From: Myxococcus eversor
Lineage (GTDB): Bacteria > Myxococcota > Myxococcia > Myxococcales > Myxococcaceae
NCBI RefSeq assembly: GCF_010894455.1
Contig: NZ_JAAIXY010000001.1
Location: 186,001 to 250,000, forward strand
DNA length: 64,000 nucleotides
Direction: 5' to 3'
Part shown: one piece after another, positions 1 through 64,000 of the stretch
How the letters are laid out: every line of letters starts with the position of its first letter
Numbering within the stretch: the stretch's first letter is position 1
Position numbers and translations under genes: made by a program
The notes under the pieces: model-generated
The model's database searches: none
Told to the model about the DNA's origin: nothing
What the model saw: the letters and a program-made list of their open reading frames with translations, nothing else

Positions 1-31
1 TGTCAATCGCTCCAGGGGTGGCGAGGGAAGG

Positions 32-874
32 TCAGCCCGGAGGGCCGAGGTCCATGTGGCTCGTGCTGATGGCCGTCCTGCGTCCGGAGACGAGCGCCTC
101 GATTCCGACGGCGACGAGCTGTGGCACTTCCAGCGTGGGCAGGTGGCTGATGGCGGGCAGCTTCATGACGTGGAACCACGGATGGGTGGCGGCGAAGGCC
201 ACCTGGGTCTCCAGGTAGTCGTGCGCGTCCGGCTGCGAGTACAGGTGCAGGGTCGGCGTCGAGGGGCTCAGTCCAGCGAGCGCGCGCAGGGGTGAGCCCT
301 CCCGCGAGTAGGCGGCGGCGATTTCGCGCGCGGCCCGGGCCCACATCTCCTCGGAGAACTCGAGCATGTCCTCGTGGACCGCGCTCAGGACGGCCTCGTT
401 CTCCACGCCCCGGGTCCACTCCTGGAGCAGTTCGTCCCGGGTGCGTCCCCATCGCTCCGACATCAGGCCTCGCAGTGTCGCGAGGAAGGGAGGGGGAGGC
501 TCGGTGACAATCCAGTCCAGCACGGCGAGCCGGGGGACTCGCTCGGCTCCCAGCTCGCGCCGCAGGTCCAACGCCCAGAAACCCGCGTGGGAGATGGCCA
601 CCGGCACCACCTGCTTCGCGCCGCTGGCCTCCACCACCGCGAGCAGGTCCTCGAGCACGGTGCCGCTGTCGAAGTCAGCCTCGCCGTGTTCGGACTCTCC
701 GTGGCCTCGCAGGTCCACGCTGAGCACCCGGTGTCGCTCGGCGCAGAGGGGGACGAGCGGGGTGAAGACATCGCGGCGGGTGCACCAGCCGGGAATGAAG
801 AGCAGCGTGAGCGCTCCCTGGCCGACGTCGTCATAGCGAATGCGGGCACCGTCCGCGGAGCGCACCTCGGGCAT
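32..874 (-). CDS. alpha/beta hydrolase fold protein
   Basis: A 280-residue single-domain hydrolase; the substrate cannot be told from sequence. The alpha/beta-hydrolase pattern is clear: a first strand ending in FIPGW near residue 28, an SVDLRGHGES segment near 52-61, and a nucleophile elbow AISHAG with Ser95. Asp in SQPDAHD near 210 and His244 in ISHLP complete a plausible catalytic triad. The elbow has Ala where the family usually has Gly (AxSxA rather than GxSxG), and the HG oxyanion motif is replaced by PGW, so it may be an esterase or dehalogenase-like subfamily. The ATG has a GGGGGAG ribosome site. It stands alone, 130 bp downstream of apt on the same strand. Confidence 0.85.
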   Translation of the reverse strand: MPEVRSADGARIRYDDVGQGALTLLFIPGWCTRRDVFTPLVPLCAERHRVLSVDLRGHGESEHGEADFDSGTVLEDLLAVVEASGAKQVVPVAISHAGFWALDLRRELGAERVPRLAVLDWIVTEPPPPFLATLRGLMSERWGRTRDELLQEWTRGVENEAVLSAVHEDMLEFSEEMWARAAREIAAAYSREGSPLRALAGLSPSTPTLHLYSQPDAHDYLETQVAFAATHPWFHVMKLPAISHLPTLEVPQLVAVGIEALVSGRRTAISTSHMDLGPPG

Positions 875-1004
875 GTCTCCCCCTGTGGAACGAGGCTTCC
901 ATCCTCAGGTGGACATGAGCCCGGGGCGCGGCAGCAGGCGGGCGGGGAAGGGATGGAGGCCCGGGCCGCTCGGACTTGCCGAATCCGCTCGTCGGCGCGC
1001 CCCG

Positions 1005-1559
1005 TCAGAACGTCAGCAGCGTCGTCACCTTGTCGTGCCCCAGGCGCTTGTAGCCCTGGAGGAAGTCGAGGGTGATGAGGAAGCTGAAGCCGACCAGCTC
1101 GCCACCCAGTCGCTTCACCAGCTTCGCGGTGGCCTCCGCCGTGCCTCCGGTGGCGAGCACGTCATCCACCACCAGCACGCGCTCGCCCTGGAGGATGGCG
1201 TCCTCGTGCATCTCCACGCCGTCCGCGCCGTACTCCAGCGAGTAGCGCTCGACGATGGAGCGGTGCGGCAGCTTGCCCGGCTTGCGCGCGGGGACGAAGC
1301 CCGCGCCCAGCGCGAGGGCGATGGGGGCGCCCAGGAGGAACCCGCGGGCCTCCACGCCGACGACCTTGGTGAGGTGCTCGCCCCGGAACGGCGCGGCCAT
1401 GGCGTTGATGACCCGGCCGAACAGGCGCGGGTCGGCGAGCACGGGGGTGATGTCCTTGAAGACGATGCCGGGCTTGGGGAAGTCGGGCACGTCGCGCAGG
1501 CGGGCGTTCAGGTCGGCGACGAGGGTGGTGTCGGGGATGCTCACGGCGGGCGCGGTCAT
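1005..1559 (-). CDS. apt: adenine phosphoribosyltransferase
   Basis: Converts adenine and PRPP to AMP in cytoplasmic purine salvage. The 184-residue length is normal for the family. The PRPP-binding loop [13 protein letters not shown] lies at residues 128-140, and [13 protein letters not shown] at 27-39 and VEARGFLLG at 69-77 are characteristic Apt segments. The chosen ATG at 1559 overlaps the stop of the upstream 2-hydroxyacid dehydrogenase as ATGA, so the two are translationally coupled. The reading frame stays open further upstream, but that part is antisense-like and overlaps the dehydrogenase, so it is not part of the protein. Confidence 0.96.
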
Positions 1560-2542
1560 TCGAAGACCTCCGGGTTGACGCAGTGGGGTGGCCGCCGTCC
1601 CTCCAGCGCGGCCAGCAGGTTGTCCACCGCCATGGAGGCCATGCGCCCCCGGGTGGCATGTGACGCGCTGGCGATGTGCGGCGCCAGCAGGACGTTGGGC
1701 AGGGTCATCAGCGGGCTGTCCAGAGGCAGGGGCTCGGGCTCCGTCACGTCCAGGGCCGCCCCGCCCAGCCTTCCCTCGCGAAGGGCGTCGACGAGGGCGT
1801 CCTGGTCGACGATTCCGCCGCGCGCCGTGTTGACGAGCAGCGCTCCCGGCTTCATCGCCGCAAACTCCGCGCGTCCCACCCAGTGCTTCGTCGCGGGAGT
1901 CAGGGGGACATGCAGGGTGAGGATGTCCGCTTCGGCCAGGAGCGTGGCCTTGTCCACCTGGCGGGCGCCCGTCTGGGCCTCCAGCGCGGGCTTCGGCTCG
2001 CGGCTGGCGTACAGGATGCGCATCCCGAAGCCTCGGGCCCGCCTGGCCACCGCCGAGCCGATGGCCCCAGGGCCGACGATACCCAGGGTGGCGCCGTACA
2101 CGTCCGTGCCCAGGAGGAGGGTGGGGCTCCAGGTCCGCCACTGGCCTGCCCGGACGAAGGCGTCCGCCTCCGCCACGCGCCGGGCCAGTCCCAGAATCAG
2201 GGCGAAGGCGAAGTCCGCGGAGGTCTCCGTGAGGGCGCCCGGGGTGTTTCCGACCGCCACGCGCCGCCCGGTACAGGCCGGAACGTCGATATTGTCGTAG
2301 CCGACCGCCACGTTGCTGACCACGCGGAGCCCTGGAGCGCAGTCAAGCAGGCGAGCGTCCACCCGGTCCGTCAGCAGGGTGACGAGCCCCTCGGCGAGGG
2401 CCGCCTGGGTCAGCAGGGCGTCACGGGAGGGTGGCAGTTCCTCCTCCCAGACGGACAGGTCCACGTGCCTGCTCAGTCGGCCGAGGGCCTCTCCAGGGAG
2501 CTGGCGGGTCACGAAGACACGGGGGCGGACGGTCCGGGCCAT
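1556..2542 (-). CDS. D-2-hydroxyacid dehydrogenase (glyoxylate/hydroxypyruvate reductase type)
   Basis: NAD(P)-dependent reductase of the D-isomer-specific 2-hydroxyacid dehydrogenase family, 328 residues. The dinucleotide fold appears as [12 protein letters not shown] near residue 150. Catalytic residues are visible: Arg near 241 in NTARGGIVD, Glu near 268 in DVTEPEP, and His near 289 in LAPHIAS. The closest functional guess is glyoxylate/hydroxypyruvate reductase, but phosphoglycerate or other 2-keto acids remain possible. The start is ATG 2542; an in-frame ATG at 2563 is an alternative. It is the first gene of a two-gene unit and overlaps apt by 4 bp. Confidence 0.92.
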
Positions 2543-2686
2543 GGCGAGCGTTGATGGTCTCATAGCCTGATGTCGGTGGCTGCTTCCGCTGGCCGACTCA
2601 TCCAAATTTCCCGCGAGCGGGAGCCCTCTTGCTGTGCTAGTGGCAGGGGTTCCCCGGCGCTTAGGAGCCAGGGGCCTGTGCCAGCC

Positions 2687-5944
<3,258 letters not shown>

Positions 5945-5960
5945 GACGGAGGGGATGGTT

Positions 5961-5979
5961 GGGGTTCCGACGGAACCCC
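5961..5979. terminator. hairpin after the SNF2 helicase gene
   Basis: Perfect 8-bp stem GGGGTTCC / GGAACCCC with a GAC loop, 17 bp past the helicase stop. There is no T-run, so it may act with Rho or only slow the polymerase. Confidence 0.45.
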
Positions 5980-6089
5980 GCCTCCCCCGCCCGCCATCCG
6001 TGCGGCTGACCAGAACGCCTGTGCAGTGTCAGTGGGACCTGCTAGGGTGTTCAGTGCCAGGGCCGTCGTACGGACATTGGAGGGCGCGC

Positions 6090-7829
6090 GTGCTGCTGGG
6101 TCTGCGGATTTCGAACGTGGCGGTGATCGAGGAGGTGGAGGTGGCGTTCGGAGCCGGCCTCACCGTCCTCACGGGTGAGACAGGTGCGGGCAAGTCCATC
6201 CTCGTGGATTCATTGGGCCTGCTGCTGGGAGGCAGGGCGGACGCGGATGTCATCCGCGCCGGCTGCGAGGAGGCGTCCGTGGAGGGCGTCTTCGCGCGCA
6301 CGCCGGTGCTGGGCGCGCGCCTGGAGGAGTTGGGCCTTCCAGACCTGGGCGAGGAGGTGCTGGTGCGCCGCGTGTTGGGGCGCACCGGAAGGGGCAAGGT
6401 CTACGTCAACGGCGCCCTCGTCACGGTGGGGGTGCTGGCCAAGCTGACGCGGGGGGCGGTGGACCTCGCGGGGCAGCACGAGCACGTCAGCCTCTTCGAC
6501 TCGGGTCTGCACCGGGTGCTGCTCGACAGGTACGGGGAGGTGGAGGAGGCGCTCGCGGCCTACTTCGGGGAGTACTCCGCGCTGCGGGAGGTGGATGCGC
6601 GCATGGAGGCCCTGGGTGGGGACGAGGCCAAGGTGCGGGATCGCGCGGAGTTCCTGCGCTTCCAACTCGACGAAATCACGCGCATCGACCCGGAGCCCGG
6701 CGAGGACGTGAAGCTGGACGCCGAGCGCAAGCGGCTGTCGAGCGCGGAGAAGCTCAAGCGCCTGGGTGCCGAGGCGGAGCTGCTGGTGGCCGGGGAGGAA
6801 GCCTCGGCCCTGGAGACGGTGGGCCGGGCCCTGGGCCTGGTGCACGACGCGGTGAAGTGCGACGCGACGCTTTCGCCGGTGGCCCAGTCGCTGAGCACGG
6901 CCCTGTCGGAGCTGGAGGAGGCGCAGCGGCGGCTCAACCGGTACGTGGAGGGGCTGGAGTCGGACCCGACGCGGCTGGCGGACGTGGACGAGCGGCTGGA
7001 TGGCCTCAAGCGGCTGTGCCGCAAGCACGGCGCCACGCTGGATGGCGTGCTGAAGAAGCGCGGCGAAATCGAGACCGAGCTGGGCACGCTGGAGAACCGC
7101 CAGGAGGTGCTGGAGGAGCTGGCCTCGGAGCGGCGCAAGGTGGAGGAGCGGGCGCGCAAGGCGGCCCGGGCGCTGTCGAAGGCCCGCACGAAGAGCGCCG
7201 TCGAGTTCTCCGCTCAGGTGCGCGAGGGCCTGGGGCACCTGGCCATGGGCAAGGCGGCCTTCGAGGTGCGCGTGACGCCTGGGGAGACGCTGCGTCCGGA
7301 CGGAGCGGACGAGGTGGAGTTCTACTTCAGCGCGAACCCCGGCGAGCCGGCGCGGCCCCTGGCGAAGGTGGCCTCGGGTGGCGAGGCGAGCCGGTTGCTC
7401 TTGGCCCTGAAGCGGGCCCTGGCGGGCAGCGACGCGTGTGGCTGCTACGTGCTGGACGAGGCCGACGCGGGCGTCAGCGGCGCGATTGCGGACGTGGTGG
7501 GGCGGATGATCAAGGAGGTGAGCGGCCACCGTCAGGTGCTCTGCATCACCCATCTGCCCCAGGTGGCGGCCTACGCGGACGCCCACCTGCTCATCCGCAA
7601 GGCGGTGAAGGCGGAGCGAACCGTCTCCCAGGTGACTGTTCTGGCGGCGGGCGCGGACCGCACGCGGGAGCTGGCTCGGATGATGTCCGGCGTGGAGGTC
7701 ACCCGGGAGGCCCTGGGCGCCGCGGAGGCCCTGGTGCGCTCGGCCCACCGTTCCCTGGGGGCGCCGAGGACTCGGAGGGAGTCCGGACCCGAGGGCGGAC
7801 CCCGTGGCCGCCTCCGAAGATTGGCTTGA
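6090..7829 (+). CDS. recN: DNA repair protein RecN
   Basis: SMC-like ATPase that acts in recombinational double-strand-break repair; 579 residues, the usual size. Walker A GETGAGKS is at residues 29-36, a long coiled-coil middle spans about 150-420, the ABC signature is ASGGEASRLLLALK, and Walker B is YVLDEADAGVSG. GTG 6090 is chosen because GGAGGG lies 6 nt upstream and the family normally begins just before the LxIxNxA strand. A possible -10 TAGGGT sits at 6043-6048. It is monocistronic by eye, 60 bp before the PP2C start. Confidence 0.96.
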   Translation: MLLGLRISNVAVIEEVEVAFGAGLTVLTGETGAGKSILVDSLGLLLGGRADADVIRAGCEEASVEGVFARTPVLGARLEELGLPDLGEEVLVRRVLGRTGRGKVYVNGALVTVGVLAKLTRGAVDLAGQHEHVSLFDSGLHRVLLDRYGEVEEALAAYFGEYSALREVDARMEALGGDEAKVRDRAEFLRFQLDEITRIDPEPGEDVKLDAERKRLSSAEKLKRLGAEAELLVAGEEASALETVGRALGLVHDAVKCDATLSPVAQSLSTALSELEEAQRRLNRYVEGLESDPTRLADVDERLDGLKRLCRKHGATLDGVLKKRGEIETELGTLENRQEVLEELASERRKVEERARKAARALSKARTKSAVEFSAQVREGLGHLAMGKAAFEVRVTPGETLRPDGADEVEFYFSANPGEPARPLAKVASGGEASRLLLALKRALAGSDACGCYVLDEADAGVSGAIADVVGRMIKEVSGHRQVLCITHLPQVAAYADAHLLIRKAVKAERTVSQVTVLAAGADRTRELARMMSGVEVTREALGAAEALVRSAHRSLGAPRTRRESGPEGGPRGRLRRLA

Positions 7830-7853
7830 CGCGCTGCAAGGTCATCCGTGTCC

Positions 7854-7882
7854 TTGCCCCATCGGTGGGTCTCACATAGCAT
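7854..7882 (+). promoter_or_regulatory. sigma-70-like promoter for the PP2C phosphatase
   Basis: TTGCCC (7854-7859), 17-bp spacer, TAGCAT (7877-7882). Predicted transcription start falls at about 7889-7890, on the GTG start codon, suggesting a leaderless mRNA. Confidence 0.5.
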
Positions 7883-7889
7883 CATTAGT

Positions 7890-8687
7890 GTGTCCAACAC
7901 CGCAGGGCAGACCGCGGCCTCCCGCCTGAAAGTCGTTTCCGCTGGCCTGACGGATGTCGGGCGGAAGCGCAATCACAACGAGGACAGCTTCCTCATCGAC
8001 GATGAGCTCCAGCTCTACGTCGTGGCGGATGGAATGGGCGGCCATGCCGGCGGCGGTACCGCGTCGCGCATCGCCGTCGAGACCATCGACAAGGAGCTCC
8101 GACGAGCTCGGGAGGGCAAGGACAACCCGTTCCTTTCCGTGCCGAACTTGCAGGACTCACCGATACCGGAGGCCCTGCGCACGGCCGTGGAGAAGGCGTG
8201 TCTCGCCATCTACACGGCGGCGCAGGAAGACCCACGGTTGTCGGGCATGGGCACCACGGTGATTTCGCTCGTGGTGCGCGAGGAGCACGCCTTCTTCGCC
8301 CACGTGGGCGACAGTCGCGCGTACCTCATCCGGGGCGACCTCATCCAGCAGATCTCCGAGGACCACTCGCTGGTCAACGAGCAGATCAAGGCCGGAATGA
8401 TTACCCCCGAGGAGGCCAAGCACTCCCGGTACAAGAACATCATCACCCGCTCCGTGGGCTTCGAAGAGGAGGTCCAGGTGGACGTGATGGGTCTCGTCTC
8501 CGAGCCCGGCGACGTGTTCCTGCTCTGTTCGGACGGCCTCGCCAACATGCTCGAGGACCGCGAAATCCACGAAGTGGTGGCCCAGGCCCCGAGCTTCGAG
8601 GAAGTGCCCAAGCTCCTCGTCGACTTCGCCAACGAGCGTGGCGGCGACGACAACATCACCGTCATCGTGGTGCGGGTCGCCCCCTGA
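7890..8687 (+). CDS. PP2C-family serine/threonine protein phosphatase
   Basis: Metal-dependent protein phosphatase of the PPM/PP2C (PrpC/Stp1) family, expected to reverse Hanks-type kinase phosphorylation, which is abundant in myxobacteria. In 265 residues it has RKRNHNED (25-32), VVADGMGGHAGG (44-55), GMGTTV, HVGDSRAYLIR, LCSDGLANML and GGDDNITV, so all metal-binding Asp residues are present. No kinase gene is adjacent. GTG 7890 is chosen because a promoter-like element places the transcript start there and no ribosome site is visible. A GTG at 7848 would add 14 residues with non-coding character. Confidence 0.93.
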   Translation: MSNTAGQTAASRLKVVSAGLTDVGRKRNHNEDSFLIDDELQLYVVADGMGGHAGGGTASRIAVETIDKELRRAREGKDNPFLSVPNLQDSPIPEALRTAVEKACLAIYTAAQEDPRLSGMGTTVISLVVREEHAFFAHVGDSRAYLIRGDLIQQISEDHSLVNEQIKAGMITPEEAKHSRYKNIITRSVGFEEEVQVDVMGLVSEPGDVFLLCSDGLANMLEDREIHEVVAQAPSFEEVPKLLVDFANERGGDDNITVIVVRVAP

Positions 8688-8736
8688 GGTACCCGGCCGC
8701 GGGGCCGACAAACACCGCGTCAGGTCACTGTTGACC

Positions 8737-8766
8737 TTGACACTCTTGGAAACTGAATGGTAGCTG
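8737..8766 (+). promoter_or_regulatory. possible promoter of the M23 peptidase gene
   Basis: TTGACA (8737-8742) with TAGCTG (8761-8766) 18 bp further. A second TTGACC overlaps at 8731. It lies in the 215-bp gap before the peptidase and would give a leader of about 130 nt. Confidence 0.4.
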
Positions 8767-8902
8767 CCCAAACGTTTCCAATCCGGGCAGACGTCGCCCG
8801 GAGACGAAGTCGGCGGGGTGTGGCGGTGGGGGGAGGTGTTGGGCGACAGGGAGCGACTTAGCTTCTGGCGCCGGATGTCCCACGCAAGCAGGGAGCTGTC
8901 CC

Positions 8903-9820
8903 GTGGCGAAAAAGTCCTTCACGTTGATGGTGATCCCGGACCATGACGCGCCGGTGAAGCGGTACACCATCCAACGCTCGTTCCTGATGCAGGTGGGGAT
9001 GGGGTTGATGCTGGTGGTGGGACTGAGCGCGGGTGCGAGCATCCACTACTTCCAGGTGGCGGCGGACGCCTCCGAGAACCGCATCCTCCGCGAGGAGAAC
9101 CTGACGCTGCGCTCGCAGCTCAAGTCGGTGCGGGAGCGAATCGAGCACATCGGCTCCACGTTGGACCGGGTGGAGCGCTTCGACCAGAAGCTCCGGGCGA
9201 TGACGCTGCTGTCGGATCCGCAGCGCAACCTGGCCATGGGTCCCACGGAGCCGGAGGCGGGCACCCAGGTGCCGGCGACGGACACCCAGTTCACCCAGCT
9301 CACCACGACGGAGACGCCCAAGTTGCTGATGGGCCGCCTGGACAAGCTGAGCGCGGAGGCCACCCGTCAGGAGCAGAGCCTCCAGGAACTGCAGGCGTAC
9401 TTCCAGGACCAGAAGTCGCTCCTGGCCTCCACGCCGTCCGTCTGGCCCGCGCGTGGTTGGGTGACGAGCGACTTCGGTCAGCGCGTGGACCCGTACACCG
9501 CCGACCGCGTCATGCACGCCGGTCTCGATATCGCCGCGCCCCACGGGAAGGAAGTCTTCTCGCCGTCGGACGGCACGGTGGTGTTCGCGGGCCTGGAGGG
9601 TGGCTACGGCAACGTCATCGTCGTGGACCACGGCTATGGCATCAAGACGCGCTATGGCCACCTGGCGAAGATGCTGGTGAAGGCGGGCGACAGGGTGAAG
9701 CGCGGCGCGCTCATCGCCGCGGTCGGCAACACGGGCCGCTCCACCGGACCGCACCTGCACTACGAGGTCCGCGTCAACGGCATCCCGCAGAACCCGCGGA
9801 AGTTCATCCTCGAGGAGTAG
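8903..9820 (+). CDS. membrane-anchored M23 metallopeptidase (cell-wall LytM type)
   Basis: A 305-residue envelope protein: short cytoplasmic N-terminus, one membrane segment at about residues 30-47, a coiled coil at 55-100, a linker, and a C-terminal LytM/peptidase M23 domain. Zinc ligands are visible: His205 and Asp209 in HAGLD, and HLHYE with His284/His286. The domain is therefore probably an active peptidoglycan endopeptidase, or alternatively an EnvC-like amidase activator that kept its ligands. GTG 8903 follows a GGGAG site by 7-8 nt. It converges on the GGDEF-like gene. Confidence 0.92.
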   Translation: MAKKSFTLMVIPDHDAPVKRYTIQRSFLMQVGMGLMLVVGLSAGASIHYFQVAADASENRILREENLTLRSQLKSVRERIEHIGSTLDRVERFDQKLRAMTLLSDPQRNLAMGPTEPEAGTQVPATDTQFTQLTTTETPKLLMGRLDKLSAEATRQEQSLQELQAYFQDQKSLLASTPSVWPARGWVTSDFGQRVDPYTADRVMHAGLDIAAPHGKEVFSPSDGTVVFAGLEGGYGNVIVVDHGYGIKTRYGHLAKMLVKAGDRVKRGALIAAVGNTGRSTGPHLHYEVRVNGIPQNPRKFILEE

Positions 9821-9839
9821 TCCTCGGGGAGTGTGGTGC

Positions 9840-9860
9840 CTCCCGAGCCCGGCTCGGGAG
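9840..9860. terminator. bidirectional hairpin between convergent genes
   Basis: Perfect 9-bp stem CTCCCGAGC / GCTCGGGAG with a CCG loop, between the M23 gene (+) and the GGDEF-like gene (-). No T-run follows. Confidence 0.45.
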
Positions 9861-9933
9861 CGTGGCTGTCCCAGCAGACCCCAGGGACGTCGGGCCGCTC
9901 TGGCTCGCCCCTGGGAGGCCCTGCTTCCCTTCT

Positions 9934-10644
9934 TCAGCGTGAGAGCGTGGCGGGCCCGGGGATGGATGCGTCCAACCGGAGTCGTCGCTGCTGGAGTCCA
10001 TCGGCGCGACCGCTGCGCTGCATGACGTGGGCGCGCTCCAGCTCCGCCCAGAGCAGCGGCCCCAGCACCTGCCAGTGCGAGGGCGAATCCACCGTCACCT
10101 CCAGCAGGCTGACCGTCCAGCTTGGCGCCTCGGCGTCGGGCGTGCCCTCGGGGAGCACCCGGCGCACGTCGCGCGAGAGGCGCTCGTGGGTGGGGCCGGC
10201 CAGGTCCGCGCTGACGGTGAGCTGGGAGGTGGGCACCAGCAGCGCGGCGAAGGCGTCCGGGTGGAGGCGAAGCACCTTGGCGCCCGGGTACTGCGCGGCG
10301 AGCGACTCCACGGTGGCGCGCAGAATCGCGTCGCCAGTGGCGAAGCCGAAGCGGGCGTTGAGGGAGATCATCTCCTTCACGTCCGCGATGACCGCGCCCA
10401 CGCGCCACCCGTCATGGTGCGCGTGCGTGGACAAGTCGTACTCCTCCTTCAGGAGGTTGCCCTGGGTGAGGGCGGGCACCTGGAGCGCGCCCGTCTTCGG
10501 GTCCGGGTGGCCCCTGCGGGCCTGCTCGGCCTGGAGGAGCACCTCGACGGCCGCCTGCACGGGCGCCTGGGGGCTGCGGGTCAGCACCCAGGGGTGGAGG
10601 GCGATGAGGGCGGTGGCGGTGGCGTCGTCGAGCGGGTAGGGCAT
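9934..10644 (-). CDS. degenerate GGDEF-like domain protein
   Basis: A 236-residue cytoplasmic protein. Its middle resembles a diguanylate-cyclase fold: a strand-helix segment AVIADVKEMISLNARFGF, then TGDAILRATVE, and a strand-turn-strand VLRLHPDAFAALL where the catalytic GGDEF hairpin would sit. The signature reads LHPDAF, so cyclase activity is very unlikely. A regulatory or nucleotide-sensing role is inference. It lies 49 bp downstream of rlmM on the same strand and probably shares its transcript. A similarly degenerate protein is encoded at 18668-19660. Confidence 0.75.
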   Translation of the reverse strand: MPYPLDDATATALIALHPWVLTRSPQAPVQAAVEVLLQAEQARRGHPDPKTGALQVPALTQGNLLKEEYDLSTHAHHDGWRVGAVIADVKEMISLNARFGFATGDAILRATVESLAAQYPGAKVLRLHPDAFAALLVPTSQLTVSADLAGPTHERLSRDVRRVLPEGTPDAEAPSWTVSLLEVTVDSPSHWQVLGPLLWAELERAHVMQRSGRADGLQQRRLRLDASIPGPATLSR

Positions 10645-10693
10645 CTTGCTCGCATCTCTAGCGCGTCGCGCGTCCTCGCGCAGGGGCTTCCCG

Positions 10694-11899
10694 TCAGCGC
10701 AGCCGGTGGGCCGTCACCGTCACTTCATCCCGGTCATGGTAGAGCTGCCGGACGGTGAGGCCCTCCCAGCCGCCCTCCTCGACGAGCGTGTGGCGCACTC
10801 GCAAGAGGACGGGGTTCTTGTCCTTCATGGGCAACTTGATGTTGGCGACGAGGTGGCTCGCCCAGCCCCGGCGCCCCCACTTGGCCAGCAGCTGGGCCAC
10901 CTCCAGCGGACGCCACGCCATGTCGCAGAAGAGCCAGTCCGCGCTCTCCTCGGGGGCGTAGGAGAAGGCGCTCTCCTGGATGTGCTTCACCCGGCCATTC
11001 GAGGCCAGCTCGGGCATCAGCTTCGCAGGGTCCACCGCCACGACTTTCGCGCCCCGCGCCACCAGTCGCTGCGTCCACCCGCCGGGTGCGGCGCCGAGGT
11101 CCACGCAGACGTCACCTCGTCCCGGCTCGAAGGCCAGCCCGTCCAGCGCCTCCTCCAGCTTCATGGCGGCTCGGGAAGGGGACTCCACCTCCCGGCGCAT
11201 CCGCCGCCGCCCACCAGGGGCCAGGGACAGCGCCTCCCGCGCGGAGACCGCGCCCACGGCCGTCACGCCGTCGGGGGCCACGCACAGCGCCACCAGCCGG
11301 GCGCCGGACTCTCGGGCCCGGGCTGTGTCCTCCAGCAGCCGCTCCACCGGCAGTCGCGCGCGCACCGCCGCCTCCAGCGCCTCCGCGGGCGCCGCCAGCG
11401 TGTTGCCCCGGGGGGTGTCAGGCGTGAAGGCCTGGAGGACCCAGGGGCCCGCCCCTGGCATGGCGAGGATGGCCCGGGCCGCCGCGTCGGCGTGGGCCTC
11501 TGGGGTGCCAGGGGGGAGCGCGGCGACCACCCGCCAGGCGGCGCGCGCGAAGGCGGGGACCAGGCCGGGCTGGGAGTCGCTCTCCACCAGCGCCTCGCCA
11601 AGCAGGCGAGGGGCCATGCCCGCCCAGGCCAGCTCCTCGAAGAGGTGGGGCTCGAAGCCGGCCCGGCAGGTCCACAGCCAGCGCCCGACCTGGGGAGGCT
11701 GGGTCTGTGCGGGCATGGGGGGAATGCGCGCCCTGGGAGGGGCGGGCGGGGGGGGCGGCGCGGTGCGTGCAGGAGCCGCCTTGCCCTGGGTGGGAGCGGA
11801 CTTGCGGTGGGGGGGCGGCGCCGGGCGGTCAGGGCGACGAGGGGACTTCGAGGGGGCGCCCCGGGCAGGCCGGCGGCGGGGATTTCGCGGAGGGGACAT
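10694..11899 (-). CDS. rlmM: 23S rRNA 2'-O-methyltransferase RlmM-like (FtsJ fold)
   Basis: SAM-dependent 2'-O-ribose methyltransferase, 401 residues. The N-terminal 65 residues are a basic Pro/Arg-rich extension. A THUMP-like region follows, and the RrmJ/FtsJ domain starts near residue 230 with [12 protein letters not shown] (catalytic Lys), the SAM loop [12 protein letters not shown], then VVAVDP and a C-terminal VANIKLPM with a catalytic Lys. E. coli RlmM modifies C2498 of 23S rRNA; transfer of that target is by homology only. It is divergent from secA across 172 bp. Confidence 0.88.
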
Positions 11900-12071
11900 T
11901 GCGTGGGCTCCTTTCCGCTTTACTCTGAACCGATGCGCGCTGGGCAACCGGCCGAGAGGAAGTTTCAAGAGGCGCGCGTGGTTTCCCACCAAGCCTCCCT
12001 TACATCTCCAGGGATTTCCCTTCACTCGCCGCCGTCCTTCGAGGATTCTCCGGCCGCGAGAGAGTCAACGA

Positions 12072-14915
<2,844 letters not shown>

Positions 14916-14949
14916 GCAGGCCCTTCTCGGGGATGTCAGGAGCAGGGCG

Positions 14950-15002
14950 CCGGCGCGGCGCCGCCCGGGGTTGTCGGGCGGCGGGCCGCGCCGGTCCTCT
15001 TT
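14950..15002 (+). terminator. strong intrinsic terminator of secA
   Basis: A 10-bp stem CCGGCGCGGC / GCCGCGCCGG stacks on an 8-bp stem GCCGCCCG / CGGGCGGC, with a GG bulge and a 7-nt loop, followed by TCCTCTTT. It begins 35 bp past the secA stop. Confidence 0.85.
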
Positions 15003-15130
15003 CCAGCGTCCGGCATGCCCTGTGGGGCCCTGGAAAGGGCGCCAGGAGGGCAGGAGGGCGGGCACGAGCCTTCTTCCCGCCACGGCGGTGAAGCGAAGCT
15101 TGCGCCGCCGGGAAGGGTTCTGTTAAGGAC

Positions 15131-15250
15131 CCCCCGCCTCGTAGCCTGAGGTCGGGGGTGTCAACCCCGAGTCGTACCCACTTCACACACGCCCGTGCCG
15201 GTCGCCGGTGCTCTCGTGAGTGGAGGACTTCCTCCGAAAGGAGGGTCCTC
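15131..15250 (+). promoter_or_regulatory. structured rpsB leader with alternative hairpins
   Basis: Within the gene-free stretch 14916-15309. Stem A pairs CCCCCGCCTC (15131-15140) with GAGG-T-CGGGGG (15148-15158). Stem B pairs GGGGT (15155-15159) with ACCCC (15164-15168) and competes for the same G-run. Downstream, stem C pairs GAGGAC-TT-CCTCC with GGAGG-GTCCTC around a GAAA loop (15223-15250), 60 nt before the start codon. A weak promoter, TTGCGC at 15100-15105 and TTAAGG at 15123, would put the transcript start just ahead of stem A. Ribosomal protein S2 operons are often autoregulated through their leader, so a similar role is possible. Confidence 0.5.
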
Positions 15251-15309
15251 GCTCCCGGAAGTCACGGCCGGAGCAACACCCGGGTGTGGCGGAACAACCG
15301 GAGAAACAC

Positions 15310-16296
15310 ATGTCGATCGACACGCAGGAAACGCAGACGCAGCAGCAGGCCATGGCCGCCGCCGGCGGCATCACGATGCGGCAGCTCCTGGAGGCCGGCG
15401 TCCACTTCGGCCACCAGACGAAGCGCTGGAACCCGAAGATGAAGCCCTACATCTTCGGTGCCCGCAACGGCATCTACATCATCGACCTGCAGAAGACGGT
15501 CTCCATGGCCCGTTCGGCGTTCCGCTTCGTGGCGGACGTGACGGCCCGTGGCGGCACGGTGCTGTTCGTCGGAACCAAGAAGCAGGCGCAGGACGTCATC
15601 CGCGAGGAGGCCGCTCGCGCCGGTCAGTACTTCGTCACCAGCCGCTGGCTGGGTGGCACGCTGACCAACTTCAAGACCATCAAGCAGGGCATCGACCGGC
15701 TGAAGACGCTGGAGAAGATGGCCGAGGACGGGACGTTCGACCGTCTGCCCAAGAAGGAAGTCGCGTCGCTGGAGCGCGAGCGCGAGAAGCTGGAGAAGAA
15801 CCTGGGCGGCGTGAAGGAGATGTCGAAGCTGCCCCGCTGCGTCTTCATCATCGACCCGAAGAAGGAGCACATCGCCATCCACGAGGCGACCCGCCTGGGC
15901 ATCCCCGTGATTGGCCTGGTGGACACGAACTGCGATCCCGACGGCATCGACTTCGTGATTCCCGGCAACGACGACGCCATCCGCTCCATCAAGCTCTTCA
16001 CGTCGAAGATCGCCGAGGCCTGCATCGAGGGCGCCGCCCGTTACCGCGCGTCTGGCGCGGCGGAGCGCGACGAGCAGGAGGAGCGCGAGGGTCGTGATGA
16101 CCGCCGCGACCGCGACGACCGCCGTGGCCCGCGCCGCGACAACCGGGATCGCCGGGGTGGCGACCGCGGTGGTGACCGTGGCGGCGGCGAGCGCCGTGGC
16201 CCCCTCGTGGAGATGAAGGGCGCCCCGGTCGTGGCCGAGCAGCCCGCCGCGGTCGAGCAGCCCGCGGCCGAGGGTGGCGAGGCGGCGAAGGAGTAG
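15310..16296 (+). CDS. rpsB: 30S ribosomal protein S2 with long charged C-terminal tail
   Basis: Small-subunit protein S2. The core is clear: [66 protein letters not shown] and [10 protein letters not shown]. The protein is 328 residues while S2 is usually about 230-260. The extra about 85 residues (from about 240) are an [20 protein letters not shown]-type segment, RGGDRGG repeats and an acidic Ala/Glu end, probably disordered and RNA-binding. ATG 15310 is set by alignment to the family start; upstream in-frame codons belong to the leader. tsf follows after a hairpin. Confidence 0.97.
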
Positions 16297-16326
16297 TCGC
16301 CTCCCGCTGTACCTCAGTCTTCGTGG

Positions 16327-16375
16327 CGGCCGGGTGGCGCATCAGAATGCCTGCGACCCGGCCGTCCTTGTTTTC
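16327..16375 (+). terminator. rpsB-tsf intergenic terminator or attenuator
   Basis: Perfect 9-bp stem CGGCCGGGT / ACCCGGCCG enclosing a 20-nt loop, followed by TCCTTGTTTTC. Its place between rpsB and tsf suggests partial termination that sets the S2 to EF-Ts ratio. Confidence 0.7.
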
Positions 16376-16454
16376 GCCGTAGCCGTATCCCCTTGAACCC
16401 GGATGCTCCGCCCGGCGCCTGGCGCCCTCGTGACGGTGGAGACAGGAGCCGAAC

Positions 16455-17108
16455 ATGGCCGAAATCACGGCCCAGATGGTGAAGGACCTGCGCGAGCGGA
16501 CCAGCGCGCCCATGATGGATTGCAAGAAGGCGCTCACCGAGACTGGTGGCGACTTCGCCAAGGCCGAGGAGTGGCTGCGCAAGAAGGGCATCTCCAAGGC
16601 GGCGGGCAAGGAAGGTCGCGTCGCGGCCGAGGGCCTCGTCGGCACGTACGTCCACGGCGGCCGTATCGGCGTGCTGGTGGAGGTCAACTGCGAGACGGAC
16701 TTCGTCGCTCGCAACCCTGACTTCCAGGAGCTGGTGAAGGAAGTGGCGATGCAGATCGCCGCGGCCAGCCCCAAGTTCGTCCGTCGCGAGGAAGTCCCCA
16801 CGGACAACATGGACAAGGAGCGCGAGATTCAGCGCGAGCTGCTCAAGCAGCAGGGCAAGCCCGAGGCGATGCTGGACAAGATCCTCGTCGGGAAGATGGA
16901 GAAGTTCTACGAGCAGGTCTGCCTCGTGGACCAGTTCTGGGTGAAGGACGACAAGAAGAAGTTCGGTGACATGCTCACCGAGCGCGCCGCGAAGATTGGC
17001 GAGAAGGTCTCCGTGCGCCGCTTCGTCCGGTTCGAGGTGGGTGAGGGCATCGAGAAGAAGAAGGACGACCTCGCCGCCGAAGTCGCCAAGACGCTGGGCC
17101 AGGGCTGA
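16455..17108 (+). CDS. tsf: translation elongation factor Ts
   Basis: Guanine nucleotide exchange factor for EF-Tu. The N-terminal UBA-like domain carries [19 protein letters not shown], and the core has [13 protein letters not shown] with the Thr-Asp-Phe-Val contact motif near residue 80. At 217 residues it is the short form, with one core subdomain, rather than the roughly 283-residue enterobacterial type. ATG 16455 is preceded by GACAGGAG. It follows rpsB in the conserved rpsB-tsf-pyrH-frr order. Confidence 0.97.
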
Positions 17109-17276
17109 CCTCACGGCCCTCCCGGGCCATGAAGGGCTTGCCGTCGGGCCCTGAGGGCCGCGCGCTCCGTTCCCCTCACCGGGGGCGGGGGACGCGGCCC
17201 TCGCCTTTTGCGGGCCCTGGGGCTCCTCCAGGCGATTGGCATCTGACGGTGTGAGAGGGAGTGTCCGACTCGGGCG

Positions 17277-17305
17277 TTGATATGGCGGCAGGCGGGGGAT
17301 AGAAG
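17277..17305 (+). promoter_or_regulatory. candidate pyrH promoter
   Basis: TTGATA (17277-17282), 17-bp spacer, TAGAAG (17300-17305). The predicted start would be within about 3-5 nt of the pyrH ATG at 17315, giving an almost leaderless mRNA. Confidence 0.4.
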
Positions 17306-17314
17306 CGGACGCGC

Positions 17315-18067
17315 ATGTCCTCCGACACGACCCAACCGCTCCGCTTCAAGCGCATCCTCCTCAAGCTCTCGGGCGAGGCCCTGATGGGAGAAGGGAAGTA
17401 CGGCATCCACCCACCCACGCTCAGTGGCATCGCCGACGAGGTCATCAAGCTGGCGGCGGCCGGGGTGGAGGTGGCCCTCGTCATTGGCGGAGGCAACATC
17501 TTCCGCGGCGTGGCGGGCGCGACGGAGGGGATGGACCGGGCCAGCGCCGACTACATGGGCATGCTGGCCACGTGCATCAACTCCATGGCGATGCAGGACG
17601 CGCTGGAGAAGAAGGGCATGCACACGCGCGTGCTGTCCGCCATCAAGATGGAGCAGATCGCCGAGCCCTACATCCGCCGGCGCGCGGTGCGCCACCTGGA
17701 GAAGGGGCGGGTGGTGATTTTCGCCGCGGGCACGGGCAATCCGTACTTCACGACGGACACGGCCGCGTCGCTGCGCGCCATGGAAATCAACGCCCAGGTC
17801 ATCCTCAAGGCGACGAAGGTGGACGGCATCTACAACGCGGATCCGAAGAAGGACCCGACGGCGCGCCGCTACCGCACGCTGACGTACATGGACGTGTTGA
17901 AGCAGAACCTCAACGTGATGGACTCCACGGCCATCTCGCTGTGCATGGACAACAAGCTGCCCATCATCGTCTTCGACCTCACCGTGCCGGGAAACATCCA
18001 GCGCGCGGTGCTGGGGGGCGGAGAGATTGGTACCGTCGTGGGCGGCAACGAGACGGTCTGGGCCTGA
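17315..18067 (+). CDS. pyrH: UMP kinase
   Basis: Phosphorylates UMP to UDP in the cytoplasm; 250 residues, a hexameric amino-acid-kinase fold enzyme regulated by GTP and UTP in relatives. Diagnostic segments are [52 protein letters not shown] and [14 protein letters not shown]. It sits 206 bp after tsf with its own candidate promoter and 43 bp before frr. No Shine-Dalgarno site is obvious before ATG 17315. Confidence 0.97.
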
Positions 18068-18110
18068 CCCCTCGTATTCATCCCGACTCGTGTTCAAGGA
18101 GAGCTCGCAT

Positions 18111-18668
18111 ATGAGCGGTGACATCGTCGTCGAATTGAAGGGCCGTATCGACAAGTCCCTCGAGGACCTCAAGCGGGAGCTGACCAAGGTGCGCACCGGA
18201 CGCGCCAGCACCGCCATCCTCGACAACATCCGCGTGGACTACTACGGCACGCCCACCCCGCTGTCCGGCGTGGCCAGCGTCAGCGCCCCGGAGCCCCGGC
18301 TCATCATCATCAAGCCGTGGGAGAAGACGGTCCTGAAGGAGATCGAGAAGGCCCTGCGCGAGGCCAACCTCGGCATCAACCCGATGAACGACGGGGAGAT
18401 GATTCGCCTGCCCTTCCCGCCGCTCACCGAGGAGCGCCGCAAGGACATCGCCAAGCAGGTGAAGACGAAGGGTGAGGACCACAAGGTCGCCATCCGCAAC
18501 ATCCGCCGCGACGCCAACGAGGCGCTCAAGGTGCAGTTGAAGGACAAGAAGATCACCGAGGACGACCACAAGCGCATCTCCGAGAAGGTCCAGAAGGAGA
18601 CCGACGGCGGCGTGGCCCAGGTGGATGACATCATCAAGAAGAAGGAGAAGGAGGTCATGGAGGTCTGA
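18111..18668 (+). CDS. frr: ribosome recycling factor
   Basis: Splits post-termination ribosomes together with EF-G. It is exactly 185 residues, the standard size, with the family segments KVRTGRAS near 31-38, DYYGTPTPL, IIIKPWEK, IRLPFPPLTEERRK and the C-terminal helix KITEDDHKR. ATG 18111 has an AAGGAGAG site 7 nt upstream. The stop codon overlaps the start of the next gene by one base (TGATG), coupling frr to a signalling-like protein. Confidence 0.98.
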   Translation: MSGDIVVELKGRIDKSLEDLKRELTKVRTGRASTAILDNIRVDYYGTPTPLSGVASVSAPEPRLIIIKPWEKTVLKEIEKALREANLGINPMNDGEMIRLPFPPLTEERRKDIAKQVKTKGEDHKVAIRNIRRDANEALKVQLKDKKITEDDHKRISEKVQKETDGGVAQVDDIIKKKEKEVMEV

Positions 18669-19660
18669 TGGCCTTCGTGCTCCTCGCCGAGCCCGCCGCT
18701 CCGGTGGCGGGTGTCTTGCGCCGGTTCCTCGAGGGAGCCGGCCACGAAGTGAGTTGGGTGGCCAGCGCGGACGAGGCTCAACGCGCCTCGCGAGAGCGGC
18801 CGCCCTCGGTGGTCCTGGCCTCGGGGCTGGGGCCGCTGGATGGAGAGGCGCTGTGCCGGAGCCTGCGTGCCCAGGGGCACCAGATTCCGGTGCTGCTGGT
18901 GTACCCGCCGGACGAGGAGCAGGCCGACGAGCGCGCCGCCCAGGCGGGTGCGGACGGCAGCCTGGTGGGTCCCCTCAAGCGCGTCACCGTGCTGACGTGC
19001 GTCTCGCTCCTGATGCAGCGCGAGGACGCTAGGCGCGCCGTTGTGGCGCCTTCCGCGCCGTCTCCAGCCACGACGCCGGCGGTGGAACCCGAGGCCCGAC
19101 GCGCCACTCGTCCGGAGCCGGCCGCGTCCGCGGGCGGCACGTCGGCGGACTTCGAGTTCCTCAAGCGGCTGATGCTGATGGAGGTGAAGCGCAGCCGGCG
19201 CTACCGCTATCCCATCGCCCTGCTGATGGTGGAGGTGGACCGCTTCACGGAGCGGGCCGCGGCGCTGTCACCCACGGCGAGGCGCGGAGCGCTGGCGGAG
19301 ACGCTGGGCCTGCTGGTGGAGGGCGTGCGCGACATCGACGTGGCCGTGCCCTTCGCGGACAGCCGCTTCGTCGTCTTCCTTCCGCACACGCCTCGTTCGG
19401 GTGCGCGGGTGGTGGCGGAGCGCCTGCGGGAGAAGCTGAAGGCCGTGCAGGGCCTGCCTCCTGGCACCGCGTCCGTGGGTGTGGCCGTGTCCGAGCCTCC
19501 GGCTGGCAACAAGAGCGCGCCACCGGGTGCCCCGGGACAGCAGGTCAGTTTCGGCGGGCTGCTGAAGGACGCGGGAGACGCACTGCGACGCGCGCAGGCG
19601 GCCGGTGGTGACTGGGTGGAGGTGGCCAGCGATGCCGCCAGCCGGACTCAGGACGGGTAG
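18668..19660 (+). CDS. degenerate receiver plus degenerate GGDEF protein
   Basis: A 330-residue cytoplasmic protein with two signalling folds that both lack catalytic residues. Residues 1-120 resemble a response-regulator receiver, but the phospho-acceptor strand reads VVLASGLGPLDG with no Asp. After an Ala/Pro linker, residues 160-300 resemble a GGDEF domain (LMLMEVKRSRRYRYPIALLMVEVD), with FADSRFVVFLPH in place of the GGDEF hairpin. It starts on the last base of the frr stop. Its 3' end overlaps the convergent cyaY gene by 13 bp. A protein-interaction or c-di-GMP-independent role is inferred. Confidence 0.82.
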   Translation: MAFVLLAEPAAPVAGVLRRFLEGAGHEVSWVASADEAQRASRERPPSVVLASGLGPLDGEALCRSLRAQGHQIPVLLVYPPDEEQADERAAQAGADGSLVGPLKRVTVLTCVSLLMQREDARRAVVAPSAPSPATTPAVEPEARRATRPEPAASAGGTSADFEFLKRLMLMEVKRSRRYRYPIALLMVEVDRFTERAAALSPTARRGALAETLGLLVEGVRDIDVAVPFADSRFVVFLPHTPRSGARVVAERLREKLKAVQGLPPGTASVGVAVSEPPAGNKSAPPGAPGQQVSFGGLLKDAGDALRRAQAAGGDWVEVASDAASRTQDG

Positions 19661-19980
19661 ATGAAGTCCACGTCGCTGATGTCGTGCACGACGTCGGCGA
19701 CGAAGCGGAACAGCTCCAGGCCGCGCCCCTTGTCGTCCTGCCAGGTGCCGCTGGCTTCGTCGTAGTTGAAGTGGATGCCCTGGCCTCGTCCCGCCACCCA
19801 GACCTGCTTCACGGCGCGCTGGGTGTTGACGATGCACTTCTCCCGGGAGCGGGCGGTGAGGGTGAGCATGTCACCCGTGCTCTCCGCCTCCAGGATGTCC
19901 GGGTCGATGGCGTCCGCGGCGGCAATCATCCGCTTGAAGACGCGGGCCACGAGCTGGTTGTAGCGGGCTTCGTCCATCAT
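19648..19980 (-). CDS. cyaY: frataxin-like iron-sulfur assembly protein CyaY
   Basis: About 110 residues, the size of bacterial frataxin (106 in E. coli). The fold is recognisable: an acidic helix with LEAESTGDMLTLT, then KCIVNTQRAVKQVWVAGRGQGIHFNYDE and TWQDDKGRGLELFRFVADVV, matching the frataxin beta-sheet signature. Frataxins regulate cysteine desulfurase and iron delivery in Fe-S cluster assembly. Start is ATG 19980, with ATG 19977 and TTG 20010 possible. It follows sixA by 13 bp in the same unit, with no isc or suf genes nearby. Confidence 0.85.
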   Translation of the reverse strand: MMDEARYNQLVARVFKRMIAAADAIDPDILEAESTGDMLTLTARSREKCIVNTQRAVKQVWVAGRGQGIHFNYDEASGTWQDDKGRGLELFRFVADVVHDISDVDFIYPS

Positions 19981-19993
19981 GGCCGCACGGGCC

Positions 19994-20491
19994 TCACTGG
20001 ATGACTTCAAGCACCTGCTGGCCGGGGGCCGCGTAGAACAGGAACTTGAAGTGCGGCGGCGTCTCGCTCTCGATGCGCTCCAGGGCGATGACGGTGCCCG
20101 GGTTGACGGGCTTGGGGAACGACTGCATCCCCAGGAGATGAGCGGCGAGAGCGCCCATGGAAGGCTGGTGGCCGACCAGGACCAGGTTCTGGTCCGCGTG
20201 CTCGGCGAGCACCGGCTCCACAGCGCCCACCGGCATGTCCGGGAGCAGGCTGCGGTGCGCCTTCAGCAGGCCCTCGTGCTTCGTCGCGAACGACAGAATC
20301 TGCGACGTTTGCATCGTGCGAGCCACGGGGCTGGTCAGGATGAGGCCGATAGGGCCCATGCGCTCGGACAACGATGCGAAGTGTGCGGCGGTACTTGCAC
20401 GCGCCTTCGCTGTGAGCGCGCGCGCCTCGTCACCGAGACCCTCGGGGATCTCAGCGTCCGCGTCGCCGTGCCTAACCAGGAAAATCCTCAA
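19994..20491 (-). CDS. sixA: SixA-type phosphohistidine phosphatase
   Basis: A small histidine-phosphatase-superfamily enzyme, 165 residues. It starts MRIFLVRHGDAD, the catalytic RHG motif in the SixA context. LTSPVARTMQTSQ supplies the second Arg, and VLVGHQPSMG the second catalytic His. E. coli SixA dephosphorylates His residues of phosphorelay or PTS proteins. TTG 20491 is chosen because GGAGGGG lies 3-9 nt upstream and the enzyme fold begins right there; an upstream ATG at 20551 would add 20 residues unlike the family. cyaY follows. Confidence 0.88.
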   Translation of the reverse strand: MRIFLVRHGDADAEIPEGLGDEARALTAKARASTAAHFASLSERMGPIGLILTSPVARTMQTSQILSFATKHEGLLKAHRSLLPDMPVGAVEPVLAEHADQNLVLVGHQPSMGALAAHLLGMQSFPKPVNPGTVIALERIESETPPHFKFLFYAAPGQQVLEVIQ

Positions 20492-20523
20492 AGCCCCTCC
20501 ACCGGTACGACAGGACCGCGGTT

Positions 20524-20551
20524 CGTACACGACCGCAGCCGGGTTGGTCAA
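20524..20551 (-). promoter_or_regulatory. promoter of the sixA-cyaY unit
   Basis: On the minus strand TTGACC (20551-20546), 16-bp spacer, TGTACG (20529-20524), ending about 33 bp before the TTG start of sixA. Confidence 0.5.
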
Positions 20552-20683
20552 AGGTAATGCGGCGATTGTTCAGTGGCCGCAACAACCTCCGCATGGCAGA
20601 CAGGAGTTGGCCGCCCTCCGCCGCATGCGTCCGCGCAGCATACAGCGGGGACTGACGTGCCGTGTCTCTCAGGAGGAGTCTGG

Positions 20684-21355
20684 ATGCGCAAGGCGCTGTG
20701 GGTCCTGGCCGGGCTGTTGGCCTTCTCGGGCTGTAAGAAGGATGGGGCCACGGGTAGCGATGCACCCGGGGTGGTGGATGGCGGTGGCGTCGCCGGCCTG
20801 GAGGCCGAGGAGGCGAGCGGCGCGGGGCCCTATGTGGTGACGCCCGAGAAGCTGACGGCCTACGTGGACTACCAGCGGCGGATGCTGGAGGTGTACGGCT
20901 CCCAGGTGAAGGGACTCCAGGGATTGGGCGCGCTGGTGGATGCGGGCACGCCGGAGGCCATGGCGGAGGTGCGCGCGGGCCTCAAGGTGGTGGAGGCCAA
21001 GGCCAAGGCGGAGTCGGAGGCGCGCGCGCAGGCGGGGCTGAGCGTGAGCGACGTCAACGGGCTGGCCGAAGTGGTGACGGCCGTCGTCAGCCAGCGGCAG
21101 CTCGGGCGCACGCTCCAGTACGAGGAGGAGCTCCGGAAGCTGGAGGAGCTTCAGGAGAAGCTGCCGCCCGAACAGCGCCAGGAGCTGGCGGCGCAGGTGG
21201 CCTCCATGCGCCAGCAGGTGGAGTCGTTCCAGAAGCTGACGGACGTGCGGCGCGAGTACGGCGACGCCAACGTGGACGTGGTCCTCACGCGCGAGGACGA
21301 GCTGATGAAGAACTACCAGGAGATGCTGCGAGTCTTCACCGGCACGCGCCGGTGA
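20684..21355 (+). CDS. lipoprotein with long helical body, function unknown
   Basis: A 223-residue exported lipoprotein. MRKALWVLAGLLAFSGC gives a signal peptide with Cys17 as the lipidation site; the next residues KKDG favour outer-membrane delivery. The mature part is Ala/Glu/Gln-rich and mostly helical (about 70-220), with likely coiled coils, and no known domain could be named. AGGAGGAG precedes the ATG by 6 nt. It is divergent from sixA and converges on the large oxidoreductase gene, 21 bp away. Confidence 0.85.
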   Translation: MRKALWVLAGLLAFSGCKKDGATGSDAPGVVDGGGVAGLEAEEASGAGPYVVTPEKLTAYVDYQRRMLEVYGSQVKGLQGLGALVDAGTPEAMAEVRAGLKVVEAKAKAESEARAQAGLSVSDVNGLAEVVTAVVSQRQLGRTLQYEEELRKLEELQEKLPPEQRQELAAQVASMRQQVESFQKLTDVRREYGDANVDVVLTREDELMKNYQEMLRVFTGTRR

Positions 21356-21376
21356 AGACCCGGGAAGGCCACGGCC

Positions 21377-24300
21377 TCAGACGCGCTTGAGGTGCGGGGC
21401 CTTCTTGAGCAGCTGCGCCAGGTAGAGGTCGGCGACCTTCTCCATCACCGTGTTGCCGCGCAGGCGCTGGTTCAGGTTGACGAAGTCCACCTGGTCCAAC
21501 CGCTGGTCCTGGTTGTAGCAGGAGAACACCCACGTCTCCTTGCCGGTGCGCGGGTCCACGTGCCGCTGGAGGCACTGGGCGCAGATCTCCTTCATCATGC
21601 ACTGCATCGGCGAGTTGATGGAGCCGATGGCCTCGTGCTCGGGCTTCAGGTACGGCTGGAGCACCGTGTGCCGGGCCTCGGCCACCGCGCGCATCATCCG
21701 GTCCGAGCCGATGGCGATGATGCGGTCCACCTCCGACAGCGGGATGAGGCCGGGCGTGGCGAGCTTGCCCTCGGCGTAGGCCACCATGGCCTGCACCACG
21801 TTGCCCCGGAAGGCGGCGTCCTGCGGACGGCGCGGCTCAATCAAGTCGCCGCTGTCCACGGACCACACAATCTGGTCCGTGCCGGCCTCGATTTCGTCGT
21901 GCTTGAAGGAGTCCGACTTGAGGCGGTACGCGGCGAAGTAGACGACGCGGCAGCCGGCCGCCTTGAGCGAGCGGGCGATGGAGAAGAGCACCGCGTTGCC
22001 CAGGCCGCCACCCACGAGCACCACCGTCTCGTTGTGGCCAATCTCCGTGGGCGCGCCGGTGGGGCCCATCAGCACCACGGACTCGCCCGGGGTGAGCGCG
22101 GCGCACAGGCGCGACGAGGAGCCCATCTCCAGGACGATGGTGCCCATCAGTCCCTTCTCCTTGTCCACCCACGCGCCGGTGAGGGCCAGGCCCTCCATGG
22201 TGAGGCGCATGCCGTCGACGACGGGGGCGTTCCGCTCGAAGTTCTGGAGCCGGTAGAACTGGCCGGGCTGGAAGTGGCTGGCCGCGAAGGGCGCCTTCAC
22301 CACGACTTCCACAATCGTCGGCGTCAGGCGAGTGACGGACACCACGGTGGCGTTGAACGCCGCGTCCAGCTTGGCGAAGTGCGCGGCGCGCAGCTCCTCG
22401 CGGCGGGCCTGGGCGACCTCGTCGTCGAAGTCGAGCGCCGCCACCTCCTTCGCGTACAGGCGAGCGACTTCGGAGTAGCCGTCCTTCGCGCTGGCCATGG
22501 CCTTCACCACGTTGCCCGCGTACGTCGGGTGGTTGTCTCCGTAGAAGGAGATGAAGTGCCCGTCCTTCGCGTACGAGGTGAAGAAGCCCACCTTGGAGTC
22601 CAGGTCCTCGCTGGCCTCCACGGGCTCCAGCGTGAAGCCCTGCTCACCGTCCACCAGGGAGTAGCCCTGGAAGTAGTCGCCGCCCTCGTCGAGCTTGAAG
22701 GTGCCTGGGTACTCGCGCTCGTACGTGACGTTGGGCGAGGTGCCGGCGGCCACGCAGACGGTGCGCGCGGGCAGCTCGAAGAACTGGCCGCTGCCCTTGA
22801 GCTTGCCGTCCACCGTCACCATGCGTTCGAAGCGCAGCGCTCGCACCGCGCCCGTCGCGTCCTGCAGCGCCTCCACCGGGCTCATGCGCTCGATGAAGCG
22901 GATGCCTTCCTCCAGCGCCTTGGACACCTCCTCGTGGTTGAGGCGGTAGGCGGGGGACTCGGTGAGGCCGCGGCGGTAGGCCAGGCTGACGCCGCCCCAT
23001 GCGCGCACCAGCTTGATGAAGTCCGGGGTGCGGCCCTCCGCCTTTGCCTGCTCACGCTCGGCGCGCACCGCGCGGCCGTGCTCCAGGAAGGTCTGGTAGG
23101 TGGCGCGCTCCTCGGCGTCCAGCCTCGCGAGGATGGCCTCGTCACCCAGCTCCGCGGAGAGCTTCTCGTGGCGGGCGAGCGCCTTCTCCACCTGCACCGG
23201 GTAGTACGCCATCAGCTCCGTGGCGGTGTCGACGCCGGTGAGGCCGCCGCCGATGACGATGGCGGGCAGCTGCACCTGGAGGTTCGCCAGCGAGTCCTTC
23301 TTGAAGGCGCCCGTGAGCTGGAGCGACATGAGGAAGTCGCTCGCCTTGCGGATGCCCCGGATGAGGTTGTTCTTCATCCCGATGATGGTGGGACGCCCGG
23401 CGCCCGCGGCGATGGCGATGTGGTCGAAGCCCAGCTCCCACGCGTCCTCGATGGTGAGCGTGCCACCGAAGCGCACGCCGCCGTGGATGCGGAAGCCCTC
23501 GCGCCGCGCCAGCGTCAGGTGGATGAGCGTGAGGAAGTTCTTGTCCCAGCGCACGGTGATTCCGTACTCGGACACGCCGCCGAAACCCTCCAGCACGCGC
23601 TCATCCAGCTCGTGCGTGAGCGAACGCCAGTCGCGGATGGGCTTGAGGGCGTGGCCGTTGCGGCCGGCCAGCTCGTCGGAGAACGGCTCAATCTTGAGGC
23701 CGTCCATGCCGGTGACGCCGAAGCCCTCGTTGAGCAGGTAGTGCGACAGCGTGTAGCCGGCGGGCCCCAGGCCCACCACCAGCACGTTGCGACCCACGTA
23801 GGGCAGGGCATACGGACGGCGGACGTTGAGCGGATTCCAGCGCGTGAGCAGCCCGTAGATTTCGAAGCCCCACGGCAGGTCCAACACGTCCGTCAGCGCC
23901 GCCGTCTCCGCCAGCGGGATGTTCACCGGCTCCTGCTTCTGGAAGATGCACGCCTTCATGCAGTCATTGCAGATGCGGTGGCCGGTGCCGGGGCACATCG
24001 GGTTGTCGAGCGTGATGACGGCCAGCGCCGCGAGCGAGTTGCCCTCGCGCTTGAGCAGGTGCGCCTCGGAGATGCGCTCGTCGAGCGGACAGCCCGTGAG
24101 GGGGATGCCCAGCGGGTTCTTCTTGTAGCTGTGGCCCTCGGCGACCTTGTCCTTCGCGGGGAAGCCCTTGGAGCAGGAGTCCTTCTGGCGCTCGTGGCAG
24201 AGCACGCAGTAGTCCACCTCGTTCATCACGTCGCGCGAGGTGCCTCGGCGGTCGGTGAGCTTGAAGCCGTCGCGGTGGCGGAGGTGGTGATGCAGGCCCT

Positions 24301-25156
24301 CGGTGGCCTCGGGCAGCTCGGCGTCCGGACGCTGGAGCTGCACCAACTGGTCGAACACCAGCGGCTTGGGGATGCGGTGGGTGGGCCAGGTGTGGAACTG
24401 GTCCTTGGTCTCCGGGTGCAGCGCGCGCGCGTACGTCCAGCGGTCCGCCAGTGACAGCAGCGCGCGGACGGCCTGGAGCTCCGCGGCGTCATCTCCCTGG
24501 GTGATGAGGCTGGAGCCGAAGGCCTCGCGACCTTCCGGCGTGGCCGTCAGCGAGGCGCGCAGCGCGGACCAGCGGGCGCGCAGGGCCTCCGCCTTCGCCT
24601 GCTCCTCCGCGGGCAGGTTGCCGGAGAACAGCCGCTCCAAATCCATGAGGCTGAGGACGGACTCGGCGAGGCCGCGCTCGAAGTCGCCCATGGAGAGCGC
24701 CTCCGGGAAGCCGAGCTGGAGCAGCAGCCGCATGCGGCCATCCAGTGAGGGGAACTCGGCCAGCGCCGGACGGTCCGGGGCGCCCTTCTTGAAAACGCGG
24801 CGGGTGATGAACTCGCGCTTGAAGTCGAAGAGGGGCAGCTCCCCCTTCAGGTGGCCCATCTGCCGCTCCAGCTCCTGGTCGACGCGGAAGAGCCGGGAGA
24901 CGAAGCGCGACATGTGCCGGGCCACGCGCACCAACAGGTCCGACTCGGCCGGGCCGGTGAGGCCGGTGCCGCCGGCCTTGCGGTAGGCGTCGAAGCTCTT
25001 GAAGAGCTCGGGCTCGTCCTCGGCGAGCCGCGCGTCGAAGCTCTGGGCCAGCCGGCGCAGTCCGCGCGGGCGGTAGAGGTCTTCGAAGGTGAAGCCCGGC
25101 AGACCCAGTTGAAGGGAGGGGCCAGGGTCGGAGGGCAGGTCGGTCAGGGCGCGCAT
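21377..25156 (-). CDS. multidomain FAD / iron-sulfur oxidoreductase fusion
   Basis: A 1259-residue cytoplasmic flavoprotein. About 300 residues of unique N-terminus precede Cys clusters CVLCHERQKDSC (about 314), CPLDE (about 355) and CPGTGHRICNDCMKAC (about 385), suitable for two Fe-S clusters. A GltD-like pyridine-nucleotide:disulfide oxidoreductase follows, with FAD site VLVVGLGPAGYTL (about 453) and second dinucleotide site AIVIGGGLTGVD (about 630). The C-terminal third resembles a ferredoxin-NADP reductase / PyrK module: flavin-binding barrel, VVLVGGGLGNAVLF (about 1039) and a terminal CMMKEICAQC...C cluster (about 1184-1210). This looks like an NfnB- or GltD-type subunit fused to a PyrK/NfnA-type subunit in one chain. 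Electron partners are unknown. No Shine-Dalgarno site is obvious. Confidence 0.9.
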   Translation of the reverse strand: MRALTDLPSDPGPSLQLGLPGFTFEDLYRPRGLRRLAQSFDARLAEDEPELFKSFDAYRKAGGTGLTGPAESDLLVRVARHMSRFVSRLFRVDQELERQMGHLKGELPLFDFKREFITRRVFKKGAPDRPALAEFPSLDGRMRLLLQLGFPEALSMGDFERGLAESVLSLMDLERLFSGNLPAEEQAKAEALRARWSALRASLTATPEGREAFGSSLITQGDDAAELQAVRALLSLADRWTYARALHPETKDQFHTWPTHRIPKPLVFDQLVQLQRPDAELPEATEGLHHHLRHRDGFKLTDRRGTSRDVMNEVDYCVLCHERQKDSCSKGFPAKDKVAEGHSYKKNPLGIPLTGCPLDERISEAHLLKREGNSLAALAVITLDNPMCPGTGHRICNDCMKACIFQKQEPVNIPLAETAALTDVLDLPWGFEIYGLLTRWNPLNVRRPYALPYVGRNVLVVGLGPAGYTLSHYLLNEGFGVTGMDGLKIEPFSDELAGRNGHALKPIRDWRSLTHELDERVLEGFGGVSEYGITVRWDKNFLTLIHLTLARREGFRIHGGVRFGGTLTIEDAWELGFDHIAIAAGAGRPTIIGMKNNLIRGIRKASDFLMSLQLTGAFKKDSLANLQVQLPAIVIGGGLTGVDTATELMAYYPVQVEKALARHEKLSAELGDEAILARLDAEERATYQTFLEHGRAVRAEREQAKAEGRTPDFIKLVRAWGGVSLAYRRGLTESPAYRLNHEEVSKALEEGIRFIERMSPVEALQDATGAVRALRFERMVTVDGKLKGSGQFFELPARTVCVAAGTSPNVTYEREYPGTFKLDEGGDYFQGYSLVDGEQGFTLEPVEASEDLDSKVGFFTSYAKDGHFISFYGDNHPTYAGNVVKAMASAKDGYSEVARLYAKEVAALDFDDEVAQARREELRAAHFAKLDAAFNATVVSVTRLTPTIVEVVVKAPFAASHFQPGQFYRLQNFERNAPVVDGMRLTMEGLALTGAWVDKEKGLMGTIVLEMGSSSRLCAALTPGESVVLMGPTGAPTEIGHNETVVLVGGGLGNAVLFSIARSLKAAGCRVVYFAAYRLKSDSFKHDEIEAGTDQIVWSVDSGDLIEPRRPQDAAFRGNVVQAMVAYAEGKLATPGLIPLSEVDRIIAIGSDRMMRAVAEARHTVLQPYLKPEHEAIGSINSPMQCMMKEICAQCLQRHVDPRTGKETWVFSCYNQDQRLDQVDFVNLNQRLRGNTVMEKVADLYLAQLLKKAPHLKRV

Positions 25157-25206
25157 ATCACTGAAGGTGTAGGAGGAACCCGGAGCAACGGCTCGCGTGC
25201 GGGGCC

Positions 25207-25235
25207 TATTTCGCGGTGAGCCGCCCGGAAAGCAA
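25207..25235 (-). promoter_or_regulatory. candidate promoter of the oxidoreductase gene
   Basis: On the minus strand TTGCTT (25235-25230), 17-bp spacer, GAAATA (25212-25207), about 50 bp before the ATG at 25156. Confidence 0.45.
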
Positions 25236-25560
25236 GCGGCCTCGCGACGCCGCGTGAAACCAGGCGATGGGAGGGAGTGACTCTGCTGGAGTTGTAACGC
25301 ACGAGCCCGACGCCAGCCTCCCCGTTCGCCTTGTCCTTTGGGGCAGGAGCTCCCTCCCAGGGTACGACGGCACACCGCGCCATGTGTTGCGGTGCCCGCA
25401 CAGGGGCGCGGCTGTGCGCCAGCCACTTCGGATTTCCGCTGGGAGCGTGCGCCGAGGGACTTCGGGCGCCCTGCTGGTCGCTCGTCGTGCAGGGGAGGGG
25501 CCTGCCACCGCGTCGGAGGAGACCCGCCAGGTGGCGGGCCGGTCCATGGCGATGCCGCTG
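25236..25560. other. gene-free stretch upstream of the oxidoreductase
   Basis: About 325 bp between the oxidoreductase promoter and the 3' end of the GT2 gene. The only structure I see is a 6-bp stem CCCGCC-AGGT-GGCGGG at 25523-25538, just past the GT2 stop on the minus strand, which may help end that transcript. No credible reading frame. Confidence 0.4.
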
Positions 25561-26391
25561 TTACCGGGTATCGATTCCCGGGAGGGCGGCGGGCAATGTC
25601 GCGCTCTGCTCGGGGGCGGGCAGAGAGACGCCCTCCAGGCGGCGGCGGAGCTTGAAGAGCCCCCAGAACATGCGGGCCGCGTCCAGGCCGGGGACGACCT
25701 TGGAGCCGCCGAAGTCCTCCCAGTCGATGGGGACCTCGAGGCAGCGGGCGCCCTGTCGCTTGAGCAGCGCGAGCAGCTCCACGTCGAGCAGCCAGCGCTC
25801 CTCGCGCAGCACATCGAGCAGCGGGCGCAGCACGGAGGCTCGGACGAGCTTCACGCCGCATTGCGTGTCGTAGAAGCGCAGGCCGAAGTGGAAGTCGGTC
25901 AGGGTGGCGAAGATTCGGCCCTGCAGATGTCGGTGGAGATTCCGCACCACGCGGCGGCCGGCCATGAGGATGCGCGAGCCGGCCAGCACCTCGACACCCT
26001 GCGCCTCGGGGGAGTCGGTCATTCGAACAAGCCGGAACAGCTCCTCCGCGTTGATGGCGCCGTCCGCGTCCAGGAACGCGAGCCAGGTGGCCCCGGGGGA
26101 AGCATGACGCCAGCCAAGGCGGATGGCGGAGCCCTTGCCGCCGTTGCGAGGCGCCGCGACGTACGTGAATCGGTGGGGCGATTTCGCGGCGGAGAGCCGG
26201 GCCTGGGCTTCATCGACGCTGGCGCGCTGAAGGGTGGAGTGCTCGGGCGCGCTGCCATCATCCGCGATGATGAACTCCACCCGGGGCGTCGGCTGGAGCA
26301 GGGCGACACGGGAGAGCGACTCCACGAAGCGAGGTAGACGCTGCCCCTCGTTGTAGGCGGGGATGACGACGCTGATGGAGGGGACTTCCAC
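25561..26391 (-). CDS. family 2 glycosyltransferase (dolichyl-phosphate-type)
   Basis: A GT-A fold glycosyltransferase of about 276 residues. It begins SISVVIPAYNEGQRLPRFV, carries IIADDGS, APRNGGKGSAIRLGW and the metal-binding FLDADGAINAEEL, then GSRI and a C-terminal DTQCGVKLVRASV with WLLDVELL. This resembles bacterial polyprenyl-phosphate glucosyl/mannosyl transferases such as those that charge a lipid carrier, but it lacks C-terminal membrane helices. GTG 26391 fits the family start; GTG 26406 and TTG 26427 are alternatives, and no clear ribosome site decides. It is probably the last gene of the glycan unit running from 29600. Confidence 0.88.
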   Translation of the reverse strand: MEVPSISVVIPAYNEGQRLPRFVESLSRVALLQPTPRVEFIIADDGSAPEHSTLQRASVDEAQARLSAAKSPHRFTYVAAPRNGGKGSAIRLGWRHASPGATWLAFLDADGAINAEELFRLVRMTDSPEAQGVEVLAGSRILMAGRRVVRNLHRHLQGRIFATLTDFHFGLRFYDTQCGVKLVRASVLRPLLDVLREERWLLDVELLALLKRQGARCLEVPIDWEDFGGSKVVPGLDAARMFWGLFKLRRRLEGVSLPAPEQSATLPAALPGIDTR

Positions 26392-26541
26392 GCGCCGGGT
26401 TTGAACACGGAGGGAAAGGGGCGTCAATGCGAGCGCACCACCCGCTCCGCGCCTCTGGGCGGGAGGGGGATGTGGTGTGCTTTCCCGATGCACTCCTCCG
26501 AGCGGCGAGGCCTGGCGGCACGAGGGGCGAGGGTGCCTGCG

Positions 26542-27369
26542 CTACCGCCGCTTCGGCCGGCGCGGCTTGGGAGCGTTGGGCTTGCGGGCGGGCTTCCCGG
26601 AAGGAGGCGAGGGCTTCTTCTTCGCAGGGGTCCCAGCGGAAGCAGTGGGAGGCTGCGTCTGCCGGAGCACGGACTCGGTCTTGTGGGTCCGGGGCTTGGG
26701 GAGGACCGCCGCCGCCTCGGTCGAGGCCTCGTCCTGCATCGCGCCACGCCCCGTATGTGCCCGAGTGGCGGGGGCCGCCTTCGCTCGCGATTGCTCCGAC
26801 GGGGTACGAGCAGGACCGGCCGAGTGCTCGGACGGCCGAGATGGCGCCGCGTGCTGTGCCGCGTGCTGCTGCTCCTTCGTCGCCTGCGAAGAAGGAGCGC
26901 GTGTGGGGCGTGCCGCCGCTGATGTCTCAGACGCCCGTGGCTGCGTCGTGCTCGATATCTCCGCCGTCACGGGCGTGGCCTGTCTGGCGCGCAGTTGCTC
27001 CACCTCGCGGCGCAGGCGGACGACCTCGGCGGAGAGCTGGGCGTACGAATCGCGCACGTGTCCGTTGAAGATGCGCTGACGACCCAGGGTCTCGTTGATG
27101 AACACCTGGCACGACTTGCGGAAGGCCCACTTCGCCACCACCACGAGCTGACCCGCGCCTCCACGGTGCGTCTGCAGCGGCAGCGCGCGCGTGGCGTCGG
27201 CGTTCTCCTCCAGCGCGTGCAGGTTGAACGTCAGCGGCTCCACCCGAGGCTCGACGCCCTCGGAGGGCACCTCCACCGCTTCGGAAGTGGGCAGCCCCCG
27301 CGTTCGCAGGCGCTCCTCGATGCGGGCCAGCAGCTCCCGCGCCGGAATGTCGCGTCCCAGCAGCTTCAT
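26542..27369 (-). CDS. coiled-coil protein with Pro/Ala/Lys-rich tail in the glycan cluster
   Basis: A 275-residue protein with no domain I can name. Residues 1-90 contain a helical start (LLGRDIPARELLARIEERL) and charged segments. A moderately hydrophobic basic stretch VVVAKWAFRKSCQVFINETL and a coiled coil (LSAEVVRLRREVEQLRAR) follow, and then about 130 disordered residues rich in Ala, Pro, Ser, Thr and Lys ending PKPRRPKRR. Membrane-associating helices followed by coiled coils are common at the N-termini of O-antigen-processing methyltransferases; this one lacks the enzyme domain. ATG 27369 has a GGAG site and overlaps the upstream glycosyltransferase stop as ATGA. A scaffold role is inference. 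Confidence 0.75.
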   Translation of the reverse strand: MKLLGRDIPARELLARIEERLRTRGLPTSEAVEVPSEGVEPRVEPLTFNLHALEENADATRALPLQTHRGGAGQLVVVAKWAFRKSCQVFINETLGRQRIFNGHVRDSYAQLSAEVVRLRREVEQLRARQATPVTAEISSTTQPRASETSAAARPTRAPSSQATKEQQHAAQHAAPSRPSEHSAGPARTPSEQSRAKAAPATRAHTGRGAMQDEASTEAAAVLPKPRTHKTESVLRQTQPPTASAGTPAKKKPSPPSGKPARKPNAPKPRRPKRR

Positions 27370-29600
27370 CGATGCTTCTCCTCGAGGATGCGTTGCAGCT
27401 CGTCCTGGTAGGCGGCCACCACCTGCGGCCACCCTTGTTTCTTCACATACGCCAGGCCCCTGGCGCCGAGCGCCTTTCGAGCCTCGCCCACTTCGCGCAG
27501 CCCCTGGATGAACGAGTCCAGGTCCGTATACGCGCGTCCCGCGCCACTGCGCGCCACCTGCCCCACCAGCACATCGGAGCGCCCGTTCACCAGCACCGGC
27601 GTGCCCTGTGCGAAGGCCTCCAACGTGAGCAGCGAGAGGCTCTCGTAGCGAGAGGGCACCACCACCGCCAGGGCTCCGGCCAGCGCGTCGTGCTTGTCCT
27701 GCTCGGGGATGCGTCCCAGGTAGCGCACGCCGTCGCCTTCCAGCGGCATGTGCGCGTCACCCGCGAGCACCAGGTCCGGTGCATCCGCGTACCGCTGCTT
27801 CAAGGCCTGATGGAACTGGAGCAACTCCGGCACGCCCTTGCCCGGCTCCTGTCGTCCCACGTAGAGCAGGTAGTCGCGATGCACGCCGTGCTTCTGGCGG
27901 AAGCGAGTCCCGTCGGCGGCCGGACGCTCAACGCCCACCCCCACCACGCGCGTCCGCGCATGGCCCGGGAAGTACTTCTCGATGATGGTCAGCTCCTCCG
28001 GCGTCAGGCAGAGCAGCGCGCGGGGAAGCTCGAAGACATCGCGGTACGCATCGAAGCGGATGGGCGCCTCGTCGTGCGTCGTCGGCACGAGCAGCGAGCG
28101 GTCCGCCACCAGCGGCATGCCCCACACCGTGGGCGCATAGAGGTACGTGAAGAACAGGTAGCCGTCATACGTGTTCCGCGTGTCGGCCAGATGCCGCAGC
28201 AGCCCCGGCGCCAGCGGGCCCTGCTCGGCCACCCATTGCTCCTCGCGCAGCCGCTCGTTGCTCTTGTCGAAGAGCCTTCGCGACAGCCCGTTGAAGCCGC
28301 GGATGTCGCGCACCCGCGTCACGGGAAAGCGCAGCACGTCCACGCCGCGAACCTGGTCCTGTCCCTCCGGGAAGTCATTCTCCCAGGACAGGTGGTTTCT
28401 CGCGCACGTGGTCAACACCGTGATGTCCCAGTGCGGCGTGAGACGCTCGGCCACCTGCGCGGCCAGCATCTCCGCGCCTCCCGTCACCTCGCCATAGCGC
28501 TGCACCACCACCGCGACGCGAGGCCGCTTTGGTGGCGCGCGACGGGGACGCGGCGCGGGCAGGAACGGCTTCAGGGCTTGTGACAGCGCTCCCTGCACGG
28601 ACGCGGAGGAGAAGTGCTCCAGCCGGCGCCGCTGACCGGCGATGATGGGCTCGCGAAGCGACAGGTCCTCGCTCAGGTCCACCGCCAGCTCCGCGAGGAA
28701 CGCGAAGCGCTTCTGGTCGAACGCGATTCCCGCGCCGCCCAACGTCTCCGGCACCGCCGCGGCGCCATACGCCAGCACGGGCACGTCCGACGCCATCGCC
28801 TCGATGAGCGGAACCCCGAAGCCCTCGTGCTCGCTCATCGACACGAACACGGACGCGGAGCGGTACGCGGCCACCAGCTCCGCGTGGCTCAACCGGCCCA
28901 GGAAGCTCACACCGCTCAGGCCCTTCGTCTCGCGCTTGAGCGACCGGAAGTAGCGACTGCCCGGCTCGTACCCGCCCACCATCAACAGACGTGCCTGGGG
29001 ACGCAGCCGCAGCACCTCGCGGTGCAGGGCGATGAGGTCCTCGAAGCGCTTGTGCGGCATCACCCGGCTGACGCCGAGCAGCACGGGGCCCGGGCCCGAC
29101 AGCTTGCGCAGCAGCTTCGCGTCCGCGCGGTCGGGGCCGAAGCGCTCCGGTTCGATGAGCAGCGGCACCGTGTGGACGTTGCGGTAGCCCGCGACGCGCA
29201 GCTCGGCGGCGTTGTAGTCCGACACGCCGATGGCCACGTCCACGAAGGGCGCCATCGCGGCGAGCTGCGCGCGCCCGGCCACCAGCGCGTTCTCCAACGA
29301 CAGGCCCGAGTAGAAGCGCGCGGGGCTGATGTTGTGGAACACGAGGCCGCGGCGACACTGCAGGTGCATCAGCCGGCTGCTCAGCGGCGAGGCGATGCCG
29401 TGGTGGTAGAGCACCAGGTCGCCCGGCTCCGGCTTCAGCGTCGACGCGGGGCTGGCCAATCCCTCCAGGCCCGCGCCCACCTCATCGGCATACAGGCCAC
29501 CCCACACACCCAACCGGCGCAGGAGGAGCTGCAGATGCAACGCGGCCTGCCCGGTGGCGTCTCCGGGCACGAAGCTCGCTATCAACTGGTGAATCGCCAT
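27366..29600 (-). CDS. tandem family 4 glycosyltransferase (two GT-B enzymes in one chain)
   Basis: A 744-residue cytoplasmic protein with two complete GT-B units. Unit 1 (1 to about 360) has YHHGI, GVSDYNAAEL, LLGVSRVMPHKR and the donor site SMSEHEGFGVPLIEAMASD. Unit 2 (about 375-744) has VVVQRYGEVTGGAEMLAAQ, LLYVGRQEPGKG, VVPSRYESLSLLTLEAFAQG. Both retain the EX7E-type donor motif (EHEGFGVPLIE; RYESLSLLTLE), so both may be active and could add two successive sugars. ATG 29600 is preferred; GTG 29618 is possible. It heads a unit with the coiled-coil protein (4-bp overlap) and the GT2, and is divergent from another GT4 only 29 bp away. Confidence 0.9.
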   Translation of the reverse strand: MAIHQLIASFVPGDATGQAALHLQLLLRRLGVWGGLYADEVGAGLEGLASPASTLKPEPGDLVLYHHGIASPLSSRLMHLQCRRGLVFHNISPARFYSGLSLENALVAGRAQLAAMAPFVDVAIGVSDYNAAELRVAGYRNVHTVPLLIEPERFGPDRADAKLLRKLSGPGPVLLGVSRVMPHKRFEDLIALHREVLRLRPQARLLMVGGYEPGSRYFRSLKRETKGLSGVSFLGRLSHAELVAAYRSASVFVSMSEHEGFGVPLIEAMASDVPVLAYGAAAVPETLGGAGIAFDQKRFAFLAELAVDLSEDLSLREPIIAGQRRRLEHFSSASVQGALSQALKPFLPAPRPRRAPPKRPRVAVVVQRYGEVTGGAEMLAAQVAERLTPHWDITVLTTCARNHLSWENDFPEGQDQVRGVDVLRFPVTRVRDIRGFNGLSRRLFDKSNERLREEQWVAEQGPLAPGLLRHLADTRNTYDGYLFFTYLYAPTVWGMPLVADRSLLVPTTHDEAPIRFDAYRDVFELPRALLCLTPEELTIIEKYFPGHARTRVVGVGVERPAADGTRFRQKHGVHRDYLLYVGRQEPGKGVPELLQFHQALKQRYADAPDLVLAGDAHMPLEGDGVRYLGRIPEQDKHDALAGALAVVVPSRYESLSLLTLEAFAQGTPVLVNGRSDVLVGQVARSGAGRAYTDLDSFIQGLREVGEARKALGARGLAYVKKQGWPQVVAAYQDELQRILEEKHR

Positions 29601-29629
29601 GCGCGCCCTGCCTATCACAGGGGCGTGGT

Positions 29630-30733
29630 ATGAGGCGCTCCGTGTCCACCGGCCCCATCGCTTTCGACGCGACGCTCTGGGATGAGCCCACCACCGGAAT
29701 CGGCCTCTACACCCGCTGTCTCGCGGGCGCGCTGGAAGCCAAGGGTGTGCGGTTGGAGAAGCTGGGCGCGCGGGGCTCGGGCGACCATCCGAGGGGCGAC
29801 AGTGGCCGCACCGCCTGGACGCTCGCCCGGCTTCCTCGGGTGCTGGAGCGCTCGCGGCCCGCGCTGTACCACGCGCTCGGAAACTTCAATCTGCCCCTGA
29901 CGCGGATACCCGGCACGGCGTATGTGCTCACGGTGTTGGACCTGATTCCGCTCATCATGCCGGACACCGTCTCGGCGAAGTTCCGCTGGCAGTTCCGGCT
30001 GTGGTTGTCGCGCAGCCTGATGCTGGCCGACCGGGTGGTGTGCATCAGCGAGCGCACTCGGAATGACTTGCTGGAGCGCTTCCCTGAAGTGGAGTCGCGC
30101 GCCGTGGTGGTGCCCATCGGCGTGGACCATGTCCATGCGCCCGTGCTCGACGCGACGAGCGTGGACTTCCTGCGCGCGCTCGCGCTGCCCAAGGACTTCG
30201 TCCTCTACGCGGGCTCGCTCGACGTGCGCAAGAACGTGGACCTGGTGCTGGACGCGATGGAGCGTCTGAAGGCCCAGGGGCGTCCGGCTTCGCTCGTGCT
30301 CGCGGGGCAGAGCTGGTTCGGCTCGGGCCGCGTGGAGTCGCGCATCTCCAGGCTGCGCGCGGAGGGGCTCGACATCCGTCCGCTGGGCTACCAGGCGGAG
30401 CCGGTGTTCTACGAGCTGATGCGGCGCGCGTCCCTGTTCGTCTTCCCCTCGCGCTACGAGGGCTTCGGCCTGCCTCCGCTGGAGGCGATGCGCCTGGGCA
30501 CGCCGGCCATCGTCTCGACAGCGGGCTCGCTCCCGGAGGTCTGCGGCAGCGCGGCCCTGGCGGTGAGTCCGGACGACGCGGAGGGGCTCGCGGAGGCCAT
30601 CCATCGGCTGCTGCGCTCACCGACGGAACGCAGCGCCCTGGCGGAGAAGGGCAAGGCCCGGGCCGCGGAGTTCACCTGGGAACGGACGGCGGAAGGAACG
30701 CTGGCGGTGTACGAGGCCGCGCTCCGACGCTGA
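29630..30733 (+). CDS. family 4 glycosyltransferase (mannosyl-transferase-like)
   Basis: A single GT-B glycosyltransferase of 367 residues. The acceptor half has GIGLYTRCLAGAL and LTVLDLIPLIMPD, and the donor half ISERTRNDL, LYAGSLDVRKNVDLVLDA and FPSRYEGFGLPPLEAMRLGTP, with the EX7E motif. The YAGSxxxRKN signature is typical of mannosyl/rhamnosyl transferases that build O-antigen or exopolysaccharide repeats, and a GDP-deoxyhexose pathway lies 3 kb away. ATG 29630 leaves only 29 bp to the divergent gene; GTG 29642 is an alternative. Confidence 0.9.
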   Translation: MRRSVSTGPIAFDATLWDEPTTGIGLYTRCLAGALEAKGVRLEKLGARGSGDHPRGDSGRTAWTLARLPRVLERSRPALYHALGNFNLPLTRIPGTAYVLTVLDLIPLIMPDTVSAKFRWQFRLWLSRSLMLADRVVCISERTRNDLLERFPEVESRAVVVPIGVDHVHAPVLDATSVDFLRALALPKDFVLYAGSLDVRKNVDLVLDAMERLKAQGRPASLVLAGQSWFGSGRVESRISRLRAEGLDIRPLGYQAEPVFYELMRRASLFVFPSRYEGFGLPPLEAMRLGTPAIVSTAGSLPEVCGSAALAVSPDDAEGLAEAIHRLLRSPTERSALAEKGKARAAEFTWERTAEGTLAVYEAALRR

Positions 30734-30788
30734 GCGCGGGAGCGAAGTGGGCGGTTCCTCGCGGTCGAATCGAAAGTGGAGGATGACG

Positions 30789-31313
30789 ATGCGAAAGCTC
30801 ATGTGGAGTGGCCTCGTGCTGAGCGGTCTCCTGGTCGGGTGCGCGAACGCTCCCGGGAAGCAGAACCCTGGAGAGCCTCAGGTGGAGCAGGACGCAGCGG
30901 CCTCTCCCAGCGCGGAGGCTCCGTCGCCCGGTGAAGCGGTGAAGCCCGCCGATGCGCTGCCCCTTCAAGTCGCGGCCAATCCCCAGCCCCAGGACCCCAT
31001 CAACATCGAGGGGGCGAAGGTCACCGGCGACATCCTGACGCTCAACGTCTCGCATGGCGGCGGTTGCGCCGAGCACACGTACACGCTGGCCTGGGACGGC
31101 ACGTTCCAGCAGAACGCCAGCGCGGCTCCGGTGGCGAACCTGGTGATGATTCACAACGCCAATGGGGACCGCTGCAAGGCCATGAAGTTCGCCGAACTCC
31201 GGTATGACTTGAGCCCCATCTCCAAGACCTGGGCCGCGCAGGCCAGCAAGGGTTCCGGCACGGTGGAGCTGGCCCTGCCTGGACTGTCCGCGCCCGTGAG
31301 CTACTCGTTCTGA
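30789..31313 (+). CDS. lipoprotein, function unknown
   Basis: A 174-residue exported lipoprotein. MRKLMWSGLVLSGLLVGC gives a signal peptide with Cys18. A Pro/Glu/Ser-rich linker (about 20-65) precedes a beta-rich domain of about 105 residues containing SHGGGCAEHTYTLAWDG and NANGDRCKAMKF, whose two Cys residues could form a disulfide. ATG 30789 is favoured over ATG 30783 because GGAGG ends 6 nt upstream of it. It is 55 bp after the GT4 gene and 25 bp before the next gene. Confidence 0.85.
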   Translation: MRKLMWSGLVLSGLLVGCANAPGKQNPGEPQVEQDAAASPSAEAPSPGEAVKPADALPLQVAANPQPQDPINIEGAKVTGDILTLNVSHGGGCAEHTYTLAWDGTFQQNASAAPVANLVMIHNANGDRCKAMKFAELRYDLSPISKTWAAQASKGSGTVELALPGLSAPVSYSF

Positions 31314-31338
31314 ACCTCGTGGTGGACCTGGACGCGAC

Positions 31339-32064
31339 ATGAAGCTCTCGGAGGCCCTGGCCGTACTGGAGCAGCGCTTCAGCGGCTTGGAGGAAGGTGC
31401 CACTCGGCTCGTCGAGGCGGAGGAGGACCGCTTCGCCTTGCGGCCGAGCGCGGTGTGGCTCGAGTACCGCTGGTACGTGCGCGCGGGCGGAATGGCGGAG
31501 GTGTTCCTCAAGTCGGAGCGCGTCCGTCCGGAGGCCCGCTTCCAGGCGGAGGCCACGGTGCTGCGGGTGCACCTGCTCGGTGCTTCCTCGGAGCTGTCGG
31601 AGCGCTCGGAGAAGTTGCTCGTGGGCGGTCGTCCCGCGCCGGAGCGGCTCATGGGTCTGTTCGGTGACGATGGTGTGCGCCGCGAGGTGGTCGCCTTCGG
31701 CCGCACGAGCGTCACCGTGGAGCACTGGGACGCGCCCGGCCCGCGCCCCCTGTTGGCCGAGGCGCGCTTCCAGGCCCTCGCGGAGCGACTGGCGGACCCG
31801 GCCTCGACGCCGGAGGAGCGCCACGAGGCGGTGCAGCGTCTCGCCGACGAGCGCAGTCCTCGCGTGGTGGAGGTGCTGCTGGAGCTGCTCTCGCGTCAGT
31901 CCTCGCTGATGGCGCTGCGCGTGTTGTCCGAGTGGGGCGAGGAACGCTCAAGAGCGCCGCTGCTGCGCGCCCTGGAGGCGGTGCGCCCCGACAACCCCGC
32001 GGACCTGTGGACGCTCACTGCCCTGGTGCGACGTCTGGATGCGTGGACACACGTGAAGCGCTGA
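31339..32064 (+). CDS. HEAT-like helical repeat protein, function unknown
   Basis: A 241-residue cytoplasmic protein. The first about 145 residues form an unassigned alpha/beta region (FALRPSAVWLEYRWYVRAGG). From about 150 there are paired helices with HEAT/PBS-like character (RHEAVQRLADERSPRVVEVLLELL, then RVLSEWGEERSRAPLLRALE). It lies 25 bp after the lipoprotein gene. Its last 50 bp overlap the 3' end of the convergent NADAR gene. Confidence 0.78.
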   Translation: MKLSEALAVLEQRFSGLEEGATRLVEAEEDRFALRPSAVWLEYRWYVRAGGMAEVFLKSERVRPEARFQAEATVLRVHLLGASSELSERSEKLLVGGRPAPERLMGLFGDDGVRREVVAFGRTSVTVEHWDAPGPRPLLAEARFQALAERLADPASTPEERHEAVQRLADERSPRVVEVLLELLSRQSSLMALRVLSEWGEERSRAPLLRALEAVRPDNPADLWTLTALVRRLDAWTHVKR

Positions 32065-32575
32065 CGGAGGCCACCGTGAATCCCTCCGCGATGAGGTCCT
32101 CACGCAGGCGCGTCAGCACCTTGCCCAGGAGATTGAGCCCCCTCCACTTGGATGGGTCCTGGATGAGGGGGTTGTCCATGCTCAACCCCACGCCCCAGAT
32201 GCGGTCCAGGGGACTGGCTTCCACCAGCTCCGTGCCCGCGGTGGCCAACAACGCCTCCAGCAGCGACGCGTTCTGGGTGAACTTCGCGCGATTGCCCTCG
32301 TAGACGATGCGCTCGCGCTCACGCTCCCAGGTGGCGCCATCGAAGCCGCGCACCTTGCGACCCAGCGCCTTCTGCGCCTTGGGCGCCGACGTCTTCAGGA
32401 TGCTGGCGAGCACCTCCGCGTCACCGAAGACGCGCGCCTTGCCCGCCATCATGTACTGCTCCGTGCAGCCGTAGGCGACTCCGTCCACCACGAAGGCGGA
32501 GCGGTGCCACTGCGAGAAGGGCGACTCTTCCTTCCAGAAAAAGGTGAACCTGCCCTGTCGCTGAGTGCCAGCCAT
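32015..32575 (-). CDS. NADAR family protein (YbiA-like)
   Basis: A 186-residue NADAR-domain protein. The family pattern is clear: FTFFWKEESPFSQWHRSAF, CTEQYMMAGKARVFGD, GRKVRGFDGATWERER, NRAKFTQNASLLEALLATAGTELVEASPLDRIWGVGL, and DPSKWRGLNLLGKVLTRLRE. Characterised NADAR enzymes hydrolyse ADP-ribosylated guanine or N-glycosidic bonds of NAD-related metabolites and riboflavin intermediates. ATG 32575 has a perfect AGGAGG site. An 8-bp inverted repeat lies immediately upstream of that site. The gene's 3' end overlaps the convergent helical-repeat gene by 50 bp. Confidence 0.9.
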   Translation of the reverse strand: MAGTQRQGRFTFFWKEESPFSQWHRSAFVVDGVAYGCTEQYMMAGKARVFGDAEVLASILKTSAPKAQKALGRKVRGFDGATWERERERIVYEGNRAKFTQNASLLEALLATAGTELVEASPLDRIWGVGLSMDNPLIQDPSKWRGLNLLGKVLTRLREDLIAEGFTVASVSASRVSTHPDVAPGQ

Positions 32576-32588
32576 CACGAGCCTCCTG

Positions 32589-32611
32589 GTTGGTGTTGAT
32601 TGCACACCAAC
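32589..32611 (-). promoter_or_regulatory. operator-like inverted repeat before the NADAR gene
   Basis: Perfect arms GTTGGTGT and ACACCAAC with a 7-nt spacer, ending one base from the AGGAGG ribosome site. It could be a repressor operator or a hairpin next to the ribosome site. Confidence 0.5.
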
Positions 32612-32663
32612 GCCTGGGGCTCGATGCCCTGACAAGCGCCGTCCAGTCGGGCAACCGCTGGAC

Positions 32664-32691
32664 GGGAGGCGCCCCAAGTGAGGCACCTCCC
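32664..32691 (-). terminator. hairpin after rmd
   Basis: On the minus strand GGGAGGTGCC pairs with GGCGCCTCCC (one G-U), 8-nt loop, 15 bp past the rmd stop. A second 8-bp stem CCGTCCAG / CTGGACGG follows at 32639-32665. No T-run. Confidence 0.45.
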
Positions 32692-32705
32692 GTGCGGTAC
32701 GGGCC

Positions 32706-33644
32706 TCAGCCCTGGGCGCGGATGGCGCCCGGAACCTTGGGGCCGAGCACGTCGCGCAGCGCGTCCGTCACCGTCAGCTTCGGCGTCCAGCCCAGCGCGC
32801 GCAGCTTGTCGGGAGCGCCGATGAGGCTGGGGATGTCGGAGGGGCGCAGGCGCGCGGGGTCCAGCTCGATGCGCGCATTCACTCCCGCGAGCGTCAGCAT
32901 CTCCTCCAGCAGGCTGCGGATGGTGCGTCCCTCGCCGCTGCAGATGTTGTACGCCTGCCCGGGCTCGCCCTTCACCAGCAGCAGCCGGTACGCCTCCACC
33001 ACGTCACGCACGTGGGAGAAGTCGCGCACCGCGTCCAGGTTGCCCGTGCGCAACACCGGGTCCACCGTGCCCAGGCCAATCGCTCGAATCTGCGAGGCGA
33101 AGGAGGGCACGACGAACGTCGGATCCTGTCCAGCGCCCAGGTGGTTGAAGGGCCGCGCCATCATGACTTCCAGCCCGTAGCTGCGGTGGAACTGCACACC
33201 CGCCAGCTCCGCCGCCGACTTGGAGGCCGCGTAGGGACTCAGCGGCACCGCGCCGGTGTCCTCGGTGGCGCGCGTGCCCTCGGGCACCGGGCCGTACACC
33301 TCGCCCGAGCCCACGAGGACGACGCGCGTCTTCGGCGCGTTCTCCCGCAGCGCCGTCAACAGGTGCACCACCCCCATGGTGTTCACCGCGAACACGCGCG
33401 AGGGGTTGTGGTGGCTCTTGGCGACCGAGCTGAAGCCCGCGAGGTGGATGACGCCGTCCGGCTTCGCCTCGGCCACGGCGGCCTTCACCGCGGCCTCGTT
33501 GGCGACGTCGAAGTGAAGGGCGCTGCTGCTGACGCCCTCTCCGCGTGGCCCGTGCGCTTCGACCACCTCGTCACCGGCGGCGCGCAGAAGCGCGCACAGA
33601 TGCCTGCCGACGAACCCATCCGCTCCCGTGACGAGAACCCGCAT
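32706..33644 (-). CDS. rmd: GDP-6-deoxy-4-keto-D-mannose reductase
   Basis: Extended SDR-family reductase of 312 residues. MRVLVTGADGFVGRHL gives the NAD(P) site, VVLVGSGEVYG the catalytic Ser/Thr region, and YAASKSAAE the Tyr-Lys pair near 145. Its start codon abuts the gmd stop, and together they predict GDP-mannose to GDP-4-keto-6-deoxymannose to GDP-D-rhamnose. The alternative product is GDP-6-deoxy-D-talose; GDP-fucose synthase is less likely because the epimerase hallmarks are absent. The product would feed the nearby glycosyltransferases. Confidence 0.88.
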   Translation of the reverse strand: MRVLVTGADGFVGRHLCALLRAAGDEVVEAHGPRGEGVSSSALHFDVANEAAVKAAVAEAKPDGVIHLAGFSSVAKSHHNPSRVFAVNTMGVVHLLTALRENAPKTRVVLVGSGEVYGPVPEGTRATEDTGAVPLSPYAASKSAAELAGVQFHRSYGLEVMMARPFNHLGAGQDPTFVVPSFASQIRAIGLGTVDPVLRTGNLDAVRDFSHVRDVVEAYRLLLVKGEPGQAYNICSGEGRTIRSLLEEMLTLAGVNARIELDPARLRPSDIPSLIGAPDKLRALGWTPKLTVTDALRDVLGPKVPGAIRAQG

Positions 33645-34727
<1,083 letters not shown>

Positions 34728-34763
34728 TTACGCAGGACCCACCTTGCCTGGAGCGCCCTGGCC

Positions 34764-36107
34764 ATGCGTCACCCTCTCTTCTTCGCCCTGGCGGCTGTCG
34801 TCGCGGGCTCCGTTGCCTCGGCCCAACCCACCCAGCCCTTGCAGGTGCCCGCACAGCGCGAGACGACACCCGGGCCCCCCGCGACAGGTGGCCTCATCCA
34901 GGACGTCGCTGTCTGGGTAGGACCGCCCGGCGTCGGTGGGGCGGATGCGGGCCTCGGCCTGCTGCTCACGGCCTATGACAATCAGAACTCCGGCCTCTCC
35001 ACGTTCGGGCTGGATGGTCAACAACTGGAGCAGGAGCAGGATGGGCCCACGGTGAGCGTCGCGGTCCGAGACGGCTTCCGGCTGGGGCAGGCGACGCGTT
35101 CCCTGGCGGTGACGGCGAACTCCGTCGTCGGCTTGTCGGCCTACGTCGTGGATGGTTTCCAGACGACGAATCGGGTGCAGCGGATTGGCTCTGGACCGTT
35201 CGTCGCCAACAGCACGGTCTTCAACACCGTGGCGCTCTATCGCAGCCCCGGCACGGGCCGCTTCTTCGTGTTCGCGGGGACCGCGACGGGCTCCCTCCAG
35301 CAGTTCGAGCTGTCCGGCGAGGATGGCGGGCTGTCGTCCACCCTGGTGCGTCCGGCCATCGACGTGGGAGGCCCCATCACCGGGCTGGTCGCCGACGAGG
35401 AGCTGGGCTTCGTCTACGTCGTGCAGGCCGGTGAGGCCATCTGGCGCTACAACGCCGAGCCCAACGGTGGCACCACCCGCGTGTCGGTGGCTTCGCTGAC
35501 GGGCGCGAACCGCAACCTGTCCGGCACCGTCAACCACCTGGCGCTGTACCGCGCCGCCAACGCGCAGGGTTACCTGCTGGCGGCGGATACGGGCTCGGGC
35601 ACGTTCGCCGTGTTGGACCGCCGCACGTATGCCTTCCTGGGTTCGTTCCTCGTGGTGGCGGGGGATGGAGGCGTCGGCGCCGCGGAGTCTCCACGCGCGC
35701 TGGCGGTGACCGCGCTGCCAGTGGGCGCCGAGTTTCCCGAAGGACTTTTCGTCGCGCAGGATTCCATCAATGGCGGCACGGACAACCTGAAGCTCTTGCG
35801 TTGGGACGCCGTGGCCGCGGCCTTCACTCCGCCGCTGCGCGTCGACACCCGACCGGTGACGGATGACGGTGGCACGGACGCGGGCTCGGACGGCGGCACC
35901 GATGGTGGCTCGGACGGCGGCACCGATGGTGGCTCGGATGGAGGGGGGGGCGGTGGTGGTGGAGGACGGCCCGACCCGGGTGGTGGCGGCCTCCCCACTG
36001 ACTCCGGCACCTCGGGCTGCGACTGCACCGCCGCCTCCGTGCCCGGTAGTGTGCTCCTCGGCCTGCTGGCCCTGGGGTTGTCGGTGCGCCGACGCCGCGA
36101 GCGCTGA
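34764..36107 (+). CDS. secreted MYXO-CTERM beta-propeller (phytase-like) protein
   Basis: A 447-residue exported protein. The signal peptide MRHPLFFALAAVVAGSVASA is followed by about 340 residues with beta-propeller character resembling the bacterial 3-phytase fold (DVAVWV, LLLTAYDNQNSGLSTFGLDG, GLVADEELGFVYVVQAGEAI, YLLAADTGSGTFAVLD, GLFVAQDSIN). Whether the phosphate and calcium sites are intact cannot be judged. A low-complexity linker of Asp/Gly/Ser/Thr precedes the sorting tail GCDC, hydrophobic helix GSVLLGLLALGLSV and RRRRER, which is the MYXO-CTERM pattern for surface attachment after myxosortase cleavage. It is divergent from gmd. Confidence 0.88.
   Translation: MRHPLFFALAAVVAGSVASAQPTQPLQVPAQRETTPGPPATGGLIQDVAVWVGPPGVGGADAGLGLLLTAYDNQNSGLSTFGLDGQQLEQEQDGPTVSVAVRDGFRLGQATRSLAVTANSVVGLSAYVVDGFQTTNRVQRIGSGPFVANSTVFNTVALYRSPGTGRFFVFAGTATGSLQQFELSGEDGGLSSTLVRPAIDVGGPITGLVADEELGFVYVVQAGEAIWRYNAEPNGGTTRVSVASLTGANRNLSGTVNHLALYRAANAQGYLLAADTGSGTFAVLDRRTYAFLGSFLVVAGDGGVGAAESPRALAVTALPVGAEFPEGLFVAQDSINGGTDNLKLLRWDAVAAAFTPPLRVDTRPVTDDGGTDAGSDGGTDGGSDGGTDGGSDGGGGGGGGGRPDPGGGGLPTDSGTSGCDCTAASVPGSVLLGLLALGLSVRRRRER
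35883..35930 (+). repeat. 24-bp tandem repeat inside the MYXO-CTERM linker
   Basis: Two perfect copies of a 24-bp unit beginning GGCTCGGACGGCGG, with a degenerate third, encoding the DGGTDGGS linker. Copy number could vary between strains. Confidence 0.85.
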
Positions 36108-36152
36108 AGCGCGTTGCCATGGGGCGCGGGGCACGATGAAGTGCGACCGCTC

Positions 36153-37946
36153 ATGCGTTCCCCGCGCCCCTTCCTCCTCGCGCTCGTGACTTGTGCCGCC
36201 GCCTGCGCCGGCACCCAGCCCTCCGCGCCCGTCGTCGCGCCTCCCATCTCGCCGGTGCGAATCACGCTGGTGGGCCTCAACGACTTCCACGGGCAGGTGG
36301 AGCCGCACCGCGCGAAGCTCGCGGATGGACGCGTGGTGGAGGAGGGCGGTGCCGCCATGCTCGCCGCGTATGTCGCGCGGCTTCGCGAGGACAATCCCGG
36401 GGGCGTGTTGCTGCTGGATGGCGGCGACCTCTTCCAGGGCACGCTGGCGTCGAACCTCACCGAGGGCGCCATCGTCGTCGACGTGTACAACCACCTGGGC
36501 TTCACGGCGGCGGCCATCGGCAACCATGAGTTCGACTACGGACCCGCGGGGCCCGCGCCCATGGCCGCGGGTTCCGGCGAGGACCCGCTCGGTGCCCTCA
36601 AGGCGCGCGTGAAGCAGGCGCGCTTTCCGCTCCTGTCCGCCAACCTCCGCGACGCGGCGACGGGCAAGTCTCCCTCATGGCTGGGCAACGACGGTACGCA
36701 CATCGTCGTGGTGAAGGGGCTGCGCGTCGGCGTGCTGGGCCTCACCACCGAGTCCACCCCGAGCGTCACCAATCCGGCCAACGTGGACTCGCTGCGCTTC
36801 GCGCCCCTGGCGTCCTCGGCGCTGGAGGCCTCACGCTCCCTGCGCGAGCGCGGCGCGGACGTGGTCGTGGCGGTGGCGCACGCGGGCGGCCAGTGCTCGG
36901 ACCTGCGCAATCCCCGGGACACGTCGAGCTGCGACAAGGGCGACGCGGAGATTCTCGACATGCTGGCCGCGCTGCCCCAGGGCACGCTCGACGCGGTGGT
37001 GGCCGGGCACACGCACCAGACGATGGGCCACTTCTTCGACGGCGTGCCCATCATCGAGACGACGGGACAGGCTCGCTCGCTGGGCGTGGTGGAGCTCTTC
37101 GTCGACCCGGTGAAGCGCCGCGTGGACCCGTCGCTCACTCGCATCCAGGCCGCCGTTCCATTGTGCACCCAGGTGGACGCCGTCCACGGTGACTGTGACG
37201 GACGCCGCCTGCGCGAGCGCGCCGAGGTGAAGCTGTCTCCGTCGGTCTTCCTGGGCACCGCCATGCGGCCGGACGCGGAGGTGACGCGGCTGCTCGCGCC
37301 CACGCTGGCGAAGGTCGACGAGGCCCAGGGCCGAGCCTCGGGCGTGTCCTGCGCGTCACCCCTGGCGCGCGGCTTCACGGAGGAGGGCGCGCTGGGCAAC
37401 GTCATCGCGGACGCGCTGCGCGAGGCGGCCGGCGCGGACGCCGCGGTGATGAACCCCGGGGGCATCCGGGCCGACCTGCCAGGTGGGACGCTGTCCTTCG
37501 GCCACGTCTACCAGGCGCTCCCATTCGACAACACGGTGGCCGTGCTCACGCTCACCGGCGCGGAGCTGCGGCACCTGCTGGAGCTGGCGCATGGCGTGGA
37601 GCGCGGCGCCGTGTTCGCGGTGTCTGGCCTGGAATTGACGCTGGCCCGCTGTCCGGGCCCCGGCCGGTTGCAGGGCGTCACGTTGGAGGGCGGCAAGCCG
37701 CTCGTGCCGGAGCAGCGCTACCGCGTCGCGGTGCCAGACTTCCTCGCACGGGGAGGTGACGGCGTGGACGGCGTGACGCGGCCCCTGCCTCCAGAACGCG
37801 CCGAGCTGTCCCCATTCCGGGGAATGGACCTGCGCGAGGCGCTGATCGCCTACGGCCGCTCCCACGGGGGTGTCCTGCCCGCGCCCGCGCTGGGACGCGT
37901 GCGCTACAGCGGTGTCGCACAGGTGTGTCCCACAGCGTCTCGCTGA
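36153..37946 (+). CDS. periplasmic 5'-nucleotidase / UDP-sugar hydrolase family lipoprotein
   Basis: A 597-residue UshA-like metallophosphatase. The signal peptide ends LALVTCAAAC, so Cys17 is probably lipidated. The catalytic domain has LVGLNDFHGQ, LLDGGDLFQGT, AIGNHEFDYG, VAVAHAGG and VVAGHTHQT, which give the two-metal site. The C-terminal domain has GNVIADALRE, MNPGGIRADL and LPFDNTVAVLTLTGAEL for nucleotide binding. It likely hydrolyses extracellular nucleotides for salvage. ATG 36153 is chosen at the signal peptide. It follows the MYXO-CTERM gene by 45 bp on the same strand. Confidence 0.93.
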   Translation: MRSPRPFLLALVTCAAACAGTQPSAPVVAPPISPVRITLVGLNDFHGQVEPHRAKLADGRVVEEGGAAMLAAYVARLREDNPGGVLLLDGGDLFQGTLASNLTEGAIVVDVYNHLGFTAAAIGNHEFDYGPAGPAPMAAGSGEDPLGALKARVKQARFPLLSANLRDAATGKSPSWLGNDGTHIVVVKGLRVGVLGLTTESTPSVTNPANVDSLRFAPLASSALEASRSLRERGADVVVAVAHAGGQCSDLRNPRDTSSCDKGDAEILDMLAALPQGTLDAVVAGHTHQTMGHFFDGVPIIETTGQARSLGVVELFVDPVKRRVDPSLTRIQAAVPLCTQVDAVHGDCDGRRLRERAEVKLSPSVFLGTAMRPDAEVTRLLAPTLAKVDEAQGRASGVSCASPLARGFTEEGALGNVIADALREAAGADAAVMNPGGIRADLPGGTLSFGHVYQALPFDNTVAVLTLTGAELRHLLELAHGVERGAVFAVSGLELTLARCPGPGRLQGVTLEGGKPLVPEQRYRVAVPDFLARGGDGVDGVTRPLPPERAELSPFRGMDLREALIAYGRSHGGVLPAPALGRVRYSGVAQVCPTASR

Positions 37947-37958
37947 GGGAGCCTGGGC

Positions 37959-38091
37959 TGAAAATTCGACCGCGAGCTGATCCGCCGGCGGTGAAGGGGA
38001 CCGCCAACCCTTGGAAAGATCAGCGGAAACGCTCCAGGGCCGATTTTTCGGCCTGGGATCAGTTTTCAACGGGAGGAAGAGTCCTTACTCT
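37959..38091 (+). promoter_or_regulatory. dyad-rich promoter region with three GATCAG sites
   Basis: A promoter TTTTCA (38063-38068), 17-bp spacer, TACTCT (38086-38091) precedes the zinc-ribbon gene. Upstream, CTGATC (37977-37982), GATCAG (38018-38023) and GATCAG (38057-38062) are spaced 41 and 39 bp apart, the last abutting the -35. Between them are hairpins GGCGGT/ACCGCC (37987-38005), AGCG-GAAA-CGCT (38022-38033) and a 9-bp stem with a TTTT loop (38034-38056). TGAAAA (37959-37964) mirrors the -35. It may be an activator array or a structured RNA at the end of the nucleotidase transcript. Confidence 0.5.
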
Positions 38092-38170
38092 AGGGCTCGC
38101 GAGTGCCCGTGCCGAGGTGGCCCCATCATCAGGGACTGCGTGCGGAGGCCCTCGAGAGCGAGGGACTGAC

Positions 38171-38560
38171 ATGCTCTACAAAGTGACCCCGATGATGCCG
38201 CCGCCGCCGGAGAAGGCGAAGCCGCGTGAGCCGGGGCAGGCCCAGCCACGCAAGCGGCGCAAGTCCGCCGTCTACGACGCGGATGGCCACGAGGTGCTCA
38301 TCTCGTTGATGTGCATCAAGTGTCGCACCCTGAAGCCGTTGGCCCAGTTCGGTCTGCGTAAAATGGCGGACGGCGCCATCCGCAACCAGCCCTGGTGCCG
38401 GACGTGCCGCTCGGGCGCGGGCACCAAGAAACCCAAGGCTGGCAAGGGCGAGACTCCCGCCGCGCCCGCCGAGGCCACGCCGGTGCTCCAGGTCGTCGAG
38501 CGCGCCGCTCCGAAGGCCACCGCTGAAGTCGCCGCGCCCGCCTCGCCCACGCGGGGCTGA
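38171..38560 (+). CDS. small zinc-ribbon-like protein
   Basis: A 129-residue cytoplasmic protein. A basic Pro-rich N-terminus (residues 1-37, with PRKRRKS) precedes a compact Cys4 site CIKCRTLKPLAQFGLR...CRTCRSG at about 52-81, which resembles the zinc knuckle that often precedes HNH nucleases, but no HNH motif follows. The C-terminal 45 residues are Ala/Pro/Lys-rich and disordered. A DNA- or RNA-binding role is likely but unproven. The ribosome site is poor (GAGAGCGAG about 10 nt upstream). It is behind the dyad-rich promoter and converges on the Hsp70 gene 79 bp away. Confidence 0.78.
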   Translation: MLYKVTPMMPPPPEKAKPREPGQAQPRKRRKSAVYDADGHEVLISLMCIKCRTLKPLAQFGLRKMADGAIRNQPWCRTCRSGAGTKKPKAGKGETPAAPAEATPVLQVVERAAPKATAEVAAPASPTRG

Positions 38561-38639
38561 AGCGCTTCAGGCCGCGGCGGTCACTCCTCCGGGTCGACCA
38601 GGGACTGGCCGACCCGAAGGGACGTTTTCGAGCCGGACG

Positions 38640-41417
38640 TCACGACAGTCGCAAGCCCGCCGGCAGCGTGTCACCGAGCGCACGGGCTTCGTCCGCCGCT
38701 TCCAACGCCACGACTTCGCGCACCATGCGCACCCACGTCTCCGACGCCTGGGCCGCGACGAGCGCTTGCGCCGCGCGCTCCCGCAGGGCCGGGTCCAAGT
38801 CCCGCGTGCGGTCGCCGGTGAGCCTCGCGAGCTGCGCGGCGGCGAAGGGCGCGCCGTCAATCTTCCGCAGATCCATCTCCAGGAGCAGCGTGAGCCACGC
38901 CTCCGCGGTCTCCACGTCCACCACCTTGTGGCCGCTGCCGTAGAGCGGCACGCGCGCGCCCAGTCGTCCCAGGGCCCAGGCCCAGGGGCCGCCGGACTTC
39001 GCCTCCGCCTTCAGCCGCTCGGCCACCCACCGCCCCATCTCCGCCTTGTCGGAGGGCGGCAGGTGCTCCAGTGAGGCAGCCGTGCGCACCATCTCCTCCA
39101 ATCCCTCGGGTTGGATTCCCTTGAGCTTCCCAGGCGGCGGCGTGCCGGGGGGCACCTTCCTCGCGAGGTGCGGCTGCAGGTAGGCGTAGAGCTTCTGCTG
39201 CTGTGCCTCGGTGAGTCCGCCGGCGATGCGGCGCCACATCACCCAGAACTCCGTCCACACCGCCTTGTCCGAGTGGTGCTGCACCAGCGCGTCGAAGAGG
39301 CTGAAGGTCTGCTCCGCGCGCCAGCCGTCCAGCGGGTAGCCGAAGCCCGGGCGCAGGGTGAAGCCCGCGAGGCTGTAGAAGACGCGCTCGTGGTCCTCGC
39401 TGCGGCGGCGTTTGCTGGCGCCCGCGTACAGCGTGCTCCACATCTCTCGCAGCACCGGCACGCGCCACGTGTCGCGAGGCCCCAGCGCCTTCTCCAGCGT
39501 CCGGGACAGCTGCTTCACGTCCTTGGGGCCCAGGGGCAGTGGCTTGTTTCCGTAGACGCGCTCGATGTTGTCCTTCGCCTCGGCGAAGCGCGCGGGCATG
39601 GACTCGGTGACGGTCAGCTCGTGGGAGCCGCCCGTGCCGCGCAGCTCGAACTCCAGACGCCACCGCTCGTCCGCGACGTCGGAGACGCAGTACAGCTCCA
39701 GCGTGCCAATCTCCGTCAGCGCCGCCTGGAGGTGCACCGGGACTTCCGCCACCTTCCCCGACGCGCCCTTGAGCAGCGTGTGGATGGGCGGCAGGGGCTT
39801 CAAGTCCTCCGCCAGCGGCACCAAATCTCCTGGCTTGTCGATGCGGTCGCTCGTCGTCGAGTAGAGCTGGAACTGCACGGGTCGGCCGAGCGTGAGCGTG
39901 AAGGGGCGCTCACCCAGGTCGACCTTCTGGCCCTCCTCGAAGCCTCGGGGGATGAGGCAGAGGGCGGGCTGCTCCGCGCTGTCCGCCGCGCGCTGCAGGC
40001 CCACGTAATACGCGCGCGCCGCGCCACCGCCGATGCGCAGGCCGTGCCCGCGCCGCACCAGGCCGTAGTACGCGGCGCCGCGCGCCACGGCCAGCTCCAG
40101 CGACACGTGGCGCAAGAGGGAGATTTTCGGCGCGTCCGGCCACCAAGCGGACACGGCCTCCACCAGTCGCTCCGAAATCCAGGGCGAGTTGAAGACGCCG
40201 CCGTTGAGGAGGATGGCGTCGGGGCGGGGGAGGGCGCCCTCGAAAGGCGGGGCCTCGCCCAGGGCCGCGAAGCCCGCCGCCGCGTGCTGCGCGAGGAAGG
40301 CGGCCAGGTGGCGTGTCACCGCCGCGTCCTGCACGTACGGCAGGCCCAGCTCCTGGAGCGCCATGCGCGCGGCGCGACGGGGCCGCTCGCCAGGCGGGGT
40401 GCGCGGGAAGAAGCCGTCCATCACCAGCGCGTGGGCCTCCTCTCGCGTCAGCTCGGAGGACAACGTTCCGCCCAAGAGGCGGCTGCCCTCGCCCGCGAGC
40501 GAGACGCCGTACTTCTCTGGAGGCTCCTTGCCCAGCAGTGCTTCCTTCGCGGTGCGCGCGGCTTGAATCGCCTGCGTCCACTGCGTGGCGGACAGGCGGC
40601 GTCCGGCCGCCACGAGCTTCTCCTCGACACGCCGGGCCAGCGCGGCGTCCATGTTGTCGCCACCCAGCATCAGGTGGTCACCCACCGCCAGGCGCCGCAG
40701 CATGGGACCTTCCGGCGACACGCCCGCGTGCACCAGCGTGAAGTCGGTGGTGCCTCCGCCCACGTCCACCACCAGCACCAGCCGGACGTGGGAGAGCGTC
40801 TGCTCCAGGTCCGCGCGGTGGCGCGCGGTGTAGTCGTAGAAGGCGGCCTGGGGCTCCTCGAGCAGGGTGAACTTCTCCAGCCCGGCCTTGCGCGCGGCGC
40901 TCACGGTGAGGGCGCGCGCGGCCTCGTCGAAGGAGGCGGGGACGGTGATGACCACCTCCTGCTTCGACAGGGGGGCGTCCGGATGCGTGTAGTCCCACGC
41001 GCGCGCCAGGTGCGTCAGGAGCAGGGCGCTGGCGTCGACGGGGGACAGCTTCTGGACGTCGGCCGGAGCGCCCCAGGGGAGGATGGGCGCGGAGCGGTCC
41101 ACGCCCGGGTGGCACAGCCAGCTCTTGGCGCTGGCCACCAGTCGTCCCGGAACGCGGGCGCCCTGCCAGCGGGCCAGCTCTCCCACCACCCACGGGCCGC
41201 CGTCGTCACCCCAGGGAAGCTGGAGGGACTCGGTGCTCAGCTCGTGGCCCGCGGGCACGTACACGGTGGAGGGCAGCAGCGCGCGCGGCGCTACCTCCCC
41301 CTGACGGACGAGCTGGGGAACGGGGAAGTCCTCCACGGGCGCGCTCGCGCCCCGAGAGGGGTCCACGGACGCCACCGCGCAGTGGGTGGTACCCAGGTCG
41401 ATGCCGACGATTCGCAT
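38640..41417 (-). CDS. Hsp70-family protein with DUF3731-like C-terminus
   Basis: A 925-residue DnaK-related protein. The ATPase domain has phosphate 1 GIDLGTTHCAVASVD, connect/phosphate 2 LVVDVGGGTTDFTLVHAG and the adenosine-site region AILLNGGVFNS. After about residue 450, a beta-rich substrate-domain-like part (FTLTLGRPVQFQLYS) leads into about 320 helical residues (YGNKPLPLGPKDVKQLSRTLEKALG, ERVFYSLAGFTLRPGFGYPLD) that fit the Hsp70-linked DUF3731 family. No EEVD-type tail. It is the last of three genes (DUF2760, Hsp70, Hsp70) with 25 bp to the previous one and a GGAGG site. Clients and nucleotide-exchange partners are unknown. Confidence 0.9.
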   Translation of the reverse strand: MRIVGIDLGTTHCAVASVDPSRGASAPVEDFPVPQLVRQGEVAPRALLPSTVYVPAGHELSTESLQLPWGDDGGPWVVGELARWQGARVPGRLVASAKSWLCHPGVDRSAPILPWGAPADVQKLSPVDASALLLTHLARAWDYTHPDAPLSKQEVVITVPASFDEAARALTVSAARKAGLEKFTLLEEPQAAFYDYTARHRADLEQTLSHVRLVLVVDVGGGTTDFTLVHAGVSPEGPMLRRLAVGDHLMLGGDNMDAALARRVEEKLVAAGRRLSATQWTQAIQAARTAKEALLGKEPPEKYGVSLAGEGSRLLGGTLSSELTREEAHALVMDGFFPRTPPGERPRRAARMALQELGLPYVQDAAVTRHLAAFLAQHAAAGFAALGEAPPFEGALPRPDAILLNGGVFNSPWISERLVEAVSAWWPDAPKISLLRHVSLELAVARGAAYYGLVRRGHGLRIGGGAARAYYVGLQRAADSAEQPALCLIPRGFEEGQKVDLGERPFTLTLGRPVQFQLYSTTSDRIDKPGDLVPLAEDLKPLPPIHTLLKGASGKVAEVPVHLQAALTEIGTLELYCVSDVADERWRLEFELRGTGGSHELTVTESMPARFAEAKDNIERVYGNKPLPLGPKDVKQLSRTLEKALGPRDTWRVPVLREMWSTLYAGASKRRRSEDHERVFYSLAGFTLRPGFGYPLDGWRAEQTFSLFDALVQHHSDKAVWTEFWVMWRRIAGGLTEAQQQKLYAYLQPHLARKVPPGTPPPGKLKGIQPEGLEEMVRTAASLEHLPPSDKAEMGRWVAERLKAEAKSGGPWAWALGRLGARVPLYGSGHKVVDVETAEAWLTLLLEMDLRKIDGAPFAAAQLARLTGDRTRDLDPALRERAAQALVAAQASETWVRMVREVVALEAADEARALGDTLPAGLRLS

Positions 41418-41442
41418 ACACCTCCGTTTGCCGGCCGGCGTT

Positions 41443-43305
41443 CTACTCCTTCATGCGGACGTTGAGCTCCAGCTTCCAACGTCCCGAGCCACCTTTCTCC
41501 AGGCACCGCAGCTCCAGCGTCCCCACCTCCGTCACCGCGGCCTGCAGGTTGACGGGGGTCAAATCGCCATAGGTCGACGCCTGTCCGGGCATGGTCGTCT
41601 CGATGGGGGCCAGCTCCTCCATCTCCCCCTTGGCCAGCTCGTCCGCCACGTCATCCACCATGACGCCGACCTTGTCGTCGCGCCGCATGGAGGAGGAGAA
41701 GAAGCGGAAGCTGGTGGGCTCGCCGGTGACGAGGCCGAACTCCTGCGGCGGCACATCCGCCTGCGTGCCTTCCTCCATGCCGAAGGGCGCCACGCACAGT
41801 GCCTTCACGGGAGGCTCGAAGCCGGGCACCGCGGGCATCGCCGACTCCACGCCCACGTAGTACGCGCGCGCCGTGCCGCCTCGGATGCGCAGGCCATTGC
41901 CCTGGCGCACCCAGCCGTAATACGCCGCGCCGCGCGCCACCGCGAGGTCCAGGTCCGCGCCCTCCAGCTCCTTCGCCGGCTGGCCCCCGTCCGCCTTCAG
42001 CCACAGGTTGAGCACCTCCATGACGCGCTCCTTGAGAGGGCCCGCCTTGAAGACGCCGCCGTTGAAGAGCACCGCCGTCGGGTGGAGGAAGGACTTGTCG
42101 CCCACGTCCACCGGTGCGTCGTGGCTCGCCGCCAGCGCCTGGGCCTGCCGCGTGAGGAAGGCCGCCAGGTGCCGCGAGACGCCCGGGTCCTGCGCGTAGG
42201 GCAGCGCCATCTGCGCCAGGCCCATGCGCCGCGCGGTGCGGGGCAGCTCCGCCAGGGGCGTCACGGGGAAGAAGCCCTCGGTGAGGACGCGATCCAACTC
42301 CTCGCGTGTCAGCTCCGTGCGCAGCGTGCCGCCGATGAGGGACGAGCCCCGGCCGGGGATGGAGATGGGCACCTTGTCCAGCGAGGTGTCGCCGTACAGC
42401 GTCTCCTTCGCCTGCCGGCAGCCGTAGGTGAGGGCGTTGAACTGCCACGGGTCCAGCTTCTTGCCGTCGGCGGCCAGGCGCTGGTTGAGCGTGTGCGCCA
42501 GCGCCAGGTCCATGTTGTCGCCGCCCAACAGGATGTGGTCGCCCACCGCCACGCGCAGCAGCTCCACCTCGCCGCCGCTGTCGCGCACGGTGATGACGGA
42601 GAAGTCGGACGTGCCGCCGCCCACGTCGACGACGAGGATGACCTCGCCGGGCTTCACCTGCTGCCGGAAGTTCTCCCCCATCGCCTCCAGCCACGCGTAC
42701 AGCGCGGCCTGCGGCTCCTCGAGCAGGGTGAGGTGCTCGATTCCCGCCGCTTTCGCGGCCTCCAGCGTCAGCTCTCGCGCCGCCGCATCGAAGGACGCGG
42801 GGACGGTGACGATGACGTCCTGGGTGGCCAGCGCGTTGCCGGACTCGTCGTCCCCCTGCGCGAAGGTGGAGTCCCACGCCTCCTTGAGGTGGCGCAGGAA
42901 GCGCGCGGACGCGTCCAACGGGGACACGCGCTGCACGTCCTGCGGAGCCTGCCATGGCAGGAGCGCCGAGCGCCGGTCCACGCCGGGGTGGGACAGCCAG
43001 CTCTTGGGTGACGACACCAGCCGGGTGGGGACCTTGGCGCCGTGGGAGCGGGCGAACTCACCGATGATGGAGGAGGCGTCCTTGTTCCACGGCAGCGCCA
43101 GGCTGCCCTGGGGAAATTCCTGGGCGGAGGGCAGGTAGAGGAAGGAGGGCAGGAGCGGGCGCGACTCCAGCGTGCCGGGCGCCGTCAGCTGGGGAATCGG
43201 CAACATCGACTGCGCGCGTCCCCGGGCCTTGCTGTCCTCGAGGTTGAAGTACGACACCGCGGAGTGCGTGGTGCCAAGGTCGATGCCGATGGAATAGCGG
43301 GCCAT
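41443..43305 (-). CDS. Hsp70-family protein, short form
   Basis: A 620-residue DnaK-related protein. GIDLGTTHSAVSYF, ILVVDVGGGTSDFSVITV and AVLFNGGVFKAG mark the actin-like ATPase, and both catalytic loops look intact. From about 470 a beta-sandwich-like part follows and the chain ends VNLQAAVTEVGTLELRCLEKGG...LNVRMKE, with no helical lid and no EEVD. The same beta end (LQAALTEIGTLELYC) occurs in the middle of the next protein, so the two are paralogues and the downstream one carries an extra domain. It is the middle gene of the unit. Confidence 0.9.
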   Translation of the reverse strand: MARYSIGIDLGTTHSAVSYFNLEDSKARGRAQSMLPIPQLTAPGTLESRPLLPSFLYLPSAQEFPQGSLALPWNKDASSIIGEFARSHGAKVPTRLVSSPKSWLSHPGVDRRSALLPWQAPQDVQRVSPLDASARFLRHLKEAWDSTFAQGDDESGNALATQDVIVTVPASFDAAARELTLEAAKAAGIEHLTLLEEPQAALYAWLEAMGENFRQQVKPGEVILVVDVGGGTSDFSVITVRDSGGEVELLRVAVGDHILLGGDNMDLALAHTLNQRLAADGKKLDPWQFNALTYGCRQAKETLYGDTSLDKVPISIPGRGSSLIGGTLRTELTREELDRVLTEGFFPVTPLAELPRTARRMGLAQMALPYAQDPGVSRHLAAFLTRQAQALAASHDAPVDVGDKSFLHPTAVLFNGGVFKAGPLKERVMEVLNLWLKADGGQPAKELEGADLDLAVARGAAYYGWVRQGNGLRIRGGTARAYYVGVESAMPAVPGFEPPVKALCVAPFGMEEGTQADVPPQEFGLVTGEPTSFRFFSSSMRRDDKVGVMVDDVADELAKGEMEELAPIETTMPGQASTYGDLTPVNLQAAVTEVGTLELRCLEKGGSGRWKLELNVRMKE

Positions 43306-43366
43306 ATCGGGCTTGAACTCCTTGAAGGCTCCCTTTTGTCCGGTCTGCGTGTCCGTCGAGCGACGC

Positions 43367-43969
43367 TCAGGCGAGCTCGACTTCCGCTGGAGCGAGCACT
43401 CGCGGGTCCATGGCGGGGCTCACGACCGGAAACTTCACTTCCGACGTCACCCACCCGTGGTGGCGCAGCGTGCCGGTGTGGGGAGGCTGTCCCGTCACGT
43501 TGCCAATGAGGCGGATGCGCTGGGCATCGAAGGACACGGGCACGGTGACCTGCTCTCCCTCCGACTGGGGGAGCACCGGCTTGAGGGTGAAGTACTGGCC
43601 CACCACCTTGCGGCACCCCTCGTGGACGGTGCGGCAGGCGGCTCCCACCTCGGCGTCCGAGAAGGCGGCCACGTTCTCCTGGAGGAAGTCCACCAGCCGA
43701 CCTTCCCTCTGGAGCATGGCGAGCAGGGCCAGGGCGCTGGCGTGCTCCCGCTCGGGCGGCAGGGCAGGGGGCGGCGGGGGGGCCTTGTCCACCGTGGGGG
43801 TGGGGGCCGGGGTGCCGGAGGGCAGGAGGTTCAACTGCCCGGCGTCGTAGGCCCGGCTGGCGGGCAGCACGGCGCGAGCGAATTCACCGGACACGAGGCA
43901 GCGCCAGAAGCAGAGCCAGGCGAGCCAGAAGCGCGCGAAGAACGACAGCGAGGCAGACGGGTCAGTCAT
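43367..43969 (-). CDS. DUF2760-family protein
   Basis: A 200-residue protein. An N-terminal hydrophobic/amphipathic helix (FFARFWLAWLCFWRCLVSGEFA) may bind membrane. A Pro-rich linker with a PPPPPALPPE stretch follows at about 60-75, and then the conserved domain HASALALLAMLQREGRLVDFLQENVAAFSDAEVGAA, CRTVHEGCRKV, IRLIGNVTGQPPHTGTLRHHGW. DUF2760 genes are recurrently found beside Hsp70-like genes, as here, suggesting a co-factor role. ATG 43969 is chosen at the start of the helix. It heads the Hsp70 unit and lies just past the tRNA terminator. Confidence 0.85.
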   Translation of the reverse strand: MTDPSASLSFFARFWLAWLCFWRCLVSGEFARAVLPASRAYDAGQLNLLPSGTPAPTPTVDKAPPPPPALPPEREHASALALLAMLQREGRLVDFLQENVAAFSDAEVGAACRTVHEGCRKVVGQYFTLKPVLPQSEGEQVTVPVSFDAQRIRLIGNVTGQPPHTGTLRHHGWVTSEVKFPVVSPAMDPRVLAPAEVELA

Positions 43970-44035
43970 CGACTCCGGATAACAAAGCCCGCCTGCTTTG
44001 CAATTCGGCAGTTGCCCGAAATGCCCCCAAATGCA

Positions 44036-44065
44036 AAGGGCCTCACGGTTTCCCGTGAGGCCCTT
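44036..44065 (-). terminator. tRNA-Ala terminator
   Basis: A 13-bp perfect stem AAGGGCCTCACGG / CCGTGAGGCCCTT with a GAAA loop on the minus strand, followed by TGCATTT, 11 nt past the tRNA 3' end. Confidence 0.85.
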
Positions 44066-44076
44066 CGTTTTCAACA

Positions 44077-44152
<76 letters not shown>

Positions 44153-44205
44153 ATTACGGGCCCTGCGTGCGGCGCCCCGGCGTTTGGGCCGCCGAGGTGA
44201 ACGGG

Positions 44206-44234
44206 CTAGTACCGGACCGCTTTCATGCTGTCAA
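44206..44234 (-). promoter_or_regulatory. tRNA-Ala promoter
   Basis: On the minus strand consensus TTGACA (44234-44229), exact 17-bp spacer, TACTAG (44211-44206). About 47 nt of 5' leader would be removed by RNase P. Confidence 0.85.
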
Positions 44235-44343
44235 GCGCAAGCCTTCGTGACTCATCCGTGCGATTGACGTGCCGCGCAGCGGATGCCATAAAAACCCTTC
44301 TTCTCAGGCGTACCCTTCCCGCCCGGTGTCCCTCCCCCCGGTA

Positions 44344-46704
44344 ATGTCTACCTCCCCTTCAAAGACGTTGAGCCCGGCCGAGCTCGCGAAGCTCGAACAC
44401 GCGTTCGCTTCAGACCCTTCGTCCGCCGCCTATAAGCCCTTGGCCGAAGCGTACCTGAGCATGGGGCGCTTCATGGAGGCGATGGTCGTCTGCAAGAAGG
44501 GCGTGAAGGCGCATCCCAACGCCGCGGACCCTCGCATCCTCCTGGCCCGTGTCTATGCCGACCAGGGCAAGGACAAGAAGGCCCTGGAAGAGGCGCTCGG
44601 CGCACTCCAGGTCCAGCCCGAGGACAAGGCCGCGCTGCGGCTGGCCGGCGCCCTCCAACTCAAGACGGGCGAAGCCGAGCCCGGCAAGGCGAACCTCCTC
44701 AAGGCCTACAGCGTGGATCCGGGAGACCCGGACACCGTCACGCTGCTGCAGCAGCACAAGATCGACCCGCCTCGGCCCGTCGCGCCCGCGCCCGTCGCGG
44801 CGCCGCCCGTGGTGACGCCGTCCGCCACGCAGCAGTCGGCGTCGGCCCTCGCGAGTGTCGCGGCCACGGAGGCCCAGACTCCCGCGGCGCCCACGCCGAA
44901 GCCCGCGTCGACGCCGCGTGCGCCCTCGGGCCCGTCCGCTCAGGCCCGCACGGAGGCGCCCCGCGCGCCCACGCCCCAGCCCCGCCGCCCGCAGCCGGTG
45001 GTGGTGGAAGAGGTGGATGACGACGAGGACGACGAGTCTCCTCGTGGACGTCAGGCGAGCCGGCAGGGGGGTGGCCGCGGCAAGTGGGTGACGGTGGCGC
45101 TGGTGGCGGCGCTGGCGCTCTTCATCCCCGGCTACGTGATGTACACCCGGCACACGCGCAACGTCGCCCGTGAGCTGAAGAAGCACCTGGAGGTCGCCGC
45201 CGAAGCGCTCAAGCGCGACTCCTTCGACAGCTACAAGAAGGCGTGCGAGGCGGCCGACAAGGCGCTGGAGGTGAACTCCGACTCCGGCCTGGCCCATGGT
45301 TACCTGGCGTACGCCTACGCCATCCGCTGGGGCGAGCACGGCGGCGGTGACGACGCGCGCCGCCGCGCCGAGGAGCACCTGGCCGCGGGCATGAAGGCGG
45401 GCGACGTCAGCTCGCACCTCATCGCGGCCGAGGCGCTCGTCCAGACGTACGGGGGCAAGGGCAAGGACGCGCTGGGCAAGCTCGAGGAGAAGGTCCGGGC
45501 GCTGGACTCCCAGGGCCGCTCCAGCTCGCTGCTCTACCTGACGCTGGGCCTCATCCAGATGAACGCGGGCGACCTGGACCGCGCGCGGGACACCCTGGAG
45601 CGCGCGCAGACGCTGGCTCCGGACGACCCGCGCGTCTACTCCGGCCTGGGCGCCGCCTACCGCCGGCTGGGCCAGGACAACACCGCCTGGAAGAACTACG
45701 ACCTGGCGCTGCGCTACGAGAAGGACCACCCCGAGTCGCTCCTGGGCCGCTCCCTGCTGATGCTGGAGCAGGACGAGCCCAACTTCGGCCTGGTGCAGTC
45801 CATGCTCAAGAAGCTCCTGGAGTCGGAGCCGCCGCCGTCGCCCCGTCAGCTCGCCGCCGCGCACCTGGCGCGCTCGCTGCTGGTCAGCCGCGTGTCCGCC
45901 GAGCTGCAGGAGCTCAAGCCGGACGTGCAGCAGAAGCTGGTGGAGGCCACCGCGGTGCCGCTGGAGAAGGACAAGGCGCGCGCGGAGATGCTCAAGAGCG
46001 AGGAGACGGGCTTCTCGCTCGACAAGCAGAACCCGGAGCTGCACCTCATCAAGGGCCGCAGGCTGCTGGCCGAGGGCAACTTCGAGCAGGCCGCCGAGGA
46101 GATTCGCAAGGCCATCCGCGTGGATTCGTCGCGCGCCCAGTTCCACGTCGAGCTGGCCAAGGCCCTCATGGGCAAGCAGGGCGGCGAGAAGGAAGCCGCC
46201 GAGGCGCTCCAGACGGCCCTCAAGACGATGGGCGACAGCCCCAAGCTGGTGGTCATGCTGGGCAACGCCCTGCGCCGCCAGGGCAAGCTGGATGACGCCC
46301 TGACGCAGTACCAGCGCGCCGTGAAGGACCCGAAGGCGAAGAACCCGGAGGCCCGGCTGGCCATGGGCACCATCTACCGGGAGCGCTCCGACTGGCCCAA
46401 GGCGCAGGAGCAGCTGGAGAAGGCGAGCCAGGAGTTCGTCGGTCAGCCCGAGCGCTCGGCCGTGGCGCTCACCGAGCTGGCGCGCGTCTTCCAGGGCAAG
46501 GGCGACGCGGCGAAGGCGGACGAGACGTACCAGCGCGCCCTCAACGCCGACGAGGCCTTCACCCCGGCGTACTACTACTACGCCACCCTGCTCTCGAAGG
46601 ACGCCAAGCAGGGCCCGAAGGCGAAGATGCTCGCGCAGGAGTACCTGAAGCGCGAGCCGAGCGGTGAGCACGCCAACGCCGCTCGCTCCCTCTCCGGAGG
46701 GTGA
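44344..46704 (+). CDS. membrane-anchored tetratricopeptide repeat protein
   Basis: A 786-residue protein. Residues 1-130 are TPR-like helices (ELAKLEHAFASDPSSAAYKPLAEAYL; VKAHPNAADPRILLARVY). A Pro/Ala-rich linker with an acidic patch EEVDDDEDDE follows (about 150-235), then a single membrane helix at about 246-265 (VTVALVAALALFIPGYVMY), and 500 residues with many TPRs (SSLLYLTLGLIQMNAGDLDRA; LHLIKGRRLLAEGNFEQAAEEI; VVMLGNALRRQGKLDDALTQY). Cytoplasmic and periplasmic TPR parts flanking one helix suggest a scaffold that bridges the inner membrane, possibly in a motility or secretion machine. ATG 44344 has no clear ribosome site. It is upstream of heme O synthase. Confidence 0.88.
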   Translation: MSTSPSKTLSPAELAKLEHAFASDPSSAAYKPLAEAYLSMGRFMEAMVVCKKGVKAHPNAADPRILLARVYADQGKDKKALEEALGALQVQPEDKAALRLAGALQLKTGEAEPGKANLLKAYSVDPGDPDTVTLLQQHKIDPPRPVAPAPVAAPPVVTPSATQQSASALASVAATEAQTPAAPTPKPASTPRAPSGPSAQARTEAPRAPTPQPRRPQPVVVEEVDDDEDDESPRGRQASRQGGGRGKWVTVALVAALALFIPGYVMYTRHTRNVARELKKHLEVAAEALKRDSFDSYKKACEAADKALEVNSDSGLAHGYLAYAYAIRWGEHGGGDDARRRAEEHLAAGMKAGDVSSHLIAAEALVQTYGGKGKDALGKLEEKVRALDSQGRSSSLLYLTLGLIQMNAGDLDRARDTLERAQTLAPDDPRVYSGLGAAYRRLGQDNTAWKNYDLALRYEKDHPESLLGRSLLMLEQDEPNFGLVQSMLKKLLESEPPPSPRQLAAAHLARSLLVSRVSAELQELKPDVQQKLVEATAVPLEKDKARAEMLKSEETGFSLDKQNPELHLIKGRRLLAEGNFEQAAEEIRKAIRVDSSRAQFHVELAKALMGKQGGEKEAAEALQTALKTMGDSPKLVVMLGNALRRQGKLDDALTQYQRAVKDPKAKNPEARLAMGTIYRERSDWPKAQEQLEKASQEFVGQPERSAVALTELARVFQGKGDAAKADETYQRALNADEAFTPAYYYYATLLSKDAKQGPKAKMLAQEYLKREPSGEHANAARSLSGG

Positions 46705-47012
46705 GCGCGGCCCGACTCCGTCGCCGGGGTCGGACAAGCGGGGCTGATGCGCGCGGGCAGCAAGGCGCGCATCGTGCCCGCGGGCCCGGGTTGAAGGGAC
46801 TCGGGTCCAAGGCTATGCCCCAGGTGTTTGCCTTCCCACGATTGCCAGGACACGAAGACGCGGACCCGGTCCCCCGAAGGGTGCCGGGCGGGCGGCCAGT
46901 CACGGGCGCCCCGTCGCGGTGACGTGTCCTTGCCCACCCCCCGGTGGTGCTTGTATGGGAGGGCCGTCAACGCGTCGGCAGTGCCCCTGTCACGCTCTCC
47001 CCTGGAGTCCGC
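46705..47012 (+). other. intergenic region between TPR gene and ctaB
   Basis: 308 bp with no credible gene. Two mutually exclusive stems follow the TPR stop: GATGCGCGC / GCGCGCATC (46746-46754 with 46765-46773) and CGCGGGCA / TGCCCGCG (46752-46759 with 46775-46782). Further on is a candidate ctaB promoter at 46930-46959. Confidence 0.5.
46930..46959 (+). promoter_or_regulatory. candidate ctaB promoter
   Basis: TTGCCC (46930-46935), 18-bp spacer, TATGGG (46954-46959). The -35 lies in CGTGTCCTTGCCC, a 13-mer also found at the PP2C promoter (7847-7859). Confidence 0.4.
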
Positions 47013-47897
47013 TTGAGCGCGCGTGCCGAGTCCATGTCGACGACCGCGTCCGACCTGCTCTCCCTGATGAAGCCGAGGCTGTCGAGCCTCGTCCTCATCA
47101 CCACGGCGGGTGGCATGTGGCTGGCGCCCGGCCACCTGGCCACGGGCGGTGCCCTGGTGACGCTGCTGGCCACGGCCGGCACGGTGGGTGCGGCCAACGC
47201 GCTCAACTGCTACTGGGAGCGCCATAGCGACCGGTTCATGGCGCGCACGCAGAACCGGCCGCTGCCCTCCGGGCGGATGGAGCCGGCGGTGGCGCTGTGG
47301 TTCGGCATCTCCCTGGCGGCGGTGTCCCTGCCGGCGCTCGCGCTGGGGGCCAACATGCTGACGGCGGCCCTGGGCCTGCTGGCGCTGCTCAGCTACGTGC
47401 TGGCGTACACGCCGCTCAAGGCGCGCACCTCGGTGGCCATGCTGGTGGGCGCGGTGCCTGGCGCGCTGCCCCCGCTGATGGGCTGGACGGCGGTGACGGA
47501 CCGGCTGGACGCGGGCGGCTTCTCGCTCTTCGCCATCCTCTTCCTGTGGCAGATGCCGCACTTCATCGCCATCGCCCTGTTCCGCAAGGAGGAGTACGCG
47601 GCGGCGGGACTCAAGTCGGTGCCGCTGGAGCGCGGGGACGAGTCCAGCCGCGCGCAGATTGTCCTCTACCTGGTGGCGCTGGTGCCGATGACGCTCCTGC
47701 CCTTCCAGCTCCACATCGCCGGCACCTGGTACCTGGCGGCGGCGGTGGCGCTGGGCCTGAGCTTCCTGGGCCTGGGAGCGTGGGGGTTCTTCCGGCGACT
47801 CGGGAAGCCCTGGGCGCGGCAGGCGTTCTTCTTCTCGTTGGTCTACCTTACCGGACTGTTCGCGGCGCTGAGCCTGGACCGCGTTCCCCGCGGCTAG
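47013..47897 (+). CDS. ctaB: protoheme IX farnesyltransferase (heme O synthase)
   Basis: An integral membrane UbiA-family prenyltransferase that attaches farnesyl to heme B for haem-copper oxidases; 294 residues with about eight or nine membrane helices. The prenyl-diphosphate motif appears as NCYWERHSDRFMARTQNRPLP, and the second loop as YTPLKART with GALPPLMGW. The first Asp of the usual ERDxD pattern is His here (ERHSD), which is unusual. TTG 47013 is preferred because GGAG lies 5-6 nt upstream; ATG 47034 gives a protein 7 residues shorter. No oxidase subunit gene is adjacent. Confidence 0.9.
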   Translation: MSARAESMSTTASDLLSLMKPRLSSLVLITTAGGMWLAPGHLATGGALVTLLATAGTVGAANALNCYWERHSDRFMARTQNRPLPSGRMEPAVALWFGISLAAVSLPALALGANMLTAALGLLALLSYVLAYTPLKARTSVAMLVGAVPGALPPLMGWTAVTDRLDAGGFSLFAILFLWQMPHFIAIALFRKEEYAAAGLKSVPLERGDESSRAQIVLYLVALVPMTLLPFQLHIAGTWYLAAAVALGLSFLGLGAWGFFRRLGKPWARQAFFFSLVYLTGLFAALSLDRVPRG

Positions 47898-47926
47898 CGC
47901 GGGGGTGCCGGCGGGACACACCGCCC

Positions 47927-48916
47927 ATGCCTGATACCTCGGTCTCCACCCCTCCCGTTCCGCTGCTCCACCTCGAGGGGCTGACCCGACGTTTCAAGGA
48001 CCGCGTCGCCGTGGACGGTTTGACGCTGTCCGTGCGGCCGGGCGAAATCCTCGGCCTCCTGGGCCCCAACGGGGCGGGCAAGTCCACCACCTTCCAGATT
48101 CTGGCGGGCCTCCTGGCGCCCGATGCGGGGCAGGTGCGCTTCGCCGGGCGGGAGCTGTCGCTCAGCGACCCGGCCTTGCGTCGGCAGATGGGCATCATCT
48201 TCCAGCGCGGCAGCCTGGATGACCTGCTGACGGCGCGGGAGAACCTGATGCTCGGGGCCCGGCTGTACGGGCTGACGGGCGAGCGGGCGCGCGAGCGGGT
48301 GGAGTCCATGTTGACGCTCATCGGCCTGGCGGACCGCGGGGACGAGCGGGTGGGCACGTGGTCCGGGGGCATGCGCCGCAGGCTGGAGCTGGCGCGGGCG
48401 CTGGTGCATCAGCCGCGCGTGGTGCTGATGGACGAGCCCACGCAGGGCCTGGACGAAGCGGCCTTCCGCACGTTCTGGGCGCACCTGAAGCGGCTGCGTG
48501 ACGCGGAGGGCATCACCGTGCTGCTGACCACGCACCGGGCCGATGAGGCCGAAGTCTGCGACAGGCTGGCGGTGCTCGACGCGGGCAAGCTGGTGGCGTG
48601 TGACACGCCGGCCGCGCTGGCCTCGCGCATGGGTGGGGACATCCTCACGGTGGAGGCGACCGAGCCCGAGACGCTGGCGCGCGAGGTGCGCGAGAAGCTG
48701 GGCGTGGACGCGAAGGTGGTGGAGGGGAAGGTGCAGGTGGAAGCCCGGCAGGGGCACGCGCTGGTGCCTCGGTTGGTGGAGGCCTTTCCAGCGGGCAGGT
48801 TGTCGTCCGTCTCGTTGCGCCGGCCCACGCTGGCGGACGTGTTCCTCCAGCTCACCGGGCGCGCGCTGGGCGCCGATGTGCCGGCCGCGGACCCCGCGCC
48901 GAGGAAACGCCGATGA
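47927..48916 (+). CDS. ABC-2-type exporter ATPase
   Basis: A 329-residue ABC ATPase of the drug/polysaccharide exporter (DrrA/NodI-like) class. Walker A LGPNGAGKST, Q-loop GIIFQRG, signature WSGGMRRRLELARAL, Walker B VVLMDEPTQGLD and H-loop LLTTHRADEAE are all intact. The C-terminal 90 residues (LTVEATEPETLAREVREKLG) form the accessory domain typical of this class. It overlaps the permease gene as ATGA and starts 30 bp after ctaB. The ctaB-ABC order is also known where ABC-2 exporters take part in cytochrome oxidase assembly; an alternative is drug efflux. Confidence 0.93.
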   Translation: MPDTSVSTPPVPLLHLEGLTRRFKDRVAVDGLTLSVRPGEILGLLGPNGAGKSTTFQILAGLLAPDAGQVRFAGRELSLSDPALRRQMGIIFQRGSLDDLLTARENLMLGARLYGLTGERARERVESMLTLIGLADRGDERVGTWSGGMRRRLELARALVHQPRVVLMDEPTQGLDEAAFRTFWAHLKRLRDAEGITVLLTTHRADEAEVCDRLAVLDAGKLVACDTPAALASRMGGDILTVEATEPETLAREVREKLGVDAKVVEGKVQVEARQGHALVPRLVEAFPAGRLSSVSLRRPTLADVFLQLTGRALGADVPAADPAPRKRR

Positions 48917-49770
48917 CCGCCGAACTCTCCACCGCGCATCCCCCCGCCGTGACTGTTTCCGCCCCGGCGCCGGCCGTGCCTGGGACGCTCGCGTTGCAGT
49001 GGGCGACGGTGCGCGTGTTGATGGCGCGCGACGTGGTGCGCTTCTTCCGTCAGCCCAGCCGCGTCGTCGGCGCGCTGGCGCAGCCCATCCTGTTCTGGTT
49101 CGTCATCGGCTCGGGCTTCGCGGGCTCGTTCCGTGTCGAGGGCGCGCAGGGGCTCGGCTACCAGCAGTTCTTCTTCCCGGGCGTCGTCACCATGGTGCTC
49201 TTGTTCAGCGCCATCTTCGCGACGATTACCGTCATCGAGGACCGGCGTGAGGGGTTCCTCCAGGCGGTGCTCGCCGGGCCGGGCTCGCGGCTGGCGGTGG
49301 TGCTGGGCAAGGCGCTGGGCTCGTCGGCCATCGCGCTGATGCAGGCGTCCTTGTTCCTGCTCCTGGCGCCGCTCGCGGGCGTGAGCGCGGCCACCGTCAA
49401 CCTGCCGTTGCTCTTCGCGGTGATGGTGCTGTCGGCGCTGGCGCTGACGGGCATGGGCATGTCGCTGGCGTGGTGGGTGCGCTCCAGCGCGGGCTACCAC
49501 GCGGTGATGAGCATCGTCCTGTTGCCCATGTGGGTGCTGTCCGGGGCGATGTTCCCGCTCAAGGGCGCGGGGACGTGGCTGTCGTGGGTGATGGTGGTCA
49601 ACCCCATGCGCTTCTCCGTGGAGGGCGTGCGGCGGGCGCTGTACGGCGCGGAGGCGTCGGTGGTGGTGGGCTCGCCCATGTCGGGGACGGGGCTGGAGGT
49701 GCCGGTGCTGCTCGCGTTCGCGACGGTGTTCCTGGGATTGGCCGCGGTGAGCGTCAGCCGTCGCGAATAG
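48913..49770 (+). CDS. ABC-2-type exporter permease
   Basis: A 285-residue integral membrane protein with six predicted helices. It has a long cytoplasmic amphipathic start (VRVLMARDVVRFFRQPSRVVGAL), and the ABC-2 segments FWFVIGSGFAGS, YQQFFFPGVVTMVLLFSAIF, EDRREGFLQAVLAGP and WVLSGAMFPLKGAGTWLSWV, similar to NodJ/DrrB. It overlaps the ATPase gene by 4 bp, forming a complete exporter. The substrate is not evident. Confidence 0.92.
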   Translation: MTAELSTAHPPAVTVSAPAPAVPGTLALQWATVRVLMARDVVRFFRQPSRVVGALAQPILFWFVIGSGFAGSFRVEGAQGLGYQQFFFPGVVTMVLLFSAIFATITVIEDRREGFLQAVLAGPGSRLAVVLGKALGSSAIALMQASLFLLLAPLAGVSAATVNLPLLFAVMVLSALALTGMGMSLAWWVRSSAGYHAVMSIVLLPMWVLSGAMFPLKGAGTWLSWVMVVNPMRFSVEGVRRALYGAEASVVVGSPMSGTGLEVPVLLAFATVFLGLAAVSVSRRE

Positions 49771-49855
49771 CGCGGACGGGCCGTTGGACAGCTTCGCGTC
49801 CTTTGACTACGAGGGGACGCGGACGAAGTACACGGTTCACCGAGGAGACTGCACG

Positions 49856-50722
49856 ATGACGCTGCGCACGCTCGGCCTGTCGATGCTGGGAGCCGCGGGG
49901 CTGTTGGCCCTGCCCGCTTGCACGAAGGAGGAGGCTCCCGCCACTCCGCCACCCACCACCCAGGCGCCGCCCCCGTCGACGGCCCGTGCGACAGCGCCTG
50001 GCGCCGAGCACGCGGCGTCGCCGATTCAGGCGCCCGAAGGCCAGGGGAATGAACAAGCGAAGGTCGCCGCGCCCGCCGGCACCGGTGTGGTGAAGGGGCT
50101 GGTGACTTTCACGGGCACGCCTCCCGCCGCGGCGGACCTGCCGCCGAACACCGACCCGGCTTGCGAGGGGCGAGGCTCCAAGGACGAGGCGGTGCTGGTG
50201 AAGGACGGCAAGCTGCAGAACGTGCTGGTGCGCGTGAAGGGGACCGTGGCCGGGGCTCCCGCCGCGCCGAGCACGCCGGTGACGGTGGACCAGACGAAGT
50301 GCACCTATGTGCCTCGCGTCCAGGGCGCGGTGGCGGGACAGTCGGTCGTCTTCAAGAACAGCGACGGCACGCTGCACAACGTGCGCGGCGTGGTGGGGAC
50401 GAAGTCGGCCTTCAACGTCGCGCAGCCGCCCTCGGGGGCGCCGGTGCAGAAGCCCGTACCTCCGGCGGATGACGTGCTGAAGCTCAAGTGCGACGTGCAC
50501 CCGTGGATGACGGCGTTCGTGGTGAGCAACCCGAACCCGTACTTCGCCACGACGGGCGCGGATGGCGCCTTCGCGCTCCAGGGACTGCCCGCCGGCACGT
50601 ACACCGTGGAGGCGTGGCACGAGACGCTCGGGACGAAGACGACCGAAGTCACGGTGAAGGACGGTGCTCCCGCCGAGGTCTCCTTCGCGTTCTCCTCCGA
50701 GGACACGTCCGCGAAGAAGTAG
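49856..50722 (+). CDS. cupredoxin-like lipoprotein with carboxypeptidase-regulatory-like fold
   Basis: A 288-residue lipoprotein. The signal peptide ends LLALPAC (Cys22). A Pro/Ala/Thr linker precedes a beta-rich domain with VVFKNSDGTLHNVRGV, then LKLKCDVHPWMTAFV and a terminal fold AFALQGLPAGTYTVEAWHE. The His in LHN, the Cys and His of KCDVH and the Met of WMT are spaced like type 1 copper ligands, so copper binding is plausible. Such proteins occur near respiratory genes, and ctaB is 2 kb upstream. A GAGGAG site precedes the ATG by 7 nt. Confidence 0.85.
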   Translation: MTLRTLGLSMLGAAGLLALPACTKEEAPATPPPTTQAPPPSTARATAPGAEHAASPIQAPEGQGNEQAKVAAPAGTGVVKGLVTFTGTPPAAADLPPNTDPACEGRGSKDEAVLVKDGKLQNVLVRVKGTVAGAPAAPSTPVTVDQTKCTYVPRVQGAVAGQSVVFKNSDGTLHNVRGVVGTKSAFNVAQPPSGAPVQKPVPPADDVLKLKCDVHPWMTAFVVSNPNPYFATTGADGAFALQGLPAGTYTVEAWHETLGTKTTEVTVKDGAPAEVSFAFSSEDTSAKK

Positions 50723-50912
50723 GTCCGCGCCTGTCTCCGCGATGCGGGCCTGAATCCAGGTCCGTGTCGCGTGCCGCCGCGGCACCCGCCCCGAACAGGT
50801 CGGCGTGCCCTTCAGGTGGAGAGGGTGCTCCTGCGATACGGCCCGGTGTCGCACGCCTCTGCCGCCGCGAGAGTCGCTCGGGCGAAAGCAGGCTCGACGA
50901 TTCCGAGCCCGC

Positions 50913-52508
50913 CTACGCCGCCGCCGGCCGGTCGATGGCGCCCGGGGGCCCGGCCTTCTTCACCGTGAAGCCCACGCGCGCGCCGCCGCCGTCGCGATTC
51001 CCCGCGAACGTCTCTCCGCCGTGCGCATGTGCGATGCGCTGCACCAGCGCCAGCCCCAGGCCCAGGGAACCCGCCTCGCGCGCCTCGCCGCCCCGGTCCT
51101 TCCGGTAGAAGGGCTGGAAGATGCGAGTCTCCTCGCCCGGCTGAAGTCCAGCACCTCGGTCCTCGACGCAGAACGCGAGGTGCTCTCCCTGCTCCTGCAC
51201 CCGCAGCATCTCCACTCCGCCACCGTGCCGCCGGGCGTTGTCCAGCAGGTTGGCCAGCGCGCGTCCCAGCAACGTCGCGTCTCCCACCAGCCCCGCTTCC
51301 GGCGCATTCACGTCGAGCAATTCCAACGCGAGCCCCGCGCGCTCCAACGCCTGTGTCGCCAGGGCACGTCCATCCAGCACCCGAGATGTGAGCTGGCCGA
51401 AGTCCAGCCGTGAGCTGGCGAGCAGCTCGCCCACCAATGCGTCCAGCTCCACCACCTCGCGGTCCACCTGGTCCAGCGTCTTGGGATTGCCACCGCCATC
51501 CCGCAGCAGCTCCGTCAGCACGCGCATCCGGGCCAGCGGTGTGCGCAGCTCATGGGACACCGCCGCGAGCAGCTCCCGCTGGTCCGCCACCTGTTTCTCG
51601 ATGCGCCCCGCCATGTGGTTGAAGGCGACGGCCAACACGGTGAACTCCCCCGTCGCATGTGGAAGCACCTCGGCGCGCGCGTTGAGCCGTCCCGCGCCCA
51701 GCGCCTCGGTGGCCTGCACCAGCGCATCCACGGGCTTGGCGAGCCTGCGCGCCATCTTCCCGGACGCCATCCAGAGGACGAGGCACGCCGCGAGCAACGG
51801 CAACATCACCTTCTCCGGAGTCTTGCCGCGACTGAGTCCATTGCAGACGCGCACCTGTCCCAGGGGCGTGTTGTCGCGCATGACGGGGAGGGTGAACTCG
51901 GCGTGCTTGCACAGCCCGCCCGCCAGCACGAGCAGCTTGCCGCTCGCGTCCGTCACCTCCACTTCGATGTCCAGGTCCTTCGCGAAGGACTGTGCCAGGG
52001 CGTCTCGCCGCGCGGGCTCGCTCCACACCTCCTCGAAGCGGTGGCTCGCGAAGTCCTTCAGACGGATCATCTCCTGCTTCCACGTGTTGCCGCCCACCAG
52101 GCTGAACACCGTGGCCACCACGACGCCCGTCATGAAGATGCTCAGGCCGAACCACAGGAACAGCCGCCTGTGCAGGCGGGAGCGCACGAAGTGCCCCAGC
52201 CGGCTCATGCCCCAGTAGTGGTGCCGCCAGTGCGCGCGTTGCTGGCGCTTCCAGTGGTGCCGCGCGCGGCGGTGATGCGTCTCCCACGCTTCCCTGGAGA
52301 AGGGTCCTCGGCGGGGGTCCTTCATCTCCTCGCCATCGTCCTTGTCCGCCTGGGTCCACTGGCCCTCGGGCGGACACGCGCCTTCTCGCTCTCCCTGCAA
52401 CCACCGGGCGATGTCTTCGGCGGCGTCCGAGTCCGGGCCGTCCCACGGCTTGCACGCGTCCTTCGGATTCCAGGGCCCCCGGCCTCGCTTTCCGTCGCGG
52501 CCGGCCAT
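50913..52508 (-). CDS. HAMP-containing sensor histidine kinase
   Basis: A 531-residue membrane kinase. An unusual 115-residue N-terminal cytoplasmic region, acidic and then His/Arg-rich (HHRRARHHWKRQQRAHWRHH), precedes membrane helix 1 (LFLWFGLSIFMTGVVVATVF). A periplasmic sensor loop with a Cys pair (GGLCKH...RVCNGL) of about 100 residues follows, then helix 2, HAMP (KPVDALVQATEALGAG), the H-box LAAVSHELRTPLARM with the phospho-accepting His, N-box DNARRHGGG, and G-boxes VEDRGAGLQ and LGLGLAL. Its start overlaps the regulator stop by one base. The His-rich segment may bind metal. Confidence 0.93.
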   Translation of the reverse strand: MAGRDGKRGRGPWNPKDACKPWDGPDSDAAEDIARWLQGEREGACPPEGQWTQADKDDGEEMKDPRRGPFSREAWETHHRRARHHWKRQQRAHWRHHYWGMSRLGHFVRSRLHRRLFLWFGLSIFMTGVVVATVFSLVGGNTWKQEMIRLKDFASHRFEEVWSEPARRDALAQSFAKDLDIEVEVTDASGKLLVLAGGLCKHAEFTLPVMRDNTPLGQVRVCNGLSRGKTPEKVMLPLLAACLVLWMASGKMARRLAKPVDALVQATEALGAGRLNARAEVLPHATGEFTVLAVAFNHMAGRIEKQVADQRELLAAVSHELRTPLARMRVLTELLRDGGGNPKTLDQVDREVVELDALVGELLASSRLDFGQLTSRVLDGRALATQALERAGLALELLDVNAPEAGLVGDATLLGRALANLLDNARRHGGGVEMLRVQEQGEHLAFCVEDRGAGLQPGEETRIFQPFYRKDRGGEAREAGSLGLGLALVQRIAHAHGGETFAGNRDGGGARVGFTVKKAGPPGAIDRPAAA

Positions 52509-53188
52509 CAGAGTCCCTCTTTGGCGAAGACGTAGCCCACGCCGCGCACCGTCTTGATGAGGCGCGTGCCCACGTCGCCCAGCTTCTGGCGCAGATGCGA
52601 GATGTGCACGTCCACCGTGCGCTCGCCCACCACCGTGTCGCTGCGGCCGGCTTCACCCAGCAGCGCGTCGCGGGGGATGACCCGCCCGGCCCGGCGCACC
52701 AGCGCCACCAGCAGGTCGAACTCCAGTCCGGTGAGGTCCACCAGCTTTCCTTCCGCGCGCACCTCGCGCCCGGCCACGTCGATGGACAGACCTCCCGCCT
52801 CCAGCCGGTCCGCCACGGACGAGGGCTGCGAGCGACGCAGCACCGCGCGCAGGCGGGCCAGGAGCTCCCGGGGGCTGAAGGGCTTGGGCAGGTAGTCGTC
52901 CGCGCCCAGCTCCAGCCCCACCACGCGGTCCGTCTCGTCTCCCTTCGCCGTGAGCATGACGACGGGGATGCGGCTCTTGGCGCGGATGCGCTTGCATACC
53001 TCCAGGCCATCCATGCCCGGCATCATCACGTCCAGCAGCACCGCGTCGTAGGCACTGGCCTCCAGCGCGGCGAGCCCCCGCCCGCCGTCGGCGGCATGGG
53101 TGACGTTGACGCCGTTCTGCCCCAGGTACTGCGCCAGCAGTTCGTAGAGGCGGGAATCATCGTCGATGAGCAGGACACGAGTGGACAT
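52508..53188 (-). CDS. OmpR/PhoB-type response regulator
   Basis: A 226-residue two-domain regulator. The receiver has LLIDDD, VLLDVMMPGMDG with the acceptor Asp near 53, VMLTAKG and PKPFSPREL. The winged helix has LTGLEFDLLVALVRRAG, TVDVHISHLRQKLG and IKTVRGVGYVF. It pairs with the kinase (1-bp overlap) and probably controls the promoter at 53995-54010 that starts this unit. Its neighbours suggest a Cpx- or Cnr-like envelope response. Confidence 0.95.
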   Translation of the reverse strand: MSTRVLLIDDDSRLYELLAQYLGQNGVNVTHAADGGRGLAALEASAYDAVLLDVMMPGMDGLEVCKRIRAKSRIPVVMLTAKGDETDRVVGLELGADDYLPKPFSPRELLARLRAVLRRSQPSSVADRLEAGGLSIDVAGREVRAEGKLVDLTGLEFDLLVALVRRAGRVIPRDALLGEAGRSDTVVGERTVDVHISHLRQKLGDVGTRLIKTVRGVGYVFAKEGL

Positions 53189-53202
53189 GGACGGAGGGGA
53201 GT

Positions 53203-53436
53203 CTAACGCGGCCCCGGCGCGGGGGCCTCGGCCGTTGAGGGATGCGGTGACTCGGACCGCGCGGAGGCGGCCGAGGGAGGCGGGGGCGAATGGGCCCAGG
53301 GGCCCCGAGAGCCCCAGCGCTCAGACCCCTCGCCCGCCTGACAGTGGCGACGGTGGCGGGCGACGCTGGCGAAGCCGGAGGCATAACCTCCGAAGGTTCC
53401 CAGGGCGAGCAGGACGATGAGCAGGCGACGGCGCAT
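53203..53436 (-). CDS. small exported protein of the stress unit
   Basis: A 77-residue protein. MRRRLLIVLLALGTFGGYASG looks like a signal peptide or membrane anchor, followed by a short mature region with one Cys (RHRRHCQAGEG) and a Pro/Ser/Ala-rich end. It lies between the metal-sensor-like gene and the response regulator, with 14 bp to the latter. A weak AGGA ribosome site is present. Similar small ORFs may be hypothetical only, but position and signal peptide support it. Confidence 0.6.
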   Translation of the reverse strand: MRRRLLIVLLALGTFGGYASGFASVARHRRHCQAGEGSERWGSRGPWAHSPPPPSAASARSESPHPSTAEAPAPGPR

Positions 53437-53478
53437 GGTGGAGTTCCTCGTTCCTTTCAGGGGAGGGGAGACGGCGGC

Positions 53479-53994
53479 TCACACCATCCGCTGGTCGTCA
53501 CCGCGCCAGCCGCCACGCCCGCCGCAGTGGCGTCCTTGCCAGCCCGGGCCTCCGCGCCAGCCATGCCCCCAGCCGTGCTCCAGGATATCCGCCAGCTCGC
53601 GACGCTGGCGCGCATCCAGCGCTTCATGCACCTGCGAGAGCGCGCCCTGGAGCGTGCCGCGCGCGTTCTCCACCGCCACGTCGTGCCGGGCGAACAGCTC
53701 GCGCAGCGCGGCGCCGTCGAAGTGCTCACCCCGCAGCGCGGTGCCCAGGGCGGAGCGGCTGGGGCTCACCTCGTCGCGCAGCTTGTCGAAGGCCTCCGTC
53801 AATTCCTCGGTGGCCTGGATGATGACCTTCTCCTGGCCGGGCGACGTCTCCAGCCGCTCGAACAGCCAGCGCAGCCTCATCCGCCAGCCGAACCGGCTGC
53901 CGCGCCTGTGGCCGTGGTGGCGCCAGCGACGACCGCCCCGCACCGTGTAGATGAGGCCCGCGAGGCACGCGGTCCCAAACAAGAATCCGAACAT
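53479..53994 (-). CDS. CpxP/CnrX-like periplasmic metal-sensor protein
   Basis: A 171-residue protein with an N-terminal anchor (MFGFLFGTACLAGLIYTV) and an Arg/His-rich segment, then a helical domain resembling CpxP/Spy/CnrX heavy-metal-resistance proteins: WLFERLETSPGQEKVI, AFDKLRDEV, LRELFARHD and LDARQRRELADIL (LTxxQ-like). The tail is Gly/His/Trp-rich (HGWGHGWRGGPGWQGRHCGG), suited to metal binding. Family members sense metal or misfolded protein and inhibit a partner kinase. It is the first gene of the unit and has a clear AAGGAG site. Confidence 0.82.
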   Translation of the reverse strand: MFGFLFGTACLAGLIYTVRGGRRWRHHGHRRGSRFGWRMRLRWLFERLETSPGQEKVIIQATEELTEAFDKLRDEVSPSRSALGTALRGEHFDGAALRELFARHDVAVENARGTLQGALSQVHEALDARQRRELADILEHGWGHGWRGGPGWQGRHCGGRGGWRGDDQRMV

Positions 53995-54339
53995 GGGTCC
54001 TGCTCCTTCAAATGGGGCAGCCCGAAGCGGGCGCGCCGTTGTTTGACGGAGAGGAAGGTAGAAGACGGGTGTGAAGGGCGCGCCGGAGCCGCATGAAGAA
54101 ACGTGAAGGGCCGCGGGCGCCGGCGGGATGAAGACGCGAATGTGGTCTGTTCATCTCCCGAGCGATTTTCAGCGTCTCGGATTGTCCTCTGTACGACGAC
54201 CGCCTGCCCGCTGGGCGGGGGTCGGGTGGACAAAGGAGTCCGGGAGGTAGATTGTCGCGGCAGTGTCGGAGCGATGTCCGCCCCGCACTGGTGGTCCGGC
54301 TGGTCCCGGGGCACCGTCTAGCAGAAAGAAGAAGGTCAC
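53995..54339. other. divergent promoter region, stress unit / cold-shock gene
   Basis: 345 bp with no credible gene. It must hold the promoter of the sensor-kinase unit (minus strand) and of the cold-shock gene (plus strand). On the plus side, TTTTCA (54166-54171) and TGTACG (54190-54195) are weakly promoter-like, leaving a leader of about 140 nt with a CCGCC / GGCGG hairpin near 54200-54219. Cold-shock mRNAs typically have long structured leaders. Confidence 0.45.
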
Positions 54340-54543
54340 ATGGCACTCGGTACAGTGAAGTGGTTCAACGACGCCAAGGGTTTCGGCTTCATCGCTCAAG
54401 AGGGCGGTGAGGACGTGTTCTGCCACCATACGGCCATCAACATGGATGGCTTCCGCACCCTCCAGGAGGGTCAGCGGGTGGAGTTCGAAGTGACCCGTGG
54501 CCCCAAGGGGCTGCAGGCCCAGAACGTTCGCGCGGCCCCCTAA
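54340..54543 (+). CDS. CspA-family cold-shock protein
   Basis: A 67-residue single cold-shock domain, the standard size. RNA-binding motifs KGFGFI (RNP1) and VFCHHTAI (RNP2) are present; RNP2 has Cys-His-His where VFVHF is usual. It acts as an RNA chaperone in the cytoplasm. A GAAGAAGG site precedes the ATG. The long leader upstream and the terminator downstream make a monocistronic unit. Confidence 0.96.
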
Positions 54544-54581
54544 GGACTCGCGTCATTCCTGGCCACCCTTGAGTGAGCCCG

Positions 54582-54622
54582 AGGCCCGGTCTTCCCACAG
54601 GGAAGGCTGGGCCTTCGTCTTT
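54582..54622 (+). terminator. terminator of the cold-shock gene
   Basis: Stems AGGCCC / GGGCCT and CTTCCC / GGGAAG separated by a 3x3 internal loop, then TCGTCTTT, 39 bp past the stop. Confidence 0.7.
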
Positions 54623-54751
54623 GGTGCGCCCTGGCCCGTCGAGCGGGCGAGCGTCGCCACGGGCCCCGTCGAGCCCTTCCTCATTCCTTACCTTCAGGGC
54701 TGAGCGCGGCGCATCCGCCGCCTGACGCCCGAGGGCGAAGGAGACCAAGGC

Positions 54752-55123
54752 ATGGGGGATACCAGCGTGAAGAAGGTGGAGAGCCGGCACTCACCCCGGG
54801 GAGACATGGGGCAGAAGTACCTGGCCTCCGGCGTGCGAGTGTCCATGCGACTGTGGGAGGACGAGCCACCTGGCGAGCCCCGGCCCGCCGCTCCGCGCGA
54901 CTACGAGACGGTGGGCTTCGTGCTGAAGGGCCGCGCGGAGCTGCACCTGGAGGGGCAGGTCATCCTGCTCAACGCGGGTGACTCGTGGCTCGTGCCGCGG
55001 GGCTCCAGTCACACGTACAAGATTCTCGAGACGTTCTCCGCGGTGGAGGCCACCAGTCCACCCGCGGCGGTGCACGGCCGCGACGAGGGCGCCGAGAAGG
55101 AGCAGAAGCCCGCGAAGGCCTGA
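54752..55123 (+). CDS. cupin-domain protein
   Basis: A 123-residue single cupin barrel. YETVGFVLKGRAELHLEGQ matches cupin motif 1 and LNAGDSWLVPRGSSHTYKI motif 2, with a His in the second motif but no His-x-His in the first, so metal binding may be lost. The last 25 residues are charged and disordered. GAAGGAGA lies about 8 nt before the ATG. Small cupins bind or isomerise small ligands; the ligand is unknown. It converges on doxX. Confidence 0.88.
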   Translation: MGDTSVKKVESRHSPRGDMGQKYLASGVRVSMRLWEDEPPGEPRPAAPRDYETVGFVLKGRAELHLEGQVILLNAGDSWLVPRGSSHTYKILETFSAVEATSPPAAVHGRDEGAEKEQKPAKA

Positions 55124-55149
55124 GGGTGCTCGGTGAGGAGCGAAGCGCA

Positions 55150-55176
55150 CGGGCTCGCCGTCGAGGGGCGAGCCCG
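55150..55176. terminator. shared terminator for cupin and DoxX genes
   Basis: Perfect 10-bp stem CGGGCTCGCC / GGCGAGCCCG, 7-nt loop, followed on the plus strand by GGTGTTCTTC. It fills the 61-bp gap between convergent genes. Confidence 0.75.
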
Positions 55177-55184
55177 GGTGTTCT

Positions 55185-55610
55185 TCAACCCCGAGGTGGG
55201 ATGGGCGCTCTGGAGCGCCGCCCCCAGGCGACGAAGAGCGAGAGCCCCACGAGCAGGAAGTTGAAAGGGGTGTTCGCCGACTCGCCACGCGAGATGTGGA
55301 AGAGGATGGCGGAGCCCTGGAGCGCGGCGCAGCCCAACGCGGCGAGGACGGTGAGGCCCGGTTTGATTCGCGTGAGCGAGGGCAGGACGATGCCCAGCCC
55401 GCCGAGCAGGTCGACCACGGCCGTCGCGTAGAGGAACGCCGCCGGGACTTGTCCCGCCCACGGAATCATCGCGGCGAGCTGGGGGATGGGCGTCAGGAGC
55501 TTCCAGACGCCCGTGCCGGCGAAGATGAGACCCAGGAGGGCCTGGGTGACCCACAGGCCGATGGGGAGGGCTTTGGATGCCTTCGCGCTGCCGCCGAACG
55601 CGGTCGTCAT
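55185..55610 (-). CDS. DoxX-family membrane protein
   Basis: A 141-residue protein with four predicted membrane helices and the DoxX pattern: IFAGTGVWKLLTPIPQLAAMIPWAGQVPAAFLYATAVVDLLGGLGIVLPS. The family is linked to thiosulfate/quinone oxidoreduction or oxidant responses, with poorly known chemistry. A GGAGG site precedes the ATG. It is divergent from an HxlR regulator across 67 bp, a very common pairing in which the regulator senses redox or aldehyde stress and controls the DoxX gene. A weak promoter TTGTCC-18-AGATAG lies on this strand in the gap. Confidence 0.9.
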   Translation of the reverse strand: MTTAFGGSAKASKALPIGLWVTQALLGLIFAGTGVWKLLTPIPQLAAMIPWAGQVPAAFLYATAVVDLLGGLGIVLPSLTRIKPGLTVLAALGCAALQGSAILFHISRGESANTPFNFLLVGLSLFVAWGRRSRAPIPPRG

Positions 55611-55677
55611 GGCGTACCTCCGGGTTCAGAGACCTCGCCTATCTTCCATGCTCGCGGATGCCGGACAAGGAGGCACA

Positions 55678-56067
55678 TTGAAGTCACTAGGGAACGGAAA
55701 GATGACCAAGCGCTTCGTCGACGACTGCGTCGCGACGCGTGAAATCCTGAGCCTCATCGGGGACAAGTGGAGCGTCATGGTCATCGTCAACCTGGGTGAC
55801 GGCGCGGTGCGCTTCAGCGAGCTCAAGCGCGCCATTGAAGGCATCTCCCAGCGCATGTTGACGCTCACGCTGCGGGGGCTCGAATCCGATGGGCTCGTGT
55901 CGAGGACCGTCTTTCCGACGACGCCGCCGCGCGTGGACTACGCGCTCACGAAGTTGGGACGAACGTTGTTGGAGCCGGTGACGGAGCTGGCCATCTGGGC
56001 GCAGCGCCACCGACCGGAGATTCAGCGGGCACGCGAGGCCTTCCAGCGCGCCGCTGTTCCGAAGTGA
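55678..56067 (+). CDS. HxlR-family transcriptional regulator
   Basis: A 129-residue MarR/HxlR-type winged-helix repressor: DCVATREILSLIGDKWSVMVIVNLGDGAVRFSELKRAIEGISQRMLTLTLRGLESDGLVSRTV, with the conserved Cys near the N-terminus and WSV before helix 2. TTG 55678 is chosen because AAGGAGG lies 5 nt upstream; ATG 55702 lacks one. The conserved Cys would be a redox or aldehyde sensor by analogy with HypR and YodB. Target is presumably its own promoter and doxX. Confidence 0.92.
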   Translation: MKSLGNGKMTKRFVDDCVATREILSLIGDKWSVMVIVNLGDGAVRFSELKRAIEGISQRMLTLTLRGLESDGLVSRTVFPTTPPRVDYALTKLGRTLLEPVTELAIWAQRHRPEIQRAREAFQRAAVPK

Positions 56068-56233
56068 GCGTGTCCATGGTGCTTCGACTGCCCCCGAACC
56101 TCCCGTTCGATTGAGACCCCCGCGAACAGACATCCGGGTCCGCATCCAGGGCGGAGCCTCCGCAAGCCGTGGGCATCGTCAGGACTACCGCCACCAGCAG
56201 TCGTGACCCGTTGTCCGCGCACCCCGAAACGAG
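56068..56233 (-). other. possible remnant of a lipoprotein signal sequence
   Basis: 166 bp between HxlR and a lipoprotein gene. On the minus strand, GTG 56194 opens AVVLTMPTACGGS, a lipobox-like run, preceded in frame by SRLLV, but the frame then runs antisense into the HxlR gene. It has no ribosome site and no positively charged N-terminus, so it is likely a decayed fragment or chance. Confidence 0.25.
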
Positions 56234-56845
56234 TCAGGGGCGTATGTCGTCCGCGAACTGGCGCACGGTGGTGGCCAGGTCCGCGCCCAGGATGAGGACC
56301 TGGGCCCGTGTGTCCGGGAGTGCTTGGCCCGTGCGCGAGCCGGAGACGTCAATGGAGACTGGCGCACTCGCGGACTGGGTGCCGCATCGCACTTCGAGTT
56401 GCCCTCGGAGTCCGAGTTGGAGGGCGCCATTCATCGGATGGGTGCCGCTGCCCCCGTTGATACGGAAGCTGGAGGTGCAGCCGGCCTCGGGGGGAAGCGG
56501 GCACTCGCCTTCGTTGACGGAGAAGGTGGTCTCACCTGTCATCGTCGCGCGGATGCCAGCGCCGCAGTCCATCCCGCCGAGATGGATCTGCACCCGGCCA
56601 GGATTCCTGGCAGGGGCCTCGATTCGAACGACATCCAGGATGGACGAGACGTCTGTCTGTCCATTCAGGACGATGCTCATGGTTCCCGTGACGTCATACG
56701 TGCCCGCGACGTTGGGACGATGGTCGGGTTGACTGTCGCCAGGAGGCTCGACATGCCCCGGCTCCTCTGGGGACTGGGAATCACTGTCACCACACGCACT
56801 GAGTGCCAGCAGGGCGACTGCCATCAAGACACACGAACGCAGCAT
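56234..56845 (-). CDS. lipoprotein, function unknown
   Basis: A 203-residue exported lipoprotein. MLRSCVLMAVALLALSACGD gives the lipobox with Cys19 and Asp at +3. A Pro/Glu-rich linker is followed by a beta-rich domain from residue 45 (VAGTYDVTGTMSIVLNGQ, VQIHLGGMDCGAGIRATMTGETTFSVNEGECPLPPEAGC, LRGQLEVRCG), with four Cys that could form disulfides. It resembles small calycin-like or lipocalin-like myxobacterial lipoproteins, but I cannot name a family. ATG 56845 has a GGGGAG site. Divergent from the P-loop protein. Confidence 0.85.
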   Translation of the reverse strand: MLRSCVLMAVALLALSACGDSDSQSPEEPGHVEPPGDSQPDHRPNVAGTYDVTGTMSIVLNGQTDVSSILDVVRIEAPARNPGRVQIHLGGMDCGAGIRATMTGETTFSVNEGECPLPPEAGCTSSFRINGGSGTHPMNGALQLGLRGQLEVRCGTQSASAPVSIDVSGSRTGQALPDTRAQVLILGADLATTVRQFADDIRP

Positions 56846-56968
56846 TTGGGGCTCCCCTTCAGGAGAAGAAGCGCGAGACACCAGTGCCGGCCATGGCGTC
56901 TCTTGCACAGGGAACCCCGGGCCTCCATTTTCTGCGCACGGCTTCTTCCTCCTGCTAGAGCGTCAGGC

Positions 56969-57511
56969 ATGCGAATCGCGGTATCCGGGACGCATCGCGC
57001 GGGGAAGTCCACCCTCATCGACGAGCTGTCCGAGCAGCTTCCCACCTATGTGACGGTGGATGAGCCGTACCACCAACTGGAAGAAGAGGGGCACGAGTTC
57101 CCGCAGCCCCCTTCGGTCGAGGACTTCGAGGCGCAGCTCGCGCGGTCCATCGCCAACCTGGAGGACGCTCCCCGCGACGTGTTGTTCGACCGCTGTCCGG
57201 TCGACTTCATCGGCTATCTGCTGGCCCATGAGGACAGCGACGCGTTCGACGTCGAGGCGTGGCTCCCGCGAGTGCGCGAAGCGGTCCAGGGGCTCGACCT
57301 CATTGTCCTGGTTGGGATTGAGCGCCCGGACCGCATCTCCTGCTCCGTCTCGGACGACAACGACCTGCGCGTGGCGGTCGACGAGAAGCTGAAGGAACTC
57401 CTCCTCGATGGGGCCTACGCCTTTGACGTGGAGGTGCTCGAGGTCGAGGGCTCTCTGAGCGCGCGTGCGAAGCAGGTGCTCGCGCATCTCTCTTCGTCAC
57501 GTCGGGATTGA
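56969..57511 (+). CDS. P-loop ATPase / kinase-like protein
   Basis: A 180-residue protein with a Walker A GTHRAGKST at residues 7-15. VTVDEPYHQLEEEGHEF follows, and DVLFDRCPVDFIGYLLA resembles the substrate loop of small nucleoside kinase-like or AAA ATPases. LIVLVGIERPDRI is a Walker B-type strand. Such proteins are typically single-domain NTPases (adenylate/thymidylate-kinase-like fold); the substrate is unknown. It stands alone, with TetR converging 85 bp later. Confidence 0.82.
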   Translation: MRIAVSGTHRAGKSTLIDELSEQLPTYVTVDEPYHQLEEEGHEFPQPPSVEDFEAQLARSIANLEDAPRDVLFDRCPVDFIGYLLAHEDSDAFDVEAWLPRVREAVQGLDLIVLVGIERPDRISCSVSDDNDLRVAVDEKLKELLLDGAYAFDVEVLEVEGSLSARAKQVLAHLSSSRRD

Positions 57512-57595
57512 GCGCGTCGTGCGGGCCACAGCGGGCCGAGTCCCGACGGCTGCGAGTCCTCGTCCAGCCTGGGGCGCCGTGGAGAGTTGCCCAGG

Positions 57596-58180
57596 TCAAT
57601 CCTCTCGCCGGGTGGGCGCTGACATTCCGCTCATCAGGATGCCCAGGTAGCGCTCGCTCGCGGCCCTGGGCTCTCCTCCGATGCGCACGGCATGCACGAC
57701 GCCGCAGATCAGCCGACGGACGTCGTCGACGCCAACGTCCGTCCGGATGGCTCCCGCTCGGTGGGCACGGGCCAGCAGACGCTGGGTGGCCACGCCGAGT
57801 TCGGCCTTCAGCTTCGAAGTCTGCGGCAGCGCGTCCTCCTGCGTGCTGAGGACCTCCGCCAACCCCACGTCGGCCAGTTGCAGCTTCAGGACGGCCCGGA
57901 GGAAATGATGCAGTCCCTGGCGAGGCTCGCTCGCGGCCTCGGCTGCCCGTGCCTGCACGACGAGGGACTCGAGGTGCTCGTTCACCAGGGCCTCCAGGAG
58001 CGCCTGTCGGGTGGGGAAGTGGCGATACACCGTTCCCACCCCCACGCCCGCGGCCCGAGCCACCTGGTTCAACTGCAGGGACGCATCCCCCTGGGCCATC
58101 AGCTCCCGGGCGATGGCCAGCACGTGCTCCCGGTTGCGAGCGGCATCCACGCGCAGTGGCGGCTTCTCCTGCTTCTTCAT
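57596..58180 (-). CDS. TetR/AcrR-family regulator
   Basis: A 194-residue repressor. The N-terminal helix-turn-helix reads LQLNQVARAAGVGVGTVYRHFPTRQALLEAL (residues about 35-65), and the C-terminal helical ligand domain is about 130 residues. It is divergent from the SDR gene across 153 bp that contains a 10-bp inverted repeat around the SDR promoter. It therefore likely represses the SDR gene and itself. Confidence 0.93.
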   Translation of the reverse strand: MKKQEKPPLRVDAARNREHVLAIARELMAQGDASLQLNQVARAAGVGVGTVYRHFPTRQALLEALVNEHLESLVVQARAAEAASEPRQGLHHFLRAVLKLQLADVGLAEVLSTQEDALPQTSKLKAELGVATQRLLARAHRAGAIRTDVGVDDVRRLICGVVHAVRIGGEPRAASERYLGILMSGMSAPTRRED

Positions 58181-58200
58181 GCGGCCATCCTAACGGCCAG

Positions 58201-58286
58201 GGAAACGGATTCTTTATCCGAATGGCTTGAAAATCCACCAGCCGCCCCGTATTCAATGGGCAGAAGTGGATGCCCCATCCGTTTCC
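58201..58286. promoter_or_regulatory. TetR operator candidates flanking the SDR promoter
   Basis: GGAAACGGAT (58201-58210) and its exact reverse complement ATCCGTTTCC (58277-58286) lie on either side of the SDR promoter, 66 bp apart. The first copy is part of a palindrome CGGAT-TCTTT-ATCCG (58206-58220). Confidence 0.6.
58227..58255 (+). promoter_or_regulatory. SDR promoter
   Basis: TTGAAA (58227-58232), 17-bp spacer, TATTCA (58250-58255); transcript start near 58262, between the two operator-like copies. Confidence 0.65.
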
Positions 58287-58333
58287 ATTCCGTGGAGCGG
58301 GCCTGGGCCGTCCTCCTACCTGGGAGCCGTCAC

Positions 58334-59251
58334 GTGACTGGGCACACCGATGTTTCGCAAGCGCGTCGCCAGGAAGAAGGCGTCCCCAAGGATTCGGAGG
58401 CGGGCGAGCAGGTCGCGCTCGTCACGGGGGCCAATGCGGGCATCGGGTTGGCGCTCACGCGCAGCCTCCTGTCCACGGGCTGGCAGGTCATCGCGGTGAA
58501 CCGCTCCGCCTTTCCCGAGGATGATGTCCTCCTGAAGGACGCTGTCGGCACGGGTCGACTGCGCGTCTACACGGCCGACCTGACGGACTTCGACGCGCTT
58601 CGCGCCGTGCTCGGTGAGCTCAAGGCGCGGGAGGCACGCATCGACGTGTTGTTCAACAACGCGGGCGGCAGCTTCCCGACGCTCGCGTTCTCCAAGCAGG
58701 GACGCGAGGTCCACTACGAACTGCAGACGGTGGCGCCGTACGTCCTGCTGATGGAGCTGCGAGAGCTGCTCCACCGGGGGGAGCTGAAGACGGTCATCAA
58801 CACCTCCTCGGCCGTGTTCCTGCGGACGAAGGCCTTCGACCCGGGCGCGTTGGAGCGTCCCTCGAACTTCAAGATGCTCCTGGGCCCGTATTCGACGACC
58901 AAACTGGCGCTCTCGCTGTGGACGCGCGAGCTGGCGCCCCAGCTCGCCGCCGAGGGAATCCGACTCCTCAGCGTGGACCCGGGAGGCAACAACACACAGC
59001 GGGCCGGCAAGCCGTCGGGCCTCCCATTCTGGCTGCGGCCCATCGTGACGCTCTTCTTCCCGCCCCCCACGAAGGGCGCGTCGCTGCTGTACGACGCGGC
59101 CCTCGGGAATGCCAGACGGGAGCCACCGGGTGCCTACCTCGTCCAGGGGAAGGCGACCAGGCTGGGCTTCCAGACGCAGGGGCGCGCTGTCCTGGACCAG
59201 GTGCGAACCATCCATGCCCGGGAGTTCCCGGCCCAGCCTCCTCGGGCCTGA
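58334..59251 (+). CDS. short-chain dehydrogenase/reductase
   Basis: A 305-residue classical SDR. Cofactor motif VTGANAGIGLAL near 35, DLTDFDAL, NNAGG, catalytic Ser in INTSSAVF, and YSTTKLALS with Tyr and Lys. A C-terminal hydrophobic stretch WLRPIVTLFFPP is typical of retinol-dehydrogenase-like SDRs that act on lipophilic substrates. GTG 58334 is chosen because GGGAG lies 7 nt upstream. Its control by the divergent TetR suggests detoxification of an aldehyde or ketone, which is inference. Confidence 0.92.
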   Translation: MTGHTDVSQARRQEEGVPKDSEAGEQVALVTGANAGIGLALTRSLLSTGWQVIAVNRSAFPEDDVLLKDAVGTGRLRVYTADLTDFDALRAVLGELKAREARIDVLFNNAGGSFPTLAFSKQGREVHYELQTVAPYVLLMELRELLHRGELKTVINTSSAVFLRTKAFDPGALERPSNFKMLLGPYSTTKLALSLWTRELAPQLAAEGIRLLSVDPGGNNTQRAGKPSGLPFWLRPIVTLFFPPPTKGASLLYDAALGNARREPPGAYLVQGKATRLGFQTQGRAVLDQVRTIHAREFPAQPPRA

Positions 59252-59285
59252 GGCTTCCGATTCTTGAGCACGCCCCGCCGTTCAC

Positions 59286-62200
59286 CTACTCCATGCCCAT
59301 CGCCTCCGGATTGGAGACGCCCTTCAGCATGGGCCCGCTGGGCCCGCCGTTGCGGATGCACTCATCCGAGTGTTGCGAGATGATGTTGTCACAGCCATCC
59401 GGGGGGTTGCCCCATTGGAGGGTGATGTCCATCCACCCTGGCCCGTTCGTCGAGGTATAGGTTCCCAGCGGCTGCCAGGGGATGATGACGGGGTTGACCC
59501 ACCCGGGCCACGGCGTGCCTCGCCCTGTTTCGTCGCTCAGGACCTCGCCGTTGAAGAACGTCCTGTAGGGATGCGAGCCGCTGTCCGCATAGACGCCGTG
59601 CGAGCCAAAGGCCGCATAGGTCTCCGGGTGGAAGTTCAGCAGGCTCAGCGCCTTGTCTCCGAAGGAGAAGAGCTGCCCTTCGGCGTGCTGCGCCATGTAG
59701 ACCTGCGTCGGTCGCCCCTCGACGAAGCGCACGGTGACATGCTCCCAGTCACCCACGTGGTTGCCGAAGGTCGAGAACCTCCCGATGCATTTATGCACGG
59801 CATTGTAGGTGCCGATGCAGACACGCTTGCCCCCGTTGTAGGGATAGAACATCCAGTAGACGACGTCGGTCGTCTGGGTCGGATTTCCGGCCTGCGTGCG
59901 AGGGATGATTTGCGCATACATCGGCACGTGGGTCGTCGGGTCCGGACGCTGGCCGGTCAGGAACGCGGGGTCTGTACAGGAGGCGCAGCCCAGTGGCTCC
60001 TTCGTCTCCAGGTAGTACCCGACAGGCTTCACGTTCGCGAGGAAGAACTCGGCGGATGACGGCCAGTAATACTCGTCCGGATGGAGCCAGACCATGGGCG
60101 CGTACTGGAGGACGGTGAGGTCATCGACTGGTGCGCCCTGGAGCTCGGGGTTGGCGAGGGCGCTCTTGTTGAGGGCCCAGAAAAGGCTGGCATTGGCGCC
60201 GCCATAACCCACCTGGCCCACCATGGAGGAGACGGTCAGGGTCCGGTGGTCGATGGGATTGGCCTGGAAGACAGTGCCGTCGCTATAGCCATGTGAGCCC
60301 TGGTCGTCCCAGAGCCAGGCGGGGCTGGCGGGCAGGACATATTCGCTGCGGACACATCGGACGAGCTGGGTGGAGGGCTTGTCATAGCCCAGGGTGGCCA
60401 CCGAGCCGAGGCAGGTATAGCCAGGAGCGGGCTTGGGGTGCCAGAAGCTGGCATCGTGAGAGCCGCCGGTGTGTTTGTCATCCCAGACGAAGTCGTAGTC
60501 GATGGGAGGCGCCAGGAGGTCCCCCTCACCGGAGACGGCGAAGGTCATCCGAGCCGGTGTGCCGTGAGAGGGCAAGGCCACGTCGCCCAGGGAGTAGTAG
60601 CCCGGGAACTTGTCGAGCTTGGGACGCCAGACGGAGATGTCGTGGTTCGCTCCGGTGTTGTGGTCGTCGTAGACCCAATCGAAGGTGCTCACCGCCTGGA
60701 CGGAGAGGCGCAGCGGATAGCGGAGCCGGGCCTTGTCGGACCGGAGCGTGAAATCGGCCGTCTCCCCGACCTGGGTCGTCGCGGCGACGAGCTTGTAGCC
60801 GCCGGGCTGGAGGTAACAGGCGATGTGCGCGCGTGAGCCGCCATTGGAGTTGTTCGCCTCCGCGAGCACGCGTCCGCTGGAGTCGAGGAGGTAGAGGTAG
60901 GGACCGACGATATCGGCTTCGAGGTCGAAGGTGACGATGTCGGGGGGGCCGGAGTACTCGACGAGGAACTGCCGGTTGGCGGTGCTGGTGGGGCTCTGAC
61001 CACCAGAGGAGCGCCATTGTCCGGAGAGGATGTTGTTGTGACGGGAGGTGGTGGACTCGACGACGAGACTGGACGCCGTGGCGTTGAGGAGGTTGCCGGA
61101 GAGGTCCGTGTCCTGGGTGAGGACGATGCGTTGTCCTGAGAACCCCGAGTCCGCGTAGAGGGTGACCTGGAAGCCCTCGGGCACCTTGAGGGAGCGGACG
61201 GTGTCATTGCCCAAGGTCAGTTGGTTGATGTCATAGCGACCCGCGCGCAGCGCCTGACGGGCCCCCTTGAACTCGTGCTGGGAATAGAGGGTGACGGGGG
61301 CTTCCACCCGGATGCTGGAGGTCTGTCTGTCCCAGCCAGTGCCCGTCAGGATTGTGTCGGAAGTGACGGTGGTGAAGCTGCCGGAGAAGCCCGCGTGCTC
61401 ATAGATTGTGACGGCCCAGCCTCGTGGAACATGGAGGGAGCTGATGGTGTCATTGCCGACGGTGAGCTTCTGCTGGTCGTACCAGCCGGGCTGGAGCGGC
61501 TGCGCGAAGGGCTCCGCACCGCCGGAGGGATAGACGCGCACGACAGGCGTCCACGTGGTGGGCGGATGGGCATAGAAGAGGGGAAGAGAGCCGCCGAGGG
61601 CGGGGTCGGCGCCGAGAGGAGCCATCCAGCCGCAGTAGCCACCGCCTGTGATGGAGACGACCTGGTCGACGAAGCTGTAGGACGCGGTGCCTCGCTGGCT
61701 GAAACCACTCGCCACGAAGGAGTTGGAAGCCACCTTGAACGGGGTGCCGCGCAAGTCGATGTTGGCCCTGCCGGAGTCACCCCAGTCGCAGGACATGGCG
61801 GTGGCGTAGGGCATGGTGGAGATGTTGGCCTGGCCATTGTGTGAGAGCGCGCCGGTGGACCTGGCGAACCGCTGGTCGGACGTGACGACCTTGAGTGTGA
61901 CGGGGTCGATGCGCAGCCTGGAGAAGACGGTGCGGACGCTGGTGCCAGTCGCCGCGCCACCCGCGGTGTACTGGGCGAAGTTGGAGTGGAGGCCGTTCTC
62001 GGGGAGCGGGAGGTACTCGGTGGGGGTGCCCGCCATGTCATGGCACCAGGCTCTCCAGGGCCGAGCGGCGTCCCCCATGAAGTGCAGGATGTATTCACCG
62101 TCCATGGCCTGGGGCTGGGCGCTCTTGATCTCCTGACAGGACTGCTCCCTCAGGGGCGCGAGCCGTTGCTGGAGGACGGGCAGGCTCCCGTCCACCTCGA

Positions 62201-62294
62201 TGCCTTCGCCCTGGCAACCCGTGAAGAGCGCGAGGAGTCCCCCGAGGAGCACTCCGTGCCACGCAGCGGACTTCAAAGAAAAACCCAGACGCAT
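59286..62294 (-). CDS. lipoprotein with GON, beta/gamma-crystallin and Vps62-like modules
   Basis: A 1002-residue secreted lipoprotein with lipobox LFTGC at residue 27. About 50-230 resemble the GON domain of ADAMTS proteases (SCQEIKSAQPQAMDGEYIL, WCHDMAGTPTEYLPLP, CGWMAP). About 260-420 contain crystallin-like Greek-key repeats (TIYEHAGFSGSF; LYSQHEFKGARQAL; LYADSGFSGQRIVL). About 425-530 is a beta-sandwich resembling secreted-protease C-terminal domains. From about 535 are repeats FDWVYDDHNTGANHDISVWRP and FVWDDKHTGGSHDASFWHP, then a Vps62-like core (YAPMVWLHPDEYYWPSSAEFF, FGNHVGDWEHVTVRF, MAQHAEG, AFGSHGVYADSG). No catalytic site is obvious. It appears monocistronic. Confidence 0.85.
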   Translation of the reverse strand: MRLGFSLKSAAWHGVLLGGLLALFTGCQGEGIEVDGSLPVLQQRLAPLREQSCQEIKSAQPQAMDGEYILHFMGDAARPWRAWCHDMAGTPTEYLPLPENGLHSNFAQYTAGGAATGTSVRTVFSRLRIDPVTLKVVTSDQRFARSTGALSHNGQANISTMPYATAMSCDWGDSGRANIDLRGTPFKVASNSFVASGFSQRGTASYSFVDQVVSITGGGYCGWMAPLGADPALGGSLPLFYAHPPTTWTPVVRVYPSGGAEPFAQPLQPGWYDQQKLTVGNDTISSLHVPRGWAVTIYEHAGFSGSFTTVTSDTILTGTGWDRQTSSIRVEAPVTLYSQHEFKGARQALRAGRYDINQLTLGNDTVRSLKVPEGFQVTLYADSGFSGQRIVLTQDTDLSGNLLNATASSLVVESTTSRHNNILSGQWRSSGGQSPTSTANRQFLVEYSGPPDIVTFDLEADIVGPYLYLLDSSGRVLAEANNSNGGSRAHIACYLQPGGYKLVAATTQVGETADFTLRSDKARLRYPLRLSVQAVSTFDWVYDDHNTGANHDISVWRPKLDKFPGYYSLGDVALPSHGTPARMTFAVSGEGDLLAPPIDYDFVWDDKHTGGSHDASFWHPKPAPGYTCLGSVATLGYDKPSTQLVRCVRSEYVLPASPAWLWDDQGSHGYSDGTVFQANPIDHRTLTVSSMVGQVGYGGANASLFWALNKSALANPELQGAPVDDLTVLQYAPMVWLHPDEYYWPSSAEFFLANVKPVGYYLETKEPLGCASCTDPAFLTGQRPDPTTHVPMYAQIIPRTQAGNPTQTTDVVYWMFYPYNGGKRVCIGTYNAVHKCIGRFSTFGNHVGDWEHVTVRFVEGRPTQVYMAQHAEGQLFSFGDKALSLLNFHPETYAAFGSHGVYADSGSHPYRTFFNGEVLSDETGRGTPWPGWVNPVIIPWQPLGTYTSTNGPGWMDITLQWGNPPDGCDNIISQHSDECIRNGGPSGPMLKGVSNPEAMGME

Positions 62295-62368
62295 GTCGCC
62301 AACCCTTCGCTCGATTCAAGGAGCGGGCTGGAGACGGTGCGGGGCTTTCGGGTGTGATTCCCCGGGGA

Positions 62369-63763
62369 TTAATCCGGCGCGGCGAAGACCGTGGCGCGCG
62401 CGTCCCTGCGCCTGCGCCAGTAGAGGAACACGGGCACGCCCGCGCCGAGCAGCAGCGTGCCCTTGAGCGCGTTGAGGGGATTGGAGGCCGTGGAGCCCAC
62501 CACGACGTAGACCGCCGCCGCGATGAAGAGCAGGGGTGTGACGGGGTAACCCGGCACGCGATACGACACGCGAGGCACCTGTCCCTCGCGCTCCCGGGCC
62601 CGGTAGACGAAGAGCGTGGCGGCCGTGGCGCCGAAGACGAGCCAGTCGGCGAAGACGACGTAGTCGAGCAGCTCGCCGTAGGTCCCCGTGCCCGTGAGGA
62701 GGATGGCCCAGACCGCCTGGAAGACGATGGCCGCGGACGGTGTGTGGTAGCGCGGATGCAGCCGCGCCATCCACGGGAAGAACAGCCCATCCGCCGCCAT
62801 CGCCTGATAGACGCGGGGCGACACGAGGATGACGAGGTTGAGGAACCCGAAGGTGGAGAGCGCCACACCCGCGGTGATGAACGTGCGGCCCGTGGGCCCC
62901 ATCAGCAGCCCGAGCGCGTCCGCCGCGGGCGCGTTGCTCGCCGCCAGTCCCTCCGCTCCGAGCGTGCGCAGGTAGGTGAGGTTGGCGAGCAGATACACCG
63001 TCACCACGCCGATGACGCCCCAGAGGAGCGCGCGGGGCAGGTTGCGCTCCGGATTCACCAGCTCCTCGGCCACGAAGTTGGTCTGCTGCCAGCCGCCGTA
63101 GCTGAAGAGGACGGGGACGAGCGCGGCGCCAATGGCCAGCACGATGGAGTCCGGAGGCACTGGGGGCGTCGTGGTCCCCACCGAAGTCGAGGCCCCCGCG
63201 AGCAGCAGACCCGCGCCGATGAGCACCGCGAGCGCCACCAGCTTGAGCACCGTGAAGACGTTCTGCGTGAGCGCTCCGGGCCGCACGCCGAAGTAGTTGA
63301 CCCCGGACAGCAGGATGATGGCGCCTACGGCGAGCGGAAACCGGTAGCCGTCAGAGAGGCCCGTCAGCGCCAGCGTGTAGTTGGCGAAGGTCACCGCCAC
63401 CGCGGCGATGGCGCCGGTGGCGATCATCAGCAGCATTCCCCAGGCATTGAGGAAGGCGGGAAGCTCGCCAAAGGCATCGCGCAGGTAGACGTAGCTGCCG
63501 CCCGCCTTGGGGATTCGCTGGCCCAGCTCGCCGTAGATGAAGGCGCCGATGAGCGCCACGACACCGCCGAGCAGCCAGGCCCCCAGCGTGAGGGCGGGGG
63601 TGTGCACGCGCTGGGCGACGATGGCGGGGTTGAGGAAGATGCCCGAGCCGATGATGCCGCCGATGACGAGCATCACCCCCGAGAACAGGCCCACTCGACG
63701 CGCATAGCCTCCGCCCGACGCTCCTGACGGCGCTCCAGCTTCATGCTCGGCGGAAGGGCTCAT
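62369..63763 (-). CDS. APC-family amino acid permease
   Basis: A 464-residue inner-membrane transporter with about twelve helices. The first helix has VMLVIGGIIGSGIFLNPA (the GxGIF motif), helix 2-3 GELGQRIPKAGGSYVYLRDAFG, helix 6 ALVPVLFSYGGWQQTNFVAEE and the ERNLPRALLWG loop. These fit the LAT/SteT-like serine/threonine or cationic amino acid exchangers. Substrate is not determined. ATG 63763 lacks a strong ribosome site. It is 74 bp upstream of the GON lipoprotein gene on the same strand. Confidence 0.93.
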   Translation of the reverse strand: MSPSAEHEAGAPSGASGGGYARRVGLFSGVMLVIGGIIGSGIFLNPAIVAQRVHTPALTLGAWLLGGVVALIGAFIYGELGQRIPKAGGSYVYLRDAFGELPAFLNAWGMLLMIATGAIAAVAVTFANYTLALTGLSDGYRFPLAVGAIILLSGVNYFGVRPGALTQNVFTVLKLVALAVLIGAGLLLAGASTSVGTTTPPVPPDSIVLAIGAALVPVLFSYGGWQQTNFVAEELVNPERNLPRALLWGVIGVVTVYLLANLTYLRTLGAEGLAASNAPAADALGLLMGPTGRTFITAGVALSTFGFLNLVILVSPRVYQAMAADGLFFPWMARLHPRYHTPSAAIVFQAVWAILLTGTGTYGELLDYVVFADWLVFGATAATLFVYRAREREGQVPRVSYRVPGYPVTPLLFIAAAVYVVVGSTASNPLNALKGTLLLGAGVPVFLYWRRRRDARATVFAAPD

Positions 63764-63961
63764 GGCCCGAGCATAGACGGGAGGGTTCGGGGCCTGTTGA
63801 ACTTCACGTCCTCGAAAGAATGGCCCATCCGCTTCTTCATCGCGGGTCGCGGGTTGGCTGCTGAACAGCGCGGAGCTCGTCGTCACAGGGGGGAAATCCG
63901 GTTCGTGGGGGGCCTGCGTACGGCCTCGGGAACGCAGTCCGTTGCCGCTCCAGGGGAGCCC

Positions 63962-64000
63962 ATGACGCTTGTCAGTCCGCAGTACAGAGTCCTCGCCGTG
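63962..64000 (+). CDS. start of an unidentified gene, cut by the window end
   Basis: ATG 63962 preceded 3 nt upstream by GGGGAG (63954-63959). Thirteen codons with open frame (MTLVSPQYRVLAV) are visible. Too short to identify. Confidence 0.4.
   Translation, partial: MTLVSPQYRVLAV

Follow-up and report, generated by a model that had tools for sequence, protein, structure and literature searches.

Paired palindromic elements upstream of a zinc-ribbon gene in Myxococcus eversor: candidate operators shared with chromosome-maintenance genes of the Myxococcaceae

The region upstream of a small zinc-ribbon-like gene in Myxococcus eversor is, in our reading, the control region of that gene and probably carries two operators, D and U, of one putative dimeric DNA-binding protein. 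A palindrome found there (Table 1) recurs before many genes for chromosome packing and DNA repair in Myxococcus and its relatives, and thus looks like the docking site of a putative regulator rather than a structured RNA. The same symmetric site lies at many promoter regions and is kept at orthologous places, which is the pattern of a regulon. Coordinates refer to the window, by which we mean the whole stretch of 64,000 nucleotides that was analysed. The zinc-ribbon protein had no match in Pfam, NCBIfam or the PDB sequences. A query made of the promoter and the first 150 coding bases matched 90 of the 96 genomes of the family, the distant ones by the coding part only, with one genome (G064) at 98% over the query. 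A Myxococcus-like zinc-ribbon locus was also seen in a record titled Comamonas sp. KCTC 72670 (BNCN01000001.1, L255), which is probably a mislabelled genome.

Table 1. Features in and around the control region of the zinc-ribbon gene (positions in the window; loci are orthologous zinc-ribbon upstream regions)
Feature	Position	Strand	Remarks
Upstream gene, ORF	36114..37946	+	presumably 5′-nucleotidase-like
Candidate operator copy U, GGCTGAAAATTCGACC	37956..37971	.	14/16 to GGCCGAWWWWTCGGCC
Site 1, CTGATC	37977..37982	-	NTGATC in 42/42 loci of three genera, 0/18 others at the aligned place
Site 2, GATCAG	38018..38023	+	weakly conserved: 23/42, and 0/18 further loci
Whole D element, model R1	38023..38071 (G000:C36:224023-224071)	.	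40.2 bits, E 2.1e-9, best in own genome
Candidate operator copy D, core GGCCGATTTTTCGGCC	38038..38053	.	model match there in 60/60 loci, weak in L049; recurs at other genes
Site 3, GATCAG	38057..38062	+	right flank of D, 3 bp after the D core; 54/60 loci
Probable -35 region, TTTTCAA	38063..38069	+	GTTTNCAA in 60/60 loci; assigned by conservation
Probable -10, TACTCT	38086..38091	+	TA[CG]TCT in 60/60 loci; 16 bp after TTTCAA
Gene of a small basic protein, 129 aa, two CxxC pairs (zinc-ribbon-like)	38171..38560	+	
Two tandem genes just downstream of the zinc-ribbon gene	38640-43305	-	presumably Hsp70/DnaK-like

Sixty orthologous zinc-ribbon upstream regions were aligned, leaving out ten loci (L063-L072), one without a gene start and nine from distant genera whose upstream regions are not alignable. 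Over these 60 loci the mean majority identity was highest for site 3 (0.98), followed by 38087-38094 (0.93), the D core and 38063-38071 (0.92 each) and the three bases that separate D from site 3 (0.89). It was lower at site 1 (0.77), at site 2 (0.67) and in the remaining stretches that were measured (0.64-0.74). Behind the D core a -35-like GTTTTCAAC follows GATCAG and is itself followed by a TACTCT -10 in a conserved arrangement, the distance from TTTNCAA to TA[CG]TCT being identical in all 60 loci. The promoter of the zinc-ribbon gene probably lies at these positions, a placement drawn from their conservation, and a promoter consensus scan did not recover this -35.

An earlier note on this DNA had drawn attention to three CTGATC/GATCAG sites spaced near four helical turns, the last touching the -35 box and the gaps filled by short hairpins, and had read them as either an activator array or a structured RNA with two exclusive folds. 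The sites and the hairpins are present as it described them. The starts lie 41 and 39 bp apart, TTTTCAA follows site 3 directly on its 3′ side, and the hairpins are an AGCG/CGCT stem closed by GAAA (38022-38033) and a GGCCGA/TCGGCC stem closed by TTTT (38038-38053). The clustering, however, is within chance, since three such sites fell within 80 bp in 16 of 200 simulated 64-kb windows, and when the intergenic stretch was shuffled 2000 times, 337 of the shuffles had some 6-mer three times within 81 bp. GATCAG as such is rare in the window, with 6 occurrences against 32.4 expected from shuffles. The lack of conservation in relatives that was to count against the note applies to site 2 and to the RNA pairing, but not to sites 1 and 3. 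Site 1 reads CTGATC in 33 of the 42 loci of the window's own genus and two sister genera, and among the remaining 18 loci TGATC or GATCA lies within 15 columns of its aligned place in eight. Site 2 reads GATCAG in only 12 of the 27 loci of its own genus, and the six loci in which site 3 departs from GATCAG have GAGCAG (five) or GAGCGG (one).

An activator array in the strict sense, in which a protein recognises GATCAG as such at three sites spaced by about four helical turns, agrees with the strong conservation of site 3 and with the fact that sites 1 and 3 are both conserved in three genera, their starts 78-82 bp apart. It is nevertheless unlikely, because site 2 departs from GATCAG in 19 of the 42 loci and in all of the 18 further ones, because the clustering alone could arise by chance, and because copies of the element dispersed elsewhere have the palindrome in common and not GATCAG. 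DNA regulatory sites are better supported than the structured RNA, yet the conserved units are one or two copies of a palindrome, with site 3 beside D, and not three GATCAG sites. The earlier note had not recognised that the 38038-38053 hairpin is part of a dispersed element, nor that a second copy, U, sits at the left edge of the region it described.

The palindrome was characterised with a sequence-only model (R1) of 58 sequences, D itself among them; most of the 58 copies had been selected for their exact core, which makes the invariance of the core within the model a matter of construction. From them a 38-bp two-fold-symmetric consensus, AAnnGCnCCGAGGCCGATTTTTCGGCCTCGGnnnnGnTT, was derived. 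In 45 deduplicated copies the outer arms follow this consensus with little covariation, which suggests a recognition sequence more than a stem. Against this, arm pairing is in excess at two places, with 29 of 45 against 23.6 in shuffles at dyad offset 4 (reached by 18 of 500 shuffles) and 17 against 12.8 at dyad offset 15 (46 of 500). The centre of the element flips strand between genera at one and the same orthologous promoter, from GCCGATTTTTCGGC to GCCGAAAAATCGGC, with T5 replaced by A5 as the exact reverse complement in seven loci of other genera. Such a flip would be harmless for a symmetric DNA site and odd for an RNA loop.

Copy U is perfect in one orthologous locus (L014) and degenerate in the window's own. 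At a score of at least 13/16 it is found in 33 of the 60 loci, including all 27 of the genus, and in 33 of 33 it lies 82-86 bp upstream of D. Model R1 reports an upstream copy in L014, L049, L052, L053, L055, L058 and L060, more weakly in some others, and gives no upstream-copy match in the window's own locus. In the other 27 loci U is absent or unrecognisable; these include all 15 loci of the two sister genera that have a good D, where an A/T-rich GGAAATTT stretch stands in its place.

A search of the M. eversor genome with the whole stretch returned, besides itself, one place, upstream of smc. The shorter GCCGAWWWWTCGGC occurs six times in this genome, four of them with T5. The exact 14-mer GCCGATTTTTCGGC was found in 77 of the 96 genomes of the family (0 of 96 for the sequence read backward as a control) and in 12 of 99 genomes outside it (control 1 of 99). 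Model R1 found 13 distinct places in the own genome at E<=0.02, D being the best, and in every one of 12 other family genomes it gave 5-18 matches, counting both strands. This makes 13 of 13 family genomes searched, against 0 of 14 genomes of other families. Nine copies of the own genome went into the model, as did copies of most of the 12 other genomes, so those copies match by construction. The distant genome G091, without copies in the model, gave 7 matches, at smc among other places though not at the zinc-ribbon promoter, and most of the 40 further loci described below are likewise absent from the model. A distant genus (g26), whose genes were named by the likeness of their first residues, keeps the element at smc (L245), at SNF2 (L250) and at a basic protein of the FKA type (L246). 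A mobile or REP-like repeat was considered and rejected, given the few copies per genome and the recurrence of the same orthologous loci across genera.

Gene layouts were obtained with a simple codon-composition gene finder for two sets of loci, which include orthologues and are to that extent not independent. The first comprised 73 loci, 60 of them fetched from among the 14-mer matches listed and chosen to span genera and 13 from the own genome (score threshold 12). The second comprised 40 further loci picked from the model matches by low E-value and new place (threshold 9). The element lies between tandem genes in 39 loci of the first set and 23 of the second, between divergent genes in 33 and 15, between convergent genes in none, and inside a called ORF in one of each (L097 and L251), with one locus of the second set unclassified. 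For the 113 loci together, which are 112 distinct places as L215 repeats L109, this amounts to 62 tandem, 48 divergent, 0 convergent, 2 inside a called ORF and 1 unclassified.

The neighbouring genes recognised by Pfam include smc (SMC_N), HU (Bac_DNA_binding), an SNF2 helicase (SNF2), DNA polymerase III alpha or dnaE (DNA_pol3_alpha), Ku, SWIB and ScpA (SMC_ScpA), and also a HEAT-repeat protein, PilM, an FHA/sigma-54 activator and a GAF kinase; ScpA, the FHA activator and the GAF kinase are represented by one locus each. No Pfam match was obtained for a protein rich in lysine and alanine, which we take to be H1-like, or for a protein starting MFDSN. Others are presumably a RecA/ImuA-like protein, a deoxynucleoside kinase and a biotin carboxylase subunit. 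The neighbours include genes unconnected with the chromosome, namely pilM, the GAF kinase, the FHA activator, the presumed biotin carboxylase and an ORF after bioD, and at one own-genome locus (L161) the element comes after a sigma-factor gene and has no start close downstream. At smc the element lies behind a conserved TTGATC-N17-TACTC, while it lies ahead of TTGACA at HU and of TTTACA at SNF2.

Some loci have more than one copy. In the own genome the H1-like locus (C56) has paired copies, of which the second is weak (E 0.04), and two copies lie at the HEAT-protein locus (C47), at 450333 and 450576. At L160, in the gap between an H1-like and a beta-glucosidase gene, and by eye at L100, paired copies, the second weaker, lie upstream of the H1-like gene, a second possible double operator. 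Four copies (L215, G040:C19:86991-87544) and three (L221, G043:C2:219853-220446), each within about 600 bp, sit between a HEAT-repeat coiled-coil gene and a gene for a Cro/C1-type regulator. In L212, L217, L218, L223, L231, L238 and L240 the element stands before a conserved 92-residue ORF starting MADIIDLT, after what we take to be bioD; the own-genome MADIIDLT ORF had no Pfam match. In L117, L119, L121, L155 and L246, from distant genera, it lies upstream of a family of basic proteins of the M-x-FKA type, one member of which was scanned and had no Pfam match.

The presence of a long symmetric dyad at smc, scpA, HU, H1-like and SWIB genes raises the idea of a cruciform or bent-DNA element that is sensed by HU, SMC and H1-like proteins themselves and provides feedback on their own genes. 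We regard this as rather improbable, since a specific sequence is conserved and not mere symmetry, and since the outer arms show little covariation.

It is very improbable that the stretch works as a structured RNA, a leader or switch that alternates between two exclusive folds, although its complementary sites invite such a reading and its single-strand fold was better than 200 of 200 shuffles (z -2.70), an excess as expected of dyad-rich DNA. The two folds proposed in the earlier note found no backing in the 60-locus alignment, in which neither shows covariation. The helix of sites 1 and 2 is paired in 80.3% of cells, shuffles giving 80.6%, and that of sites 1 and 3 is nearly invariant, without compensatory change, and is therefore silent on pairing. 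The TTTT hairpin pairs in 99.6% of cells, without variation, whereas the GAAA hairpin pairs in 60.1%, being unpaired in some 40% of cells, and a GGCGGT hairpin, the only one with changes on both sides of the helix, in 57.4%. Taken jointly the three hairpins show a slight excess, their pairing being reached by 12 of 500 shuffles and their covariation score by 38 of 500, a weak signal of a size that related sequences can reach without structure. RNAalifold gave -15.77 kcal/mol, its covariation term being only -0.47, and the compensatory base-pair changes by which a riboswitch or other structured RNA would be recognised were not found for the two folds. Rfam gave no match above the gathering score; a sub-threshold match to Twister-sister lies inside a coding region and was taken as chance. 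The loop strand flips between genera, as noted above, and the conserved promoter lies downstream of the stretch, which would therefore be outside the transcript of that promoter. Least probable of all is a hairpin that serves the upstream gene as intrinsic terminator or insulator, a reading which has in its favour a GC-rich hairpin and some copies just past a stop codon (18 bp in L165; the bioD loci), but a scan of 37800-38300 found no terminator-like site, the combination of a hairpin and a T run at gene ends was not seen, and 48 of the 113 loci lie between divergent genes and none between convergent ones.

We therefore return to D and U as operators of a putative dimeric regulator. Operator D would lie just upstream of the -35 with its centre about 53 bp before the inferred start, a usual place for activation, so that a bound protein could touch RNA polymerase. 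Operator U would be about eight helical turns above D, which makes cooperative or looped binding of both possible. Site 3 would then belong to operator D as its right flank, adjoining the -35. Site 1 may be an additional conserved DNA site in some genera, and site 2 is likely to be largely incidental. Single or paired copies close to the starts of smc, scpA, HU, H1-like, SWIB, Ku, SNF2 and dnaE genes would be bound by this protein too, and about ten more gene groups would be among its targets. As the element stands upstream of the -35 at some genes and just after the -10 at smc, the regulator probably activates some and represses others; at smc, where the site would be in the leader, a blocking action is more likely.

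More tentatively, one regulator may set the levels of SMC/ScpA, HU, H1-like, SWIB, Ku, the SNF2 helicase and the replicative polymerase through the 38-bp operator, as a chromosome-maintenance regulon dedicated to the Myxococcaceae, and the regulator could be the zinc-ribbon protein acting on its own double operator. The zinc-ribbon protein is present in 93 of 96 genomes of the family and in 22 of 99 others of the phylum, a wider spread than that of the element by the model; as a test of this protein as the regulator the comparison is weak and decides neither way.

Operators and regulons are ordinary as a kind, and several known systems bear comparison. LexA or SOS boxes are palindromic operators at DNA-repair and replication genes; the sequence and the gene set of the present element presumably differ from those of the myxobacterial LexA box. 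Two-operator promoters with phased sites are known from class I CRP promoters and looped repressors, and by analogy the zinc-ribbon promoter would resemble them in having one operator upstream of the -35 and a second about eight turns away. The open-access papers searched yielded no description of the letters of the element or of a myxobacterial smc/nucleoid regulon, so that the element appears to be undescribed and its gene set unusual. CdbA of Myxococcus xanthus is a nucleoid-associated c-di-GMP receptor whose motif is reported to be a direct repeat with a four-bp gap; its 569 ChIP peaks are mostly not intergenic, and none is reported in promoters of known chromosome-organisation genes (PMC7156744). 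The two have in common that they are DNA sites in myxobacteria, those of CdbA being the sites of a chromosome-organising protein. The present element differs in being an inverted repeat with few copies per genome, in promoter regions of chromosome-organisation genes. A CdbA site was rejected on the motif as described there, since the element is two-fold symmetric and not a direct repeat.

Little is known about how bacteria adjust the levels of condensin, nucleoid proteins and enzymes of replication and repair to one another. A family-wide operator common to such genes in the large-genome myxobacteria would give a direct handle on this question, as a single DNA bait ought to capture the regulator and a single motif gives the list of its targets. 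Such an operator would moreover link a strongly conserved, uncharacterised zinc-ribbon protein to the maintenance of the chromosome.
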